DNA of 64,000 nt from Curtobacterium caseinilyticum (GTDB lineage Bacteria > Actinomycetota > Actinomycetes > Actinomycetales > Microbacteriaceae). The notes under the pieces were generated by a model. The model worked only from the letters and a program-made list of their open reading frames with translations, did no database searches and was not told the origin of the DNA. Location: contig NZ_JAUCMN010000001.1 in the NCBI RefSeq assembly GCF_030363035.1, positions 186,001 through 250,000 of the forward strand. The letters run 5' to 3'. The position numbers and the translations under genes are program-made. This document shows positions 1 through 64,000 of the stretch, in pieces (positions within the stretch are counted from its first letter, which is position 1; the number at the start of each line of letters is the position of its first letter).

Positions 1-335
1 GGCATCGACATCACGTAGTCGTTGAGGAGCGGACGCAACGCCAGGTACTCGTCGCCCGTGCTCGCGCGGATGACGGACCCGTCCGGCCGGCCGATGACGT
101 CGTCGTGGCGGAGCACGCCACGGTGGGTGTGGTACTCGCCGGCCGTCTCGAGCGACAGCGTCGTGAGCTTGCCCTTCGGCCCGGTGAGCTGCACACGGTC
201 CCCCGCGCGGAACGGGCCGCGCGGCGGGGTGTGCGGCGCCCCGCCCGCGGTGTGCGGCAGCGCCTCCGTGCCGTCCGTCGGCTGCGCGGCGGTGCTGTGT
301 GCCGCGGTCTGGTCGGTGGGCTGTGCGTCGGTCAT
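1..335 (-). CDS. trmI: tRNA (adenine-58-N1)-methyltransferase TrmI, N-terminal part
   Basis: Only the first 111 residues are present; the gene runs off the left edge. After a low-complexity Ala/Thr/Gln-rich leader of about 38 residues comes GPFRAGDRVQLTGPKGKLTT, the N-terminal beta-barrel typical of actinobacterial TrmI, and later YLALRPLLNDYVMSMP, which leads into the SAM-binding domain beyond the window. The enzyme makes m1A58 in the T-loop of tRNA. The ATG at 335 overlaps the stop of the upstream HAD gene (ATGA), so the two are probably translationally coupled. The SAM-binding motifs cannot be checked here. Confidence 0.88.
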   Translation of the reverse strand, partial: MTDAQPTDQTAAHSTAAQPTDGTEALPHTAGGAPHTPPRGPFRAGDRVQLTGPKGKLTTLSLETAGEYHTHRGVLRHDDVIGRPDGSVIRASTGDEYLALRPLLNDYVMSM

Positions 336-1042
336 CGGGTCGCCGTCTCGGTACGGGCCGCGAGGGCCGGGCTGGTCAGTTCGACGAGCCGGTCGACGTC
401 CACGTCGGCCAGGGTCGTCAGGTGCACGTCGCCGCCCGCGATCTCGGACAGGGGCACGATGTGCTCGACCGCGACGGTCACCGCACCGGACGCCACCGCC
501 GAGGCGACACCGGTCGCCGAGTCCTCGATCGCGACGCAGGCGGTCGGCGCGACCCCGAGCTGCGCGGCGGCCGCCAGGTAGGCGTCCGGGTGCGGCTTCG
601 GGCGTTCGACGTCGTCACCGGCGATGACGACACGGAAACCGCGGGCACCGAGCGCGTCGGCGGTCACGAGTGCCATCTTGCGGCGGGACATGGTCACCAG
701 GGCGGTGGGGACACCGCGGTCGTGCAGCTCCTCGACGAGCTCCCGGGCACCGGGGCGCCACGGCAGCTCACCGGCCTGCAGGCGCTCCATCACGTAGTCC
801 GTCATCCACTCGACGATCTCCTCGACCTCCATGTCGACGCCCTTGTCGCGGAGGATCTCGCCGGACCGCTCGAGTCCGCTGCCGACCAGGGACAGACCGT
901 CCTCGTGGGTCCACTCCGCGCCGTACCGGGCGGTGAGCTCCACCTGGGACTGCTGCCAGATCGGCTCGGTGTCGATGATCGTGCCGTCCATGTCCCACAG
1001 CACGGCTGCAGGGAGGACGCGTTCGGGGTGCTGGGCGGTCAC
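332..1042 (-). CDS. HAD-superfamily hydrolase (beta-phosphoglucomutase/phosphatase-like)
   Basis: A 236-aa HAD protein with all four motifs: DMDGT at residues 17-21 (nucleophile D17, acid D19), motif II Thr/Ser around 117-119, motif III Lys149 in RPKPHP, and motif IV ED at 173-174. The helical cap inserted after motif I makes it a subclass-I phosphatase or phosphoglucomutase-like enzyme; the substrate cannot be read from sequence. I chose GTG at 1042 because the longer reading frame to 1207 would run into the divergent PAC2 gene and lacks HAD similarity. A TAGACT -10 lies 8 nt upstream of that GTG. It overlaps trmI downstream by ATGA. Confidence 0.85.
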   Translation of the reverse strand: MTAQHPERVLPAAVLWDMDGTIIDTEPIWQQSQVELTARYGAEWTHEDGLSLVGSGLERSGEILRDKGVDMEVEEIVEWMTDYVMERLQAGELPWRPGARELVEELHDRGVPTALVTMSRRKMALVTADALGARGFRVVIAGDDVERPKPHPDAYLAAAAQLGVAPTACVAIEDSATGVASAVASGAVTVAVEHIVPLSEIAGGDVHLTTLADVDVDRLVELTSPALAARTETATR

Positions 1043-1050
1043 GGGCGACG

Positions 1051-1056
1051 AGTCTA
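1051..1056 (-). promoter_or_regulatory. -10 box (TAGACT) of the HAD gene
   Basis: On the minus strand TAGACT is followed by 8 nt and then the GTG at 1042, predicting a leaderless or nearly leaderless transcript. No clear -35 was identified. Confidence 0.45.
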
Positions 1057-1125
1057 CCGGGGCGCGGACGGCGCCACGGGTTCCGCTCCGGGCGGACGGG
1101 GCGGTGTCGTTGCCCGGCCTCGGCC

Positions 1126-1131
1126 TATCCT
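1126..1131 (+). promoter_or_regulatory. -10 box (TATCCT) of the PAC2 gene
   Basis: TATCCT in the HAD/PAC2 divergent spacer would start RNA near 1138. This leaves a leader of about 60 nt that contains the AGGAGG ribosome site at about 1189-1194. Confidence 0.4.
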
Positions 1132-1200
1132 GGGTGATCGACCGTGTCCGGCCGCGCGCGGTGTCGCGCGCGCCCCGCTCCACCACCAGGAGGCCCCTCC

Positions 1201-2136
1201 GTGCCACAGCACTCCCCCTTCAGCGACGGCCGGCTGCTCGTCGTCGCGTTCGAGGGCTGGAACGACGCCGGCGAGGCGGCCAGCGGCCTCGCCCGCCGCA
1301 TCGTCGACGCGCTGGAGCTCGACGAGCTGCGCGAGATCGACGGCGAGCGGTACGTCGACTACCAGTTCAACCGCCCCGAGGTCGGCACCGCCGAGGACGG
1401 CTCGCGCGGCATCCGGTGGCCCCGGATCGTGCTGCACGGTCCCGGCGCCGAGGGCCGGCCGGTCGTCGGTGCGACCGGCTCCGAGACCGAGCGCGACGTC
1501 TTCGTCCTGGTCGGTCCCGAGCCGTCGCGGACGTGGCGCGGCTTCTGCGCCGAGGTCATCGACCTGGCCGACGTGTACTCGATCGACGCGGTGGTGTTCG
1601 TCGGTGCGATGCTCGCGGACGTCCCGCACACCCGTCCCATCTCGGTGTTCGTGTCGAGCGAGAACGCGGGTGTGCGTGCCGCGTTCGACGTCGACCGGTC
1701 GTCGTACGAGGGCCCGACGGGCATCCTCGGGGTGCTCTCCGACGCGATGGACACCGCCGGACTCACCACGCTCTCGCTCTGGGCATCGGTCCCGCACTAC
1801 GTGCACAACTCCCCGTCGCCGAAGGCCACGCTCTCGCTCCTCGACAAGATCGAGGAGCTCGCCGACGTCACGGTGCCGCGCGGCAGCCTGCTCGACGAGG
1901 CGACCGAGTGGGAGGAGGGCATCGACGCCCTCGCTGCCGACGACGAGGACATGGCCAGCTACATCGGGCAGCTCGAGCAGGCGCGGGACACGGTCGACTC
2001 CCCCGAGGCATCGGGCGACGCGATCGCGCAGGAGTTCGAGCAGTACCTCCGCCGCCGTGAGCGCAAGGACGGCAAGGACGGCGGCGCAGCCGGCGGCGAG
2101 GGCCCGTGGCGGCCCCCGCAGCCGCCGCAGCAGTAG
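1201..2136 (+). CDS. PAC2 family protein
   Basis: A 311-aa PAC2-domain protein (related to proteasome assembly chaperone 2). It opens with SDGRLLVVAFEGWNDAGEAA and contains FVGAMLADVPHTRP and SPSPKATLSLLDKIEELA, all typical of the actinobacterial family. The C-terminal 40 residues are charged and then Gly/Pro-rich and look disordered. GTG at 1201 is preceded by AGGAGG with about 6-nt spacing, which decides the start over the upstream ATG at 1144. Its molecular role in bacteria is not established. It is convergent with mshC, a common actinobacterial neighbourhood, with a palindrome between the two stops. Confidence 0.87.
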   Translation: MPQHSPFSDGRLLVVAFEGWNDAGEAASGLARRIVDALELDELREIDGERYVDYQFNRPEVGTAEDGSRGIRWPRIVLHGPGAEGRPVVGATGSETERDVFVLVGPEPSRTWRGFCAEVIDLADVYSIDAVVFVGAMLADVPHTRPISVFVSSENAGVRAAFDVDRSSYEGPTGILGVLSDAMDTAGLTTLSLWASVPHYVHNSPSPKATLSLLDKIEELADVTVPRGSLLDEATEWEEGIDALAADDEDMASYIGQLEQARDTVDSPEASGDAIAQEFEQYLRRRERKDGKDGGAAGGEGPWRPPQPPQQ

Positions 2137-2152
2137 CCGCGACCAGGCTGCA

Positions 2153-2192
2153 GACGGGAGGCGCGGTGCCGGCTGGCACCGCGCCTCCTGTC
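2153..2192. repeat. Palindromic 3'-end element, copy 1
   Basis: An 18-bp inverted repeat (GACGGGAGGCGCGGTGCC) with loop GGCT and one G-T pair, between the convergent stops of PAC2 and mshC. It is a member of the palindrome family at 6278, 8274, 37444, 40159, 54725 and 58948. It probably acts as a bidirectional terminator, although no T-run follows. Confidence 0.75.
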
Positions 2193-2237
2193 CGTCCGCG
2201 GTCGCCGCGACTGCCCGGGCGGGCCGTCCGGTCCGCG

Positions 2238-3482
2238 TCAGCCCAGACGGATGCCGAGCAGGGCGTCGACGAGGTCGACGAGCTCGGGCGTCGCGCGCGT
2301 CCCCGCTGCGATCGCGGTGTCGACCGCCGCGACCGCACCCGGGGTGTCGAGGTCGTCGGCGACGCGGGCGCGGATGCGGGCGATCGCCTGGTCTGCGTCG
2401 TCCACGTGCCCCTCGCGCTCGCCCGTCGCCCAGGCGTCCCAGGTCCGCAGCCGCGTGGTCGCGCTCGTCAGCTCGCCGTCGAACCACTCCCAGTCGTCGG
2501 AGTACCGGTGCGACAGCAGCGCGAGGCGGATCGCCCGCGGGTCCGCGCCGTCGTCGAGGAGGCCGCGCACGGTGACCAGGTTGCCGAGGGACTTGGAGAT
2601 CTTCGACCCCTGGTAGGCGATCATCCCGGTGTGCACGAACGCGTTCGCGAGCGGCTGGTGCGCGAGGGCGGCAGCGTGCCCGGCGCTCATCTCGTGGTGC
2701 GGGAAGACGAGGTCGCTCCCACCACCCTGCACGCTGATCGGCAGGCCGAGCTTGTCGCCGGCGATGACACTGCACTCGATGTGCCAGCCGGGCCGGCCCG
2801 GACCCACCTCGGTGTCCCAGCTGGGCTCCCCCGCGCGGGCCGCACGCCAGAGCAGCGGGTCGAGCGGGTCACGCTTGCCCGGACGCTCGGGATCGCCGCC
2901 GCGCTCGGCCGACAGCACGAGCATGGTCTCGCGGTCGAGACGGCTCTCGTCGCCGAGCGCCCACGCCTCGGTCGGACGGTTCACGTCGAAGTAGACGTCG
3001 TCACCCTCGGAGCCCTCGGTCGGGACGTCGTAGGCGTAGCCGGTCTCCTGCAGGTACGCGACGGCCTCGGCGATCCGCTCGACCTCGTCGGTGACCGCCA
3101 CGAAGTCGTCCGGCGGCAGGACGCGGAGCGCCTCCATGTCGCGGCGGAACAGGTCGATCTGCGACGCGGCGAGCTCGCGCCAGTCGACACCGTCCCGCTC
3201 CGCGCGCTCGAGCAGCGGGTCGTCGACGTCCGTGGTGTTCTGCGCGTACTCGACCTCGAGCCCGGCGTCGCGCCAGGCACGCCCGAGGGTGTCGAACGCC
3301 AGGTAGGTGGCCGCGTGGCCGAGGTGGGTGGCGTCGTACGGCGTGATGCCGCACACGTAGAGCGCCGCGCGCTCCTCACCCCGCGTCGGGTCGACGGGCT
3401 TCCCCGCCGCGGTGTCGTGCACCACGGGCCGGGGTGCGTCACCGGGGACGGACGGGACGGACGGGACCTGCCAGGCCCTCAC
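2238..3482 (-). CDS. mshC: Cysteine:glucosaminyl-inositol ligase MshC (mycothiol biosynthesis)
   Basis: A 414-aa class I tRNA-synthetase-like enzyme that joins cysteine to GlcN-inositol with ATP, the third step of mycothiol synthesis. Zinc/cysteine-site residues are visible: C44 in YVCGITPYD, C237 in WHIECS and PHHE at 261-264. The HIGH-like TPYDATHLGHA is at 47-57 and KISKS at 294-298. The N-terminus RAWQVPSVP is characteristic of MshC and separates it from CysS. The GTG start at 3482 overlaps the uppP stop (GTGA). It is the last gene of the M20-uppP-mshC run and ends before palindrome copy 1. Confidence 0.95.
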   Translation of the reverse strand: MRAWQVPSVPSVPGDAPRPVVHDTAAGKPVDPTRGEERAALYVCGITPYDATHLGHAATYLAFDTLGRAWRDAGLEVEYAQNTTDVDDPLLERAERDGVDWRELAASQIDLFRRDMEALRVLPPDDFVAVTDEVERIAEAVAYLQETGYAYDVPTEGSEGDDVYFDVNRPTEAWALGDESRLDRETMLVLSAERGGDPERPGKRDPLDPLLWRAARAGEPSWDTEVGPGRPGWHIECSVIAGDKLGLPISVQGGGSDLVFPHHEMSAGHAAALAHQPLANAFVHTGMIAYQGSKISKSLGNLVTVRGLLDDGADPRAIRLALLSHRYSDDWEWFDGELTSATTRLRTWDAWATGEREGHVDDADQAIARIRARVADDLDTPGAVAAVDTAIAAGTRATPELVDLVDALLGIRLG

Positions 3483-4309
3483 GGCTGGATCACTCCGAGC
3501 GACAGCAACACGATGAGCACGATACCGAGTGCGATCCGGTAGACCACGAAGGGCAGGAAGCTGCGCTTCGCGATGTAGTTCATGAACGCCGCGATCACGA
3601 CGAACCCGACGACGAAGGCCACGACCGTCGCGACGAGCGTGTCGACGAGGCCGAACGGGGCGCCGTGGTCGCCGAGGCTCGTCGCGGCCTCGTAGAAGCC
3701 GGACAGGAACACGGCGGGCACGGCGAGCAGGAACGCGAAGCGCGCCGCTGCGGGTCGGGTGTAGCCGAGCGCGAGGCCCATCGACACCGTCGCACCCGAC
3801 CGCGAGACGCCCGGCACGAGGGCGAGCATCTGCGCGACGCCGATGAGCAGGCCGCTCCGGAACGTCATCTGCTCGATCGGACGGACCTTGCGCCCGACGA
3901 CGTCGAGCACGCCGAGCACCACACCGAACACGATGAGCACGATCGCGACGATCCACAGCGACCGGAAGGTGGTCTCGATGGAGTCCTTGAGCAGCAGCCC
4001 CGCGATGCCGATCGGGATCGTGCCGAGGATCACGAGCCACCCGAGACGGACGTCCGGGTCCCCCTTCGGGACGTCCTGGCGGAACACCGAGCGGAACCAC
4101 CGCCCGACGATCCGGGTGATGTCCTTCCAGAAGTAGATCAGGACGGCGGTCTCCGTGCCGAGCTGGGTCACGGCGGTGAACGCCGCGCCCGGGTCCTTCG
4201 CATCGGGCAGGAAGAGCCCCACGATGCGCAGGTGCGCGCTGGAGGACACGGGCAGGAACTCGGTGAGTCCCTGCACGAAGCCGAGGAAGATCGCCTCGAG
4301 GATGTGCAT
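3479..4309 (-). CDS. uppP: Undecaprenyl-diphosphatase UppP (BacA)
   Basis: A 276-aa polytopic membrane protein that dephosphorylates undecaprenyl diphosphate to recycle the peptidoglycan lipid carrier. Both signature motifs are present: GLTEFLPVSSSAH at 14-26 (E17, H26) and PGVSRSGAT at 166-174 (R170). Around eight hydrophobic segments follow. Overexpression of the family gives bacitracin tolerance. It has a GTGA overlap with mshC downstream and lies 60 nt after the M20 peptidase; the three are probably co-transcribed. Confidence 0.95.
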   Translation of the reverse strand: MHILEAIFLGFVQGLTEFLPVSSSAHLRIVGLFLPDAKDPGAAFTAVTQLGTETAVLIYFWKDITRIVGRWFRSVFRQDVPKGDPDVRLGWLVILGTIPIGIAGLLLKDSIETTFRSLWIVAIVLIVFGVVLGVLDVVGRKVRPIEQMTFRSGLLIGVAQMLALVPGVSRSGATVSMGLALGYTRPAAARFAFLLAVPAVFLSGFYEAATSLGDHGAPFGLVDTLVATVVAFVVGFVVIAAFMNYIAKRSFLPFVVYRIALGIVLIVLLSLGVIQP

Positions 4310-4369
4310 CGAGCGGGGCCTTTCGTGCCGGTCGTCGGGGCCACCGGGGTGCGGCGACCCGGCAATGTA

Positions 4370-5686
4370 TCAGTACGTGGCGAGGAGGTCCCCGAGGACG
4401 CGCCGCCCGAAGGCCAGGGCGTCCAGGGGCACGCGCTCGTCGACGCCGTGGAACATCGCGGGGAAGTCGACGCCGGCGGGCAGCTGCAACGGGACGAAGC
4501 CGTAGCCGGCGATGCCGAGCGTCGAGAGCGCCTTGTTGTCGGTGCCGCCGGAGAGCAGGTACGGCAGCACGGGAGCACCCGGGTCGTGCCGACCGAGCAC
4601 GTCGCGGACGGCGTCGACGAGCGGGCCACCGAAGTCCTGCTCGAGCCCGACGTCGCGGAACGACGTCACGACCTCGACGTCGTCGCCGGCGAGTTCGCGG
4701 ACGCGTGCGAGCACGGCCTCCTCGTCGCCCGGAAGGCAGCGGATGTCGACGAGCGCCTCGGCCGTGTCCGGGATGACGTTGTGCTTGTAGCCGGCGGTGA
4801 GCACCGTCGGGTTCGACGTCGTGTGCAGGGCGGCGTGGATGAAGCGCGACGCCGAACCGGTGGCGAGCGCGACCTCGTCCGGGCCGGTCGTCTGCGGGTC
4901 GACGCCCAGGAAGCGGGCGACCTCCGCGACCATCGCCTCGGTCGTGGCGGACAGGCGGACCGGCCACTCCTCGCTGCCGATCCGGGCGACCGCCGCCGCG
5001 ACCTTCGTCACCGCGTTGTCCCGGATGACGTGCGAGCCGTGCGCCGCGGTGCCGCGTGCCACGAGCTTGACCCACATGAGCGCCTTCTCGCCGGTCTGCA
5101 GCAGGTACGCGCGACGGTCCCCGAGCGTGATGGAGTAGCCGCCGACCTCGCTGATCGCCGCCGTGGCACCCGCGAAGACCTCAGGGTGGTGGTCGACGAC
5201 GTGGTGCGAGCCGAGCACCCCGCCGGCCTCCTCGTCGGCGAAGTAGGCGATCACGAGGTCGCGCTCGGGCGCACCCTGCCGCTCGACGACGTCGGCCAGG
5301 GACGTCAGCATCATCGCGTCCATGTTCTTCATGTCGACCGCGCCGCGACCCCAGAGCATGCCGTCGCGGACCACGCCGCCGAACGGGTCCACCGACCAGT
5401 TCGTCGGGTCGGCAGGCACCACGTCGAGGTGCCCGTGCACCACCAGGGCGGGCTTGTCGCGGTCACGCCCCGGCACCCGGGCCACGACGCTCACCCGGTC
5501 CGGCTCCGACTCGAACAGCTGCGGCTCGAGCCCGAGGTCGCGCAGCTTCGCCTCGACGTAGTGCGCCGCCTCGGTCTCCCCACGCGACTTCCCCTCGCCC
5601 CAGTTCGTCGTGTCGATGCGGATCAGGTCCCGCGCGATGGCAGCGGTGGCCTCGAGGTCCGGCTCGGTCGGCTGGGCGTCGCTCAT
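4370..5686 (-). CDS. M20 family zinc metallopeptidase/dipeptidase
   Basis: A 438-aa M20 hydrolase. LVVHGHLDVVP (81-91) supplies metal ligand H86 and D88, GRGAVDMK (113-120) the bridging D118, and DEEAGG (151-156) the catalytic and metal glutamates. Family members cleave dipeptides, acyl-amino acids or succinyl-diaminopimelate; the long form with YHP-like spacing resembles actinobacterial dipeptidases, and the substrate is unknown. I took ATG at 5686 rather than the upstream ATG at 5743, because a TAGCGT -10 lies 7 nt before it. That implies a leaderless mRNA and a promoter for the M20-uppP-mshC unit. Confidence 0.88.
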   Translation of the reverse strand: MSDAQPTEPDLEATAAIARDLIRIDTTNWGEGKSRGETEAAHYVEAKLRDLGLEPQLFESEPDRVSVVARVPGRDRDKPALVVHGHLDVVPADPTNWSVDPFGGVVRDGMLWGRGAVDMKNMDAMMLTSLADVVERQGAPERDLVIAYFADEEAGGVLGSHHVVDHHPEVFAGATAAISEVGGYSITLGDRRAYLLQTGEKALMWVKLVARGTAAHGSHVIRDNAVTKVAAAVARIGSEEWPVRLSATTEAMVAEVARFLGVDPQTTGPDEVALATGSASRFIHAALHTTSNPTVLTAGYKHNVIPDTAEALVDIRCLPGDEEAVLARVRELAGDDVEVVTSFRDVGLEQDFGGPLVDAVRDVLGRHDPGAPVLPYLLSGGTDNKALSTLGIAGYGFVPLQLPAGVDFPAMFHGVDERVPLDALAFGRRVLGDLLATY

Positions 5687-5693
5687 GCCCCCA

Positions 5694-5699
5694 ACGCTA
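5694..5699 (-). promoter_or_regulatory. -10 box (TAGCGT), leaderless M20 promoter
   Basis: TAGCGT on the minus strand is separated by 7 nt from the ATG at 5686, so transcription would begin at or next to the start codon. Confidence 0.5.
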
Positions 5700-5784
5700 C
5701 CCGCCCGACGCGCCGCCCCTCCCCCACCCCGACCCCCGGACATCCGCGTCGTTCCGGGGGACTCGCCCGGGATGCGCGCCCGTG

Positions 5785-5814
5785 TTCATCGCCCGTTCCG
5801 AGCCGTGCTAGTGT
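5785..5814 (+). promoter_or_regulatory. Candidate tRNA-Leu promoter
   Basis: TTCATC, 18 nt, then TAGTGT, about 66 nt before the tRNA. The hexamers are weak matches, but this is the only -35/-10 pair I see in the spacer on this strand. Confidence 0.35.
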
Positions 5815-5880
5815 CTTCTCTCGGCAGGAACGCCGGGGAAACAGCCCGGTGCGACAGCCGCACAAGTGAATGAACACCCT

Positions 5881-5966
5881 GTCCGGGTGGCGGAATTGGT
5901 AGACGCGCTAGCTTGAGGTGCTAGTGCCCGTATTAGGGCGTGGGGGTTCAAGTCCCCCCTCGGACA
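5881..5966 (+). tRNA. tRNA-Leu (anticodon GAG)
   Basis: An 86-nt class II tRNA. The acceptor arm GTCCGGG pairs with CTCGGAC (one G-U), with discriminator A at 5966. The anticodon stem CTAGC/GCTAG encloses the loop TTGAGGT, giving anticodon GAG for CUC/CUU codons. A long variable arm (TGCCCGTATTAGGGCG) and the T arm GGGGGTTCAAGTCCCCC are intact. CCA is not encoded. The 3' end is not repeated elsewhere in the window, so there is no sign of an integrated element. Confidence 0.97.
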
Positions 5967-5977
5967 CAAGAAGAGCG

Positions 5978-6007
5978 ATGCCCCCTGGCCCGTCGGCCGG
6001 GGGGCAT
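5978..6007 (+). terminator. Terminator after tRNA-Leu
   Basis: ATGCCCCC and GGGGGCAT form an 8-bp stem (extendable by GGCC pairs), followed by TCCTCGTC. It starts 11 nt after the tRNA. Confidence 0.7.
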
Positions 6008-6047
6008 TCCTCGTCGGTGCGCCTGTGGGGCAATACGTGTGCGGGGC

Positions 6048-6209
6048 GATGCATGTGCATCGTGCGACATCGCGACTGTCGATCGACGAGCGCGATGTCG
6101 CCGAAGGCGCGCGAACGGACGCGCACCGTTGATGCATGTGCATCGTGCGACATCGCGACTGTCGATCGACGAGCGCGATATCGTCGAAGGCGTGCGAACC
6201 GACGCGCAC
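6048..6209. repeat. 83-bp tandem repeat, two copies
   Basis: Copy 1 is 6048-6130 and copy 2 is 6131-6209, nearly identical over the first 79 nt. Each unit has nested palindromes: GATGCATGTGCATC, GTCGATCGAC, and CGACATCGCG paired with CGCGATGTCG (one mismatch in copy 2). It lies just after the tRNA-Leu terminator. No credible reading frame covers it. Confidence 0.85.
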
Positions 6210-6277
6210 GCTCAGCGGCGCACGCTCGGATGCGCGCGGACGGCACGAGCACGCGCGGGCAGGCGTCCCAGCGTCGT

Positions 6278-6315
6278 ACGGGAGGCGCGGGGCGGCCCCG
6301 CACCACGCCTCCCGT
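6278..6315. repeat. Palindromic 3'-end element, copy 2
   Basis: ACGGGAGGCG and CGCCTCCCGT arms around a GCGGGGCGGCCCCGCACC core that is almost identical to the copy at 37444. It lies between the tRNA (plus) and the 3' end of the hypothetical gene (minus). Confidence 0.7.
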
Positions 6316-6478
6316 CCGGCGCGTGGCCGGCCGCTCACCCCTCCGGCGCGTGACCGGCCGCACCCAGTCCGGCGCAAGCCGGCGCAAGCTCGTCCGGCGC
6401 GTGGCCGGCCGGCCGCACCCCCGTCCGGGGCGTGGCCGGACGCACAACCGTCCGGCGTGCGATCGGCCGCGCCCCCCG
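6316..6478. repeat. Degenerate short repeats, about 26 bp
   Basis: Five or six imperfect units resembling TCCGGCGCGTGGCCGGCCGC fill the space up to the stop of the next gene. Together with the tandem and palindromic elements they account for the 0.5-kb gene-free stretch after tRNA-Leu. Confidence 0.6.
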
Positions 6479-7060
6479 TCAGGACCTGCGCAGGCGCCGC
6501 ACCACGAGCACGACGGCGCCGATCGCGGCCAGCCAGCCCCAGTTCGCGACCACCGGGTCGAGCAAGCCGTGCCGCCAGTCCCGGCGCGACGAGCCGAACC
6601 GGGACGCGAGCGGACGGTTGCCGAGCTCGGCGCGCACACCGGTCTCGTGCAGCACCCGGTCCGGACGGCCGCGCAGCGCATCGGTGACCCGGTGGGTCGC
6701 GACGTCGATGCGGTCGCCGAGGACGAGGAGCATCCAGTGCGCCAGCCGCCCCTCGCTGAACCGACGGTAGGCGTACCGCTTCACGACGCCGGCGAGCCCG
6801 GACAGCGGCTGGGCCGTGCCGAACACGGGCGTGACGTGGGCGTGCTCGATCGACCGCTCGCGGCCCTCGGCACCGGGCTGCTGGTCGGGGACGTCCCAGT
6901 GCGCACCCGAGGCCAGCCCGACCTCGCGGGAGAGCTTCGGGACCGACGGCCGGTCGGCGGTGTCGAGGTCGCTGCCCCACCCGGGGATGCGCTCGCGGAG
7001 CTCGGCGGACGACGGCACCCGTCGGGGCGGGTCGGCGATGTAGGGGGTGTGGTCGGACAC
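6479..7060 (-). CDS. Conserved hypothetical protein with C-terminal membrane anchor
   Basis: A 193-aa protein of no known function. It starts SDHTPYIADPPRRVPSSAEL, has a charged soluble body and ends in one hydrophobic segment (about 170-186) followed by RRLRRS, so it should be a tail-anchored inner-membrane protein with most of its chain on one face. GTG at 7060 is preceded by AAGGAGG at 5 nt, which decides the start. It begins 12 nt after the alcohol dehydrogenase stop, so the two are one operon and may act together. I do not recognise a catalytic motif. Confidence 0.75.
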   Translation of the reverse strand: MSDHTPYIADPPRRVPSSAELRERIPGWGSDLDTADRPSVPKLSREVGLASGAHWDVPDQQPGAEGRERSIEHAHVTPVFGTAQPLSGLAGVVKRYAYRRFSEGRLAHWMLLVLGDRIDVATHRVTDALRGRPDRVLHETGVRAELGNRPLASRFGSSRRDWRHGLLDPVVANWGWLAAIGAVVLVVRRLRRS

Positions 7061-7071
7061 GGATGCCTCCT

Positions 7072-8211
7072 TCACGGCACGATCACGGTCTTGATGCAGT
7101 CGTCGAGCTTCGCCGAGAACAGGTGGTACGCCTCGTCGATGTGCTCGAGCGGGATCCGGTGCGTGATGATCTCGCTCGGCTTGAGGTGCCCCGCCTGGAT
7201 GTGCTCGAGCAGCCTCGGCCACTGGCGCTTCACCGGCGCCTGGTTCATGTGGATGGTCACGCCCTTGTTCATCGCGTCGCCGAACTTCACGGCGTTCGGG
7301 ATCGGTCCGTAGGCCCCCATCGCCGAGACCGTGCCGCCCTTGCGGACGCCGTCGATCGCCCAGTTCAACGCCGTCGGCGAACCACCCTGCAGCTTCAGCT
7401 TCGCGCTCGTGAGCTGCTGCGTGAAGTTGCCGTCCGCCTCGGCCCCGACCGCGTCGATCACGCTGTCCGCGCCGAGGAAGTCGGTCTGCTTCTTCATCTC
7501 GAGCACCACGTCGTCGACCTCGGCGAAGTTGATCGTCTCGGCGTGGGCGAAGGTCCGCGCCTTCTCCAGCCGGTACTCCAGCTGGTCGACGACGATCACG
7601 CGGCCCGCGCCCATGAACCACGCCGACTTCGCCGCGTACAGGCCGACGGGGCCGGCGCCGAGCACGACGACGGTGTCGCCCTCCCGGATCGAGGCGAGCT
7701 GCGCCCCGAAGTACCCGGTGCCGAGCGCGTCCGTCATCATCAGGGCGTCGTCCGGGTCGAGCCACTCCGGGATCACCTGCGGCCCGACGTCGGCGAAGGG
7801 CACGCGCACGCGCTCCGCCTGCCCGCCGTCGTACCCGCCCGTGGTGTGCGAGTAGCCGAAGATGCCCCCGACCGCGGTGGCGTTCGGGTTGACGTTGTGG
7901 CAGTTCGTGAACAGGCCCCTGGCGCAGAACCAGCAGCTGCCGCAGGAGATGTGGAACGGCACCATGACGCGGTCGCCGACGGCCAGGCTGCGTACCGACG
8001 GACCCACCTGCTCGACGACGCCGATGAACTCGTGCCCGAAGGTGTGACCGATCCGGGTGTCCGGCATCATGCCGTGGTACAGGTGCAGGTCCGACCCGCA
8101 GATCGCAGCCCGTTCCACCCGCACGACGGCGTCGTTCGGGTGCTCGATCCGGGGATCCGGCTTCTCCTCGACGCGGACCCGGTAGGGTCCGCGGTACGTC
8201 ATGGCGCGCAT
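7072..8211 (-). CDS. Zinc-dependent alcohol/aldehyde dehydrogenase (MDR family)
   Basis: A 379-aa medium-chain dehydrogenase. Catalytic zinc ligands are C38 (AAICGSD) and the GHE motif at 59-61; the structural zinc site is intact with C90, C93, C96 and C104. The nucleotide fold GAGPVG is at 185-190. The length and the insert around NFTQQL resemble the formaldehyde dehydrogenase/threonine dehydrogenase-like branch used in detoxification, but the substrate is not determined. The start has GAGGAG upstream. It is co-transcribed with the downstream membrane-anchored hypothetical protein. Confidence 0.9.
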   Translation of the reverse strand: MRAMTYRGPYRVRVEEKPDPRIEHPNDAVVRVERAAICGSDLHLYHGMMPDTRIGHTFGHEFIGVVEQVGPSVRSLAVGDRVMVPFHISCGSCWFCARGLFTNCHNVNPNATAVGGIFGYSHTTGGYDGGQAERVRVPFADVGPQVIPEWLDPDDALMMTDALGTGYFGAQLASIREGDTVVVLGAGPVGLYAAKSAWFMGAGRVIVVDQLEYRLEKARTFAHAETINFAEVDDVVLEMKKQTDFLGADSVIDAVGAEADGNFTQQLTSAKLKLQGGSPTALNWAIDGVRKGGTVSAMGAYGPIPNAVKFGDAMNKGVTIHMNQAPVKRQWPRLLEHIQAGHLKPSEIITHRIPLEHIDEAYHLFSAKLDDCIKTVIVP

Positions 8212-8273
8212 GGACGCTCCTCTCGCTCGTGCGCGTCACGATCGTCGCGGCACGGTGTGAGGTGACACACAAA

Positions 8274-8315
8274 GGACGGGAGGCGCGGTGCCGTCCGGCA
8301 CCGCGCCTCCCGTCC
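8274..8315. repeat. Palindromic 3'-end element, copy 3
   Basis: Perfect 19-bp arms (GGACGGGAGGCGCGGTGCC and its complement) around loop GTCC, 14 nt after the ndh stop. Because both neighbours are on the minus strand, it must act on the ndh transcript if it is a terminator. Confidence 0.85.
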
Positions 8316-8329
8316 GTCAGGTGGTGACG

Positions 8330-9658
8330 TCAGCTCTTGGACGCCTCGACGAAGTTGCGTCGCGGGTCCGTCTCCTTGATGAGCGAGGTCGCGTCCCGAC
8401 CGGACACCGCACCGGTGATCCAACCGATGACGATGCGGACCTTCCGGTTCAGGGTCGGCATCGCGTAGACGTGGTACGAGCGGTGCGCGAGCCAGGCGAG
8501 CAGGTTCGTCATCTTGACGCCCTTGATGTTGCCAGCGCCCTTGCCGACGCCGTACGAGGCGACCGTGCCGATCGACGGGTGGCGGTACTCCTCGAGCGGC
8601 TTGCCGGTGATCGTGGCGACCACGTTGTCGGCCGCGACGACGGCCTGGCGGACCGCGTTCTGCGCGTTCGGCGGGTAGTACGCCGGCTGCTTCTCGGCGG
8701 TGAGGTCGGGGACCTGGGCGACGTCACCGAGGCCCCAGACGCCCGGGACGACCTCGTGGGTGTCCTCGGACTCGACCTGGAGCTTCGCGTTCGCGGCGAG
8801 GTGCCCCTTCGGGCCACGCGGCAGGTCGGTGGCGTCGAGGAGCGGGTTCGGCTTGACGCCGGCGGTCCAGACGAGCAGACCGGCGGCGAACTCGTCGCCG
8901 TCGGAGAGCTTGATCACGCCGCCCTCGGCGCTCGGCATCGTCGTCTTCAGGCGGACGTCGATGCCGCGGGCGCGCAGCGACTCGAGGGTCCACTTCGACA
9001 GCTCCGGACCGACCTCGGGTGCGACGCGGTCGAGCGCGTCGATGAGGACCCAGCGCGGCTGCTCGCCGGCGAGCGACGGGTAGGTCTTGATGGCGGCCTG
9101 CGACACGTCGAAGAGCTCGCCGATCGCCTCGACGCCGGTGTAGCCGCCGCCGACGAAGATGCTCGTCAGCAGGCGACGACGCTCGTCCTCGTCACGCGTC
9201 GCTGCGGCCTTCGCGATGTTGTCGAGCAGCTTCGCGCGGACGTAGGCGGCCTCCTCGACGGTCTTGAAGCCGACGCCGTACTCCTCGAGCCCGGGGGTCG
9301 GGAACGTGCGCGTGACCGAGCCGAGCGCGACGACGAGCTGGTCGTAGCCGAGCGTGCGGTCGTCACCGCCGGCCGTGGCGATCGACACGGTCTTGTCCTT
9401 CGACGAGATGCCGGTGACCTTGCCCTGGATGACGCGGGTCTTCTTGAGCGCGCGACGCAGCTCGAAGGTCACGTCCTTCGGGGCGATGTGCCCGCCGGCC
9501 ACCTCGGGCAGGAACGGCAGGTACGTGTAGTACGTGTTCTGGTCCACCAGCGTGATGCGCATCGGCACGGTCGCGGCGTGCTTCTGCAGCTGCTTGACCG
9601 TGGTGTAGCCGGCGGAGCCGCCGCCGAGGACGAGGACGTGGGGGATGGAGTCTGCCAT
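8330..9658 (-). CDS. ndh: Type II NADH dehydrogenase (NDH-2)
   Basis: A 442-aa FAD protein that oxidises NADH and reduces menaquinone without pumping protons. The FAD-binding GGGSAG is at 12-17 and the second dinucleotide fold FVGGGYTGVE at 168-177. LLVWTAGVKPNPL and the GDVAQVP segment are typical of the family. The C-terminal amphipathic region (LAWLAHRSYHVYAMP and the following hydrophobic stretch) would dock it on the inner membrane face. A TAGACC hexamer 6 nt before ATG is a weak leaderless promoter candidate. It stands alone, ended by palindrome copy 3. Confidence 0.93.
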   Translation of the reverse strand: MADSIPHVLVLGGGSAGYTTVKQLQKHAATVPMRITLVDQNTYYTYLPFLPEVAGGHIAPKDVTFELRRALKKTRVIQGKVTGISSKDKTVSIATAGGDDRTLGYDQLVVALGSVTRTFPTPGLEEYGVGFKTVEEAAYVRAKLLDNIAKAAATRDEDERRRLLTSIFVGGGYTGVEAIGELFDVSQAAIKTYPSLAGEQPRWVLIDALDRVAPEVGPELSKWTLESLRARGIDVRLKTTMPSAEGGVIKLSDGDEFAAGLLVWTAGVKPNPLLDATDLPRGPKGHLAANAKLQVESEDTHEVVPGVWGLGDVAQVPDLTAEKQPAYYPPNAQNAVRQAVVAADNVVATITGKPLEEYRHPSIGTVASYGVGKGAGNIKGVKMTNLLAWLAHRSYHVYAMPTLNRKVRIVIGWITGAVSGRDATSLIKETDPRRNFVEASKS

Positions 9659-9735
9659 GGGTCCGGTCTACCGGAAGAACCCTGTCCGCGTCACCAAGCC
9701 GCGCCGCACGATCCGGCGACCGTGGGTGCGGATCG

Positions 9736-9945
9736 CTACCGTCCGCGCGGACGGTCCTGCAGGCGCCACCACGCGGTCTCGGCGAGGTCGAGGCCGGTGT
9801 ACACGCCGTGCTGGGTACGCCGCGACTCGGTGAGCGAGAACCGTCGGAGCCGGTAGCCGCCGCCGAAGCGGTCGATGATCGCCTCGGGTGAGGACTCCGG
9901 GGTGCGCCTGACGAGCCAGGTGCGGTCGTCGACGGGCTCGATCAC
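9736..9945 (-). CDS. Small conserved hypothetical protein
   Basis: A 69-aa protein, MIEPVDDRTWLVRRTPESSP onward, with normal actinobacterial codon use and no signal or membrane segment. It looks like a real single-domain protein, with alternating hydrophobic residues (TWLVRR, YRLRRFSL) and a C-terminal WWRLQDRPRGR. It follows the helicase by 77 nt in the same direction, so it may be the third gene of a dinB-helicase unit. Function unknown; a chance reading frame in GC-rich DNA remains possible. Confidence 0.6.
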   Translation of the reverse strand: MIEPVDDRTWLVRRTPESSPEAIIDRFGGGYRLRRFSLTESRRTQHGVYTGLDLAETAWWRLQDRPRGR

Positions 9946-9961
9946 GGTGCGGTCCGGCCGA

Positions 9962-10038
9962 CGGTCACCGGCGGTTGCCGGCGGTCACCGAGGTCGCCGG
10001 CGGTCATTGGAGTCACAGGCGGTCACCGGCGGTTGCCG
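9962..10038. repeat. 19-bp direct repeat spanning the helicase 3' end
   Basis: CGGTCACCGGCGGTTGCCG occurs at 9962-9980 and 10020-10038, with related GGCGGTCA fragments between. The second copy contains the helicase stop and last codons, so the first looks like a duplicated 3' end. Confidence 0.6.
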
Positions 10039-11969
10039 ATGCGGGAGCGGAGCACGTCGATGCGCTTCTGGATCTGCTCGATGCTCGCCTGCGCCACGGC
10101 CGGGCCGCCGCTGATCCGGCGGAGCTCGGCGTGGATCGCGCCGTGCGGCTCGTTCGCGTGGCGCGACCAGATCGAGACGAGCCGCGCGAGCTCGGTGCGC
10201 TGCTCCTTGAGCGTCTGGTACATCGGTCGGGCTTCGTCCGGCTTCGGCTTGGGCAGGCCGTCCTTCGCCGTCCGTCCCTTCGACCGCTTCGCCTGGGTGG
10301 CCTGGCGGGCCCGCAGCAGGTCGCGCACCTGGTCCGGCTCGAGCAGCCCGGGGATGCCGATGAAGTCGAGTTCCTCGAGCGAGCCGACCTCTCCCCCGGT
10401 GCCGAACTCGCCGCCGTCGTAGAGCACCCGGTCGAACGACGCCTGCGAGTCCAGCGCCTCGAACGGCTGCACCTCGAGCAGGCTCTCAGACGCCCGGTCC
10501 TCCTTGTTCGCCTCGGCGACCATGGCGTCCTCGGGGTTGTACATCCCGTCGTCGGCGTCCTTCGGCCGGTCGAGCGCATGGTCACGCTCGAGCTCGAGGG
10601 TCGCCGCGAGCGCCATCAGGTTCGGCACGCTCGGCAGGAACACGCTCGCGGTCTCCCCGCGTCGCCGCGCGCGGACGAACCGGCCGATGACCTGCGCGAA
10701 GAACAGCGGCGTGCTCGCGCTCGTCGCGTAGACGCCGACGCAGAGCCGGGGCACGTCGACACCCTCGGACACCATGCGGACGGCGACCATCCAGCGCGAC
10801 GTGTCCTCGGCGTAGGCCTGGATGCGGCTCGACCCGGCGGCCTCGTCGGAGAGGACCACGGTCGGTCGCTCCCCGGTGATCTGCTGCAGGATGCGCGCGT
10901 AGGCACGGGCGGTCGTCGTGTCCGTCGCGATGACCAGACCGCCGGCGTCCGGCACGCCCCGGCGGACCTCGGTCAGGCGCTTGTCGGCAGCGGACAGCAC
11001 GGCCGGCATCCACTCGCCCTCCGGTGAGAGCGCGGTGCGCCAGGCCTGGGCCGTGATGTCCTTCGTGACCTGCTCGCCGAGGGACGCCGACATCTCGTCG
11101 CCCATCCGGGTCTTCCACCGCATCTGGCCCGCGTACGCCATGAACAGCACCGGACGGACGACACCGTCCTTGAGCGCGCGGCCGTAGCCGTAGTTGTAGT
11201 CGGAGACCGAGGTGCGGATGCCCTGCTCGTCGGGGGCGTACTGCACGAACGGGATCGGCGCGGTGTCCGAGCGGAACGGGGTCCCGGAGAGCGAGAGCCG
11301 GCGGGTGGCCTTGGTGAAGGCCTCACGGATGCCGTCGCCCCAGGTCAACGCGTCGCCGCCGTGGTGGACCTCGTCGAGGATGACGAGCGTGCGACCGCCC
11401 TCGGTGATCTTCTGGTGCACCTCGGGGTTCATGCCGACCTGGGCGTAGGTGATGGCGACGCCCTGGTAGTGGCGACCGAACATGCCGTCGCCGTTCTTGA
11501 ACATCGGGTCGATGCGGATCCCGACCCGGTCGGCCGAGTCCGCCCACTGGCGCTTGAGGTGCTCGGTCGGGGCGACGACGACGATGCGGTCGACGGTGCC
11601 CCGCGCGAGGAGCTCGGTGGCGAGCCGCAGCGCGAACGTGGTCTTGCCGGCGCCGGGGGTCGCCGCCGCGAGGAAGTCGCGCGGCTCGGTCTCGAAGTAC
11701 TTCGTCAGCGCCTCGACCTGCCAGGCGCGGAGCTTCGACGCGGTGCCCCAGGCGGCGCGTTCGGGGAACGCCGGCGACAGGTGCTCGGCCGCGGCGTTGC
11801 CGGCGTTCTCGGCCTGCTGCACGGCTTCGTCGTGCGGGCGGGCGGCACCCACGGCTGCCGGCTCGTGACCGGTCGCCGGGTCCTGCCCTGCGCCGCCGGC
11901 GATCGGCCCGGAGCCGTCGCTCCACAGCGTCGCGGGCTGCTGCTGGTCGTCCTGTTCCGCTGCGCTCAC
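10023..11969 (-). CDS. DEAD/DEAH-box superfamily II helicase
   Basis: A 648-aa SF2 helicase. A disordered Gln/Ala-rich N-terminus (1-70) precedes RAWQ (81-84), Walker A ATPGAGKT (103-110), Walker B DEVHH (199-203), motif III SGTPFRSD, and a helicase C domain with SEGVDVPRL and QVIGRFVRARR (motif VI arginines). The C-terminal 200 residues are charged and may form coiled coil. The layout resembles restriction/repair type helicases found singly in Actinobacteria; the substrate is unknown. GTG at 11969 was chosen; an alternative GTG at 11990 would overlap the dinB stop (GTGA) with AGGA upstream. Probably co-transcribed with dinB. Confidence 0.88.
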   Translation of the reverse strand: MSAAEQDDQQQPATLWSDGSGPIAGGAGQDPATGHEPAAVGAARPHDEAVQQAENAGNAAAEHLSPAFPERAAWGTASKLRAWQVEALTKYFETEPRDFLAAATPGAGKTTFALRLATELLARGTVDRIVVVAPTEHLKRQWADSADRVGIRIDPMFKNGDGMFGRHYQGVAITYAQVGMNPEVHQKITEGGRTLVILDEVHHGGDALTWGDGIREAFTKATRRLSLSGTPFRSDTAPIPFVQYAPDEQGIRTSVSDYNYGYGRALKDGVVRPVLFMAYAGQMRWKTRMGDEMSASLGEQVTKDITAQAWRTALSPEGEWMPAVLSAADKRLTEVRRGVPDAGGLVIATDTTTARAYARILQQITGERPTVVLSDEAAGSSRIQAYAEDTSRWMVAVRMVSEGVDVPRLCVGVYATSASTPLFFAQVIGRFVRARRRGETASVFLPSVPNLMALAATLELERDHALDRPKDADDGMYNPEDAMVAEANKEDRASESLLEVQPFEALDSQASFDRVLYDGGEFGTGGEVGSLEELDFIGIPGLLEPDQVRDLLRARQATQAKRSKGRTAKDGLPKPKPDEARPMYQTLKEQRTELARLVSIWSRHANEPHGAIHAELRRISGGPAVAQASIEQIQKRIDVLRSRIGNRR

Positions 11970-11986
11970 TTCACGCGATCCTACCG

Positions 11987-13237
11987 TCACGCGGGGTCCT
12001 GCCGAGCGTGCGGCGGCCGCTGCTCGGGCGTGCCGCGGACGAGCGAGGCCGGCCGCAGCACGCCCGCACCGAAGCGCGCGGCGACGGCGTCGACGGTGGT
12101 CTCGGTCTCGCGCCACGGCGCGTCGTCGTCCCACAGGGCGTTGCTCGCGGCGGCCGGCACGAGGTTCTCGCCACGGACGCCGATGAGCCGGATGCGGTTG
12201 CCCGGTCGGTGCAGCACGTCGTACAGCTCGACGGCCTCGTGGTGCAAGCGCTTCGCGACGTCGGTCGGTTCGGCGAGCGTGCGGGAGCGCGTGAGCGTGG
12301 AGAAGTCGGTGTACCGGACCTTGAGCGCCACGGTCCGGGCCTGCACGTCGGCGCGGCGGAGTCGGACGGCGACCTTGTCCGCGAGCCGGAGGAGCTCGCG
12401 GGCGACGTCGTCGCGCTCGGTCAGGTCGCGGCCGAAGGTGACCTCGTGCCCGACGGACTTCTCGCTGACGCCGGTGTCGACGACGCGCGGGTCACGTCCC
12501 CACGACAGGTCGTGCAGCCGCTGTCCGCCGGCGGGTCCGAGCGCGGCGACGAGCGAGGGCAACGGGGTGTGCGCGAGGTCGCCGACGGTCCGGATGCCGC
12601 GGCGCTCGAGCTTCTCCTGCGTGGTGCCCCCGACGCCCCACAGCGCGGAGACCGGCTGCGGGTGCAGGAACGCCACGGTGTGCTCGGCGGGGACCACGAG
12701 CAGGCCGTCCGGCTTCGACCGGCTCGAGGCGAGCTTCGCGACGAACTTCGTCGACGCCGCGCCGACCGAGCAGTGCAGACCGGTCTCGGCGAGGACGGCC
12801 GCACGGATCGCCCGGCCGATCTCCCACGGGGTGCCGTAGAGGCGCATCGCCCCCGAGACGTCGAGGAACGCCTCGTCGATGCCGAGCTTCTCGACCCGGG
12901 GCGTGAACTGCTCGAAGACCCGCATCACCGCGGCGGACTTGGCGCTGTACTTCTCGAAGTGCGGCTCGACGATCACCGCGTTCGGACACCGGCGCTTCGC
13001 CACCGCCATCGGCATCGCCGAGTTCACGCCGTACCTGCGGGCCTCGTACGTGGCAGCGGTGACGACGGACCGGTCGGAGTCGTGCCCGACGATGACCGGC
13101 AGCCCGCGGAGGTCGGGGCGGTCCAGCAGCTCGACGGATGCGAAGAAGGCGTCCATGTCGACGTGCAGGACCGTCGCCGTGACGTCGTCGACCGGGCGGT
13201 CGGAGACGAGTCGGTTGCGTCCGTCCTGCTTGCTCAC
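11987..13237 (-). CDS. dinB: DNA polymerase IV (Y family)
   Basis: A 416-aa error-prone translesion polymerase. Catalytic acidic residues lie in HVDMDAFFASVE (D27, D29) and LGIDEAFLD (D121, E122). Palm/fingers are followed by the HhH thumb and little-finger domain (about 260-390). No clear LexA box lies upstream, and no beta-clamp motif is obvious in the Pro/Arg-rich C-terminus. The start is GTG. Partner of the downstream helicase, which begins within 20 nt of its stop. Confidence 0.93.
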   Translation of the reverse strand: MSKQDGRNRLVSDRPVDDVTATVLHVDMDAFFASVELLDRPDLRGLPVIVGHDSDRSVVTAATYEARRYGVNSAMPMAVAKRRCPNAVIVEPHFEKYSAKSAAVMRVFEQFTPRVEKLGIDEAFLDVSGAMRLYGTPWEIGRAIRAAVLAETGLHCSVGAASTKFVAKLASSRSKPDGLLVVPAEHTVAFLHPQPVSALWGVGGTTQEKLERRGIRTVGDLAHTPLPSLVAALGPAGGQRLHDLSWGRDPRVVDTGVSEKSVGHEVTFGRDLTERDDVARELLRLADKVAVRLRRADVQARTVALKVRYTDFSTLTRSRTLAEPTDVAKRLHHEAVELYDVLHRPGNRIRLIGVRGENLVPAAASNALWDDDAPWRETETTVDAVAARFGAGVLRPASLVRGTPEQRPPHARQDPA

Positions 13238-13280
13238 CCGGCGATGATGCCACGGCCCACCGACAGCGCCGGCCGGGGTC

Positions 13281-14435
13281 CTACGCCAGCGGCCCGAGCT
13301 CCGCCGCGGCGATCGTCCGCGCCGCCGAGTCCCGCGTCGACGGGTGGTACTGCCCCGCTCGGACGTCACGGGCCAGCCGCGCGAGCTCCGACGTCGCGCC
13401 GTACGCCCGCCCGCCGACGAGCCGCATGGCCTCGTCCACGACGTGCTGCGCGGTGTCGACCGCACGTGCCTTCGTCCCGACGAGCAGCGGGAACCACCGC
13501 GCGCCGAGGTCGTCCTGCTCGTCCACCGACCGGGCGAGGGAGCCGACCTGCAGCGCCACCGCGTCGACGGCTCCGCGGGCGTCCGCGATCGCCCGGCGCA
13601 CGTCGGGGTCCTGCGACCGGAGGACCCCGTCGCGCCCGGCGCGCGCCGAGACCGCGGCGACCGCCAGGTCCACGGCACGCGAGGCGATCCCGACGTACAC
13701 CGATGCCACGAGCAGCTCGAACGCGGCGAAGATCCCGAACACGAGCGGGTCCTGCGTCGGCCCCACCGGCAGCACCCGCACGATCCGCGCCGCCGGCACG
13801 TGCACCCCGCGCAGCAGCGTCGTCCGGCTCTGCGTCGCCCGCATGCCGAGCGTGTCCCAGTCGTCGAGGTGCTCCACGTCGCCGTCGGACCGCAGCACGA
13901 AGCCGTGGACCAGACGCGGCTCCGGACCGCTGGTGTCCTTCCCGAAGACGCTCAGCACGTCCCACGCGGGCGCGAGCGACGTCGACACCTTCGTCCCGGT
14001 GAACCGGTAGCCGCCGTCGCCGTCCGGCTCCGCCGTCGTGGTCGAGTCGAACAGGACGGCGTCGTTGCCGGGTTCGCTGACCCCGAAGGCGAGCAGGTGG
14101 TCGTCGGCCGCGTGGTCGGTGACGGTCTGGAGGAACGACCCGCCCCGCGCGGACACGCTGCGGGCCGCCTGCACCCAGACCTGGTGCATCCCGAGCCCGA
14201 GCGCCGTCGCCGGTGCGGCCTGCGCGAGCACCCGCTGCACCTCGGCCGTCGCCGCGAGTCCGAGCCCCGCCCCGCCGCGCTCGGTCGGGACGCCGATCCG
14301 CAGGTACCCCGCCGCCCGAAGCTCGTCGAGGTCCTCGGCGCAGAAGACGTTGTCGGCGTCGTACCCGGGCGCCCGCGCTGCGATCCGGTCGAGCAGGTCG
14401 TCGGGCAGGCTCCAGGCGGGGTTGGCCTTCGTCAT
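13281..14435 (-). CDS. Acyl-CoA dehydrogenase-family flavoprotein
   Basis: A 384-aa protein with the three-part acyl-CoA dehydrogenase fold: N-terminal helices with GVPTERGGAGLGLA, a mid beta domain (FGVSEPGNDAVLF, FTGTKVSTSLAPAWD) and a C-terminal helical bundle ending LVGGRAYGATSEL. At the place where short-chain dehydrogenases have IYEGT, this protein reads QYHPSTRDS, so the usual catalytic Glu appears absent. It may be a monooxygenase-like or non-canonical member. It starts 23 nt from the divergent SGNH hydrolase; a TAGTCT -10 lies 6 nt before ATG. Confidence 0.82.
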   Translation of the reverse strand: MTKANPAWSLPDDLLDRIAARAPGYDADNVFCAEDLDELRAAGYLRIGVPTERGGAGLGLAATAEVQRVLAQAAPATALGLGMHQVWVQAARSVSARGGSFLQTVTDHAADDHLLAFGVSEPGNDAVLFDSTTTAEPDGDGGYRFTGTKVSTSLAPAWDVLSVFGKDTSGPEPRLVHGFVLRSDGDVEHLDDWDTLGMRATQSRTTLLRGVHVPAARIVRVLPVGPTQDPLVFGIFAAFELLVASVYVGIASRAVDLAVAAVSARAGRDGVLRSQDPDVRRAIADARGAVDAVALQVGSLARSVDEQDDLGARWFPLLVGTKARAVDTAQHVVDEAMRLVGGRAYGATSELARLARDVRAGQYHPSTRDSAARTIAAAELGPLA

Positions 14436-14441
14436 GGCACG

Positions 14442-14451
14442 AGACTACGGT
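14442..14451. promoter_or_regulatory. Overlapping divergent -10 boxes
   Basis: The 10-mer AGACTACGGT contains TAGTCT (minus, 14442-14447, 6 nt from the ATG at 14435) and TACGGT (plus, 14446-14451, 7 nt from the GTG at 14459). The two boxes share the bases 14446-14447, so only one polymerase could open this DNA at a time. Confidence 0.55.
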
Positions 14452-14458
14452 TCGGTGC

Positions 14459-15253
14459 GTGTCAGATCGTCATCCGTGGTCCAGGTACGTCGCGATCGGT
14501 GACTCGTTCACCGAGGGGATCGGGGACCCGGACCCGACGGTGCCGGGTGGCAACCGTGGCTGGGCCGACCGGGTGGCCGAGGTCCTCGCACACCGCACCG
14601 ACGACTTCGCCTACGCGAACCTCGCGGTCCGCGGACGGCTGCTCGGGCAGATCGTCGACGAGCAGGTCGAACCCGCCCTCGCGCTCCGACCGGACCTGGT
14701 TACGGTCTCCGCCGGCGGCAACGACATCATCCGTCCCGGTTCGGACCCGGACGAGCTCGCCGAGCGGTTCGACGGCATGGTCGAGCGGCTGCGCGGCGGA
14801 GGTGCGACGGTCGTGCTGTTCACCGGACCCGACGTGGGCATGACGCCGGTGCTCGGCATGGTGCGGGGCAAGACGGCGATCTACAACGAGAACCTGCACG
14901 CGATCGCGCTGAAGCACGGCGCGCTCGTCGCCGACATGTGGGCGCTGCGGGTGCTCCGCGACCCGCGGATGTGGGCGCCGGACCGACTGCACCACTCCCC
15001 GACCGGGCACGCGACGGTGGCGGCCGCGGTCCTCGACACGCTCGACGTCGACCACGGCCTCGAGCCGTTCGTGCCGGAGCCGCTCGAGGCACGGCCGTGG
15101 CGGGAGGCCCGCGTCGAGGACCTCGGCTGGGCGCGGGAGTACCTCGTGCCCTGGGTCGTGCGGCGGATCAGGCACACGTCGTCCGGCGACGGCATCTCGC
15201 CGAAGCGCCCCGAGCTGCAGGACGTCGTCGAGCACCGCTCCGACACGCCCTGA
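14459..15253 (+). CDS. SGNH/GDSL-family hydrolase
   Basis: A 264-aa esterase-like protein. Block I GDSFTEG (14-20, Ser16 nucleophile), block III GGND and block V DRLHHSP (Asp and His of the triad) are all present. There is no signal peptide, so it should be cytoplasmic. Its natural ester is unknown. GTG at 14459 lacks a Shine-Dalgarno site and follows a TACGGT box by 7 nt, consistent with leaderless translation. Confidence 0.85.
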   Translation: MSDRHPWSRYVAIGDSFTEGIGDPDPTVPGGNRGWADRVAEVLAHRTDDFAYANLAVRGRLLGQIVDEQVEPALALRPDLVTVSAGGNDIIRPGSDPDELAERFDGMVERLRGGGATVVLFTGPDVGMTPVLGMVRGKTAIYNENLHAIALKHGALVADMWALRVLRDPRMWAPDRLHHSPTGHATVAAAVLDTLDVDHGLEPFVPEPLEARPWREARVEDLGWAREYLVPWVVRRIRHTSSGDGISPKRPELQDVVEHRSDTP

Positions 15254-15360
15254 CCGCGCACTCCGGTCGGTCCGCTGGCACCGCTCGCACACCGGCCCGG
15301 CTGCGCAGCCCGCACTGCGCAGTCCCCGCTGTTCGGTCTCCGCTGGTCGGCCCGCGCTGC

Positions 15361-16731
15361 TCAGTCCGCGGGGCGGCGGAGCGTGAGCGGCCCGTCGTGC
15401 AGCGGCTGGGTCGCCCACTCGCTCGTGGCGGTGCCCGTCGCGGGGTCGAGGCGGACGTGCGCGAGGTGCGGCGTCTCGACGAACCGGACGTCGAGCAGCA
15501 CCGCACCGTCGGGAGCCGTCGCCGCGCTCGCCGCGAGGGGCCCCTCGACCGCCCACTCGCCCGTCCCGACCGGCACCGCGAGCAGGCCACCGTCGACCTC
15601 CAGTGTCGCCCGCCAGCCGCCGTCGCCGTGGTCGAGCCGGACCGCGTCGAACACGCCGGTCGTCTCGTAGGAGCCGGCCGCGCCCTCGGTGGGGACCGCC
15701 CCGGCGACCGGCGGCAGCCCCAGGGAGGCGAGCCGAGCCTCCAGGGCGGTGTCCGCAGCGGAGGCGGTGTCCGCGGCGTCGATCGCGGGCAGGAGGTGCT
15801 GCCAGGCCGCGTCGAGGACGGCCTGCATGTCGACCGTCTGCCCGGTCAGGGCGAGGACGACGTCCTGCTCCGGCAGCACGACGCAGAACTGCCCGTAGGC
15901 GCCGTCGCCGCGGAAGCCGTGGCGGGCCATCCAGAACTGGAAGCCGTACCCCTGGGACCAGTCGGGGTTCTCCTCGTCCGGGTTCTCGACCTGCCGACTC
16001 GTGGCGAGGGCGACCCAGTCCTCGTCGAGGATCCGCTGCCCGTCCCACACGCCGCCCTGCAGGTACAGCTGCCCGAGCGCCGCGACCGCCGAGGTCGGGG
16101 CGTGACAGCCGCTGAACCCGAGCTCCGCGCCGGTCTCGTCGCGCTTCCAGGCGAGGTCGTCGATGCCGAGCGGGTCGAGGAGCCGCGGCCGGAGCCAGTC
16201 GACGAGTGACCCACCAGTGACCCGACGCACGATCGCGGCCAGCGTGTAGGTGCACGGCTGGTTGTAGGCGAAGACGGTGCCGGGTTCCTCGTCCGGCGGG
16301 GTGAGCAGGAAGCCGCGCACCAGGTCGTCCGGGTCGGCGGCCCTGGCGCGCTCGAGGGTCTCCTCGCGGTGCCCGCTCGCCATCGCGAGGACGTGCCGCA
16401 CCCGCATCCGGCGGCTGCGCTCGTCGGTGACGTCGTCGTCGAGCTCGGGGAAGTACGACAGCACGGTGGCGTCGAGGTCGACGAGGCCCTCGCGGACGGC
16501 GATGCCGACGCCCGCCGCCGTGAAGCTCTTGCTGAGCGAGTAGAGCAGGTGCACCCGGTCGGGAGCGTACGGCGACCACCAGCCGGACGCCGCCAGCTGG
16601 CCGTGGCGCAGGAGCATCACGCTGTGCGGCTCGACGTCGGGGGTCGTCTCGAGCGCGTCGAGGAACGCGGCGATCCCGCGGGCGTCGATGCCGAGGGCGG
16701 ACGGGGTGCTGCGCGGGAACGTCGTCGTCAC
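15361..16731 (-). CDS. Serine hydrolase of the class C beta-lactamase fold
   Basis: A 456-aa protein with a beta-lactamase/DD-peptidase-like domain (about 15-350): the SxxK motif is SLSK at 65-68, and GYGFQFWMARHGFRGDGAYG and ALTGQT supply the later active-site strand. A C-terminal beta-rich domain (about 360-456) resembles the lipocalin-like extension of such esterases. No signal peptide is seen, so it is likely a cytoplasmic esterase or peptidase rather than a resistance enzyme. GTG at 16731 follows a TAGTGT box by 7 nt; that box begins with the TAG stop of the upstream dacB. Confidence 0.85.
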   Translation of the reverse strand: MTTTFPRSTPSALGIDARGIAAFLDALETTPDVEPHSVMLLRHGQLAASGWWSPYAPDRVHLLYSLSKSFTAAGVGIAVREGLVDLDATVLSYFPELDDDVTDERSRRMRVRHVLAMASGHREETLERARAADPDDLVRGFLLTPPDEEPGTVFAYNQPCTYTLAAIVRRVTGGSLVDWLRPRLLDPLGIDDLAWKRDETGAELGFSGCHAPTSAVAALGQLYLQGGVWDGQRILDEDWVALATSRQVENPDEENPDWSQGYGFQFWMARHGFRGDGAYGQFCVVLPEQDVVLALTGQTVDMQAVLDAAWQHLLPAIDAADTASAADTALEARLASLGLPPVAGAVPTEGAAGSYETTGVFDAVRLDHGDGGWRATLEVDGGLLAVPVGTGEWAVEGPLAASAATAPDGAVLLDVRFVETPHLAHVRLDPATGTATSEWATQPLHDGPLTLRRPAD

Positions 16732-16738
16732 GCGCACG

Positions 16739-16744
16739 ACACTA
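16739..16744 (-). promoter_or_regulatory. -10 box (TAGTGT) made partly from the dacB stop codon
   Basis: TAGTGT on the minus strand, 7 nt before the GTG at 16731. Its first three bases are the TAG that ends dacB. Confidence 0.5.
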
Positions 16745-18109
16745 CGCGGCGAGGCGGTACGGACTCCACCGAGCACCAGGACCGGCGACGACGGCGTCGG
16801 CGTCCGCCGGGGCGGCAGCGTCCGTCGGGGCCGCCGCAGCCGTCGGGGCTGCCGCGGCCGTCGGGGCTGCGGTGACGGCCACGCCCCGGAACGGGTTCGT
16901 CCACCGCCAGAGGACACCGGGGTCCTCGATGGAGCGCTCGAGCACGAGCGGCACCGTCACCGGGTCGTGGTCCTCGACCGAGAAGCGCACGGAACCGACG
17001 CGCTCACCGCGGACACCGACCGTGATCGTGTCCAGGCGCACCTTCGCGGTGACCTTCGTCGCTCCCCACACGAGGACCTCGGCCGGCTGCGCCGCGACCG
17101 CGTCGGCCTCGTCCCGCCAGGGCGTCGAGAACGTCCCGAAGGTCTGCCCGGCGTGGGCGAGGGGCACCACCTGGAAGTTGTCGGCGACCGACCGCAGCAG
17201 TCGCTGCACGTCGACGTCGAGCGTGTCGTGGTCGACCCCGCCGAGCATCGCCCCGACGACCGTGACCTGGCGTCCGCCCCGCTCGTAGGTGGCGGCGAAG
17301 AGCAGGCACGCCCCGGCCTGGTCCAGGGTGCCGGTCTTGATGCCCTCGACGCCGTCGAGTCCGAGCAGCTCGTTCGAGTTCTCGACCGTCCCGGCACCGG
17401 GCACCGTCACCTGCTTCGTCCCGACGATCTCCTTGACGACGGGGTCCGCCAGGGCGAGCTGCCCGAGCCGGACCAGGTCGGTGGCGGTCGACCGGTTGTC
17501 GGGGTCGAGGCCGGTGGGCTCGTGGATCTCGGTGTCGTCGAGCCCGTGCTGCTGGAGCCAGGCCGACGCGGCGCGCTGGTACGCGTCCATCGACCCGAAC
17601 GCCCACAGCGCGAGTGCCCCGGCGTAGTTGTTCGCCGACTCCATGAGCATGACCTGCATGGTCTGGTACTCGGACAGGCGCAGCCCGTCCGGCATCGGGG
17701 CGACCTCGCCGTTCTTCGCCAGGTACGTCGCGTAGAGCGCCCGCATCTCGGCGTCGAACCGGATCGTCGGCCCGTCCTGCCCGCGGTCGAGCGGCTCCTC
17801 GTCGAGCACCACGAGCGCCGTGACGACCTTGGTGATGCTCGCGATCGACCGCTGCCCGGTGTCCCCGCTCGTCCGCAGGCTCTCCGGGAAGTCGGTGGCC
17901 TCCACGGCGGTCGCTCCGTACCCGGGGAACCGGAGGTCGGGCACCGTGGACGTCGGTGCTGCGTACCCGGTGGTCGTCGCGCTCGCCGGTGCGAACGGCA
18001 CGAGGGCCGCGGCCGCCAGGTACCCGGCGACGAGCACCAGCACGGCGACCACGGCGATGGTCACGGGCCGCCGGACGGCGGAGCGAGGGCTGCTGACGAC
18101 TCGTGGCAC
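16742..18109 (-). CDS. dacB: D-alanyl-D-alanine carboxypeptidase (penicillin-binding protein)
   Basis: A 455-aa S11-type carboxypeptidase that trims the terminal D-Ala of peptidoglycan stems. One N-terminal membrane segment (16-37) exports or anchors it. Active-site motifs are SITK (91-94), SAN (158-160) and KTG (258-260). The C-terminal tail is Ala/Pro-rich with an 18-bp repeat coding APTAAA-like hexapeptides before a closing RWSPYRL. GTG at 18109 is 8 nt after TACGCT. The symbol is by family; the exact paralogue is unsure. Confidence 0.88.
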   Translation of the reverse strand: MPRVVSSPRSAVRRPVTIAVVAVLVLVAGYLAAAALVPFAPASATTTGYAAPTSTVPDLRFPGYGATAVEATDFPESLRTSGDTGQRSIASITKVVTALVVLDEEPLDRGQDGPTIRFDAEMRALYATYLAKNGEVAPMPDGLRLSEYQTMQVMLMESANNYAGALALWAFGSMDAYQRAASAWLQQHGLDDTEIHEPTGLDPDNRSTATDLVRLGQLALADPVVKEIVGTKQVTVPGAGTVENSNELLGLDGVEGIKTGTLDQAGACLLFAATYERGGRQVTVVGAMLGGVDHDTLDVDVQRLLRSVADNFQVVPLAHAGQTFGTFSTPWRDEADAVAAQPAEVLVWGATKVTAKVRLDTITVGVRGERVGSVRFSVEDHDPVTVPLVLERSIEDPGVLWRWTNPFRGVAVTAAPTAAAAPTAAAAPTDAAAPADADAVVAGPGARWSPYRLAA

Positions 18110-18117
18110 GGCACCCG

Positions 18118-18123
18118 AGCGTA
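18118..18123 (-). promoter_or_regulatory. -10 box (TACGCT) of dacB
   Basis: TACGCT on the minus strand, 8 nt before the GTG at 18109; a near-leaderless start. Confidence 0.4.
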
Positions 18124-18251
18124 CCGGGCGGGACCGACGGCCCAGCTGAGGGGTGCGTGCGCGGCGCACCCCGGCCGGCGAGGGCCGCAGGTCCGTGTGA
18201 CGATCACGTAAAACATCAGCGCCCGACCCTGGTCGACCGGAGGCCAGCCCC

Positions 18252-18257
18252 TAGCGT
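18252..18257 (+). promoter_or_regulatory. -10 box (TAGCGT), leaderless acetamidase promoter
   Basis: TAGCGT followed by 7 nt and the ATG at 18265. No Shine-Dalgarno site is present. Confidence 0.5.
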
Positions 18258-18264
18258 GCTGGAC

Positions 18265-19425
18265 ATGCACCACGGCACCGCACGCGACACCACGGCGTCC
18301 CCGTCCGACCCGGCGTCACGGCCCCGCAGAGCGTCACCGACCGACACCACGACCGTCCTGCAGCCCGGGGCGGGTCCGGTGCGGTCACGTCGCTACCTGC
18401 CGGCCGAGGCCGACCGGGTGCTGTGGGGCCGCCTGCCGAACGCCGACGACCGGCCCGTCCTCTCCCTGGCGCCCGGTGACGACGCCACGATCGACACCGT
18501 CAGCCACGAGGGCCTGCTGCCCGACCAGGGCGGTGACCCGGTCGCGTTCTTCGGGCGGTACGGCGTCCCGCCCGAGCAGGTGCTCGACGACGCCGTCGCC
18601 GTCGCCCGCACCGGTCGTCGACACCCCGAGCACGACGGTCCGCACGTCGTCACCGGCCCGATCGCCGTCGAGGGCGCCGAGCCGGGGGACGTCCTGACCA
18701 TGACCGTCCTCGAGACGCTCCCCCGCGTCCCGTACGGCGTGGTGTCGAACCGGCACGGCCGCGGCGCCCTGCACGGTGAGTACCCCGTCGACGGCCGCAC
18801 CGTGAGCGTCTTCGCGGACGTCGTGCCCGGCGACGACGGCCCGCGCGGACGGATCCCGATCACCGAGGGCGGCGACCGGTACGCACGTTTCCCGCTCGCG
18901 CCGTTCCTCGGCATCATGGGCGTCGCGACACCGGGTGAGCGGCTGCACTCGGTCCCGCCCGGCCGGCACGGCGGCAACATCGACGTGAACCTGCTCCAGG
19001 TCGGTGCGCAGCTCCACCTGCCCGTGCTCGTCCCCGGCGCCCTCGCGTACGTCGGCGACCCGCACTTCGCGCAGGGCGACGGCGAGGTGGCGCTCACCGC
19101 GATGGAGGCCTCGCTCCGCGCGACGATCCGCTTCGACGTCACCCCGGCGGCCGAGGCCGCCCAGCGGTTCGGCGAGCTCGCGTGGCCGCTGGTCGAGACG
19201 CACGAGTACCTGGTGCCCACGGGCCTCGACCCCGACCTGGACGAGGCCGTCCGGCACTGCGTGCGCCACGCGATCGCGATCCTCGGGGCGCGGTACGGCA
19301 TGGAGCCGCACCTCGCGTACGCCTACCTCAGCGCCGCGACCGACTTCGACGTCTCCCAGGTCGTCGACCTCGTCACCGGAGCGCACGCACGCATCCGCAA
19401 GGCCGACTTCGCGGACGTCCGGTGA
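18265..19425 (+). CDS. Acetamidase/formamidase family protein
   Basis: A 386-aa FmdA/AmdA-family amidohydrolase, which releases ammonia from small amides. Family features include GPIAVEGAEPGDVL, the GGNIDVNLLQVGAQLHLPV region with metal-binding and structural Gly/Asp/Asn, and GDPHFAQGDGEV. The first 45 residues are Arg/Thr/Ser-rich and probably disordered. Its stop overlaps the next gene by GTGA, an AtzH-amidase fusion, so the pair forms an amide-degradation operon. The actual substrate is unknown. Confidence 0.88.
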   Translation: MHHGTARDTTASPSDPASRPRRASPTDTTTVLQPGAGPVRSRRYLPAEADRVLWGRLPNADDRPVLSLAPGDDATIDTVSHEGLLPDQGGDPVAFFGRYGVPPEQVLDDAVAVARTGRRHPEHDGPHVVTGPIAVEGAEPGDVLTMTVLETLPRVPYGVVSNRHGRGALHGEYPVDGRTVSVFADVVPGDDGPRGRIPITEGGDRYARFPLAPFLGIMGVATPGERLHSVPPGRHGGNIDVNLLQVGAQLHLPVLVPGALAYVGDPHFAQGDGEVALTAMEASLRATIRFDVTPAAEAAQRFGELAWPLVETHEYLVPTGLDPDLDEAVRHCVRHAIAILGARYGMEPHLAYAYLSAATDFDVSQVVDLVTGAHARIRKADFADVR

Positions 19426-20975
19426 CGGCCACCGCCGGGGTCCCGGACGGACTGCTCGACGCGCTCGACGCCTACGAACGTGCCCTCGCCGAGGACGACC
19501 TCGCCGCGCTCGACGACGCCTTCGTCCGCTCCCCCGACACCCTCCGCGGCGACGACCGCGGGTTGCTCGTCGGGCACGAGGCGATCAGCGCCTTCCGCGG
19601 TGCCCGCGGCGGCGTCGCGTCGCGCCACCTCAGCCGCGTCGAGGTCCGCCCCCTCGCCGACGACCTGGCGCTCGTCGTCTCGGCGTCGTCGTTCGACGCG
19701 GGCGGGTCGGGTCTGCAGACGCAGCTCTGGCGCCGACGCGACGACGTCTGGCGCATCGAGGCGGCGCACGTCACCGGCCGCGCGCGGCCCCTCGACACCA
19801 CGGTGTGGCGGGTCGTCGGTGACCCGCTCGTCCCGCCGACGGGCAGCGGCCCCCTCGACGGCACGACGGTCGCGGTCAAGGACCTGTACGCGATCGCCGG
19901 GCACCGCGTCGGTGCGGGCAACCCGACGTACCTGCGGGAGTCCGAGCCCGCCACGGCGTCCGCCGGGGCGGTCGCCGCGCTGCTCGCCGCCGGTGCGGCG
20001 GTGCGCGGGATCGCGCGGACCGACGAGTTCGCCTACGCCCTGACCGGTCGCAACGAGCACCACGGCACGGCCCCGAACGGCGCGGTCCCGTCGGCACTGC
20101 CGGGAGGCTCGTCCAGCGGATCCGCGTCGGCCGTCCGGTCCGGAGCGGCGGACGTCGGACTCGGCACCGACACCGCGGGTTCGCTGCGGATCCCCGCCTC
20201 GTACCAGGGACTCTGGGGCCTCCGGACCACCCACGGGCTGGTGGACCGCAGCGGGCTGCTGCCCCTGGCGCCGTCCTTCGACACCGTCGGGTGGCTCACC
20301 CGTGACGCGACGACGCTGCTCGGCGCGCTCGACGCGTCCGTCCTCCCGGCCGCTGGGGAAGCCGTCAGACCGGAGCCCGTCGTGCTCGCCGAGCTCGTCG
20401 CGGCAGCCGACCCCGCGACGCAGGACGCGTTCCGCGCGGTCGTCCGGGACCTGGCGGTGGTGACGCTCGACGACCTCGGCCTGCCGACGCTCGAGGACCT
20501 GCGCGAACTGCTCCGGCTCGTGCAGGGCGCCGAGGCCACGGCCGTGCACGGCGCATGGATCGCCGCCCACCCGGGCGCGCTCGGTGCCGTCGTCGGTGAC
20601 CGGTTCGCCGCGGCCGCCGCGAACCCGCCGGACCTCGTCGCCGGAGCCCGCGAACGCTTCGCGGGGATCCGCGCAGCGGTCCGCGCGGCGCTGGCGGGAC
20701 GGGTCCTCGTGGCGCCGACCGCACCGGGGCCGGCACCGGCGCTCGGTGCGGGCACCGCGGAGCTCGAACGGGTCCGCACCGCGACGACCGCGATGACCGC
20801 GCTCGCGAGCGTCGGCGGGGTGCCGTCGCTCAGCGTCCCCGCGCTGGTGGTGGACGGCGCTCCTGTCGGGCTGTGCCTGACCGGCGGTGCCGGATCCGAC
20901 CGCACCCTGGTGACCACGGCGGCACGCTGGACGACCGACGGGGTCGGCACGGGCCTCCCGTCAGACACCGCCTGA
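19422..20975 (+). CDS. AtzH-like domain fused to an amidase-signature hydrolase
   Basis: A 517-aa two-domain protein. Residues 1-125 form a SnoaL/NTF2-like AtzH domain (DUF3225: LDALDAYERALAEDDLAAL, then LQTQLWRRRDDVWRIEAAHV). Residues 140-517 are an amidase with Lys153 in VAVKD, the glycine/serine-rich PGGSSSGSA (227-235, cis-Ser) and nucleophile S254 in GTDTAGS. AtzE/AtzH-type proteins act in cyanuric acid or biuret breakdown and uracil-like N-catabolism; here the fusion sits with an acetamidase and without other atz genes, so the substrate is open. The GTG start overlaps the acetamidase stop. Confidence 0.88.
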   Translation: MTATAGVPDGLLDALDAYERALAEDDLAALDDAFVRSPDTLRGDDRGLLVGHEAISAFRGARGGVASRHLSRVEVRPLADDLALVVSASSFDAGGSGLQTQLWRRRDDVWRIEAAHVTGRARPLDTTVWRVVGDPLVPPTGSGPLDGTTVAVKDLYAIAGHRVGAGNPTYLRESEPATASAGAVAALLAAGAAVRGIARTDEFAYALTGRNEHHGTAPNGAVPSALPGGSSSGSASAVRSGAADVGLGTDTAGSLRIPASYQGLWGLRTTHGLVDRSGLLPLAPSFDTVGWLTRDATTLLGALDASVLPAAGEAVRPEPVVLAELVAAADPATQDAFRAVVRDLAVVTLDDLGLPTLEDLRELLRLVQGAEATAVHGAWIAAHPGALGAVVGDRFAAAAANPPDLVAGARERFAGIRAAVRAALAGRVLVAPTAPGPAPALGAGTAELERVRTATTAMTALASVGGVPSLSVPALVVDGAPVGLCLTGGAGSDRTLVTTAARWTTDGVGTGLPSDTA

Positions 20976-21089
20976 GGCCCCGCCGCTCCGCCCGGGCCGG
21001 GAGCGGGACGCACTCGACGACGGGGTCCAGCCGGCGGCGCGAGCAGCGCTCGGTCCGGGCTGCCGACGGGACGCGCGTCGACGGCGCAG

Positions 21090-21917
21090 TCAGCCGGCGG
21101 CGCGCGCGGCGCGCTGCGCGTGCGTGACGGCCCACAGCCCGACCGCGCTGGCGGCGGCGACGTTGAGCGAGTCGACGCCGTGCGCCATCGGGATGCGGAC
21201 GGTCGTGTCCGCCGAGGCGATCGCGGCGTCGGTCAGGCCCTGCCCCTCGGTGCCCATCACGAGCGCCACCCGCTCCGGCACGTCGGCGACGAAGGCGTCG
21301 AGGTCCACCGAGCGGTCGGTCAGCGCCATCGCGGCGAGGTGGAAGCCCTGCTCGCGTAGCTCCTCGCCCGCGGCGGGCCACTCCCCGATGCGCGTCCACG
21401 GCACCTGCAGCACCGTGCCCATGCTCACGCGGACGCTGCGGCGGTACAGCGGGTCGGCGCAGCGCGGGCTGACGAGCACCGCGTCCGCACCGAGCCCGGC
21501 GACGCTCCGGAAGACGGCGCCGACGTTCGTGTGGTCGACCACGTCCTCGAGCACGACGACGACCTTCGCGTCGCGCACGACCTCGGCGACGGTCGGCAGC
21601 GCCGGTCGGTGCATCGCGGCGAGGGCGCCCCGGTGCATCCGGAAGCCGGTGAGGTCCTCGAGCAGCTCGTCCGGCCCGACGAACACCGGGCCGTCGTGGT
21701 CCGCCACGAGCGGCAGCACACTGTCGAGCCACTTCTCCTGCACGATGACGCTCCGCGGGACGTGCCCGGCGCGGACGGCCCGCTCGATCACCGTGTTCGA
21801 CTCGGCGATGTACAGACCGCCCTCCGGCTCGGTCACGCGGCGGAGCGCGACGTCGGTGAGCCGGGCGAAGTCGTCGAGGCGGGGGTCGTCGAGGGAGTCG
21901 ATGCGGACGGCGTGCAC
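21090..21917 (-). CDS. TrmH/SpoU-family RNA 2'-O-methyltransferase
   Basis: A 275-aa SPOUT methyltransferase. An N-terminal RNA-binding substrate domain (YIAESNTVIERAVRAG) precedes the knotted catalytic domain with VVLEDVVDHTNVGAVFRSVAG, VALVMGTEGQGL and VRIPMAHGVDSLNVAAAS, the three SPOUT motifs. It methylates a ribose in rRNA or tRNA; which one is not evident. The start is GTG at 21917. Divergent from the sirtuin with about 60 nt between starts. Confidence 0.9.
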   Translation of the reverse strand: MHAVRIDSLDDPRLDDFARLTDVALRRVTEPEGGLYIAESNTVIERAVRAGHVPRSVIVQEKWLDSVLPLVADHDGPVFVGPDELLEDLTGFRMHRGALAAMHRPALPTVAEVVRDAKVVVVLEDVVDHTNVGAVFRSVAGLGADAVLVSPRCADPLYRRSVRVSMGTVLQVPWTRIGEWPAAGEELREQGFHLAAMALTDRSVDLDAFVADVPERVALVMGTEGQGLTDAAIASADTTVRIPMAHGVDSLNVAAASAVGLWAVTHAQRAARAAG

Positions 21918-21963
21918 GGGGCTCGTTTCGTGGGAAGAGGGCTGGGCGTACGGCTGTTGAGGG

Positions 21964-21969
21964 TACCGT
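21964..21969 (+). promoter_or_regulatory. -10 box (TACCGT) of the sirtuin gene
   Basis: TACCGT followed by 7 nt and the GTG at 21977. It argues for that GTG over the one at 21968, which lies inside the box. Confidence 0.5.
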
Positions 21970-21976
21970 GGACGAC

Positions 21977-22825
21977 GTGCTGACCGACCCGATGCAGGAC
22001 GAGCTCGACCGCGTCGTCGAACTCCTGGCGGGCAAGCGCATCGCAGTGCTCTCCGGCGCCGGGTTGAGCACCGACTCCGGCATCCCCGACTACCGCGGCG
22101 CGGGCCGCGTCGTCCGGAAGCCGATGACGTTCCAGGAGTTCCGCTCCGACCCGGCGAAGCGACAGCGCTACTGGGCGGGCTCGCACCTGGGCTGGCGGAC
22201 GTTCGCCGCGGCGCGGCCGAACGCCGGGCACCGGGCGCTCGCCGCACTCGAGGACGCCGGGGTCGTGAACGGCGTGGTCACGCAGAACGTCGACGGCCTG
22301 CACCTCCGGGCGGGGTCGCGTCGCGTGGTCGAGGTGCACGGGTCGATGGACCGGGCGGTGTGCCTGACCTGCGGGCAGGTGTTCTCGCGTGCCGACCTCG
22401 CCGCCGTGCTCGACCGCGACAACCCGTGGATCGACGACCCCGGCACCGTGCAGCTGCAGCCGGACGGTGACGTCGAGATCACCGACGTCGAGCGCTTCCG
22501 CGTCCCCGACTGCTCGGTGTGCGGCGGCGTGCTCAAGCCCGACGTGGTGTTCTTCGGCGAGTTCGTGCCCGCCGAGAAGTTCCGCGAGGCCGTGTCGATC
22601 GTGGCCGACGCCGACGCCCTGCTCGTCGTCGGGTCGTCGCTCACCGTGAACTCCGGCGTCCGCCTGGTCGACCACGCCACCCGCCGCAAGCACCCGGTCG
22701 TCATCGTCAACCGGGGCTCGACCCGCAGCGACCGTCGTGCCGTCGCGAAGCTCGACGCCGGCACCACCGAGACGCTCGAGGCCCTGGCAGCACGCCTGCT
22801 GCCGTCTGCGATGATCGACGGGTGA
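21977..22825 (+). CDS. Sir2-type NAD-dependent protein deacylase
   Basis: A 282-aa sirtuin. The NAD fold GAGLSTDSGIPDYR (27-40) is of the class II (SIRT4-like) form, QNVDGLH at 103-109 contains catalytic partners, and H121 in VEVHGSM is the general base. The zinc site is C129xxC132 plus CSVC about 50 residues later. It removes acyl groups from lysine using NAD. Overlaps the histidine phosphatase gene by GTGA. The start at 21977 is inferred from the leaderless promoter; GTG at 21968 would add three residues. Confidence 0.9.
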   Translation: MLTDPMQDELDRVVELLAGKRIAVLSGAGLSTDSGIPDYRGAGRVVRKPMTFQEFRSDPAKRQRYWAGSHLGWRTFAAARPNAGHRALAALEDAGVVNGVVTQNVDGLHLRAGSRRVVEVHGSMDRAVCLTCGQVFSRADLAAVLDRDNPWIDDPGTVQLQPDGDVEITDVERFRVPDCSVCGGVLKPDVVFFGEFVPAEKFREAVSIVADADALLVVGSSLTVNSGVRLVDHATRRKHPVVIVNRGSTRSDRRAVAKLDAGTTETLEALAARLLPSAMIDG

Positions 22826-23460
22826 CGACGCTCCTCACCCTGGTCCGGCACGGCGAGACCGACTGGAACGCGCAGCGCCGCATCCAGGGCTCGACCGACA
22901 TCCCCCTCAACGACACCGGCCGGTCGCAGGCGACCGCCACCGCACTGCTGCTCCGGCGACGTCGCTTCGACGCCGTCGTCGCGTCGCCGCTGTCCCGCGC
23001 GTTCGAGACCGGCGCGATCATCGCCCGGCACCTCGGGTTGCCCGAGCCCGACACGTACGCGGGGCTCGCCGAGCGCTCCTACGGCGAGGCCGAGGGGCTC
23101 ACCGACTCCGAGGTCGCCGCACGCTACCCGGACGACGCGATCCCGGGGCGCGAGTCCCGCACGGCCCTGCTCGCGCGGGCGACCGAGACCCTCGCCGAGA
23201 TCGCCGTGCGGTTCGACGCCGGGTCGGTGGTCGTCGCGACGCACGGTGCGGTGATCCGCAGCGTCGTGAACGCCGCAGCCCCGGGCACCGCCGAGCGCTG
23301 GTCGACGCCGATCCGCAACGGCTCGGTGCACTCGTTCCGCTGGGACCCGGAGCGGTTCCGCGCCGAACTCGTCCGGTTCGACGACCCCGTCGACGAGGTG
23401 TCGGAGCTGACCGGCGACGAGTCGTTCGCCGAGCAGAACCCGCTCGAGCGCCGGGGCTGA
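22822..23460 (+). CDS. Histidine phosphatase family protein
   Basis: A 212-aa phosphoglycerate-mutase-like phosphatase. LVRHGETDWN carries the RHG motif with catalytic H10, and VVATHGAVIRS the second histidine. The lack of the mutase-specific insert points to a phosphatase (CobC/GpmB-like) of unknown substrate. The GTG start overlaps the sirtuin stop; co-transcribed. The C-terminus ends ESFAEQNPLERRG. Confidence 0.88.
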   Translation: MTTLLTLVRHGETDWNAQRRIQGSTDIPLNDTGRSQATATALLLRRRRFDAVVASPLSRAFETGAIIARHLGLPEPDTYAGLAERSYGEAEGLTDSEVAARYPDDAIPGRESRTALLARATETLAEIAVRFDAGSVVVATHGAVIRSVVNAAAPGTAERWSTPIRNGSVHSFRWDPERFRAELVRFDDPVDEVSELTGDESFAEQNPLERRG

Positions 23461-23543
23461 GCGCCGCGCGGGCGCACCCCGGGCCGCGCCTGCCCGCTCC
23501 GCGCCCTCCCGCGCGCGCTTCGCGCCCTCCCCCGCGACGTCGG

Positions 23544-23594
23544 TGGAGCAGGAACTGTCGAGTGTGGGCCGCCGCGCCGACGTTTCCTGCTCCA
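23544..23594. repeat. 51-nt TGGAGCAG...CTGCTCCA element, copy A
   Basis: The ends TGGAGCAGGA and TCCTGCTCCA form a perfect 10-bp stem. The interior matches the reverse complement of the element at 28749-28799 at CTGTCG, GCCGCC and CCGACG, and both are exactly 51 nt. Confidence 0.65.
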
Positions 23595-23731
23595 TCGACG
23601 GGCGGAGGGGGCGCCCTCGGCCCTCGGGGGCGCCCGTGTTGCCTCGCGGGTGTCTGCGCTGCGCGGCGCAGCTGCGGCACCGTTGCAGGACCGTGACCCG
23701 CCACGCCGTCTGGACCCGGGCCGCGCCGGAC

Positions 23732-23737
23732 TAGGCT
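23732..23737 (+). promoter_or_regulatory. -10 box (TAGGCT) upstream of the membrane protein gene
   Basis: TAGGCT would start RNA near 23744, giving a leader of about 55 nt that carries a GAGGGGG ribosome site before the ATG at 23799. Confidence 0.4.
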
Positions 23738-23798
23738 CCGATCCACGGACGACCGCACCGCGTCGGCCGTGCTCGCATCCGCGCGCGAGGGGGACACC

Positions 23799-24554
23799 AT
23801 GACGATCCAGGGACCGGACTCAGGACCGGAGTGGGCGCGGTGGTCCGGCCGCGGCACCGGCCCGGACGAGGACGACCTCGACCGAGCGTTCGGCCCGGAC
23901 ACGGCGTCGGTCGCCAGTCCCTCGAACCGGCAGCGCGTCCGCCGTGGCTCCGTCATCGCGGTCTCGGTCGTCGTCGTCGGCGTCGTGCTCGCCCTCGTGC
24001 TGACGACGATCATCGGCAGCGTCCAGAGCGGGGTCGGCGGTGTCTTCCCCCAGCCGCAGGCCGCGCTCGACCGGCTCCGCGCACTCGCGTCCGACGTGGA
24101 CGGGGTCCAGCGCGTGCAGGACGGACGCAGCGAGAAGCGGTCCTTCGCGGGCTACGACGCCACTGCCGTCGTCGTCGCGGCACCCGGGATGTCCGAGGAC
24201 CGGCAGACGGCGCTCGTGCGGGCGCTCAGCGCAGCAGTGGCGCAGGCCGACGGCAACGGCGTGCGCGTGGGCGTCGAGGTCCGCTTCGAGTCGTTGCGCG
24301 TCGGGGTGACGAAGGACGCGGCCGTGTCGGAGCGGCGCCTCACGCTCGCGCGGTCCCTCGCCACGATCGGGGGTGTCTCCGCCGTGCGGTGTTCGTGGAC
24401 CGCCGACGGCCCCTCCGAGGATCCCGACGCGCAGCGCGTCGAGGTCGTCACGGCCGGCCGGGGGCAGGGGCTCGGAGCCGTCATGGCCGTCGCGACCGAC
24501 CGGACGCACGCGGTGTTCCCGGATGCCGAGGTGGCGTCCCGGACGTCGTTCTGA
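23799..24554 (+). CDS. Single-pass membrane protein, function unknown
   Basis: 251 aa: an acidic cytoplasmic N-terminus (1-45), RQRVRRG as a stop-transfer/positive-inside cue, a membrane helix at about 51-73, and an extracytoplasmic alpha/beta-looking domain of about 175 residues (LDRLRALASDVDGVQRVQDG, repeated TAVVVAAPGM and RVGVEVRFESL strands). The two similar halves suggest a duplicated small domain. It contains one Cys and no enzymatic motif I recognise. ATG at 23799 follows a GAGGGGG site. Confidence 0.72.
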   Translation: MTIQGPDSGPEWARWSGRGTGPDEDDLDRAFGPDTASVASPSNRQRVRRGSVIAVSVVVVGVVLALVLTTIIGSVQSGVGGVFPQPQAALDRLRALASDVDGVQRVQDGRSEKRSFAGYDATAVVVAAPGMSEDRQTALVRALSAAVAQADGNGVRVGVEVRFESLRVGVTKDAAVSERRLTLARSLATIGGVSAVRCSWTADGPSEDPDAQRVEVVTAGRGQGLGAVMAVATDRTHAVFPDAEVASRTSF

Positions 24555-24584
24555 CACCTCCGCTCGCCGGGAGGACCACACGGG

Positions 24585-25670
24585 TCAGTGACGCCGCTGT
24601 CGGTCGGCCACCGCCCGCTCCACGGCTCGGGTCACCTGCTCCGCCGAGTCCCGCCAGCGGAACCGGGCAGCCCGCGCGAGTGACGCCCGGGACGCCTCGT
24701 CCCAGCGGTCCTCGAGCCGACGGACCGCCGCTGCCACCGCGGAGGGGGACGACGGGTCGAAGTACTCGGCCGCGTCCCCGCCGATCTCGCGGAAGATCGG
24801 TACGTCGCTGACCACGACCGGCGTGCCCACACCCATGGCCTCGACGAGCGGGATGCCGAAGCCCTCGTCGTACGATGCCGTCGCCAGCGCGGTGGCGGAG
24901 CGGAGCGTGTCGAGGTACTCCTCGTCGGAGGCGCCGTCGTGGAACACGATCGACCCCGCGAGCGCGAGCCGCTCGAGCCGCCGACGGTCGGCGTCGGACA
25001 CGCGCGACATGCAGTGGAGCGTCCACTCGGGGCCGAGCAACGGCAGCGCTGCGGCCAGGGTCTCCACGTTCTTGTACGGCATGAAGGACCCCATGTAGAC
25101 GAGGGTGCGCCGTCGGCCGTCCGCAGCGACCCGGGGCTCGGCGGGGTCTGCGGCGTTGTACGCAACGGTGACCGGACGCTTCGTCAGACGGTGCCGCTCG
25201 ATGAGCCCGGCGGTCGTCACCGACACCGTGACGACCCCGTCGGCGCCGTTCAGCAGGAAGCGCTGCGGTGCCCAGCTCAGGTGGAAGAGCCGCCACCCGA
25301 GCCGGATCGGCCACGAGAACTCCCGCGGGGGCGTGCGGTTCCGGTAGTAGATGAGGTCGTGCAGGGTCAGCACGAGGGCGTACCGCCGCCCACGCGACCC
25401 CATCGTCTGCATGGGCGAGAACACCGCGTCGAGCCCGAGGCGGTTCACCACGCGCGCGACGAACGGCTCGCCGGCGTCCGTGGGCGCGGGGACGAGCTCC
25501 CACGGGATCCCGTCCGGCAGGGACTCGAGCTGCCGTTCGTCGTGCACGAGCAGGACGTGGTCGTGCCGGTCGGGCAGGTGCGCCACCACACCGGCGGTGA
25601 AGCGGCTGATCCCGTCGTGGCGGCCGATCCGGACGTAGCGGCAGTCGATGCCGATGCGCAGCCGCGTCAC
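24585..25670 (-). CDS. GT4-type glycosyltransferase
   Basis: 361 aa with two Rossmann-like halves. The N-terminal GIDCRYVRIGRHDGISRF is the acceptor-side start seen in mannosyltransferase-like enzymes. The C-terminal half has YMGSFMPYKNVETL and the donor-binding EGFGIPLVEAMGVGTPVVVSD (E-x7-E). The sugar and acceptor are unknown; a role in cell-surface polysaccharide is possible. The GTG start overlaps the alpha/beta hydrolase stop (GTGA), so the two form an operon. Confidence 0.88.
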   Translation of the reverse strand: MTRLRIGIDCRYVRIGRHDGISRFTAGVVAHLPDRHDHVLLVHDERQLESLPDGIPWELVPAPTDAGEPFVARVVNRLGLDAVFSPMQTMGSRGRRYALVLTLHDLIYYRNRTPPREFSWPIRLGWRLFHLSWAPQRFLLNGADGVVTVSVTTAGLIERHRLTKRPVTVAYNAADPAEPRVAADGRRRTLVYMGSFMPYKNVETLAAALPLLGPEWTLHCMSRVSDADRRRLERLALAGSIVFHDGASDEEYLDTLRSATALATASYDEGFGIPLVEAMGVGTPVVVSDVPIFREIGGDAAEYFDPSSPSAVAAAVRRLEDRWDEASRASLARAARFRWRDSAEQVTRAVERAVADRQRRH

Positions 25671-26671
25671 GACGCCGACTCCCCCGCGCCCGTGGCCGCC
25701 GGACCCTTCGGCGCTGCAGACCTCGGCGCTGCGGACCCCGGCGCTGTCTTCGTCGCGGAGCCCCTGCCCCCACGCTTCCGACGTGTGTCCTCCATGCGGC
25801 GCAGGACCGCGTCGGCAGCGGCACCGGGCGTCTCGTAGTGGACGAGGTGGCCGACCTCCGGCACCACGACCAGTTCGGCGTCGCGCAGCCGTGCCGCCAG
25901 CGCACGCTGCTCGGGCACGGCGGTGATGTCGTCGTGCTCCGCGGCGACCAGCAGGACGGGGACGTCGATGCGGTCCGCGTACTCCGACACGTCGTGGGTC
26001 ACCGACGTGCGGAACGCCTCGAGCACGCTCGTGCGGTCCGCGAACGCCGAGAAGTACCGGTCGTGCTGGTCGTGCACCCAGCGGCGCAGCTCGCGGTCAC
26101 GGGACTTGAGCATGGCCACGCTCATCGCCCGGACGATCGCACCGTTCCGGAGTAGACCGAGACCGAGGGGCCGCGGCAGCACCGCACCGGCGCGGTAGTA
26201 CCCGATGGCGATGCCGGTGCCGATCGCCCGCGGCCCCTGCAACGCCGGCGCGGCGATCGGGTTCACGAGCACGAGGAGCCGCGTCGCGAGCCCGGCGGCG
26301 ACCGTGGCAGCGGTCACGATCGACCCGAATGAGTGCCCGAGCACGACGGTGTCCCGCCCGAGCGCGAGTGCACGGTGGAAGCCCGTGAGCCAGCCGACGT
26401 ACGCGTCGATGTCCGACACCGGGAGCGGGTCGGAGATGCCGAACCCGGGCAGGTCCGGCACGATCACGCGCACACCGCGCAGGTGCGCCGCGATGGTCTC
26501 GAGTCCGTGGTGGTCGCCGCGGAAGCCGTGCACGGCGAGCACGGTCTCCGTGGCGTCGTCCGGCCCGTAGACCCAGTAGTGCGTGGTCCGCCCGTCGGCC
26601 GTGACCGAACGGTGCACGACGGGCGTCGCCGCCACGAGCGACTGGTACGGGGAGATCACGGGCGGTTGCAT
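25667..26671 (-). CDS. Alpha/beta-fold hydrolase
   Basis: 334 aa. The oxyanion HGFRGDHHG is at 48-56, nucleophile elbow GHSFGS at 112-117 (S114), and the late Asp (AAEHDDIT) and His (VGHLVHYE) complete the triad. After residue 290 comes a basic, Ala/Pro/Ser-rich tail (RRKRGGRGS, GSAAPRSAAPKG) that looks disordered. The substrate is unknown. ATG at 26671 is 7 nt after a TAGACT box, so leaderless expression is likely. First gene of the pair with the glycosyltransferase. Confidence 0.87.
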   Translation of the reverse strand: MQPPVISPYQSLVAATPVVHRSVTADGRTTHYWVYGPDDATETVLAVHGFRGDHHGLETIAAHLRGVRVIVPDLPGFGISDPLPVSDIDAYVGWLTGFHRALALGRDTVVLGHSFGSIVTAATVAAGLATRLLVLVNPIAAPALQGPRAIGTGIAIGYYRAGAVLPRPLGLGLLRNGAIVRAMSVAMLKSRDRELRRWVHDQHDRYFSAFADRTSVLEAFRTSVTHDVSEYADRIDVPVLLVAAEHDDITAVPEQRALAARLRDAELVVVPEVGHLVHYETPGAAADAVLRRMEDTRRKRGGRGSATKTAPGSAAPRSAAPKGPAATGAGESAS

Positions 26672-26678
26672 CGCGGCC

Positions 26679-26684
26679 AGTCTA
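26679..26684 (-). promoter_or_regulatory. -10 box (TAGACT), leaderless hydrolase promoter
   Basis: TAGACT on the minus strand, 7 nt before the ATG at 26671. Confidence 0.5.
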
Positions 26685-26830
26685 CGAATCCGCGGCCCGG
26701 CGCGAGCGCCCCGCGCCAACCCGTGGACGACGCCGGGCGCGACGTGCTTCGTGGAGGAGGGCGTGCCTCCCGTCCGGCCGTCCCGCGCGGTCGTGACCGC
26801 AACCCGCGGACAGCAGCAGGAGCACGCGCC

Positions 26831-26836
26831 TACTGT
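26831..26836 (+). promoter_or_regulatory. -10 box (TACTGT) of treS
   Basis: TACTGT would start RNA near 26843, giving a leader of about 42 nt with GAGGAG at about 26874-26879 before the TTG at 26885. Confidence 0.45.
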
Positions 26837-26884
26837 GTCCTTGGTCGGGCCACGTCGGCGGCCCGCCGACGACGAGGAGCACGC

Positions 26885-28597
26885 TTGACGTTCACGGCCC
26901 CGATCCAGCTGCCCGGACTGACGCTGGACCCGCAGTGGTACAAGCGATCCGTCTTCTACGAGTGCATGATCCGCTCGTTCGTCGACTCGAACGGCGACGG
27001 CATCGGGGACATCCAGGGCGTCATCGGCAAGCTCGACTACCTGCAGTGGCTCGGCGTCGACGCGCTCTGGCTGCCGCCGTTCTTCCAGTCGCCGATGCGC
27101 GACGGCGGGTACGACATCTCCGACTACAAGGCGATCCTGCCCGAGTTCGGCACCCTCGACGACTTCCGTGAGCTCGTCACGAAGTCGCACGAACGCAACA
27201 TGCGCATCGTGATCGACATGGTGATCAACCACACGTCGGACCAGCACGAGTGGTTCCAGCAGTCCCGCGAGGACCCGGACGGCCCCTACGGCGACTTCTA
27301 CGTCTGGCGCGACACGGACGAGCACTACGAGAACATCCGCGTGATCTTCGTCGACACCGAGGAGTCCAACTGGACCTTCGACCCGGTCCGCCGGCAGTTC
27401 TTCTTCCACCGGTTCTTCTCGCACCAGCCCGACCTGAACTTCGAGAACCCGGCCGTGGTCGAGGCCGTGTACGACGTCGTGCGGCACTGGCTCGACCTCG
27501 GTGTCGACGGGCTGCGGCTCGACGCGATCCCGTACCTGTTCGAGTCGGAGGAGGGCAACGGCGAGGGCGAGCCGGAGACCCACGAGTTCATCAAGAAGCT
27601 CCGCGAGATGGTCGACGACGAGTACCCCGGTCGCGTCCTGCTCGCCGAGGCGAACCAGTGGCCGCGCGAGACCGCCGCCTTCTTCGGCACCGACGAGGAG
27701 CCCGAGTGCCACATGGCGTTCGACTTCCCGGTCATGCCGCGCATCTTCTACTCGCTGCGCGCCCAGCACGCCGCCGAGCTCAAGGCGATCCTGTCCGAGA
27801 CCCTCGACGTGCCCGAGAAGGCCGCCTGGGGCGTCTTCCTCCGCAACCACGACGAGCTGACGCTCGAGATGGTGAGCGAGGAGTACCGGCAGGCCATGTA
27901 CGGCTGGTACGGCTACGACCCACGGATGCGGTCGAACATCGGCATCCGCCGTCGACTCGCACCGCTGCTCGACAACTCCCGCGCGGAGCTCGAGCTCATC
28001 CACGCGCTGCTGTTCTCGTTGCCGGGGTCACCGTTCCTGTACTACGGCGACGAGATCGGGATGGGCGACAACATCTGGCTGCCGGACCGCGACTCGTCGC
28101 GCACGCCGATGCAGTGGACGCCGGACCGCAACGCGGGCTTCTCCACCGCCGACCCGGGCAAGCTGTACCTGCCCGTCGTGCAGTCGCTCGTCTACAACTA
28201 CGCGCAGGTCAACGTCGAGGCGCAGCTCGCCCAGTCCCGCTCGCTGCTGCACTGGGTCCGCAACGTGATCCACGTCCGCAAGGCGCACCCGGTGTTCGGC
28301 ATGGGGTCGCTGCACGTGCAGGACACGACGAACGACTCCGTGCTGGCGTTCGTGCGCTCGTGGGAGGGCTCCGGGCAGCAGTTCGGCCCGTCCGCCGAGG
28401 ACGTGCTGTGCGTCTTCTCGTTCGCCACGAACCCGACGTCGGTCACGATCTCGGCGCCGGAGTTCGCGGGGCGACCGCTGTACGACCTGTTCGGCGGCGG
28501 CTCGTTCCCGTCCTTCGACGACGAGGGCAAGGTCACACTGACCATGGGCACGCAGTCGTTCTACTGGCTGCACGTCGGGGCGCCGGTCGGCGTCTGA
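26885..28597 (+). CDS. treS: Trehalose synthase/maltose alpha-D-glucosyltransferase TreS
   Basis: A 570-aa GH13 enzyme that interconverts maltose and trehalose. The catalytic residues are D213 (GLRLDAIPYL), E255 (LLAEANQWP) and D323 (FLRNHDELTLE). CMIRSFVDSNGDGIGDIQG and HEWFQQSREDPDGPYGDFYV are diagnostic of TreS against general amylases. In Actinobacteria TreS feeds maltose to maltokinase and GlgE; no pep2 or glgE is in the window, but glgA/glgC lie 4 kb away. TTG start at 26885 with GAGGAG upstream. Confidence 0.95.
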   Translation: MTFTAPIQLPGLTLDPQWYKRSVFYECMIRSFVDSNGDGIGDIQGVIGKLDYLQWLGVDALWLPPFFQSPMRDGGYDISDYKAILPEFGTLDDFRELVTKSHERNMRIVIDMVINHTSDQHEWFQQSREDPDGPYGDFYVWRDTDEHYENIRVIFVDTEESNWTFDPVRRQFFFHRFFSHQPDLNFENPAVVEAVYDVVRHWLDLGVDGLRLDAIPYLFESEEGNGEGEPETHEFIKKLREMVDDEYPGRVLLAEANQWPRETAAFFGTDEEPECHMAFDFPVMPRIFYSLRAQHAAELKAILSETLDVPEKAAWGVFLRNHDELTLEMVSEEYRQAMYGWYGYDPRMRSNIGIRRRLAPLLDNSRAELELIHALLFSLPGSPFLYYGDEIGMGDNIWLPDRDSSRTPMQWTPDRNAGFSTADPGKLYLPVVQSLVYNYAQVNVEAQLAQSRSLLHWVRNVIHVRKAHPVFGMGSLHVQDTTNDSVLAFVRSWEGSGQQFGPSAEDVLCVFSFATNPTSVTISAPEFAGRPLYDLFGGGSFPSFDDEGKVTLTMGTQSFYWLHVGAPVGV

Positions 28598-28748
28598 CGC
28601 GCCCGGGGCGCGCGGGGCTGCGACGCGTGCGTCGCCGCCCTGGGCGCGCGGCGCTGGGCGTCGCCGCTCCGCGCCTCGCCGCACCGCGCGGGGCTTCGCC
28701 GCGCCGGGCGTCGCCTCGCCGGGCGGTGCAGCGTCGCCGCGCTCCAGG

Positions 28749-28799
28749 TGGAGCAGGGGTCGTCGGGTGGCGGCGCGTGACCCGACAGGTGCTGCTCCA
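28749..28799. repeat. 51-nt TGGAGCAG...CTGCTCCA element, copy B
   Basis: TGGAGCAG and CTGCTCCA arms plus inner TCGGGT/ACCCGA arms. It is the inverse-orientation relative of the element at 23544-23594. Confidence 0.65.
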
Positions 28800-28895
28800 T
28801 GGAGAGCGGCCTGGCTCCGCCGAGGTGCGCGCCGGACGGGAGGCGCGGCTCGCCCCCGGCAGGCGGGTCGCGTCGAGCGTGTCGTGGGGTCCCGT

Positions 28896-28901
28896 TAGCC
28901 T
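28896..28901 (+). promoter_or_regulatory. -10 box (TAGCCT), leaderless exonuclease promoter
   Basis: TAGCCT followed by 6 nt and the GTG at 28908. Confidence 0.5.
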
Positions 28902-28907
28902 CGTGCC

Positions 28908-29663
28908 GTGACGTACTCCGCAACAGCGCTCGACACGCCCGCACCGACCTCCCCCGCGGTGCAGGACCTCAGCGGGCGTCCCTGGTGGCACGCCCTCGGC
29001 GTGTTCGACCTCGAGACGACCGGCGTCGACGTCGAGACCGCCCGGATCGTCACCGCCCACGTCGGGCTCATCGACATGACCGGCCGCTCCATCGTGGGCG
29101 GCGCCTGGGTCGCCGACCCGGGCATCGCCATCCCCGAGGGCGCCGCCGCCGTGCACGGCTACACCACCGAGCGCGCGCAGGCCGAGGGGCGACCCGCGGC
29201 CGAGGTCGTCGCCGAGATCGTCGCCGCGGTCGAGGCCGTGTTCGCCCGGGGCATCCCGCTCGTGATCTACAACGCGCCGTACGACCTGACCGTGCTCGAC
29301 CGTGAGGCGAAGCGCCACGGCATCGCCTCGCCCGTCATCGGAAACGTGGTCGACCCGCTCGTGATGGACAAGGCGCTCGACACCTACCGGAAGGGGAAGC
29401 GCACGCTCGAGGCGGCGTCGGAGCTCTACGGCGTCACGCTGTCCGATGCGCACGACGCCGGAGCGGACGCGGTCGCTGCCGGGCGCGTCGCGCAGGCCAT
29501 CGCGGCGAAGTACCCGGAGGAGCTCGGCGTCTCTGCCGAGGAGCTCCACCGGAAGCAGGTCGCCTGGTGCTCGGAGCAGGCGTCCTCGTTCCAGGAGTAC
29601 ATGCGCAAGCAGCGCGACCCGTCCTTCACCGCCGACGGACGCTGGCCCCACCGCAACAGCTGA
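28908..29663 (+). CDS. DnaQ-like 3'-5' exonuclease (DEDDh)
   Basis: 251 aa. FDLETTGVD supplies D34 and E36, YNAPYDLTVLDREAK the second Asp region, and DAHDAGADAVAAGRVA the HxxxxD motif, giving the DEDDh set. Stand-alone proteins of this type are called DNA polymerase III epsilon-like exonucleases in Actinobacteria; they may edit or degrade DNA or RNA. The C-terminal third (EELHRKQVAWCSEQASSFQE) is a family-specific extension. Leaderless GTG start. Confidence 0.9.
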   Translation: MTYSATALDTPAPTSPAVQDLSGRPWWHALGVFDLETTGVDVETARIVTAHVGLIDMTGRSIVGGAWVADPGIAIPEGAAAVHGYTTERAQAEGRPAAEVVAEIVAAVEAVFARGIPLVIYNAPYDLTVLDREAKRHGIASPVIGNVVDPLVMDKALDTYRKGKRTLEAASELYGVTLSDAHDAGADAVAAGRVAQAIAAKYPEELGVSAEELHRKQVAWCSEQASSFQEYMRKQRDPSFTADGRWPHRNS

Positions 29664-29758
29664 CGCCCGGGCGCGGGGCACACCCGGCGCCCTCTGGTGG
29701 CGCTCCGCCGCGCGCCCCGCTGCCGGCGCGCAGCGAGCGGCCGCGCTGCCGTGGGACA

Positions 29759-29826
29759 CGACGAACCACGTTCCCGACGTCGAACCACGGCCCGCCCCTG
29801 GTTCGTCGTCGCAGCCGTGGTTCGAC
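29759..29826. repeat. Interleaved inverted repeats
   Basis: CGACGAACCA (29759) pairs with TGGTTCGTCG (29799), and GTCGAACCACGG (29779) pairs with CCGTGGTTCGAC (29815). The order is a-b-a'-b', so the two stems interlock or exclude each other. Confidence 0.65.
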
Positions 29827-29985
29827 GCGTCCGACCGACCACGCGCCTCGCCGCCACGCGCCTCCCCGCCACGCACACCACGACCGCTGGCACCGCGACG
29901 GACCGCCTCCGCGCCTCCCGGCCGCCATACCGCGCGGGCAGCCACCGCGCCGGACCGCCGTGCGCCTCCCGTCCTCACGCGCAGA

Positions 29986-30025
29986 GCGACACCTCGCGCA
30001 CCGCCGATGCCGGGAGGTGTCGCTG
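29986..30025. repeat. Inverted repeat, 11-bp arms
   Basis: AGCGACACCTC and GAGGTGTCGCT with an 18-nt loop; a possible terminator of the exonuclease mRNA. Confidence 0.55.
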
Positions 30026-30080
30026 GGCGCGGGACCTCGGGCATCCGTCGGGCAGCCACGCGAACACGCCCCGCAACGTC

Positions 30081-30116
30081 GAACGGGCGGCCCTCCCGCA
30101 GGAGGACCGCCCGTTC
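30081..30116 (-). terminator. Terminator after rpmE2
   Basis: GAACGGGCGG and CCGCCCGTTC arms, 17 nt after the rpmE2 stop; no T-run. Confidence 0.55.
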
Positions 30117-30132
30117 CGAGCGCGTGGGCTGC

Positions 30133-30381
30133 TTACTTGCTGAAGCCCTTGAAGCGCTGGTTGAACTTCTCGACGCGACCGGCCGAGTCGAGGATGCGCT
30201 GCTTGCCCGTGTAGAACGGGTGCGACGCGGACGAGATCTCGACGTCGATGACCGGGTAGGTCGCACCGTCGAGCTCGATGGTCTTGTCGCTGGTCGCGGT
30301 CGAACGCGTCAGGAACGTCTCACCGGAAGCCAGGTCGCGGAAGACGATGGCGTTGTACTCGGGGTGGGTGTCGGTCTTCAT
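30133..30381 (-). CDS. rpmE2: Ribosomal protein L31, type B
   Basis: 82 aa, [16 protein letters not shown] at the start and [20 protein letters not shown] near the end, the hallmark of bacterial L31. It has no cysteines, so it is the zinc-free B paralogue that replaces the zinc-binding form under zinc limitation in many bacteria. No Zur box is evident upstream. A TAACGT -10 candidate at 30484-30489 would give a leader of about 100 nt containing a GC-rich hairpin. Confidence 0.96.
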
Positions 30382-30515
30382 GGAGATTCCTCGGTTGGAG
30401 ATGGTGGGAGGTGCGCGGATGCCCGGTCCGGGAGGACCCGGACGAGCACCGCGCGGGAAGTCTGCGGCGTGCGCCAGCCGTCCACGTTACCAGACGACGG
30501 CACGGATCGGGAGCG

Positions 30516-31298
30516 TCAGGCCGCGCGTGCCGTGTACCGACCGGCGTCCTTCGACACGGTCAGCTCGACGCCGAACGCCTCGGACAGCGTCGCTGCCGTC
30601 AGCACGTCGTCGATGGGCCCTGCGGCCTGGATCGTCCCGTCGGCGAGCACCAGGGCGTGCGTGAAGCCCTCGGGGATCTCCTCGACGTGGTGCGTGACGA
30701 TCACGATGGCCGGTGAGTCAGCACTCTGCGCGTAGCCACCGAGCGTCCGGACGAGGCTCTCGCGCGCACCGAGGTCGAGCGACGCCGCGGGCTCGTCCAG
30801 GAACAGGATCTCGGGGTCGGTCATCACCGCGCGCGCGATCTGCACCCGCTTCTGCTCGCCGTCGCTGAGCTCGCCGAAGGTGCGGTCGGTGAACGCGCCG
30901 AGGCCCCACTCGTCGAGGACGCGCTGGGCTCGGCGGACGTCGAGCTCCTCGTACTCCTCGTTCCAGCGCCCCGTCACCGAGTACGCGGCGGTGAGCACGA
31001 CGTCGACGACCTTCTCGGTCACCGGGATCCGGCGGGCCAGGGCCGTCGACGCGAAGCCGATGCGCGGACGCAGCTCGAACAGGTCGGCGCCGCCCAGCTC
31101 CGTGCCGAGCACCTCGACGGTGCCCGAGGTCGGGAACGTCTGCGCTCCGGCGACCTGCAGCAGCGTGGTCTTGCCCGCGCCGTTGGCACCGAGCACCACC
31201 CAGCGTTCGTCGTCCTGCACCTCCCACGAGATCGTGTCGAGGATGGTGGCCCCGTTGCGGACCACGGAGACGTCTGACAAGCGCACGACCGAGGGCAT
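30516..31298 (-). CDS. ABC transporter ATP-binding protein
   Basis: 260 aa. Walker A GANGAGKTT (37-45), signature LSDGEQKR (about 143-150) and Walker B with DEPAASLD; VVTHHVEEIPEGFTHALVL is typical of the ModF/molybdate-like solo ATPases of Actinobacteria. No permease is adjacent, so its partner or role (transport or otherwise) is unknown. ATG at 31298 is 6 nt after a TAGGCT box whose first three bases are the glgA stop codon. Confidence 0.88.
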   Translation of the reverse strand: MPSVVRLSDVSVVRNGATILDTISWEVQDDERWVVLGANGAGKTTLLQVAGAQTFPTSGTVEVLGTELGGADLFELRPRIGFASTALARRIPVTEKVVDVVLTAAYSVTGRWNEEYEELDVRRAQRVLDEWGLGAFTDRTFGELSDGEQKRVQIARAVMTDPEILFLDEPAASLDLGARESLVRTLGGYAQSADSPAIVIVTHHVEEIPEGFTHALVLADGTIQAAGPIDDVLTAATLSEAFGVELTVSKDAGRYTARAA

Positions 31299-31304
31299 GG
31301 CCCC

Positions 31305-31310
31305 AGCCTA
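31305..31310 (-). promoter_or_regulatory. -10 box (TAGGCT) made partly from the glgA stop codon
   Basis: TAGGCT on the minus strand, 6 nt before the ATG at 31298. Its first three bases are the TAG that ends glgA. Confidence 0.5.
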
Positions 31311-32507
31311 CGGCTTCCGGGCGAGCACCTCGTCGTAGACCTGCCGTGTCCGACGGGCGATCGCGTCCCAGGTGAACTCGCTCTCGACGCGCAGGCGTCC
31401 GGCGCGTCCCATGAGCTTGGCCAGCCCCTCGTCCGCCAGGACCTCCTCGAGGCCGGCGGCGAGGTCCGCGACGAAGCGATCGGGATCGTTCGGCGTGCCG
31501 GTGCCGTCCTGCGCCTGGTCGATCGGGACGATCCGCCCGGTCAGGCCGTCGGCCACGACCTCGGGGATGCCGCCGGTCCGGGTGCCCACCACGGGGATGC
31601 CGCACGCCATCGCCTCGAGGTTCACGATGCCGAGGGGCTCGTAGACCGAGGGGCACACGAAGACGGTGCCGGACGACAGCACGTTGACGATCTCCCGGTG
31701 GGACAGCATGCGGTCGATCCAGACCACGCCCTGGCGGGTCGCGCGGAGGGAGTCGACGAGGCCGGTGACCTCCGCCATGATCTCCGGCGTGTCCGGTGCC
31801 CCGGCGCAGAGCACGACCTGCACGTCCTCGGGCAGCGAGGCGACCGCGCGCAGCAGGTACGGCAGGCCCTTCTGCCGGGTGATGCGCCCGACGAACACCA
31901 CCGAGCGACGGGTCGGGTCGATCCCGAGCGCCCGCACGGCGTCCTCGTCGACGGTGGGCTTCCACTCGTCGATGTCGATGCCGTTGTAGACGACGTGGAC
32001 CTTCGCGGGGTCGATCGACGGGTACGAGCGGAGGATGTCGGCGCGCATGGCCTTCGACACCGCGATGACACCGTCGGCCTGCTCGAACGCCTCGCGCTCC
32101 ATCCAGCTCGACAGGCGGTAGCCGCCACCGAGCTGCTCGGCCTTCCAGGGACGCAGCGGCTCGAGGCTGTGCGCCGTCACCACGTGCGGGATGCCGTGGG
32201 TGAGCTGCGCGATGCGTCCCGCGGCGTTCGCGTACCAGGTGTGCGAGTGCACGAGGTCCGCACCCTCGACGTCCGCGGCGATCGCGACGTCGGTGCCGAG
32301 CGCCTGGAGCGCACCGTTCGCGCCCTCGAGCCCGGCCGGGGTGCCGTAGGCGGTCACGCCCTCCTCGTCGCGGTGGCCGCCGAAGGCACGCACCTGCACG
32401 TCCGTGTCCGTCCCCGACCGCAGCGCAGCCGTGAGCTCGGCCACGTGGACACCCGCTCCGCCGTAGACCTCCGGCGGATACTCCCTGGTCAGTAGATCGA
32501 CTCGCAC
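31308..32507 (-). CDS. glgA: GT4 glycogen/maltose-1-phosphate synthase (GlgA/GlgM type)
   Basis: 399 aa. The N-terminal [18 protein letters not shown] (8-25) holds the ADP-glucose/acceptor loop, and the C-terminal [19 protein letters not shown] the E-x7-E donor motif. Actinobacterial proteins of this GT4 type use ADP-glucose to elongate glucan or to make maltose-1-phosphate for GlgE. It is divergent from glgC, which makes ADP-glucose, across only 47 nt. Start GTG 6 nt after TACGTT, so a leaderless transcript. Confidence 0.93.
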
Positions 32508-32513
32508 GGACTC

Positions 32514-32519
32514 AACGTA
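32514..32519 (-). promoter_or_regulatory. -10 box (TACGTT), leaderless glgA promoter
   Basis: TACGTT on the minus strand, 6 nt before the GTG at 32507. Confidence 0.5.
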
Positions 32520-32541
32520 ACGGGTTCGCAGTCCGGACGCC

Positions 32542-32547
32542 TACTGT
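32542..32547 (+). promoter_or_regulatory. -10 box (TACTGT), leaderless glgC promoter
   Basis: TACTGT followed by 7 nt and the ATG at 32555. It is back-to-back with the glgA box within 47 nt. Confidence 0.5.
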
Positions 32548-32554
32548 GAACCAC

Positions 32555-33796
32555 ATGGCACCAAAGAAGGTATTCGGCATCGTGCTCGCCGGAGGCGAGG
32601 GGAAGCGGCTCATGCCGCTCACGGCCGACCGCGCGAAGCCCGCAGTCCCGTTCGGCGGCAACTTCCGCCTCATCGACTTCGCGCTCTCCAACCTGGTGAA
32701 CTCCGGGTTGCAGAAGATCGTCGTCCTGACGCAGTACAAGTCGCACAGCCTCGACCGTCACGTCGCCGAGACCTGGCGCATGGAGGGACTGCTCGGGTCG
32801 TACGTCGCGTCGGTGCCGGCGCAGCAACGACTCGGCAAGCGCTGGTTCGCGGGTTCCGCCGACGCGATCCTGCAGTCGCTCAACCTGCTCCGCGACGAGC
32901 GCCCGGACATCGTGGTCGTGGTCGGTGCCGACCACGTCTACCGCATGGACTTCCACCAGATGATCGAGGCCCACATCGCCTCCGGCCGCAGTGCCACGGT
33001 CGCGGCGATCCGGCAGCCGATCGGGCTCGCTGACCAGTTCGGCGTCATCCAGGTGGACGAGGACGACCCGACCAAGATCGACGCGTTCCTCGAGAAGCCG
33101 AAGGACGCCGTCGGCCTGGCCGACTCCCCCGGCGAGATCCTCGCATCGATGGGCAACTACGTCTTCGACGCCGACGCACTCGTCGACGCCGTGCTCCGCG
33201 ACGGCCAGATCGAGTCGAGCAAGCACGACATGGGCGGCGACATCGTCCCGGACTTCGTGGCACGCGGTGACGCCGGCGTGTACGACCTGCAGCGCAACGA
33301 CGTCCCCGGGTCCAACGAGCGCGACCGCTACTACTGGCGCGACGTGGGGACGATCGACTCGTTCTTCGACGCGCACATGGACCTCATCGCGCCGGTCCCG
33401 GTGTTCAACCTGTACAACCAGGACTGGCCGATCTTCAACCAGCAGACGAACCTGCCGCCCGCGAAGTTCGTCCGTGACGGCAACGGCAACACCGGTTCGA
33501 CGGTGGACTCCATCGTCTCGCTGGGTTGCCTGCTGTCGGGCGCGCAGGTCGAGCGCAGCGTGATCGGCCCGTGGTGCGGCATCGACTCGGGTGCGAAGGT
33601 CCTCGACTCCATCGTCTTCGAGCGCGCGTCGATCGGCGCGGGTGCGGTCGTGAACCGCGCGATCCTCGACAAGGACGTCGTCATCGCGCCGGGCGCGCAG
33701 GTCGGCGTCGACCGCGAGACGGACGAGGCCCGCGGCTTCACGGTCACGGAGTCGGGCATCACGGTGGTGGGCAAGGGCGTGCGCGTCGAGGCCTAG
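32555..33796 (+). CDS. glgC: Glucose-1-phosphate adenylyltransferase
   Basis: 413 aa. Makes ADP-glucose from ATP and glucose-1-phosphate. The nucleotidyl motif [13 protein letters not shown] is at 11-23, with AKPAVPFGG just after and [10 protein letters not shown] downstream. The C-terminal third is a left-handed beta-helix ([27 protein letters not shown]) that carries allosteric sites. The neighbouring divergent glgA supplies the next step. No Shine-Dalgarno site; leaderless start. Confidence 0.96.
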
Positions 33797-33816
33797 CCGC
33801 GACACCCCACCGGCCT

Positions 33817-33855
33817 GGAGGCGCGGCTGACGTCACAGACGTCGGCCGCGCCTCC
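33817..33855. repeat. Palindromic 3'-end element, copy 4 (diverged)
   Basis: GGAGGCGCGGC and GCCGCGCCTCC arms with a GACGTC...GACGTC interior, 21 nt after the glgC stop and before serB. Likely ends the glgC transcript. Confidence 0.65.
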
Positions 33856-33864
33856 TGCTGTCGG

Positions 33865-33870
33865 TACCGT
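33865..33870 (+). promoter_or_regulatory. -10 box (TACCGT), leaderless serB promoter
   Basis: TACCGT followed by 6 nt and the GTG at 33877. Confidence 0.5.
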
Positions 33871-33876
33871 TGGTGC

Positions 33877-34515
33877 GTGCCCCGCTTCCTCGTCGTCCTC
33901 GATGCCGACTCCACGCTGCTCGAGGACGAGGTCATCGAACTGCTCGCCGACCACGCCGGGACCCGGCCACAGGTGCAGGCGGTGACGGAGCGCGCGATGC
34001 GCGGTGAGATCGACTTCGCCGAGAGCCTCCGGGAGCGTGTCGCGACCCTGGCGGGCCTCCAGGCCGACGTCTTCCGGCGCGCGCAGGGGGCGGTCCGCGT
34101 CACCCGCGGCGCTGCGGACCTGGTGCGCGGCGTGCACGCCGCGGGTGGGACCGTCGGCGTGGTGTCCGGCGGGTTCCACGAGGTCCTCGACCCGTTCGCC
34201 GAGCGACTCGGTCTCGACCACTGCCGTGCCAACCGGCTCGAGGTGGTCGACGGCACGCTCACCGGGCGGGTGCTCGGCGACGTCGTCGACGCGCACGCCA
34301 AGGCGACCGCGCTCCGGGAGTGGGCCGAGGCCGACGGGATCGACGCGTCGCGCACCGTGGCGGTCGGCGACGGCGCGAACGACCTCGAGATGATGCGCGT
34401 CGCGGCGCTCAGCGTCGCGTTCGACGCGAAGCCGAGGGTTCGCGAGCAGGCCGACGTCGCGGTCGTCGACCGTGACCTGTCCCCCGTGCTCGCCGCACTG
34501 GGCCTGCGCGGCTGA
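33877..34515 (+). CDS. serB: Phosphoserine phosphatase
   Basis: 212-aa HAD phosphatase of the SerB class, last step of serine synthesis. LDADSTLLEDE gives D9 and D11, VVSGGFHEVL the Ser motif, and VGDGANDLEMM the C-terminal Asp pair. The short form without an ACT domain is common in Micrococcales. It starts directly on a GTG with no ribosome site. Downstream is a hairpin (34595-34622) before convergent fabG. Confidence 0.92.
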   Translation: MPRFLVVLDADSTLLEDEVIELLADHAGTRPQVQAVTERAMRGEIDFAESLRERVATLAGLQADVFRRAQGAVRVTRGAADLVRGVHAAGGTVGVVSGGFHEVLDPFAERLGLDHCRANRLEVVDGTLTGRVLGDVVDAHAKATALREWAEADGIDASRTVAVGDGANDLEMMRVAALSVAFDAKPRVREQADVAVVDRDLSPVLAALGLRG

Positions 34516-34594
34516 CCCGGCGCGGCCTCGCGCGCACGTGGCGCCGCGCGTGCCCGAGGCTCGCGCTGAGCGACCGATCGCGGGCTGCCGGCCG

Positions 34595-34622
34595 CGAGAC
34601 TCGTCGCCCAGCGCGAGTCTCG
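34595..34622. terminator. Hairpin between serB and fabG
   Basis: CGAGACTCG and CGAGTCTCG arms with a 10-nt loop between convergent genes; a possible bidirectional terminator. Confidence 0.5.
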
Positions 34623-34684
34623 CCCGGCTCGGCCCCCGCTGGCGGACGCCGCGGGTCGGCGCGGGACGGCTCAGCTCGGTGTGG

Positions 34685-35398
34685 CTAGTGGCCCATCCCG
34701 AGGCCGCCGTCGACCGGGATCACGGCGCCGGAGACGTACCCGGCGCCGTCGCTCGCCAGGAACAGCGTCGCGTCGGCCACGTCGTCGACGGTGCCGTACC
34801 GCGCGGCCGGGATCTGCTTCTTGAACTCGGCCTGCAGCTCTTCCGGGAGCGCCGCGGTCATGTCGGTCTGGATGAAGCCGGGCGCGACGACGTTCGCCGT
34901 GATGCCGCGCGACCCGAGCTCGCGGGTGATCGAGCGTGCCATGCCGACGAGCGCGGCCTTCGAGGACGCGTAGTTCACCTGGCCGACCTGCCCGTAGGCG
35001 CCCACGACGCTCGACATCAGCACGATGCGGCCGAACTTCGCCTTCATCATGCCCTTCGTGGCGCGCTTGACGACCCGGAAGGTGCCGGTCAGGTTCGTGT
35101 CGATGACGCTCGTGAAGTCCTCCTCCGACATGCGGAGCAGGAGCTGGTCGTTCGTGATGCCGGCGTTCGCGACGAGGACCTCGATCGGCCCGAGCTCGGC
35201 CTCGACCTGCGTGAAGGCCGCGTCCACCGAGGCGGTGTCGGTGATGTCGGCGGCGACGGTCAGCGCACCCTCGGGGCCGCCCTGGCCGCTGCGGGACGTG
35301 ACGGCGACCCGGTGTCCGGCTGCGACGAAGCGGGTGGCGAGGGCGTGGCCGATGCCGCGGTTGCCGCCGGTGATGAGGACGGTACGGGGGGTGGTCAT
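34685..35398 (-). CDS. fabG: 3-oxoacyl-ACP reductase (SDR)
   Basis: 237 aa classical short-chain dehydrogenase. NADPH fold TGGNRGIG (10-17), NAG at 78-80, catalytic S130, Y143 and K147, and IPVDGGLGMGH at the C-terminus as in mycobacterial FabG1. It reduces beta-ketoacyl-ACP in fatty acid synthesis. ATG at 35398 has GGAG upstream; a TACGCT box at 35468-35473 gives a leader of about 60 nt. Single gene, not in a fab operon. Confidence 0.93.
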   Translation of the reverse strand: MTTPRTVLITGGNRGIGHALATRFVAAGHRVAVTSRSGQGGPEGALTVAADITDTASVDAAFTQVEAELGPIEVLVANAGITNDQLLLRMSEEDFTSVIDTNLTGTFRVVKRATKGMMKAKFGRIVLMSSVVGAYGQVGQVNYASSKAALVGMARSITRELGSRGITANVVAPGFIQTDMTAALPEELQAEFKKQIPAARYGTVDDVADATLFLASDGAGYVSGAVIPVDGGLGMGH

Positions 35399-35467
35399 GA
35401 TCGCTCCGTTCGAGTGGTGGTGACGCGGCGCGCCGGGATCGGTGGACCAGCCGGACACGCCCGGACG

Positions 35468-35473
35468 AGCGTA
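35468..35473 (-). promoter_or_regulatory. -10 box (TACGCT) of fabG
   Basis: TACGCT on the minus strand about 70 nt upstream of the fabG ATG. Confidence 0.4.
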
Positions 35474-35533
35474 CCGGAGCCGATCCCGTCGGCTGTCCCC
35501 CGGGTGGCAGGCACACTGTCGGTGGTGCGGGCT

Positions 35534-35539
35534 TAGGCT
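35534..35539 (+). promoter_or_regulatory. -10 box (TAGGCT) of the DUF3099-SURF1 unit
   Basis: TAGGCT lies 29 nt before the ATG at 35568. Confidence 0.4.
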
Positions 35540-35567
35540 TGGGTCCGGGCGAATGGAAGAACACCGT

Positions 35568-36041
35568 ATGAAGTCGACGCAGCGCCGGATCCACGCGACG
35601 CACACCACGGGACACACGCAGAGCATCACGTCTCTGCCGGACTCCCCCGAGCTGGACCGTGCGCACCGCCTGTCCAAGTACGTGTGGCAGATGGCCGTCC
35701 GCGTGGTGTGCTTCATCGGCGCCGTGCTGGTCTGGACGACCTGGCACACCTGGCTCGCGGTGATCCCGATCGTGTTCGCGGCCGTCATCCCCTGGGTCGC
35801 GGTGATCCTCGCGAACGCCGGCAGCCGCGCCGAGAGCGACATCGTCACACCCGCCGGCGCCATCGAGCTCTACGACGCCGTGGACCCGCGGCTCCGCGAG
35901 CAGCAGGAGGACGCCAGGGCCCAGGCCTACCGCGCCGAGCAGGAGCGGCTGCGCGAGCAGGCCCAGCACGCGCAGGAGGAATGGCAGCGGAACGGCGACC
36001 GCTCCCGCGTCTGGTCCGCCAAGCCCCGGGCTCGCCGCTGA
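35568..36041 (+). CDS. DUF3099 membrane protein
   Basis: 157 aa. QSITSLPDSPELDRAHRLSK followed by two close hydrophobic segments (about 47-65 and 67-85) is the DUF3099 signature. The C-terminal half is a charged Glu/Gln/Arg helix likely to be coiled coil. Function unknown. ATG at 35568 with GGAAGA at 7 nt; ATG at 35553 is an alternative. First of three overlapping genes that end in SURF1, which suggests a link to oxidase assembly (inference from context only). Confidence 0.82.
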   Translation: MKSTQRRIHATHTTGHTQSITSLPDSPELDRAHRLSKYVWQMAVRVVCFIGAVLVWTTWHTWLAVIPIVFAAVIPWVAVILANAGSRAESDIVTPAGAIELYDAVDPRLREQQEDARAQAYRAEQERLREQAQHAQEEWQRNGDRSRVWSAKPRARR

Positions 36042-36349
36042 TGGGGGCCACCTTCGACCTGTTCACCGAGCCCGGCTCGACGCCGGTCTGCTCCCGAGCC
36101 GGCTGCACGAACACGGCCGAGTGGCGGATCAACTGGCGGAACCCGCGCATCCACGCGACGGACCGCGTCAAGATCTGGGCCGCGTGCGAGGAGCACTGCG
36201 ACTTCCTGGCCGACTACCTGCGGTCCCGCTCGTTCCCGGTCCGCGTGACCGGCATGCAGGAGGACGTCGACCACCTCGACGACGTCCGCGCGCGTGAGGA
36301 CGCTCCGAAGAACGACGTCGGGGTGCGCTCCACCGGCACCGGACGATGA
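36041..36349 (+). CDS. Small Cys/His-containing conserved protein
   Basis: 102 aa. Contains CSRAGCTNTAEWRINWRNPR followed by CEEHCDFLADYL, so four cysteines plus His that could bind a metal. Conserved upstream of surf1 in related actinobacteria from memory. Its ATG overlaps the stop of the DUF3099 gene (TGATG) and its own stop overlaps surf1 (ATGA). Function unknown; a metal-handling role in oxidase assembly is only a guess. Confidence 0.8.
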   Translation: MGATFDLFTEPGSTPVCSRAGCTNTAEWRINWRNPRIHATDRVKIWAACEEHCDFLADYLRSRSFPVRVTGMQEDVDHLDDVRAREDAPKNDVGVRSTGTGR

Positions 36350-37392
36350 CGGACGACTTCGACCCCACCGCTCGCTACGGCCGCAAGCACGCCGCCAAGC
36401 TCCAGCGCGAGGGCGCTGCTCGGTCCCGCGTCGACCACACGGCGGTGCTCGACCGCGACGCAGGCGACAGCCGCGACGCAGGTTACAGCCGCGACGCGAG
36501 CGACAGCCACGACGCCGGTGACACCGCGTCGCGCGAACCCTCCGTCGGCTGGGGCTTCGTCCGCAGTCGTCGGTGGCTCGGGTACTTCGCCATCGCGGTC
36601 GCCTTCGCGATCATCTGCACGCTGTTCGGCATGTGGCAGTGGGACCGCCGGAACGAGGCAGTCCGGCAGAACGAACAGATCGCCCGGAACTACGACCACA
36701 CCCCGGTCCCCGTCGAGCAGGCGCTCCCGCGACCATCGAGTTGGAGCGACGACCAGCAGTGGCTCCGCGTCGAGGTCACCGGGCGCTACGACGTCGACGA
36801 CCAGCTGCTCGTCCGCAACCGCGTGCACAACGGCCAGCCGGGCTTCGAGGTCCTCACCCCCCTCGTCACTGCCGACGGCCGCGCGTTCGTCGTCGACCGC
36901 GGCTGGGTCCCGACCGGTAACCGGCAGGACGCGCCCGACCACGTCCCCGCTCCGCCGAGCGGCGAGGTCACGGTGACCGCACGCCTGCAGGAGAGCGAAC
37001 CGCGCATCCCGGGTCGGTCCGACCCGTCGCACACCGACCAGGTGCAGTCGGTCACCCTCACCGACGTCGCCGAGAAGGTCGGTACGCCGATCTGGACGGG
37101 CGCGTACGGACAGCTCGCCGCCGAGTCGCCGGCGCCCGCAGAGTCCCGGCCCCTCGGCTGGGACCGCCCCTCTGCCGACACCGGGCTGCACCTCAGCTAC
37201 TTCATCCAGTGGTTCCTCTTCGCCGCCGGCGGCTTCGGGTTCCTGGCGTACGTGATGGTCCAGGAGTACCGGAACCTCAACCAGGACGACCCCGAGGAGC
37301 GGGAGCGCGCACTCGAACGGAAGCGCCGCAAGGACGCCAAGCCGAGGTCCGACGACGAGATCGAGGACGAGCTGCTGAACGCGGCTCGCTGA
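36346..37392 (+). CDS. SURF1-family cytochrome oxidase assembly protein
   Basis: 348 aa. A long cytoplasmic N-terminus (1-70) holds four hexapeptide repeats of the form RDAGDS (36454-36525, 18-bp unit). A membrane helix lies at about 77-95 (FAIAVAFAIICTLFGMWQW), then an extracytoplasmic domain (GRYDVDDQLLVRNRV, FVVDRGWVPTGN), and a second helix at about 287-306. SURF1 helps insert heme a into oxidase subunit I; ctaA and ctaB, which make heme a, are 7-10 kb away. Start overlaps the preceding gene. Confidence 0.92.
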   Translation: MTDDFDPTARYGRKHAAKLQREGAARSRVDHTAVLDRDAGDSRDAGYSRDASDSHDAGDTASREPSVGWGFVRSRRWLGYFAIAVAFAIICTLFGMWQWDRRNEAVRQNEQIARNYDHTPVPVEQALPRPSSWSDDQQWLRVEVTGRYDVDDQLLVRNRVHNGQPGFEVLTPLVTADGRAFVVDRGWVPTGNRQDAPDHVPAPPSGEVTVTARLQESEPRIPGRSDPSHTDQVQSVTLTDVAEKVGTPIWTGAYGQLAAESPAPAESRPLGWDRPSADTGLHLSYFIQWFLFAAGGFGFLAYVMVQEYRNLNQDDPEERERALERKRRKDAKPRSDDEIEDELLNAAR

Positions 37393-37443
37393 CCGCTCTT
37401 CGCTGCTGACCGGTCGGGACACGGCGTCCGGTGACCCACTGGC

Positions 37444-37485
37444 GGACGGGAGGCGCGGGGCGGCCCCGCACCGCGCCTCCCGTCC
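37444..37485. repeat. Palindromic 3'-end element, copy 5
   Basis: GGACGGGAGGCGCGG and its complement, 15-bp arms with a GGCGGCCCCGCA core, between convergent surf1 and the ABC-F gene. Confidence 0.8.
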
Positions 37486-37555
37486 GCCGCCCGGTCGCGT
37501 CGCACCGCGCACCTCGCGCCCGCAGGCCGTCGTCGCACCGGAACACCGTCGACGC

Positions 37556-37589
37556 AGCGAGACGCCGCCGGATCCGGCGGCGTCTCGCT
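37556..37589. terminator. Perfect 34-nt palindrome before the ABC-F stop
   Basis: AGCGAGACGCCGCCGGA and its exact complement meet with no loop base. It lies 56 nt after the ABC-F stop, between convergent genes; a strong terminator or cruciform. Confidence 0.65.
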
Positions 37590-37644
37590 GACGAGGGGGT
37601 GTGTCGGGTGGACGCCGGTGCCGAGCGGGGCCGGCACCGGACCG

Positions 37645-39243
37645 CTACGCGAGTTCGATGAGCTCGGCGTAGTCCTTGTTCCAGTGGTCCTCGGTGCCGT
37701 CCGGCAGCAGCAGGACCCGCTCGGGGTTGAGCGCCTCGACCGCGCCGGCGTCGTGCGACACCAGGACGACCGCGCCCTCGTAGCCGGCGAGGGCGCCGAG
37801 GATCTCCTCGCGCGATGCCGGGTCGAGGTTGTTCGTCGGCTCGTCGAGGAGCAGCACGTTCGCGCCCGAGACCACGATCATCGCCAGCGAGAGCCGGGTC
37901 TTCTCACCACCGGAGAGCACACCGGCCTTCTTGTAGCCGTCGTCGCCCGTGAAGAGGAACGAGCCGAGCACGCGGCGCGCCTCGGTCTCGGTCAGGTTCG
38001 GCGACGCCGACACCATGTTCTCGATGACGGTGCGGTTCACGTCGATGTTCTCGTGCTCCTGCGCGTAGTACCCGATCCGCAGACCGTGCCCGGGCAGGAT
38101 CTCGCCGGTGTCCGGCTGGTCGGCGCCCGCGAGGATGCGGAGCAGCGTCGTCTTGCCGGCGCCGTTGAAGCCGAGGATGACGACCCGCGAGCCGCGGTCG
38201 ATCGCCAGGTCGAGCCCGGCGAAGATCTCGAGCGACCCGTACGACTTCGAGAGTCCCTCCGCCATGAGCGGGGTCCGCCCACACGCAGCGGGCGTCGGGA
38301 ACCGCAGCTTGGCGACTCGGTCGACGGCGCGCTCGTCCTCGAGCCCCGCCAGCAGCTTCTCGGCACGCGCGACCATCTGGTGCGCGGCGGCGGCCTTCGT
38401 GGCCTTGGCGCCGAACCGGGCGGCCTGGTCCTTGAGCGTCGCGGCCTTCTTCTCGGCGTTCGCGCGCTCCTTGCGGCGGCGCTCCTCGTCGGCGGCGCGC
38501 TGCCGCTGGTAGAGCTTCCACCCCATGTTGTAGACGTCGATGGTCTGCCGGTTGGCGTCGAGGTAGAAGACGCGGTTGACGACCTCGTCCACGAGCTCGA
38601 CGTCGTGCGAGATGACGATGACGCCGCCCGGGTACGTCTTCAGGTGCTCGCGCAGCCAGATGATCGAGTCGGCGTCGAGGTGGTTCGTCGGCTCGTCGAG
38701 GATCATCGTCTCGGCGTCCGAGAACAGGATCCGCGCGAGCTCGATGCGACGGCGCTGACCACCGGAGAGCGTCTTGAGTGGCTGGTCGAGGATCCGGTCC
38801 GGCAGCTTGAGGTTCGATGCGATCGAGGCGGCCTCGGCCTCGGCCGCGTACCCGCCGAGCGCGTTGAACTGGTCGTCGAGCCTGCTGTACCGCCGCATCG
38901 CCTTCTCGGCCACGTCGGCGTCGTCGCTCGCCATGTCGAGCGTCGCCTGACGGATGCCCTCGACGAGCTCACCGAGCCCGCGGGCGTCGAGGATCCGCTT
39001 CCGTGCGGTGTCCTCGGGGTTCCCGGAGCGCGGGTCCTGCGGCAGGTAGCCGATCTCGCCGGACCGCTCGATCTTGCCGTCGGTCGGCTGCGACTCCCCC
39101 GCCAGCGCCTTCGTCATCGTGGTCTTGCCGGCGCCGTTGCGCCCGACGAGCCCGATCTTGTCACCCTTCTCGACACGGAAGGACACGTGCTCCATGAGGA
39201 GGCGAGCGCCTACGCGGATCTCGAGGTCGTGCACGGCAAGCAC
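37645..39243 (-). CDS. ABC-F family ATPase
   Basis: 532 aa with two ABC domains and no membrane part. The first Walker A GRNGAGKT is at 34-41 and the second is GFNGAGKTT; signatures LSGGQRRR and LSGGEKTR and two DEPTN motifs are present. The linker between domains (about 245-305) is a charged helical hairpin. ABC-F proteins act on the ribosome as translation factors or antibiotic-protection proteins; which applies here cannot be told. Start GTG. Divergent from bioY. Confidence 0.92.
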   Translation of the reverse strand: MLAVHDLEIRVGARLLMEHVSFRVEKGDKIGLVGRNGAGKTTMTKALAGESQPTDGKIERSGEIGYLPQDPRSGNPEDTARKRILDARGLGELVEGIRQATLDMASDDADVAEKAMRRYSRLDDQFNALGGYAAEAEAASIASNLKLPDRILDQPLKTLSGGQRRRIELARILFSDAETMILDEPTNHLDADSIIWLREHLKTYPGGVIVISHDVELVDEVVNRVFYLDANRQTIDVYNMGWKLYQRQRAADEERRRKERANAEKKAATLKDQAARFGAKATKAAAAHQMVARAEKLLAGLEDERAVDRVAKLRFPTPAACGRTPLMAEGLSKSYGSLEIFAGLDLAIDRGSRVVILGFNGAGKTTLLRILAGADQPDTGEILPGHGLRIGYYAQEHENIDVNRTVIENMVSASPNLTETEARRVLGSFLFTGDDGYKKAGVLSGGEKTRLSLAMIVVSGANVLLLDEPTNNLDPASREEILGALAGYEGAVVLVSHDAGAVEALNPERVLLLPDGTEDHWNKDYAELIELA

Positions 39244-39301
39244 AGGAGGACGTCCAATCAGTTGGTGATGTGCACAACGACGTGTGCGGGAGGTGCACCG
39301 C

Positions 39302-39307
39302 TACGCT
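39302..39307 (+). promoter_or_regulatory. -10 box (TACGCT) of bioY with possible operator
   Basis: TACGCT, then a leader of about 45 nt containing GGGACCGATGGTCCC, an inverted repeat that could be an operator or stem. No known BioQ or BirA site was recognised. Confidence 0.4.
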
Positions 39308-39358
39308 GACGGGACCGATGGTCCCGAACGGGACCAGCAGTCCATTCTAGGAGAATCC

Positions 39359-39958
39359 ATGACGAACGCCACCGGGTTCGCTCGCCGCGCAGTCCTCGCC
39401 GACCGTCTTCGCACCTCGGGGCTCGCCACCGACGCTGCCCTGGTCGCCGGCGGCGCCCTGTTCACCGCCGCCATGGCGCAGGTCGAGGTCCCGATGTGGC
39501 CGGTGCCGATCACGGGCCAGACGCTGGCGGTCGTGCTCGTCGGTGCCACGCTCGGCGCCCGGCGCGGCATGCTCGCGCTGCTCGTCTACGCGGTCGCCGG
39601 TCTCGCCGGCGCGCCGTTCTTCGCCGACATGCAGGGTGGCCTGCAGGCCCTCGCGCTCCCGAGCTTCGGCTACGTGATCGGGTTCGTGCCCGCTGCCGGT
39701 CTGATCGGTTGGCTCGCCCGCCGCAACTGGGACCGCAAGGTCGGCCGCGCCACCGTGGCGATGCTCCTCGCGAGCGCGATCCCCTTCGTCACCGGCCTGC
39801 CGTACCTCGCCGTCGCCCTCGGCGCGCTCGGTCTGCCGAACGACCTGCAGTCGGTGCTCAGCGCGGGCCTCTACCCGTTCATCGTCGGGGGCGTCGCCAA
39901 GGCCCTCATCGCCGCGGGCGTCCTGCCCCTGGCCTGGAAGCTCGTCGGCCGCCGCTGA
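39359..39958 (+). CDS. bioY: Biotin transporter BioY (ECF S component)
   Basis: 199 aa with about six membrane segments. AMAQVEVPMWPVPITGQTLAV is the biotin-binding N-terminal signature of BioY. It binds biotin and works alone or with the EcfAT energising module; no bioM/bioN is adjacent, so it must share a module encoded elsewhere or act alone. ATG has a good AGGAGA site. Followed by a strong terminator. Confidence 0.94.
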   Translation: MTNATGFARRAVLADRLRTSGLATDAALVAGGALFTAAMAQVEVPMWPVPITGQTLAVVLVGATLGARRGMLALLVYAVAGLAGAPFFADMQGGLQALALPSFGYVIGFVPAAGLIGWLARRNWDRKVGRATVAMLLASAIPFVTGLPYLAVALGALGLPNDLQSVLSAGLYPFIVGGVAKALIAAGVLPLAWKLVGRR

Positions 39959-39972
39959 CGCTTCCGTACACC

Positions 39973-40007
39973 GACGGGCCCCGCACCACCTCGGTGCGGG
40001 GCCCGTC
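39973..40007 (+). terminator. Terminator after bioY
   Basis: Perfect 15-bp stem (GACGGGCCCCGCACC) with loop ACCTC, 15 nt after the stop. Confidence 0.8.
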
Positions 40008-40158
40008 GTCATGGGGGCTCGCGGTCTCGCGGGGACAGCGGCCGCACGACGCGCTGTGGGCGGTTCGCCGAGGACGCACGACACGCCGCGGGAACGCGTC
40101 GTGAGCAACTGATCGGGCGACCCCGGTAGCGCGCCCCGCGCGCGGCGCGCGGACAGAC

Positions 40159-40200
40159 GGACGGGAGGCGCGGTGCCGGCCGGCACCGCGCCTCCCGTCC
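40159..40200. repeat. Palindromic 3'-end element, copy 6
   Basis: Perfect 19-bp arms with loop GGCC, between convergent bioY and sufT, 17 nt after the sufT stop. Confidence 0.85.
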
Positions 40201-40216
40201 GTTGCGGTGGTGGCGT

Positions 40217-40546
40217 CTAGATCGAGAAGCCGAGCGCGCGCATCATCTCGCGCCCGTCGTCGGTGATCCGCTCCGGACCCCACGGCGGCATCCAGACCCA
40301 GTTGATGCGGAACGCGTCGACGATGCCGTCGAGCGCGTTCGCGGTGTCGCCCTCGATGACGTCCGTCAGCGGGCAGCCCGCGCTCGTCAGCGTCATGCTG
40401 ATGACGAGCGCGTTCGCCTCGTCGTCCATCGCGAGGTCGTAGATCAGGCCGAGGTCGACGATGTTGACGCCGAGCTCCGGGTCCTGGACCTCCTTGAGGC
40501 CCTCGACGACCTCGTCGAACTTCTCCGGGGAGAGCGCGGTGATCAT
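40217..40546 (-). CDS. sufT: DUF59 metal-sulfur cluster assembly factor (SufT)
   Basis: 109 aa MIP18/DUF59 protein. LKEVQDPELGVNIVDLGLIYD and TSAGCPLTDVI, with the reactive Cys of the family, are present. It helps Fe-S cluster maturation as an accessory of the suf system. ATG overlaps the sufC stop (TGATG). Last gene of the operon, terminated by palindrome copy 6. Confidence 0.92.
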   Translation of the reverse strand: MITALSPEKFDEVVEGLKEVQDPELGVNIVDLGLIYDLAMDDEANALVISMTLTSAGCPLTDVIEGDTANALDGIVDAFRINWVWMPPWGPERITDDGREMMRALGFSI

Positions 40547-41313
40547 CAGTTGCCCGCCGCTGCGGCCTGCACGTAGCGGTCGTAGCCCTCGTTCTCGAGG
40601 CGCTCGGCGAGCTCGGGGCCGCCCTGCTCGGCGACCTTGCCCGCCACGAACACGTGCACGAAGTCCGGCTTGATGTAGCGGAGGATGCGCGTGTAGTGCG
40701 TGATCAGCAGCACGCCGAGGCCGGTCGCTGCCTTCGCGCGGTTGACGCCCTCGGAGACGATCTTCAGCGCGTCGACGTCGAGGCCGGAGTCGGTCTCGTC
40801 GAGCACGGCGAACTTCGGCTTGAGGAGCTCGAGCTGCATGATCTCGTGACGCTTCTTCTCGCCGCCGGAGAAGCCCTCGTTGACGTTGCGCTCGGCGAAG
40901 GCCGAGTCCATCTTGAGGTCGGCCATCGACTGACGGAGGTCCTTCACCCAGCTGCGGAGCGCCGGAGCCTCGCCGTCGATCGCCGTCTTGGCGGTGCGGA
41001 GGAAGTTCGACACCGTGACGCCGGGGATCTCGACCGGGTACTGCATCGCGAGGAACATGCCCGCGCGGGCGCGCTCGTCGACGCTCATCGCGAGCACGTC
41101 CTCGCCGTCGAGCGTGATCGAACCGCCGGTGACGTTGTACCGCGGGTGGCCGGCGATCGTGTACGCGAGGGTGGACTTGCCGGAGCCGTTCGGCCCCATG
41201 ATCGCGTGGATCTCGCCCTCGTTGATGGTGAGGTCGACGCCCTTCAGGATCTCCTTGGTGCCCTGGTCGGTGTCGATCGAGACCTGCAGGTCGCGGATTT
41301 CGAGAGTGGACAT
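40546..41313 (-). CDS. sufC: Fe-S assembly ATPase SufC
   Basis: 255 aa ABC ATPase of the SufBCD scaffold. Walker A GPNGSGKST (40-48), FSGGEKKRHEIMQ and DETDSGLDVDAL are diagnostic of SufC. Powers cluster assembly on SufB-SufD in the cytoplasm. ATG with AAGGA upstream, 62 nt after the Rieske gene. Confidence 0.96.
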   Translation of the reverse strand: MSTLEIRDLQVSIDTDQGTKEILKGVDLTINEGEIHAIMGPNGSGKSTLAYTIAGHPRYNVTGGSITLDGEDVLAMSVDERARAGMFLAMQYPVEIPGVTVSNFLRTAKTAIDGEAPALRSWVKDLRQSMADLKMDSAFAERNVNEGFSGGEKKRHEIMQLELLKPKFAVLDETDSGLDVDALKIVSEGVNRAKAATGLGVLLITHYTRILRYIKPDFVHVFVAGKVAEQGGPELAERLENEGYDRYVQAAAAGN

Positions 41314-41375
41314 TGCGTTCCTTCGGTTACAGCTGCTGTGCGGCGTCAGCCGCGCGGGAAGAGTGGGGGTGACGC

Positions 41376-41702
41376 TCAGTCGACGGGGACCGGGTCGTGC
41401 ACGTCGACGTAGACGTCGCCGTCGCGGACCTCGACCCGGAAGACCGGGACCGGCTCGTAGGCCGGGAAGTTCTGCGGCTTGCCGGTGGCCAGCGAGAACC
41501 GGGACCCGTGGGCCCAGCACTCGAGCGTGTCGCCCTCGACGAACCCCTCGGCCAGGGAGATGTCCCCGTGCGTGCAGGTGTCCCCGATCGCGTGCACGAC
41601 GCCGGCCGAGTCCTTCACGATCGCCACGGCGGTACCGTCGACGACCACGCGCATCGGGCTGTCGACCGCGATGTCCGATTCGGAGCAGACCTTCTCGGCC
41701 AT
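41376..41702 (-). CDS. Rieske-type ferredoxin in the suf operon
   Basis: 108 aa soluble Rieske protein. The [2Fe-2S] ligands are C43-x-H45 and C62-x2-H65. Small Rieske ferredoxins are often embedded in actinobacterial suf operons and may deliver electrons or sense clusters; the role is not settled. Start overlaps the sufD stop (TGATG). Confidence 0.93.
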   Translation of the reverse strand: MAEKVCSESDIAVDSPMRVVVDGTAVAIVKDSAGVVHAIGDTCTHGDISLAEGFVEGDTLECWAHGSRFSLATGKPQNFPAYEPVPVFRVEVRDGDVYVDVHDPVPVD

Positions 41703-43033
41703 CAGGCGTCCGCCTGCTCGGCCTCGGGGGTGGCGGCGGCGACCGCGGTGCGGCCCTCGGCGAGCTCCTGCTCGACCGCGGCGATGAGGCGCTCCTCGAG
41801 CTCGGGCGCACCGATCTTCTGGATGACCTCGACCAGGAAGCCGAGGACGACGAGGCGACGGGCCTCTTCCTCGGGGATACCGCGGGCCTGCAGGTAGAAC
41901 AGCTGCTCGTCGTCGAAGCGACCGGTCGCGCTCGCGTGCCCGGCGCCCTCGATGTTGCCCGTCTCGATCTCGAGGTTCGGGATGCTGTCCGCGCGCGTGC
42001 CGTCGGTCAGGACCAGGTTGCGGTTCTGCTCGTACGAGTCGGTGCCGTCACCGGCGCGGCCGATGAGGACATCGCCGATCCACACCGTGTGCGCACCCTC
42101 GCCCTGCAGCGCACCCTTGTAGTTGACGCGGCCGCGGGTGTTCGGGGCGTCGTGGTTCACGTAGACCTGCTGCTCGATGTACTGCCCCGCATCGGCGAAG
42201 TACACGCCGTACATCTCGGTGTCGGCACCCTGGGCTCCGAGGTGCGTCGACGGGTTGACCCGGACGACGTCGCCGCCGAGCGAGACCACGACGTGCTTCA
42301 GGAAGGCGTCACGACCGACCTCGGCGAACTGCGTCGACACGTGCACCGCGTCGTCGTCCCAGTCCTGCAGGCTGACGACCGTGAGCCGGGCGCCGTCGCG
42401 GACCACGATCTCGACGTTCTCGCTGAGGACCGCCGACCCGCGGTTGTCGATCACGACGATGCCCTGCGCGTGCTGCTCCGCGGTGATCACGGTGTGCGCG
42501 GCGCGCGGCTGGGTGCCGAAGTCCGAGCGGGTGATCGAGATCGACTCGTGCGCCTCGGTCGCCTTGACGGTGACCTTGAGCACGGCGTCGCGCGCGGTCC
42601 AGGCAGCCGCCGCGGCGCGGTCCTCGGGCAGACCCGCGGTGCCGACGGCCGGGTCGTCGCTCCGACCCCACTCGACGTCGGCGCCCTCGGTCTGACGGGC
42701 GAGGAACGGGTAGGCGGAGCCGTCGAGGCCGCCGTCGAGCAGCGGCTGGAGCTTGGTCAGCGGCGCGAACTTCCAGTTGACCTCGCGGCCGGTGACCGGC
42801 GGGAAGGCGTCGAGGTCGCCGGACTGCGGGCGCTCCGAGCGGGTCTGGACCGGGACCTTCGTGTCCCATCCTCCGTCGGAGTGCGCGCGCGCGCCGTGCT
42901 GCTCGGTGCCCTGACCCTGCGCCGACGGAGCCTGCTGGCCCTGCGCCACGGCGGAGGGCTCGATCGGCTGGTCGATGTGCGGAGCGGGGGTGGACCCGCC
43001 GGTCGGTGTCGGGTTGGTGCTGGTGTTCGACAT
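41702..43033 (-). CDS. sufD: Fe-S assembly scaffold SufD
   Basis: 443 aa. A disordered Pro/Gln-rich N-terminus (1-60) precedes a right-handed beta-helix domain and the conserved C-terminal segment IEGAGHASATGRFDDEQLFYLQARGIPEEEARRL found in SufB/SufD. Pairs with SufB and SufC to build clusters. ATG follows the sufB TAG directly. Confidence 0.96.
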   Translation of the reverse strand: MSNTSTNPTPTGGSTPAPHIDQPIEPSAVAQGQQAPSAQGQGTEQHGARAHSDGGWDTKVPVQTRSERPQSGDLDAFPPVTGREVNWKFAPLTKLQPLLDGGLDGSAYPFLARQTEGADVEWGRSDDPAVGTAGLPEDRAAAAAWTARDAVLKVTVKATEAHESISITRSDFGTQPRAAHTVITAEQHAQGIVVIDNRGSAVLSENVEIVVRDGARLTVVSLQDWDDDAVHVSTQFAEVGRDAFLKHVVVSLGGDVVRVNPSTHLGAQGADTEMYGVYFADAGQYIEQQVYVNHDAPNTRGRVNYKGALQGEGAHTVWIGDVLIGRAGDGTDSYEQNRNLVLTDGTRADSIPNLEIETGNIEGAGHASATGRFDDEQLFYLQARGIPEEEARRLVVLGFLVEVIQKIGAPELEERLIAAVEQELAEGRTAVAAATPEAEQADA

Positions 43034-44452
43034 CTAGCCGACGGATCCTTCCATGCTCATCTCGATGAGCTTGTTGAGTTCGAGCGCGTACTCCATCGGG
43101 AGCTCGCGGGCGATGGGCTCGATGAAGCCGCGGACGATCATGGCCATCGCCTCGTCCTCCGGCATGCCGCGCGACATGAGGTAGAACAGCTGCTCCTCGC
43201 TCACGCGGGAGACCGTGGCCTCGTGCCCGAGCTGCACGTCGTCGACGCGGATGTCGATCGCCGGGTACGTGTCGCTGCGGCTCACCGTGTCGACGAGCAG
43301 CGCGTCACAGCGGACCGTGTTCGCTGCGTGGTGCGCGGCCGGGTCGACGCGGACCTCCCCGCGGTACCCGGCGCGGCCACCGCCACGGGCGATCGACTTC
43401 GAGACGATCGACGACGTCGTGTACGGCGCCATGTGGATCATCTTCGCGCCGGCGTCCTGGTGCTGGCCGGGACCGGCGAACGCGACGGACAGGGTCTCGC
43501 CCTTGGCGTGCTCGCCCGCGAGGTAGATCGACGGGTACTTCATCGTGACCTTGGACCCGATGTTGCCGTCGATCCACTCCATCGTCGCGCCCTCGTGCGC
43601 GATCGCGCGCTTGGTGACGAGGTTGTAGACGTTGCTCGACCAGTTCTGGATCGTCGTGTAGCGCACGCGGGCGTTCTTCTTCACGATGATCTCGACCACG
43701 GCCGAGTGCAGCGAGTCGGACTTGTAGATCGGGGCGGTGCAGCCCTCGATGTAGTGGACGTAGGAGTCCTCGTCCGCGATGATCAGCGTCCGCTCGAACT
43801 GGCCCATGTTCTCGGTGTTGATCCGGAAGTAGGCCTGCAGCGGGATCTCGACGTGCACGCCCTTCGGCACGTAGACGAAGGAGCCGCCGGACCACACGGC
43901 CGTGTTCAGCGCGGCGAACTTGTTGTCGCCCGCCGGGATCACGGAGCCGAAGTACTCCTCGAAGAACTCCGGGTGCTCGCGGAGCGCCGTGTCGGTGTCC
44001 ATGAAGATGACGCCCTGCTGTTCCAGGTCCTCGCGGATCTGGTGGTAGACGACCTCGGACTCGTACTGCGCGGCGACGCCGGCGACCAGGCGCTGGCGCT
44101 CGGCCTCGGGGATGCCCAGGCGCTCGTAGGTGTTGCGGATGTCCTCGGGCAGCTCTTCCCAGGTCTGGGCCTGCTTCTCGGTGGACTTCACGAAGTACTT
44201 GATGTTGTCGAAGTCGATGTCCGACAGGTCGGCACCCCACGACGGCATCGGCTTGCGGTCGAACAGCGTCAGCGCCTTGAGGCGGAGCTTGCGCATCCAC
44301 TCGGGCTCGTTCTTCCGGGCGGAGATGTCGCTGACCACCTCGTCCGACAGACCGCGGCGCGCAGACGCACCGGCCGTGTCGGAGTCGGACCAGCCGAACT
44401 CGTACTGGCCGAGCCCTTCGAGTTCTGGACGGTCGATGAGCACGTCGGACAT
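43034..44452 (-). CDS. sufB: Fe-S assembly scaffold SufB
   Basis: 472 aa. Central scaffold protein; [38 protein letters not shown] and the C-terminal [19 protein letters not shown] are conserved. No intein interrupts it, unlike in mycobacteria. ATG at 44452 with AGGAG upstream and a leader of perhaps 200 nt (TAGGAT at 44658-44663, minus). First gene of sufB-sufD-Rieske-sufC-sufT; sufR, sufS and sufU are not in this operon. Confidence 0.96.
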
Positions 44453-44630
44453 GGTCTCCTCGTTTCCTTCTCGCGGCAGCGTCTGTGGGGACAACCCGTG
44501 ACGTCCGGACGCCATTCCACCGCGGACCTCCGACAGGAGTCCCACGGCGTTGCTGCCTCGCAACGTCGATGGTCCCACGCAGTCGTCCGACCGAACGGCG
44601 ATCTCGGCCCATTCGGAGCCGGCGCCTGCC

Positions 44631-44636
44631 TAGACT
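44631..44636 (+). promoter_or_regulatory. -10 box (TAGACT) of ctaA
   Basis: TAGACT about 67 nt before the ctaA GTG; the leader carries AACAGGAAGG near the start codon. Confidence 0.4.
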
Positions 44637-44702
44637 TGACTGCTGCTGAACCCTCGAATCCTACAGGTTCACCGCACGGAACAACAGGAAGGCACCACCC
44701 TC

Positions 44703-45689
44703 GTGACTCGCGTCGGACCCACCGTCGAGCAGGGCGTCCAGCAGGAGACCCGGAACCCACGGTGGTGGTCGCTCCCCCGCGCCGTCGACCCCCGCGTGAT
44801 CTGGCTCGCCTGGGCGTCCTTCGTGGTCGAGGTCGTGCTGATCGGCACCGGCGGCCTCGTCCGCCTGACCGCGTCCGGTCTGGGGTGCCCGACGTGGCCG
44901 AAGTGCACCGCCGAGTCGCTCGTGTCGACCCCGGAGATGGGTGTGCACGGCGTCATCGAGTTCGGCAACCGGCTGCTCACCTTCGTCCTGGTGGTCGTCG
45001 CGGTCGCGATGTTCCTCGCCGTGGTCCGGATGCGCCGCACGCGTCCCGAACTCTTCTGGCTCGCGTTCGCCCAGGGCATCGCGATCCCGGTGCAGGCGGT
45101 GATCGGCGGCCTCAGCGTGCTCACGAACCTCAACCCGTTCGTCGTCGGCCTGCACTTCGTGGTCTCCACGACGCTCGTCGCGGTCACCGCCACGCTCGTG
45201 TACCGCTCGATGAACGGACCGCGGACCGCCGCACGGCTCGTCCCCGGCTGGTACACGGGCCTGGTCCGTTGCACCGTCGCCGCCGTGGTGGTCACCGTCC
45301 TGGTCGGCATCCTGACGACGGGCTCCGGCCCGCACGCCGGTGCGAGCGAGGCGGTCGACGGTGGGCGCCTGCACCGCACGGGCTTCGACCCGCAGCTCAT
45401 GGAGCACCTGCACGCGATCCCGGCCTACGTGCTCTTCGCCCTGACCCTCGCGCTCGTCGTCGGCGCGGTCGTCCTCCGTCTGTCGAGCCGCTGGGCCCTC
45501 GTCCTGCTCGTCGTCGAGTTCGTGCAGATCGCCGTCGGCCTGACCCAGGCGCGGACCGGTCTGCCGGTCGGCCTGGTGGGGACGCACATGGTGCTCGCCG
45601 GACTGCTCGTGGGTGCGGTGACCGTCGTCGTGCTCTCGACGCGCGGCAGCGCCGGCCGCCAGGCCGTCCGGGAGCGCATCGCCGCCTGA
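44703..45689 (+). CDS. ctaA: Heme A synthase (CtaA/COX15)
   Basis: 328 aa with about eight membrane helices. TGGLVRLTASGLGCPTWPKC and the His-bearing segments (HGVIEFGNRL, MEHLHAIPAYV) are those of CtaA, which oxidises heme O to heme A for cytochrome aa3. Starts GTG. Divergent from sufB; ctaB lies downstream in the opposite direction. Confidence 0.95.
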   Translation: MTRVGPTVEQGVQQETRNPRWWSLPRAVDPRVIWLAWASFVVEVVLIGTGGLVRLTASGLGCPTWPKCTAESLVSTPEMGVHGVIEFGNRLLTFVLVVVAVAMFLAVVRMRRTRPELFWLAFAQGIAIPVQAVIGGLSVLTNLNPFVVGLHFVVSTTLVAVTATLVYRSMNGPRTAARLVPGWYTGLVRCTVAAVVVTVLVGILTTGSGPHAGASEAVDGGRLHRTGFDPQLMEHLHAIPAYVLFALTLALVVGAVVLRLSSRWALVLLVVEFVQIAVGLTQARTGLPVGLVGTHMVLAGLLVGAVTVVVLSTRGSAGRQAVRERIAA

Positions 45690-45709
45690 CGCGCTCCTCG
45701 CTCGTCCTC

Positions 45710-45804
45710 CGACATCCCGCGCGTCGCCCCGCTCCGATCGGCGGCGCGTGGGATGTCGGCGTCCATGCGTCGCCCCGCTCCCATCGACGCCGCGTGGGAT
45801 GTCG
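45710..45804. repeat. Hairpin with 38-nt direct repeat
   Basis: CGACATCCC (45710) pairs with GGGATGTCG (45750). The right arm with its interior (45721-45758) is repeated at 45767-45804 with three mismatches (46-bp period). Confidence 0.6.
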
Positions 45805-45951
45805 TCGTCCGGACTGCCTCGGTGCCGGCGACCACGCTCGAGACGCCGGCGACGCAGCGCGACACCGCCGACAGCGCGAGACGCCCCCGGATCCGACTGG
45901 GTACCGGGCGGACGCGACCGTCTCGCGCCCCCGCAGGCCCGGCCACGACTC

Positions 45952-45993
45952 GGACGGGAGGCCCGTCGCCCGCTCGCCCCGCGCCTCCCGTCC
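45952..45993. repeat. Palindromic 3'-end element, copy 7 (diverged core)
   Basis: GGACGGGAGG and CCTCCCGTCC arms are intact, but the core is not self-complementary. Length 42 nt like the perfect copies. Confidence 0.65.
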
Positions 45994-46020
45994 GGCGCCC
46001 GCTCGCCGCCGCGCGGCTGC

Positions 46021-46216
46021 CGCGACACCGTCGTCGTCGTACGACAGCGGCATCGTCGCCCCGGTCGACCCGCCCGGAGCGGCCCGCCTCGCCCGCCGCC
46101 TCCCGCGACACCGTCGTCGTCGTACAACAGCGGCATCGTCGCCCCGGTCGACCCGCCCGGAGCAGCCCGCGTCGCCCGCCGCCTCCCGCGACACCGTCGT
46201 CGTCGTGCGACAGCGG
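46021..46216. repeat. 83-bp tandem repeat, 2.4 copies
   Basis: Units start at 46021, 46104 and 46187 with CGCGACACCGTCGTCGTCGT; the third is cut at about 46216. The first two differ at only a few sites. Confidence 0.85.
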
Positions 46217-46366
46217 CTGTGTCATGGCAGCCGGAAGCACTCACCCACACCCGCGCCCAGCTGCCCGCGTCTGCCCCGGCCGCGCAGTCCCGCAGCCGCG
46301 CAGTCCCCCGCGCCGCGCAGTCCCCCGGCCGCGCACCGCCCGCGTCCGCGCAGCCCCACGACGCAC

Positions 46367-46398
46367 GACAGCGCCGCCGGCGGACCGGCGGCGCTGTC
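46367..46398 (-). terminator. Terminator after ctaB
   Basis: Perfect 14-bp stem GACAGCGCCGCCGG with loop CGGA, 18 nt after the stop. Confidence 0.75.
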
Positions 46399-46416
46399 CT
46401 GGGCGACGAGCCCGCG

Positions 46417-47361
46417 CTAGAGCGAGAAGGTGAAGACCTGCGGCAGCAGCGGGTCGATGCCCACGGCGATGAACAGCAGCGTCAGGTAGGTGATCGAGCT
46501 GTGGAAGACGCGCATCGGCTGGACGTGCTCGACGTGCTGGATCGCCCGCGAGTAGAGCTTGTGCGACTCGACGACGAACCAGATGCCGCCCGCGAGTGCG
46601 ACGACCGTGTAGAGCGGCCCCATGCCCGCGACCGGGATCAGCAGCAGCGAGCAGACCAGGGTCGCCCAGGCGTACAGGACGACCTGGAGCCCGACGACCG
46701 TGCGGCCCCGGACCACCGCGAGCATCGGCACGTCGGCGGCGTCGTAGTCGTCGCGGTACTTCATCGACAGTGGCCAGTAGTGCGGCGGCGTCCAGAGGAA
46801 GATCACCATGAAGAGGATGATCGGCGCCCACGACAGCGACCCGGTGACGCCGGCCCAGCCGATCAGCACCGGCATGCAGCCGGCCGACCCACCCCAGACG
46901 ATGTTCTGCGGCGTGCGGCGCTTGAGCCACAGCGTGTAGACGCACACGTAGATGAGGATCGCGACGACGCTGAGCGCCGCGGCGAGCCAGTTCACCAGGA
47001 ACCCGAGCACGGCCGTCGACAGCACCGCGAGCACCCACGAGAACACCAGGGCCTCGCGGTCGGTGAGCTCACCGGTGACGAGCGGACGGGTGCTCGTCCG
47101 CTTCATCAGCCGGTCGATGTCACGGTCGATGTAGCAGTTGAACGCCGATGCGGACCCCGCCGACATCGCCCCACCGAGCATCGTCCAGAACACGAGCCAC
47201 AGGTCGGGCACGCCCCGCTCGGCCAGGAACATCGTCGGCGCGGTCGTCACGAGCAGGAGCTCCATGACGCGCGGCTTCGTGAGAGAGACGTACGCACGGA
47301 CCTTGCGGGACAGCGTCGAGCGGGGTCGAACGATGTCGGGCCGGGTCTCGGTGGCAGTCAA
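46417..47361 (-). CDS. ctaB: Protoheme IX farnesyltransferase (heme O synthase)
   Basis: 314 aa UbiA-family membrane protein with about nine helices. The prenyl-diphosphate motif [19 protein letters not shown] (Asp residues at DRDID) and the second loop [13 protein letters not shown] are present. It farnesylates heme b to heme o, the substrate of CtaA. The start is TTG at 47361. Divergent from tkt, the usual actinobacterial arrangement. Confidence 0.95.
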
Positions 47362-47461
47362 CAGGGCAACCTCAGTCTGTTCGCATCAGCTCGCACACTC
47401 GGTGGACGGCTCCGTCGTCGTCGGGGCGTGCGTGGACCCGGAATGCACACGGGCCCACGTC

Positions 47462-47467
47462 AGTTTA
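47462..47467 (-). promoter_or_regulatory. -10 box (TAAACT) of ctaB
   Basis: TAAACT on the minus strand about 100 nt before the ctaB start. Confidence 0.4.
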
Positions 47468-47565
47468 GGCCATCGAGGCGCCGCGACGATGCCCCGCCCC
47501 GCCGACCGGGCCGACGCCCGACACGGCTCCGTCGTCACCTGGACACCTTCTGAGTGCGTGGTCAG

Positions 47566-47571
47566 TATGCT
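47566..47571 (+). promoter_or_regulatory. -10 box (TATGCT) of the tkt operon
   Basis: TATGCT, the best match to TATAAT-like boxes in this spacer, about 160 nt before the tkt GTG. Confidence 0.4.
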
Positions 47572-47733
47572 GGACACGCCCTCCCGCATTGCGTGCCCCG
47601 AAGACGTCGGCCGTATCGAGCCGGTCGGCCGCCGCTCGACGGCGACACGACACACGGCCCCGGGACGGCGATCATGTCCGTGCGATGGCACGAGCCCTCG
47701 CACATGTCGCAACAACGAAGGGTCAACATCCAA

Positions 47734-49827
47734 GTGGCTGAATTCACCTGGGACGCCATCGACCGGAAGGCCGTCGACACGGCACGCGTCCTCGCCGCCG
47801 ACGCGGTCGAGGCCGCCGGCAACGGTCACCCCGGCACCGCGATGAGCCTCGCGCCGGTCGCCCACCTGCTCTTCCAGAAGGTGATGCGTCGCGACCCCAG
47901 CGACTCCACCTGGATCGGCCGCGACCGCTTCATCCTCTCCGCCGGTCACGCCTCGATCCTGCAGTACGTGCAGTTCTACCTGCACGGCTACGGCCTCGAG
48001 CTCGAGGACCTCCAGCACCTGCGCAAGTGGGGCTCGAAGACCCCGGGTCACCCGGAGTACGGCCACACCGACGGCGTGGAGATCACCACCGGCCCGCTCG
48101 GCCAGGGCCTCGCCTCGGCCGTGGGCTTCGGCTACGCCCAGCGCTTCGAGCGCGGCCTCTTCGACCCGGAGACCGCCGACGGCGAGTCGCCCTTCGACCA
48201 CTTCACCTACGTGATCGCCGGTGACGGCGACATGCAGGAGGGCGTCACGAACGAGGCCGCGAGCCTCGCCGGCCGCCAGCAGCTCGGCCGCCTGGTCGTC
48301 TTCTACGACTCGAACCAGATCTCGATCGAGGACGACACCGACATCGCGTTCTCCGAGGACGTCGCCGCCCGCTACGAGTCGCTCGGCTGGCACGTCCAGC
48401 ACGTCGACTGGAAGAAGACCGGCGAGTACTCCGAGGACGTCGAGGAGCTCCACCGCGCCGTCGAGGCCGCCAAGGCCGAGACGACGAAGCCGTCGCTCAT
48501 CGTCCTCAAGACGATCATCGGTTGGCCGTCGCCGACCAAGCAGAACTCCGGCAAGATCCACGGCTCCGCGCTCGGCGCCGACGAGCTGAAGGGCCTCAAG
48601 GAGGTCCTCGGCTTCGACCCGGAGAAGACCTTCGACGTCGACCCCGAGGTGCTCGAGTACACCCGCGGTGCGATCGCCAAGGGCCAGGAGCAGCACGCCG
48701 AGTGGACGAAGACCTTCGACGCGTGGGCCGCGGCCAACCCGGAGAAGAAGGCGATGCTCGACCGCATCAACGCCGGCGAGCTCCCCGAGGGCCTCGAGGA
48801 GGCCCTGCCGGTCTTCTCCACCGAGAAGGCCGTCTCCACCCGCGCCGCCTCCGGCAAGGTCATCAACGCCATCGCGCCGCTCATGCCCGAGTTCTGGGGC
48901 GGTTCGGCGGACCTCGCCGAGTCGAACCTGACCACGATCGAGGGCGCGAAGTCCTTCGGTCCGGCCGAGGCGTCGACGAAGACCTGGTCGACCGACCCGT
49001 ACGGCCGCGTGCTGCACTTCGGCATCCGCGAGCACGCGATGGGCTCGATCCTGTCCGGCATCGTGCTGCACGGGAACACCCGCCCCTTCGGCGGCACGTT
49101 CCTCATCTTCAGCGACTACATGCGTCCGGCGGTCCGTCTCGCCGCGCTCATGAAGGCGCCGGCGATCTACGTCTGGACCCACGACTCCATCGCCCTCGGC
49201 GAGGACGGCCCGACGCACCAGCCGATCGAGCAGCTCACCGCCCTCCGTGCGATCCCGGGTCTCGACGTCGTCCGTCCGGCCGACGCCAACGAGGTCTCGT
49301 ACGCCTGGCTCGAGATGCTCAAGCACAAGGACCGTCCGGCCGGCATCGCGCTGAGCCGCCAGAACCTCCCGGTCTTCGAGCGTGGTGAGGGCGACGCCTC
49401 CGGCGAGACGCTCGCCTCCGCGAAGAACGTCGCGAAGGGCGCGTACATCCTGGCCGAGGCGCCGAACGGCACCCCGGACGTCATCCTCATCGGCACCGGT
49501 TCCGAGGTGCAGATCGCGGTCGAGGCACGCGAGCAGCTCAAGGCCGAGGGCATCAACGCCCGCGTCGTGAGCGCCCCGTCGCTCGAGTGGTTCTTCGAGC
49601 AGGACGAGGCCTACCGCGAGCAGGTCCTCCCGAAGGCCGTCACCGCGCGCGTCTCCGTCGAGGCCGGCATCGGCATGAGCTGGCGCGACATCGTCGGCGA
49701 CAAGGGCCGCAGCGTCTCGATCGAGCACTTCGGTGCCTCGGCGGACTACCAGCGCCTGTTCGCCGAGTTCGGCTTCACGACGGAGCACGTCGTCGCCGCC
49801 GCCAAGGAATCGATCGCAGCTTCCTGA
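47734..49827 (+). CDS. tkt: Transketolase
   Basis: 697 aa, full length. N-terminal thiamine-diphosphate domain with GNGHPGTAMSLAP and GDGDMQEGVTNEAAS, pyrimidine domain with GIREHAMGSILSGI and THDSIALGEDGPTHQP, and a C-terminal domain. Transfers two-carbon units in the pentose-phosphate pathway. GTG at 47734 (VAEFTWDAIDRKAVDTAR) fits the family N-terminus; upstream in-frame ATGs at 47674 and 47704 are possible but less likely. First gene of tkt-tal-zwf-opcA-pgl. Confidence 0.95.
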   Translation: MAEFTWDAIDRKAVDTARVLAADAVEAAGNGHPGTAMSLAPVAHLLFQKVMRRDPSDSTWIGRDRFILSAGHASILQYVQFYLHGYGLELEDLQHLRKWGSKTPGHPEYGHTDGVEITTGPLGQGLASAVGFGYAQRFERGLFDPETADGESPFDHFTYVIAGDGDMQEGVTNEAASLAGRQQLGRLVVFYDSNQISIEDDTDIAFSEDVAARYESLGWHVQHVDWKKTGEYSEDVEELHRAVEAAKAETTKPSLIVLKTIIGWPSPTKQNSGKIHGSALGADELKGLKEVLGFDPEKTFDVDPEVLEYTRGAIAKGQEQHAEWTKTFDAWAAANPEKKAMLDRINAGELPEGLEEALPVFSTEKAVSTRAASGKVINAIAPLMPEFWGGSADLAESNLTTIEGAKSFGPAEASTKTWSTDPYGRVLHFGIREHAMGSILSGIVLHGNTRPFGGTFLIFSDYMRPAVRLAALMKAPAIYVWTHDSIALGEDGPTHQPIEQLTALRAIPGLDVVRPADANEVSYAWLEMLKHKDRPAGIALSRQNLPVFERGEGDASGETLASAKNVAKGAYILAEAPNGTPDVILIGTGSEVQIAVEAREQLKAEGINARVVSAPSLEWFFEQDEAYREQVLPKAVTARVSVEAGIGMSWRDIVGDKGRSVSIEHFGASADYQRLFAEFGFTTEHVVAAAKESIAAS

Positions 49828-49832
49828 CCCTC

Positions 49833-49868
49833 GAGGGGCCGGGTCCGGTACGCCGGATCCGGCCCCTC
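49833..49868 (+). terminator. Hairpin after tkt
   Basis: 16-bp stem GAGGGGCCGGGTCCGG (one G-U) with loop TACG, 6 nt after the tkt stop. It is followed at once by palindrome copy 8, so it may attenuate rather than fully stop transcription into tal. Confidence 0.7.
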
Positions 49869-49869
49869 T

Positions 49870-49909
49870 GCCGGGAGGCACGCGGCGGCCCCGCCACGTG
49901 CCTCCCGGC
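49870..49909. repeat. Palindromic 3'-end element, copy 8 (diverged)
   Basis: GCCGGGAGGCACG and CGTGCCTCCCGGC arms; the G-to-A change in one arm is matched by C-to-T in the other. A right half-copy recurs at 51178-51198 before zwf. Confidence 0.7.
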
Positions 49910-49983
49910 CTCCAGACCACGACACCACGGCCCCGGTCGCGTCACGCAGACCGGGCCGGTCGACGAAAGAAGAAGAGAAACCC

Positions 49984-51096
49984 ATGGCTGAGAACACCCC
50001 CACCGCCGCCCTCTCCGAGGTCGGCGTCAGCATCTGGCTCGACGACCTGTCGCGCGAGCTGCTCGAGACCGGCAAGCTGACCGAGCTCATCGAGCAGAAG
50101 AACGTCGTCGGCGTCACCACGAACCCGACCATCTTCGCGTCGGCCCTCGCCAAGGGCGAGCGCTACGACTCGCAGGTCAAGGAGCTCGCGGCGAAGGGCA
50201 CCGACGTCACCGAGGCGATCTTCGAGATCACCACGCAGGACGTCGCGAACGCCTCCGACGTCTTCAAGCCGATCTACGACGAGACCAAGGGCTTCGACGG
50301 CCGTGTCTCCATCGAGGTCGAGCCGGGCCTGGCCCACGACACGCAGAAGACCATCGAGCAGGCCAAGTTCCTGTTCGAGAAGGTCGGCCGCGAGAACGTC
50401 CTCATCAAGATCCCCGCGACCCTCGAGGGCCTCGAGGCCATCACCGAGGTCATCGGTGCGGGCATCTCGGTCAACGTCACCCTGATCTTCTCGCTCGAGC
50501 GCTACCGCGCCGTCATCGACGCCTACCTCGGCGGGCTCGAGAAGGCCAAGGCTGCCGGTCACGACCTCTCGAAGATCCACTCGGTCGCGTCGTTCTTCGT
50601 GTCGCGCGTCGACTCCGAGATCGACAAGCGCCTGGACTCCGTCGGCACCGACGAGGCCAAGGCCCTCAAGTCGAAGGCCGGCATCGCCAACGCGCAGCTC
50701 GCGTACCAGGTCTGGACCGAGCAGTTCGCCACCGAGCGCGCCCTGGGCCTGCTCGAGTCCGGTGCCAACACGCAGCGCCCGCTCTGGGCCTCGACCGGTG
50801 TCAAGGACCCGTCGCTGCCCGACACGCTCTACGTGACCGAGCTCGCCGCGCCGAACACCGTCAACACCATGCCGGGCAAGACGCTCGACGCGACCTTCGA
50901 CCACGGCGAGATCCACGGCGACGCCATCGCCGGCTCGTTCGACGACGCGCAGCAGGTCATGGACCAGATCGCCGCCGCCGGTGTGGACTACGACGACGTC
51001 GTGGCCCTGCTCGAGAAGGAGGGCGTGGACAAGTTCAACGTCTCCTGGGGCGAGCTCGTCGACACGGTGAAGACCGCGCTCGAGAACAGCAAGTAA
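49984..51096 (+). CDS. tal: Transaldolase
   Basis: 370 aa TalB/TalA-type enzyme of the long actinobacterial class. [11 protein letters not shown] (44-54) and the Schiff-base lysine K142 in [11 protein letters not shown] are present. Moves three-carbon units between sugar phosphates. ATG with an AAGAAGAGAAA leader. Second gene of the pentose-phosphate cluster. Confidence 0.96.
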
Positions 51097-51107
51097 GCAC
51101 ACCAGGA

Positions 51108-51150
51108 GCCCGCGTCCCGCGGACGGCACCACCGCCCTCGGGACGCGGGC
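51108..51150 (+). terminator. Hairpin after tal
   Basis: GCCCGCGTCCCG and CGGGACGCGGGC, 12-bp perfect stem, 12 nt after the tal stop; partial terminator or mRNA stabiliser before zwf. Confidence 0.6.
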
Positions 51151-51289
51151 ACCCACGGTCGTGACCCGACCGCCGGGGCCGCCACGTGCCTCCCGGCCGG
51201 ACCCGACCACCACGACGGCGGAGTCGCCGCTGCCACCGCAGCGCAGCGCTCCGCCGTCTCCGTTCGACTCACAAGGAGTTCACCGACTC

Positions 51290-52828
51290 ATGTCACCGGT
51301 GGCGATCACCCCGGAGCACAACCCGCTCCGGTTGCCGACCGACCGACGTCTGAACCGGATCGCGGGTCCCAGCACCCTCATCATCTTCGGCGTGACGGGC
51401 GACCTGTCGCGCAAGAAGCTGATGCCCGCGGTCTACGACCTGGCGAACCGGGGCCTCCTGCCCCCGGGCTTCGCACTCGTCGGGTTCGCCCGGCGCGACT
51501 GGGAGGACCAGGACTTCTCCCAGCTCGTGCACGACGCGGTCCGGGACCACTCCCGCACCCCCTTCGACGAGGCCGTCTGGAAGCAGCTCGAACAGGGCAT
51601 CCGCTTCGTGCAGGGCTCGTTCGACGACCCCGAGGCGTTCCTCGAGCTCAAGCGCACGGTCGACGAGCTCGATGCGCAGCGCGGCACGCTCGGCAACCAC
51701 GCCTTCTACCTGTCGATCCCGCCCAAGATGTTCCCGGTCGTGACCGAGCAGCTGAAGGTCTCGGGGCTCACCGAGAAGCGCGAGGACTCGTGGAGCCGTG
51801 TGGTCGTCGAGAAGCCCTTCGGCTCCGACCTCCGCACCGCCCGAGAGCTGAACGCGATCGTCGAGAGCGTCTTCGCGCCCGACGACGTGTTCCGCATCGA
51901 CCACTACCTCGGCAAGGAGACCGTCCAGAACCTGCTGACGCTCCGGTTCGCCAACCAGATGTACGAACCCATCTGGAACTCGAACTACGTCGACCACGTG
52001 CAGATCACGATGGCCGAGGACATCGGCGTCGCCGGGCGTGCCGCCTACTACGACGGCATCGGTGCGGCGCGCGACGTCATCCAGAACCACCTGCTGCAGC
52101 TCCTCGCGCTGACCGCGATGGAGGAGCCCGTCTCGTTCAAGGCCGCGGACCTGCGTGCCGAGAAGGAGAAGGTGCTCTCCGCGGTCCGACTGCCCGAGGA
52201 CCTCGCAACGGCGACGGCCCGCGGGCAGTACGACGGCGGCTGGCAGGGTGGCGAGAAGGTGCTCGGGTTCCTCGAGGAGGCGGGCATGAACCCCGAGTCC
52301 ACGACGGAGACCTACGCGGCGATCAAGCTCGACATCGCGACCCGTCGCTGGCAGGGCGTGCCCTTCTACCTGCGCGCCGGCAAGCGCCTGGGTCGCCGCG
52401 TCACCGAGATCGCGATCGTGTTCAAGCGCGTCCCCGAGGACGTCTACGGCAACACGCAGGCGCCGCTCGGGCAGAACGCGCTCGTCATCCGCGTGCAGCC
52501 GGACGAGGGGGTCACGCTCCGCTTCGGCTCGAAGGTCCCGGGCGTCGGCACGCAGGTGCGCGACGTGACGATGGACTTCGGCTACGGACACGCGTTCACC
52601 GAGGCCTCGCCCGAGGCGTACGAGCGGCTCATCCTCGACGTGCTCCTCGGCGATCCGCCCCTGTTCCCCCGTCACCAAGAGGTGGAACTGTCGTGGAAGA
52701 TCCTCGACCCGATCGAGGAGTTCTGGGCCACGCAGGGCCAGCCCGAGCAGTACCGTCCCGGCACGTGGGGTCCGGCGTCCGCCGATGCCCTGCTCGCCCG
52801 CGACGGCCGGACCTGGAGGCGTCCATGA
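51290..52828 (+). CDS. zwf: Glucose-6-phosphate dehydrogenase
   Basis: 512 aa. NADP fold GVTGDLSRKKL (34-44), EKPFG (174-178) and the active-site RIDHYLGKE (202-210). First step of the oxidative pentose-phosphate pathway. ATG at 51290 with AAGGAG about 11 nt upstream. Overlaps opcA by ATGA, as expected for an enzyme and its activator. Confidence 0.97.
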   Translation: MSPVAITPEHNPLRLPTDRRLNRIAGPSTLIIFGVTGDLSRKKLMPAVYDLANRGLLPPGFALVGFARRDWEDQDFSQLVHDAVRDHSRTPFDEAVWKQLEQGIRFVQGSFDDPEAFLELKRTVDELDAQRGTLGNHAFYLSIPPKMFPVVTEQLKVSGLTEKREDSWSRVVVEKPFGSDLRTARELNAIVESVFAPDDVFRIDHYLGKETVQNLLTLRFANQMYEPIWNSNYVDHVQITMAEDIGVAGRAAYYDGIGAARDVIQNHLLQLLALTAMEEPVSFKAADLRAEKEKVLSAVRLPEDLATATARGQYDGGWQGGEKVLGFLEEAGMNPESTTETYAAIKLDIATRRWQGVPFYLRAGKRLGRRVTEIAIVFKRVPEDVYGNTQAPLGQNALVIRVQPDEGVTLRFGSKVPGVGTQVRDVTMDFGYGHAFTEASPEAYERLILDVLLGDPPLFPRHQEVELSWKILDPIEEFWATQGQPEQYRPGTWGPASADALLARDGRTWRRP

Positions 52829-53769
52829 AGATCGACATGCCGAACACCACGGTGTCCAAGATCCAGAAGAAGCTCGTGCACATCCGCGAGGAGGGCGGCG
52901 CCGTCGCCCTCGGCCGCGTGCTGACGCTCATCATCTCGACGGCACTGGGCCACGAGGAAGAGGCGATCTCGGCCGCGAACCAGGCGTCGCGCGAGCACCC
53001 GATGCGCGTGATCATCGTGTCGAAGAACGACGGTGACACGAAGTCCCCCGGTCGTCTCGACGCGCAGATCCGCGTGGGCAGCGATGCGGGTGCGAGTGAG
53101 GTCATCGTCCTCCGCGCATACGGCGAGACCGCGACGGACGAGGAGAGCCTGGTCACCGGCCTGCTCCTGCCCGACGCGCCCGTCGTGGCCTGGTGGCCGC
53201 AGACCGCTCCGGAGCAGCCGGCGGCGTCCGCGCTGGGCCGGATCGCGCAGCGCCGCATCACCGACGCCGCCGCGCAGAAGGACCCGAACGGCGCGATCGA
53301 GGCGCTCGGGAAGTCCTACGTGCCGGGCGACACCGACTTCGCGTGGACGCGGCTCACGCTCTGGCGGAACCAGCTCGCCGCGGCGCTCGACCAGCCGCCG
53401 TACGAGCCGGTCACGGGCGTGGAGGTCTCCGGAGCGAGCGACAGCCCGTCGACGATCCTGCTCGCCGCGTGGCTCCAGCTGCAGCTGCAGGTCCCGGTGT
53501 CCGTCGTCACGTCGCCACGCGCGACCGGGTCGAGCGGCATCCACGGGGTCAAGCTCGAGCGCGCCTCGGGCGCGATCGACCTGGAGCGCTCGCTCGTCGA
53601 CGTCGCCACGCTGTCGATGCCGGGCCAGCCGACGCACGACCTCTCGCTGCCGCGGCGCAACCTGCGTGACTGCCTCGCAGAGGAACTCCGTAGACTCGAC
53701 CCGGACGTCCTCTTCGGGGACGTCGTCAAGCACGGGGTGCCGCAGCTCCGCGACTCGATCGCGGGCTGA
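52825..53769 (+). CDS. opcA: Glucose-6-phosphate dehydrogenase assembly protein OpcA
   Basis: 314 aa. Typical actinobacterial OpcA with VALGRVLTLIISTALGHEEEAI, HPMRVIIVSKNDG, and LLPDAPVVAWWPQTAPEQPA. It activates or stabilises Zwf; in cyanobacteria OpcA links G6PDH to redox control. Start overlaps the zwf stop. Confidence 0.94.
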   Translation: MKIDMPNTTVSKIQKKLVHIREEGGAVALGRVLTLIISTALGHEEEAISAANQASREHPMRVIIVSKNDGDTKSPGRLDAQIRVGSDAGASEVIVLRAYGETATDEESLVTGLLLPDAPVVAWWPQTAPEQPAASALGRIAQRRITDAAAQKDPNGAIEALGKSYVPGDTDFAWTRLTLWRNQLAAALDQPPYEPVTGVEVSGASDSPSTILLAAWLQLQLQVPVSVVTSPRATGSSGIHGVKLERASGAIDLERSLVDVATLSMPGQPTHDLSLPRRNLRDCLAEELRRLDPDVLFGDVVKHGVPQLRDSIAG

Positions 53770-53789
53770 GCGCCCACACGGTCGGGTCC

Positions 53790-53818
53790 GGGTCGGCGTT
53801 CTCCACGAGCGCCGACCC
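53790..53818 (+). terminator. Hairpin between opcA and pgl
   Basis: GGGTCGGCG and CGCCGACCC with an 11-nt loop, 21 nt after opcA. The G+C-rich spacer up to pgl (166 nt) has further short stems and no gene. Confidence 0.5.
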
Positions 53819-53935
53819 GGCCCGCCCGGACCGGGCCTCCCGCTCGCGCGGGGGCCCGGTCGGACCGGACGGCAGTGCCGCCCGGTCGGACCGAAGGCGG
53901 TCGCACCGGTCGGCCGCCACGAACACGGGAGTCAC

Positions 53936-54706
53936 GTGACCAACGAACGACGGGTGCTGGTGCACCCGGACAAGCAGGCCCTCGGCGCATCGGTCGCCGC
54001 TCGCTTCATCACGAAGATCATCGACGTGCTCGACGAGCAGGAGCGCGCGGACATCGCGATCAGCGGTGGTTCGGTGTCGTCCCTCGTCCTCGCCGCGATC
54101 GGGCAGTCGCCGGCGCGCGAGAGCGTCGACTGGTCGAAGGTGCACGTGTGGTGGGTCGACGAGCGCTGGGTCGCCGAGGGTGACGCGGACCGCAACGTCA
54201 CCGGGACGCAGGCAGACTTCTTCGCCCACGTCGACGTCCCGGCCGAGAACATCCACCCGATGGCGGCGTCGGACGCCGGCCTCACCATCGAGGAGGCCGC
54301 ATCGCAGTACGAGCGCGAACTGCAGGAGGCCGCCCCCGAGGGAGCCGTGACCCCGCGCTTCGACATCACGCTGCTCGGCGTCGGCCCCGACGGCCACACG
54401 GCGTCGCTGTTCCCGGAGTTCCCGCAGCTCTCGGTCACCGACCGCGCCGTGCTCACCGTCGACGACTCCCCCAAGCCGCCGCCGCAGCGCCTCACGCTCT
54501 CCTTCCCGGTGATCAACGCTTCGCAGCGCGTGTGGGTCATCTTGTCCGGCGCCGAGAAGGCGTCCGTCCTCGGCCTCGCGCTGGCCGGTGCCGCGGTCGA
54601 CGAGGTGCCCGTCGGCGGCGTGCAGGGCCGGAAGCGCACGGTCTTCTTCGTCGACCAGGACGCTGCCCGCGAGGTCCCCGAGAACCTCATCGCTTCCACC
54701 TACTAG
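53936..54706 (+). CDS. pgl: 6-phosphogluconolactonase
   Basis: 256 aa DevB-type lactonase. ISGGSVSSLVLAAI (sugar-phosphate loop), WWVDERWVAEGDADRN and LLGVGPDGHTASLFPE are conserved. Hydrolyses the lactone made by Zwf. GTG start. Last gene of the cluster; palindrome copy 9 follows 18 nt after its stop. Confidence 0.95.
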   Translation: MTNERRVLVHPDKQALGASVAARFITKIIDVLDEQERADIAISGGSVSSLVLAAIGQSPARESVDWSKVHVWWVDERWVAEGDADRNVTGTQADFFAHVDVPAENIHPMAASDAGLTIEEAASQYERELQEAAPEGAVTPRFDITLLGVGPDGHTASLFPEFPQLSVTDRAVLTVDDSPKPPPQRLTLSFPVINASQRVWVILSGAEKASVLGLALAGAAVDEVPVGGVQGRKRTVFFVDQDAAREVPENLIASTY

Positions 54707-54724
54707 ACGCGACCCCGGACGGAC

Positions 54725-54766
54725 GGATGGGAGGCGCGGTGCCAGCTGGCACCGCGCCTCCCATCC
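54725..54766. repeat. Palindromic 3'-end element, copy 9 (compensatory change)
   Basis: 19-bp arms with loop AGCT. Compared with copies 3, 6 and 10, one C-G pair is replaced by T-A on both arms (GGATGGG/CCCATCC), keeping the stem perfect. Confidence 0.85.
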
Positions 54767-54940
54767 GTCTCCGCCCACCTGGCTTCTAGACCCGCCTGAC
54801 CCCGGTCCCTCCGGGTTCCGAAATCCTGCGCTCTCGGTGCACGCGGACTCGCTTCATGGAACCCCGCCGCACGGACGCGGCGAGTTGTGAAACCTCGACG
54901 AGCCGTGTCTGGCGCGTCCGAGGGTTCGACGACAGACGAC

Positions 54941-54976
54941 GAAGGCCCCCGCACCGGGATCGGTGCGGGGGCCTTC
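54941..54976 (-). terminator. Terminator after rbpA
   Basis: Perfect 15-bp stem GAAGGCCCCCGCACC with a 6-nt loop, 12 nt after the rbpA stop, reading into TTCGTCGTC on the minus strand. Confidence 0.8.
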
Positions 54977-54988
54977 GGATGTGTGGTG

Positions 54989-55348
54989 CTACTTCGCGGT
55001 GCCGCGCCGCTGCCGGAGCTGCTGGAGCGCGTCCTCGAGGAGCTGCGCCGCCTCTTCCTCGGTGCGGCGCTCCTTCACGTACGCGAGGTGCGTCTTGTAG
55101 GGCTCGGTCTTCGCGACGACGGGAGGGTTCTCCTTGTCGCGGCCGGCCGGCAGCCCCGTGGAGGGCGAGTCGACCGTCTCCGGGATCTCGTCGTCCGGCA
55201 GGTTCGCGGCGAAGTACCGCACGACCTCGTTGCCGAGGGCGTCCCAGTACGAGATCGCCACGCGCTCGGCCTGGACCCCGCGGTCCTGCTCACCCATCGG
55301 GCCCGCGCCGACGCGGGATCCCCGGATTGCACTGCCTCCGCTCGCCAT
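54989..55348 (-). CDS. rbpA: RNA polymerase-binding protein RbpA
   Basis: 119 aa. IRGSRVGAGPMGEQDRGVQA matches the N-terminal and core entry of RbpA, and KTHLAYVKERRTEEEAAQLL the sigma-interacting domain, so it should stabilise housekeeping sigma on core polymerase. It contains no cysteine, so the zinc site described for streptomycete RbpA is absent. It starts 3 nt after the secG stop; the two are co-transcribed. Confidence 0.9.
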   Translation of the reverse strand: MASGGSAIRGSRVGAGPMGEQDRGVQAERVAISYWDALGNEVVRYFAANLPDDEIPETVDSPSTGLPAGRDKENPPVVAKTEPYKTHLAYVKERRTEEEAAQLLEDALQQLRQRRGTAK

Positions 55349-55351
55349 GTG

Positions 55352-55603
55352 TCAGCTCCCAGCCGTGAACTTGTTGATGAGACCGAGCACGATGATCGAC
55401 ACGATCCAGACCAGACCGAGGATCACCGTGATGCGGTTGAGGTTGCGCTCGGCGACGCCGGACGCCCCGAGGTTGCTCGTCACGCCGCCGCCGAACATGT
55501 CGGACAGGCCACCACCGCGGCCCTTGTGCAGGAGGATGAGGAGCGTGAGCAGGAGGCTCGTGATCGCGAGCAGGACCTGCAGCACGACGGAGAGTATCGC
55601 CAC
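55352..55603 (-). CDS. secG: Preprotein translocase subunit SecG
   Basis: 83 aa with two membrane helices (about 3-24 and 56-78) separated by the glycine-rich loop HKGRGGGLSDMFGGG, the SecG signature. Part of the SecYEG channel. GTG start with AAAGG; its own promoter TACACT at 55634-55639. Gene order tpiA-secG matches other Actinobacteria. Confidence 0.96.
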   Translation of the reverse strand: MAILSVVLQVLLAITSLLLTLLILLHKGRGGGLSDMFGGGVTSNLGASGVAERNLNRITVILGLVWIVSIIVLGLINKFTAGS

Positions 55604-55633
55604 GACGTACCTTTCGTGTCAGTCAGCCATGCA

Positions 55634-55639
55634 AGTGTA
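55634..55639 (-). promoter_or_regulatory. -10 box (TACACT) of secG-rbpA
   Basis: TACACT on the minus strand about 30 nt before the secG GTG. Confidence 0.4.
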
Positions 55640-55708
55640 GCGGGCCACCGGAGCGGCCGGGGTCACCGGCACGGGCGTGGCCCGCGGCGCACCGCAGGCC
55701 CGGACGTG

Positions 55709-55744
55709 GTCCAGGCCGGTCACGCGGACGTGACCGGCCTGGAC
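55709..55744 (-). terminator. Terminator after tpiA
   Basis: Perfect 16-bp stem GTCCAGGCCGGTCACG with loop CGGA, 9 nt after the tpiA stop. Confidence 0.8.
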
Positions 55745-55752
55745 GGGGTGGT

Positions 55753-56528
55753 TCAGAGTCCGACGTGCTGCCGGAAGCGCGCGATGGCCGCGAACTCCTG
55801 CACGTCGAGGGAGGCGCCACCGACGAGCGCGCCGTCGATGTCGGGCTCGCGGAGGAAGCCGGCGATGTTGCCCGACTTGACCGAACCGCCGTAGAGGACC
55901 CGCGTGGCCGCGGCCGCCTCCTCGCCCCACGCCGCAGCGACGGCACGACGGAGTGCGGCGCAGTCGTCCTGCGCCTGCTCGGGCGTCGCGGCCTGACCGG
56001 AGCCGATGGCCCAGACCGGCTCGTACGCCACGACGATCTCCGCCGGCTGCACCGCGCCGAGGACCACGTTCAGCTGCTCGACCGGGACGACGCCCGCACC
56101 CCGCTGCTCGCGCTCCTCGCCGGTCTCGCCGACGCAGACCACCGGCACGATGCCGTGCTTGACGGCAGCGGCGGTCTTCGCGGCGACGACCTCGTCGGTC
56201 TCGCCGTGCATCGTGCGACGTTCGGAGTGCCCGACGATGACGTACTGCGCGTCGAGGGCGGCGAGGAACGCGCCCGAGACGTCACCGGTGTAGGCACCCG
56301 AGTCGTACTGCGAGAGGTCCTGAGCGCCGAACCGGATCTGCAGCTTGTCCGCCGAGATGAGCGTCTGCACGCTGCGGAGGTCGGTGAAGGGCGGGAACAC
56401 CGCGACCTCGACGTCGTCGTGGTCGTGACGCGCGTCCTTCAGCGTCCACGCGAGCTTCTGCACGGTGGCGATCGCCTGCAGGTGGTCGAGGTTCATCTTC
56501 CAGTTCCCGGCGATGAACGGAGTACGGC

Positions 56529-56532
<4 letters not shown>
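55753..56532 (-). CDS. tpiA: Triosephosphate isomerase
   Basis: 259 aa TIM barrel. GNWKMN (9-14, Lys12), GHSERR with the catalytic His, and AYEPVWAIG with the catalytic Glu. Interconverts DHAP and G3P. ATG at 56532 overlaps the pgk stop (ATGA); ATG at 56541 is a weaker alternative. Last gene of gap-pgk-tpiA. Confidence 0.97.
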
Positions 56533-58855
<2,323 letters not shown>

Positions 58856-58860
58856 TCACG

Positions 58861-58866
58861 ACCCTA
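58861..58866 (-). promoter_or_regulatory. -10 box (TAGGGT) of gap-pgk-tpiA
   Basis: TAGGGT on the minus strand about 110 nt before the gap start. Confidence 0.4.
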
Positions 58867-58947
58867 GCAGTCGGACACTGCGCGCCAGCGCCGGATGACG
58901 GTCCGTCCGGACGGTGGTCCGGACGGGGGTGGAACCGGGCCGGAGAC

Positions 58948-58989
58948 GGACGGGAGGCGCGGTGCCAGCTGGCACCGCGCCTCCCGTCC
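58948..58989. repeat. Palindromic 3'-end element, copy 10
   Basis: Perfect 19-bp arms with loop AGCT, 20 nt after the whiA stop and upstream of gap on the same strand; probably terminates the uvrC-rapZ-whiA transcript. Confidence 0.85.
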
Positions 58990-59009
58990 GGATGGCCCGC
59001 ACGCTGCGA

Positions 59010-59990
59010 CTACGCGCCCTCGAGCTCCTCCGGCACGCTGGCCTCGGTGCCCGGGATGCCGAGGTCGGAGGCCTTCTTGTCGGCCATCGCGAGCAGGCGG
59101 CGGATGCGGCCGGCGATGGCGTCCTTCGTCATGGGCGGGTCGGCGTGCTGGCCGAGCTCGTCGAGCGAGGCGTCCCGGTGCTCGAGGCGCAGCGAACCGG
59201 CGTACTTGAGGTGGTCCGGGACCTCGTCGCCGAGGATCTCGAGCGCACGCTCGACACGGGCGCAGGCGGCGACGGCGGCCTGCGCGGAGCGGCGGAGGTT
59301 CGCGTCGTCGAAGTTGACCAGGCGGTTGGCGGTGGCGCGGACCTCGCGGCGCTGGCGCATCTCCTCCCACTCCGCGGTCGTCCGCGCGGCACCCATCACG
59401 GTGAGCATCTGGCCGATGGCCTCGCCGTCCCGGATCACGACACGGTGGACACCGCGGACCTCACGGCCCTTCGCGGCGATGCCGAGGCGCGAGGCGGCGC
59501 CGACCAGGGCCATCGCGGCCTCGTTGCCCGGGCAGGTGACCTCGAGCGCCGCGGCCCGACCCGGGTCCGTGAGGGTGCCGGAGGCGAGGAAGGCGCCGCG
59601 CCAGATGGCGGCGAGGTCCTCGCGGTTCCCGGTGGTGAGCCGGTTCGGCAGCCCGCGGACGGGACGACGTCGGGCGTCCATCAGACCGGTCTGGCGTGCG
59701 AGGGTCTCCCCCGCCTCGAGCACGCGCACGAGGTAGCGGGTGCCGCGCCGCGACGACGCGGACGAGCCGACGCTCGCCTCGGACCGGACGCCGTACAGCT
59801 CCGCCAGGTCCTTCCGCACGCGGTGCACGATGATCCGGGTGTCGAGCTCGACCTCGACGGCGATCCTGCCGGAGATGACGTGCAGGCCGCCCGCGAACCG
59901 CAGGATGGTCGCGAGCTCGGCGGCGCGGACCGTGTTGCGGTTCACGACGACCCTGGCCAGTTCGTCCTTGACCTCGGCAGTCAACGGCAC
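59010..59990 (-). CDS. whiA: WhiA DNA-binding regulator
   Basis: 326 aa. N-terminal LAGLIDADG-homing-endonuclease-like domain ([11 protein letters not shown] at the start, [10 protein letters not shown]) and a C-terminal helix-turn-helix ([32 protein letters not shown]). In streptomycetes WhiA controls sporulation septation with WhiB; in other Actinobacteria it affects division. GTG at 59990 with AGGA 8 nt upstream. It follows rapZ by 75 nt; no yvcK lies between. Confidence 0.95.
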
Positions 59991-60065
59991 AGCATCATTC
60001 CTAACGTTTCTTCGGTGGGGTCCGCGGCCCCGGCGCACGTCCGTGTGGAGCGGCCGGAGGGACGG

Positions 60066-61046
60066 TCACTCCCGGCCGAGATCTCGGTTCTTCACACGCA
60101 CGGCGACGTCGGGCATCCCGCGGAGGAGGTTCGCCAACTCGGCGACGACGGCGACCGAGCGGTGCTTGCCGCCGGTACAGCCGATGGCGATCGTAGCGTG
60201 TCTTTTGTTCTCGCGCTGGTACCCGGCGAGCACGGGCTCGAGCACGGCGGCGTAGCGCTCGACGAACGAACGGGCTCCCGGCTGGGCCAGGACGTAGTCG
60301 GAGACGGGGGCGTCGAGGCCCGTGTGCGGACGGAGTTCCGGCACCCAGTAGGGGTTCGGGATGAACCGCACGTCGGCGACCATGTCGGCGTCGGCGGGCA
60401 GCCCGTACTTGAAGCCGAAGCTCATCAGGGTGACCTGCACGCCGACGAAGTGGTCGTCGGCGAACCGCTCCGTCACGGTGTTCGCGAGCTGGTGGATGTT
60501 GAGGTCCGACGTGTCGATCACCACGTCGGACGCCTCGCGGAGCCCCGACAGCCGCGACCGCTCGAGCCCGATGCCGTCGAGGAGCGTGCCGTCCCCCTGC
60601 AGGGGGTGCGGGCGGCGGACCTGCTCGAAGCGGCGGACGAGCACGGCGTCGGTCGCCTCGAGGAACAGGACGCGGACGCGGGCCGACGTGCCGGACCGGA
60701 CCTGTTCGACGGCCTGCTCGGGGTCGGTGAAGAACCGCCCGCCGCGGACGTCGACCACCGTGGCGATCTTGGGGATCTTCTCGCCCGCTCGGTCGGCGAG
60801 CTCGGTGAGCGGACCGAGCATCTGGGTGGGCAGGTTGTCGACGACGTACCAGCCGAGGTCCTCGAGGGCCTTGCCGACGGTCGACCGCCCGGCCCCGGAC
60901 ATGCCGGTGACGATGAGGATGTCGTGCTGCTGCGTCGTGCGGCCCGTCCCGTCCGGCGCTCTGCCGGTGCTCGTCTCGCTCGTGGGACTCGGGTCGCTCG
61001 TGGGACTCGGGTCACTCGTGCGACTCGTGTCGCTCGTGTCGCTCAT
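60066..61046 (-). CDS. rapZ: RNase adapter/nucleotide-binding protein RapZ
   Basis: 326 aa. A Ser/Thr/Asp-rich repetitive N-terminus (1-40, SDPSPT hexapeptide units), Walker A GMSGAGRS (48-55) and the C-terminal [18 protein letters not shown] that contacts RNA or signals in RapZ. In Enterobacteria it guides RNase E to sRNA; in Actinobacteria its target is unknown. ATG at 61046. Conserved neighbour of uvrC and whiA. Confidence 0.94.
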
Positions 61047-61161
61047 GTGTGGGAGGGCTCCGTCGTGGCGGCCCGGGCCACGGCCCGGGGAGGTCTCGGC
61101 TGCACGTCCAGGCTACCGTCCGCGTGCTGGACGGGGCGGCCCGCCGCCCGCGGAGCGGGCA

Positions 61162-61193
61162 GGACCCCGCTGCTGCGTCCGGCAGCGGGGTCC
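61162..61193 (-). terminator. Hairpin after uvrC
   Basis: GGACCCCGCTGC and GCAGCGGGGTCC, 12-bp perfect stem, 8-nt loop, 20 nt after the uvrC stop and before rapZ. Confidence 0.6.
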
Positions 61194-61212
61194 GGTCCGT
61201 CGTGCCGCCCGG

Positions 61213-63402
61213 TCACAGCGGGCGGTGCGGACCCTCGCCGGTCACGTCCGGGACGCGGACGGGACCGGCCGGACGGGAGGCACGACCCGGCTCGGTCGCG
61301 CCGGTCGCGGGGGTCGGGACCGGGATCGGGGTCGCGTCCGTCGGGCTGGCGGGTCCGGTCGCGCTGGCAGGAACGGCTGCGCTGCCCGGCTCGGCTGCGC
61401 TGCCCGGCTCGGATGCGCTGCTGGGCTCGGCTGCGCTGGTGGGCTCGGCTGCGCTGGTGGGCTCGGCTGCGCTGGTGGGCTCGGCCGGGCTCGTGGTCGG
61501 GGCGCTCTGCGGCGTCTGGGCCAACTTGGCGACGACCGCCGCCGCGGTGGCCGGGCCGACGCCGTTCACCTCGGCGACCTGCTCCGCCGTCGCCTCACGG
61601 AGCCGGGCCACCGACCCGAAGTGCTTCAGCAGCGCGTTCACCCGGGACGGCCCGAGACCGGGGATCTCCGACAGCTGCGACCGCACGTCCCGCTTTCGCC
61701 GGGTGCGCTGGTGCGTGATGGCGAAGCGGTGCGCCTCGTCGCGGATCCGCTGGATCAGGAAGAGCGCCTCCGAGTTGCGCGGCATGATCACCGGGAAGTC
61801 GTCGTCGGGCAGCCAGAGCTCCTCGAGACGCTTCGCGATGCCGACGAGCGCGATGTCGTGCACGCCGGCCTCGTCCATCGCCCGCTTCGCCGCCTGCACC
61901 TGCGGCTGCCCGCCGTCGACGATGACGAGCTGCGGTCGGTAGGCGAAGCGCTTCGTGGGCTTCGTGCCCTCGACGACGCCGTCGCTCGTGGCGTCGGGCA
62001 CGTCCGGGACGGCTGCGTCCTCGTCGAGACGGGCCAGACGTCGCGAGAGCACCTGGTACATGCTGTCGGTGTCGTCGGTCGTCTCGGCGATCGTGTACCG
62101 CCGGTACTGGTCCTTCCGCGGGAGCCCGTCCTCGAACACCACCATGGAGGCCACGACGTTCGTGCCCTGCAGGTGCGAGATGTCGTAGCACTCCATCCGC
62201 AGCGGCGCCTCGGTCATGCCGAGGGCGTCCTGGATGTCGGCCAGCGCGGCCGAGCGGGTGGTGTAGTCGGCGCTCCGCTTCGTCTTGTAGAGCATGAGGG
62301 CCTGCGCCGCGTTCTGGGCGGCGGTCCGGGCCAGGCCGGCACGGTCGCCGCGCTGCGCGGTGCTGAGCTTCGTGCCGCGGCCGCCACGGCGTTCGCTGAG
62401 CCACTGCTGCAGGGCCTCGGCGTCCTCGGGCAGCTCCGGCACGACTACCTCGCGCGGGACGTCCTCGCTCGTCGCGTACTGGCCCTGCACGATCTGCTCG
62501 ACGAGGTCGCCCGTGCTGATGTCGAGCTCCTTGTCGACGACCCAGCCACGGACACCACGGATGCGTCCACCCCGGACCGAGAACAGCTGCACGGCGGCCG
62601 CGAGCTCGTCCTCCGCGACGCCGAACAGGTCGAGGTCGACGGAGTCGCGGAGCACCACCGCGGACTTCTCGAGGACGGCTTCGAGCGCACCGACCTGGTC
62701 GCGGTACTTCGCGGCCTGCTCGTAGTCCATCGCGTCGGCCGACGCGGCCATGCGCTGCCGCAGCGTGGTGATCACGCGTCGGTCGTAGCTGCCCATGAAG
62801 CGGACGAACTCCTCGACGATCGCGCGGTGCTCGGCGATCGTGACCTTCTGCGAGCACGGGCCGCCGCACTTGCCGATCTGCCCCGGGAAGCACGGCTTGC
62901 CGGTCTGCATCGCCTTCTTGTACGAGGAGTCCGAGCAGGTGCGGATCGGGAACACCTTGATCATCAGGTCGATCGTGTCGTGCACCGCCCAGATCTTCGG
63001 GTACGGCCCGAAGTACTTCGCACCCTTGATCTTCCGGTTGCGGGTCACCATCACCCGCGGCGACTCCTCGCCCAGGGTGATCGCCATGTACGGGTACGAC
63101 TTGTCGTCCCGGAACTTGACGTTGAACGGCGGGTCGAACTCCTTGATCCACGTGTACTCGAGCTGCAGGGCCTCGATCTCGGAGCCGACCGTGGTCCACT
63201 CGACGCTGCGGGCGGTCAGCACCATCCGCCGCGTGCGCTCGTGGAGCGTCGGGAGCGGCGCGAAGTAGTTGCTCAGCCGTGCGCGGAGGTTCTTCGCCTT
63301 GCCGACGTAGAGCACCCGTCCGGCCTCGTCACGCCATCGGTAGACGCCCGGGTCGGTCGGGATCTCCCCCGCCTTCGGCCGCCAGGAGACGGTGTCCGCC
63401 AC
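61213..63402 (-). CDS. uvrC: Excinuclease ABC subunit C
   Basis: 729 aa, longer than most UvrC proteins (about 600-680). GIY-YIG domain ([25 protein letters not shown], about 19-43), a Cys-rich [13 protein letters not shown] and [13 protein letters not shown] region, UVR helix (about 205-245), RNase H-like domain with [21 protein letters not shown] and IVDGG, and two HhH motifs ([30 protein letters not shown]). After the HhH comes an 18-bp repeat array coding EPTSAA-like hexapeptides and a Pro/Ala tail. Makes both incisions in nucleotide excision repair. GTG directly follows the uvrA stop. Confidence 0.96.
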
Positions 63403-64000
63403 CTACCGAGCACCTGCCTTCTGCTTGCCCTGCTGCTGCTTCTGGGTCGCCTGACGTGCGCCGACGGCCTGCTCCTTGCCGACCCGTGCGTCCTGCGCGT
63501 CGAAGATCTCGCGCAGGAACACGCCGGTGTGGCTCTCCGGCACGTCGGCGACGTGCTCGGGGGTGCCGACGGCCAGGACGGTCCCGCCACCCGCGCCGCC
63601 CTCGGGGCCCATGTCGACGAGCCAGTCCGCCGACTTGATGACGTCGAGGTTGTGCTCGATCGTGATGACGGTGTTGCCCTTGTCGACCAGGCTCTGCAGC
63701 ACGAGCAGCAGCTTCCGGACGTCCTCGAAGTGGAGACCGGTCGTCGGCTCGTCGAGCACGTAGACCGTCCGTCCGTTCGAGCGACGCTGGAGCTCGGTCG
63801 CGAGCTTGACGCGCTGCGCCTCGCCCCCGGAGAGCGTCGTGGCACTCTGCCCGAGCCGGACGTACCCGAGGCCCACGTCGACGAGGGTCGCCATGTAGCG
63901 GTGGATCGCGGAGATCGGCTCGAAGAACTCGGCGGCCTCGCTGATGGGCATGTCGAGGACCTCGGAGATGTCCTTGCCCTTGTAGTGCACCTGCAGCGTC
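63403..64000 (-). CDS. uvrA: Excinuclease ABC subunit A, C-terminal part
   Basis: About 199 C-terminal residues; the gene continues past the right edge. It has the second ABC signature [15 protein letters not shown], Walker [19 protein letters not shown] and the D-loop/H-loop [24 protein letters not shown]. The last 30 residues are Gln/Lys-rich. Damage recognition partner of UvrC and UvrB. Confidence 0.96.

Follow-up and report, generated by a model that had tools for sequence, protein, structure and literature searches.

A decamer shared by two divergent leaderless-type genes of Curtobacterium is probably a bidirectional core promoter

The divergent gene pair and its 23-nt spacer

Positions in this study refer to the window, that is, the whole stretch of 64,000 nucleotides of Curtobacterium caseinilyticum DNA that was analysed. 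An acyl-CoA dehydrogenase superfamily gene (ADH; 13281-14435, minus strand, 384 aa) starts with the ATG at 14435, and an SGNH/GDSL hydrolase gene (14459-15253, plus strand, 264 aa) starts with the GTG at 14459. The spacer between the CAT of the ADH start codon and this GTG is 23 nt long (14436-14458, GGCACGAGACTACGGTTCGGTGC), in agreement with the distance given in the initial annotation. The ADH product matched PF08028, PF00441 and PF02771 above cut-off and PF02770 below its cut-off; its 11 NCBIfam matches, led by Rv1679/FadE16 and followed by the SfnB and DszC types, were all far below cut-off. The SGNH product matched PF13472 and PF00657 above cut-off and had no NCBIfam match. No regulator gene was found at the locus. 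The gene at 11987-13237, which we take to be DNA polymerase IV-like, lies on the same strand as ADH, 43 nt beyond it. Its homologue was found less than 150 nt from the end of ADH in 15 of 26 Curtobacterium loci, at 150-500 nt in 5 and at about 2.5 kb or more in 5; it was not found in one short locus. Since the gap is short in many of these loci, the ADH transcript may run on into this gene.

The start assignments of both genes are sound. An in-frame TAG four codons ahead of the ADH ATG leaves no possibility of an earlier start, and the GTG of SGNH aligns with the ATG of its orthologues in other genera. The gene caller, which used codon scores and no promoter signal, picked the same two starts.

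In the middle of the spacer is a decamer, AGACTACGGT (14442-14451), of the pattern ANNNTANNNT. It is composed of two hexamers on opposite strands, both of which match the actinobacterial -10 sequence TANNNT. TAGTCT (14442-14447, reverse complement), the -10 box of ADH, ends 6 nt before the ATG, and its first three letters are the in-frame TAG mentioned above. TACGGT (14446-14451, plus strand), the -10 box of SGNH, ends 7 nt before the GTG. The TA at 14446-14447 forms positions -12/-11 of each box, so that the two-base overlap pointed out in the initial annotation is real. Sharing of bases by -10 elements on opposite strands is the mark of a bidirectional promoter, and it was found here as well as at all 66 Curtobacterium loci with both genes. 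Shuffling of the 23-nt spacer produced the in-frame arrangement in none of 5000 trials.

The initial annotation overlooked that both boxes stand 6-7 nt from a start codon, which is a leaderless geometry. TANNNT begins 12 nt before the ADH ATG and 13 nt before the SGNH GTG, and in published leaderless genes this hexamer is located some 12 nt ahead of the start codon (PMC3160421, PMC3898074). In an 800-kb sample of the C. caseinilyticum genome, TANNNT was found at -12 in 49 and at -13 in 32 of 702 called genes, against a background mean of 1.4 per distance (18-50), while the control hexamer ATNNNT was found there in 0 and 1. In 40 family genomes sampled at 20 kb each, the numbers were 59 and 19 of 667 called genes, with a background of 1.9 and control counts of 3 and 0. 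Because the box spacing of ADH and SGNH matches both this peak and the published leaderless genes, their mRNAs are predicted to begin at or next to the start codons. From the positions of the -10 boxes, the ADH transcription start site (TSS) would be 14435 on the minus strand, the A of the ATG, and that of SGNH would be 14458-14459 on the plus strand, the last spacer base or the G of the GTG. Since 85% of transcripts in M. tuberculosis initiate with a purine (PMC3898074), the G at 14459, 8 nt past the SGNH box, would be favoured over the C at 14458. The predicted TSSs are 23-24 bp apart.

With a spacing of 16-18 nt from the -10 box, the -35 window falls at 14422-14429 for SGNH (plus strand), inside ADH codons, and at 14464-14471 for ADH (minus strand), inside SGNH codons. 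The placement of each -35 region in the coding sequence of the opposite gene, which had been proposed from the sequence earlier, therefore holds for the positions of the windows, but neither window contains a good -35 element. The best candidate by eye is TTGGCC for SGNH (14422-14427), which matches at 4 of 6 letters with a spacer of 18, and the ADH window has no match to the consensus; a -35 element near TTGACA at 16-18 nt, as in a classical sigma-70 promoter, was thus not found at this spacer. CTGACA (the reverse of TGTCAG, 14460-14465) was considered as the -35 element of ADH and rejected, because it is only 12 nt from the box and the distance varies among loci. A consensus sigma-70 scan returned 0 promoters, which is uninformative since the genome has 72% GC and the boxes are degenerate. 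Promoters of M. tuberculosis also have no conserved -35 (PMC3898074), so that the missing -35 is no measure of how strong the ADH and SGNH promoters may be.

Conservation of the decamer in Curtobacterium and related genera

The SGNH orthologue is held by 34 of the 36 genomes of the genus, including that of C. caseinilyticum, and ADH is its divergent neighbour in all 34. The two genomes in which it is absent, G009 and G022, are 93% and 73% complete. We collected 66 Curtobacterium loci from the genus genomes, six further genomes and 26 named Curtobacterium records, after a second, partial SGNH copy without ADH (L250) had been dropped. All 66 loci with both genes have the in-frame arrangement CAx-6/7-ANNNTANNNT-6/7/8-GTG with a start-to-start distance of 22-24 nt. 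Absence of the spacer from close relatives had been named in the initial annotation as evidence against its proposal; the spacer and its 10-mer are kept throughout.

The 66 loci collapse to 50 distinct sequences, among which the four letters of the motif have undergone 0 parsimony changes. D7, the first inner base of the SGNH box, has changed 12 times, and the fourth, fifth and sixth bases after the decamer have changed 10, 15 and 15 times. These counts were made in Curtobacterium alone, with rows retained regardless of whether they had the motif. Positions L-3, D2 and D3 likewise show 0 changes, so conservation at the level of the genus could partly reflect short divergence. Eight different decamers occur in Curtobacterium, including AGACTAATTT (L248) and AGACTATTTT (L249), two loci in which ADH is only 73% identical.

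Among the matches listed, ADH and SGNH are divergent neighbours in a few other genera of the family. Within genus g26, an in-frame decamer is present in five of six genomes (G062, G304, G343, G145 and G259), with inner letters other than those in Curtobacterium (AAGGTACGTT, ACGCTACGGT, ACGCTACCGT, ACGGTACCGT and ACGGTACGTT). When the g26 intergenic stretches were shuffled 5000 times each, at no locus did more than 0.16% of the trials give the arrangement. What Curtobacterium and g26 have in common is the four promoter letters and the spacings of 6-8 nt, whereas the inner letters mostly differ. The sixth g26 genome, G208, has two separate boxes. In genus g56 the spacer is longer and holds two leaderless-type boxes that stand apart, in the five of six genomes that were read (G225, G168, G276, G318 and G356), by eye and without a script check of the frames. 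It is plausible that the separate boxes of g56 represent a precursor of the merged decamer. In g92 (G192, G245) and g61 (G098) the two genes are farther apart, and no decamer was found there. Altogether, nine genomes of g56, g92, g61 and g26, G208 among them, keep the pair without a shared decamer. The record L072 (WNZI01000039.1), titled Vibrio cholerae strain 35D, has an Arthrobacter-like locus; its SGNH is 68% identical, like the Arthrobacter neighbours among the matches listed, and the assembly is probably mislabelled or contaminated.

Codons 2-20 of SGNH (14462-14518, plus strand), which lie on the upstream side of the ADH promoter, show unusual synonymous conservation. This was analysed in 48 Curtobacterium loci, leaving out L028 and L248 with their altered N-termini. 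The mean synonymous entropy was 0.45 at 9 testable sites in codons 2-20 versus 1.14 in codons 22-60 (permutation p 0.00025), a control that rests on 13 sites, with only 2 testable sites beyond these codons and 0 in ADH. Rare codons are kept, TCA in 46, CAT in 48 and AGG in 44 of the 48 loci, each of which makes up 1-2% of the genomic usage of its amino acid. Gene starts of this genome are in general richer in rare codons, and the conservation of codons 2-20 is partly a generic effect of the start region. We therefore rejected it as proof of an embedded -35 element, rare codons being common at starts generally and the control being small. It is possible that these codons have a dual use, in coding and as the upstream side of the ADH promoter. 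A possible operator, GGTGA-CTCGT-TCACC, is located at 14498-14512 within the codons for the GDSFT motif of SGNH.

Recurrence of the layout at other gene pairs

The same layout occurs elsewhere in the C. caseinilyticum genome. A DUF3000 gene and a divergent alpha-beta hydrolase gene (C1:22789-22817) are likewise separated by a 23-nt spacer, which contains AGACTAGGCT, and genes are called from both starts. A TetR/MFS pair (G000:C12:14563-14591, L164; G000 is this genome) has a 23-nt two-way start, and its right gene is called 15 nt further on. At this pair, competition or autoregulation at the shared start would have an obvious meaning. The layout at a TetR-type regulator and an MFS transporter is also seen at G163:C7 (L171). 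A DUF3515 gene and its divergent neighbour (L341, C1 just upstream of 525619) have the layout with 7 and 8 nt.

The DUF3515 loci were followed through the family in the best 30 of 83 matches (L260-L289, from 30 genomes). In 22 of the 30, both in-frame starts have the leaderless spacing to a decamer, mostly ACGSTAGCCT, and the left side carries a long open frame. The left-hand neighbour is presumably thiL, as judged from its motif; the thiL motif was found on the left by script in 17 of the 22 loci with the decamer, and the left-hand partner in one example matches PF00586. Outside the family, the decamer layout was found in 0 of 19 DUF3515 loci (15 genomes) within 350 nt of the match, and a divergent thiL motif lay 270-698 nt away in 12 of the 19.

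Across 150 family genomes, CAT-6-ANNNTANNNT-7-ATG gave 156 matches in 95 genomes, compared with 24 in 20 genomes for the reversed pattern; this ATG/ATG form had 0 matches in the C. caseinilyticum genome. The RTG form, which also admits GTG starts, gave 481 matches in the family genomes versus 313 for the reversed control, and 7 versus 0 in the C. caseinilyticum genome. The enrichment of the RTG form is only mild because chance matches abound, and the counts of either form are not independent, since many matches are orthologous recurrences. The 7 RTG matches of this genome include the ADH/SGNH pair, with genes called from both starts, as well as the DUF3000/hydrolase and TetR/MFS pairs described above. 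Among the remaining four, C7:134030 has its left gene called from that start and its right gene only via a GTG two bases further on, and a separate downstream leaderless-type start is an alternative for the latter. At C5:83305 and C9:30874 only the right-hand start has a gene called from it, and C9:144500 has two open frames only.

We also scanned spacings of 3-14 nt on the left and right (144 combinations) in 800 kb of the C. caseinilyticum genome, 800 kb from 40 family genomes and 37 loci of other genera. Five loci were supported by ORFs, all with 6-7 nt on the left and 6-8 nt on the right, one of which scored at 6/3 as well. The five loci all belong to the C. caseinilyticum genome, and none was found in the family or other-genera sets. 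By called starts, the merged layout is present in 2 of 93 divergent pairs in the sample of this genome and in 0 of 94 in that of the 40 family genomes (20 kb each); per divergent pair, the shared-decamer device is rare. When alternative starts were allowed, 11 divergent pairs in the sample of this genome were doubly leaderless-type, of which 2 share the TA and 9 are at least 44 nt apart. There were 2 such pairs in the family sample and 5 in the other genera, none of them merged, and 0 among 31 Streptomyces divergent pairs. The count for the other genera leaves out the row with a gap of 23, as its loci, L087 and L088, are Curtobacterium. Divergent gap lengths were rejected as a test, since 93 and 94 pairs are too few.

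The same layout was also seen at a DapB-like/GNAT pair (L172, G089) and at a pair of an M20 peptidase and a tetrahydrodipicolinate succinyltransferase-like gene (L174, G107).

A bidirectional and doubly leaderless reading of the spacer

Taking together the layout, the leaderless spacing, the conservation and the recurrence of the decamer, we consider it probable that the spacer acts as a core promoter in both directions, leaderless on each side, and is under selection. The following mechanism is proposed on the basis of sequence comparison. The housekeeping (sigma-A) RNA polymerase would recognise the near-symmetric ANNNTANNNT in either orientation and then open it. Transcription would begin 6-8 nt beyond the decamer on either strand, and each recognition event would yield one leaderless mRNA. 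The 5' ends of both mRNAs would coincide with the start codons or miss them by no more than a base or two, so that a Shine-Dalgarno leader would be unneeded. One 10-bp element would thus serve as two -10 boxes and fix the starts of both genes, and the upstream contacts of each promoter would fall in the first codons of the neighbour gene. Because the two footprints coincide, two polymerases should not be loadable at once; the earlier proposal that RNA polymerase could not use both boxes simultaneously follows from this geometry. How far exclusive loading leads to mutual exclusion is a matter of rate, and mutual repression would be expected only once one direction is strongly active.

The elements of this reading are each already known, namely bidirectional promoters, their 23-bp class and leaderless genes. 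In bidirectional promoters with a symmetric -10 element, as here, boxes on opposite strands share bases (PMC12825309, PMC10268837). Their TSSs are most often 18 bp apart, and distances of 10 and 23 bp are also common (PMC12825309); the 23-24 bp predicted for ADH/SGNH is close to the last class. Polymerase binds such promoters in one orientation at a time (PMC12825309), as is proposed here. Unlike the bidirectional promoters described in the accessible parts of these papers, which are enterobacterial, the ADH/SGNH spacer has start codons at the predicted TSSs and its flanking promoter DNA is coding, and the decamer would in addition determine where translation of both genes begins. ADH and SGNH have the same hexamer and distance as leaderless genes, which are common in Actinomycetota (PMC3160421, PMC3898074; M. 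smegmatis, PMC5741613). In M. tuberculosis, divergent promoters lying close together are described as a frequent feature of the transcriptome, and neither PrpD nor the regulator divergent to it has a leader in that species (PMC3898074). In contrast to the leaderless genes described in the portions available of PMC3160421, PMC3898074 and PMC5741613, ADH and SGNH share one overlapping pair of boxes. The promoters of the EcoRV restriction-modification system resemble the present case in that their cores partially overlap and polymerase is unable to bind both; they are under the control of a C protein, and neither a shared-TA decamer nor a double leaderless geometry is described in the part of that paper available to us (PMC5333194). 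A search of titles and abstract openings, which did not extend to the 2021 Nature Microbiology paper on bidirectional promoters, found no paper on one decamer serving two leaderless genes. On the present reading, a bidirectional promoter and leaderless genes are joined in a very compact form. One 10-bp element would then determine the promoter as well as the two translation starts, and neither could shift alone.

Could the overlap have been selected because expression of either gene has to silence its partner, so that their states are anticorrelated? Simultaneous occupancy is forbidden by geometry, the overlapping divergent promoters of EcoRV offer a precedent (PMC5333194), and the divergent pair is present in several genera. 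Strengthening or activation of one direction represses the opposite one in E. coli bidirectional promoters, although one strengthened promoter, bdcR, responded otherwise than expected (PMC12825309). Yet the basal activity of the five E. coli bidirectional promoters tested by Warman, Grainger and colleagues was too low for competition (PMC12825309), and the ADH/SGNH locus has neither a regulator gene nor a consensus -35. Moreover, related genera keep the pair with separate boxes, so exclusion is not required for it. We regard regulatory mutual exclusion as an unlikely reason for the overlap.

It is less probable still that one direction only is a real promoter, the other hexamer being coincidental or weak and its gene being transcribed from elsewhere. 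Although ANNNTANNNT demands just four fixed letters, and the divergent RNA that arises opposite a gene promoter is frequently non-coding antisense RNA (PMC10268837), each box has the leaderless spacing to a conserved in-frame start, the letters of both boxes are retained in the 50 distinct loci and in a second genus, and within 22-24 nt a further promoter could not be fitted without entering coding sequence. The third alternative, a transcription factor operator or a constraint on coding, with the likeness to a promoter being incidental, would account for the extension of the conserved block into SGNH codons 2-20, rare codons included, and for the conserved bases to the left of and inside the ADH box. 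It would hardly account for two genera having only the promoter letters and the 6-8 nt spacings in common while the inner letters mostly differ, or for the same spacing at unrelated gene pairs, and we give it almost no credence.

The bidirectional, doubly leaderless reading may be extended, tentatively and with more doubt than conviction, to a class of minimal divergent units in Microbacteriaceae, in which one ANNNTANNNT would be both promoters and would fix both start codons at 22-25 nt. Such units (thiL/DUF3515, ADH/SGNH and others) might have been born by the collapse of two leaderless promoters and locked by selection, and their outputs might be coupled by polymerase competition when one side is activated. 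Merged and separate boxes at the same gene pair in related genera would be repeated natural test cases for polymerase competition in evolution. A rule of 22-25 nt between divergent starts with a central ANNNTANNNT may also aid start-codon calling in high-GC genomes.

As a separate observation, at least 12 genomes have the palindrome ATCCTAGGAT between two divergent ATGs.
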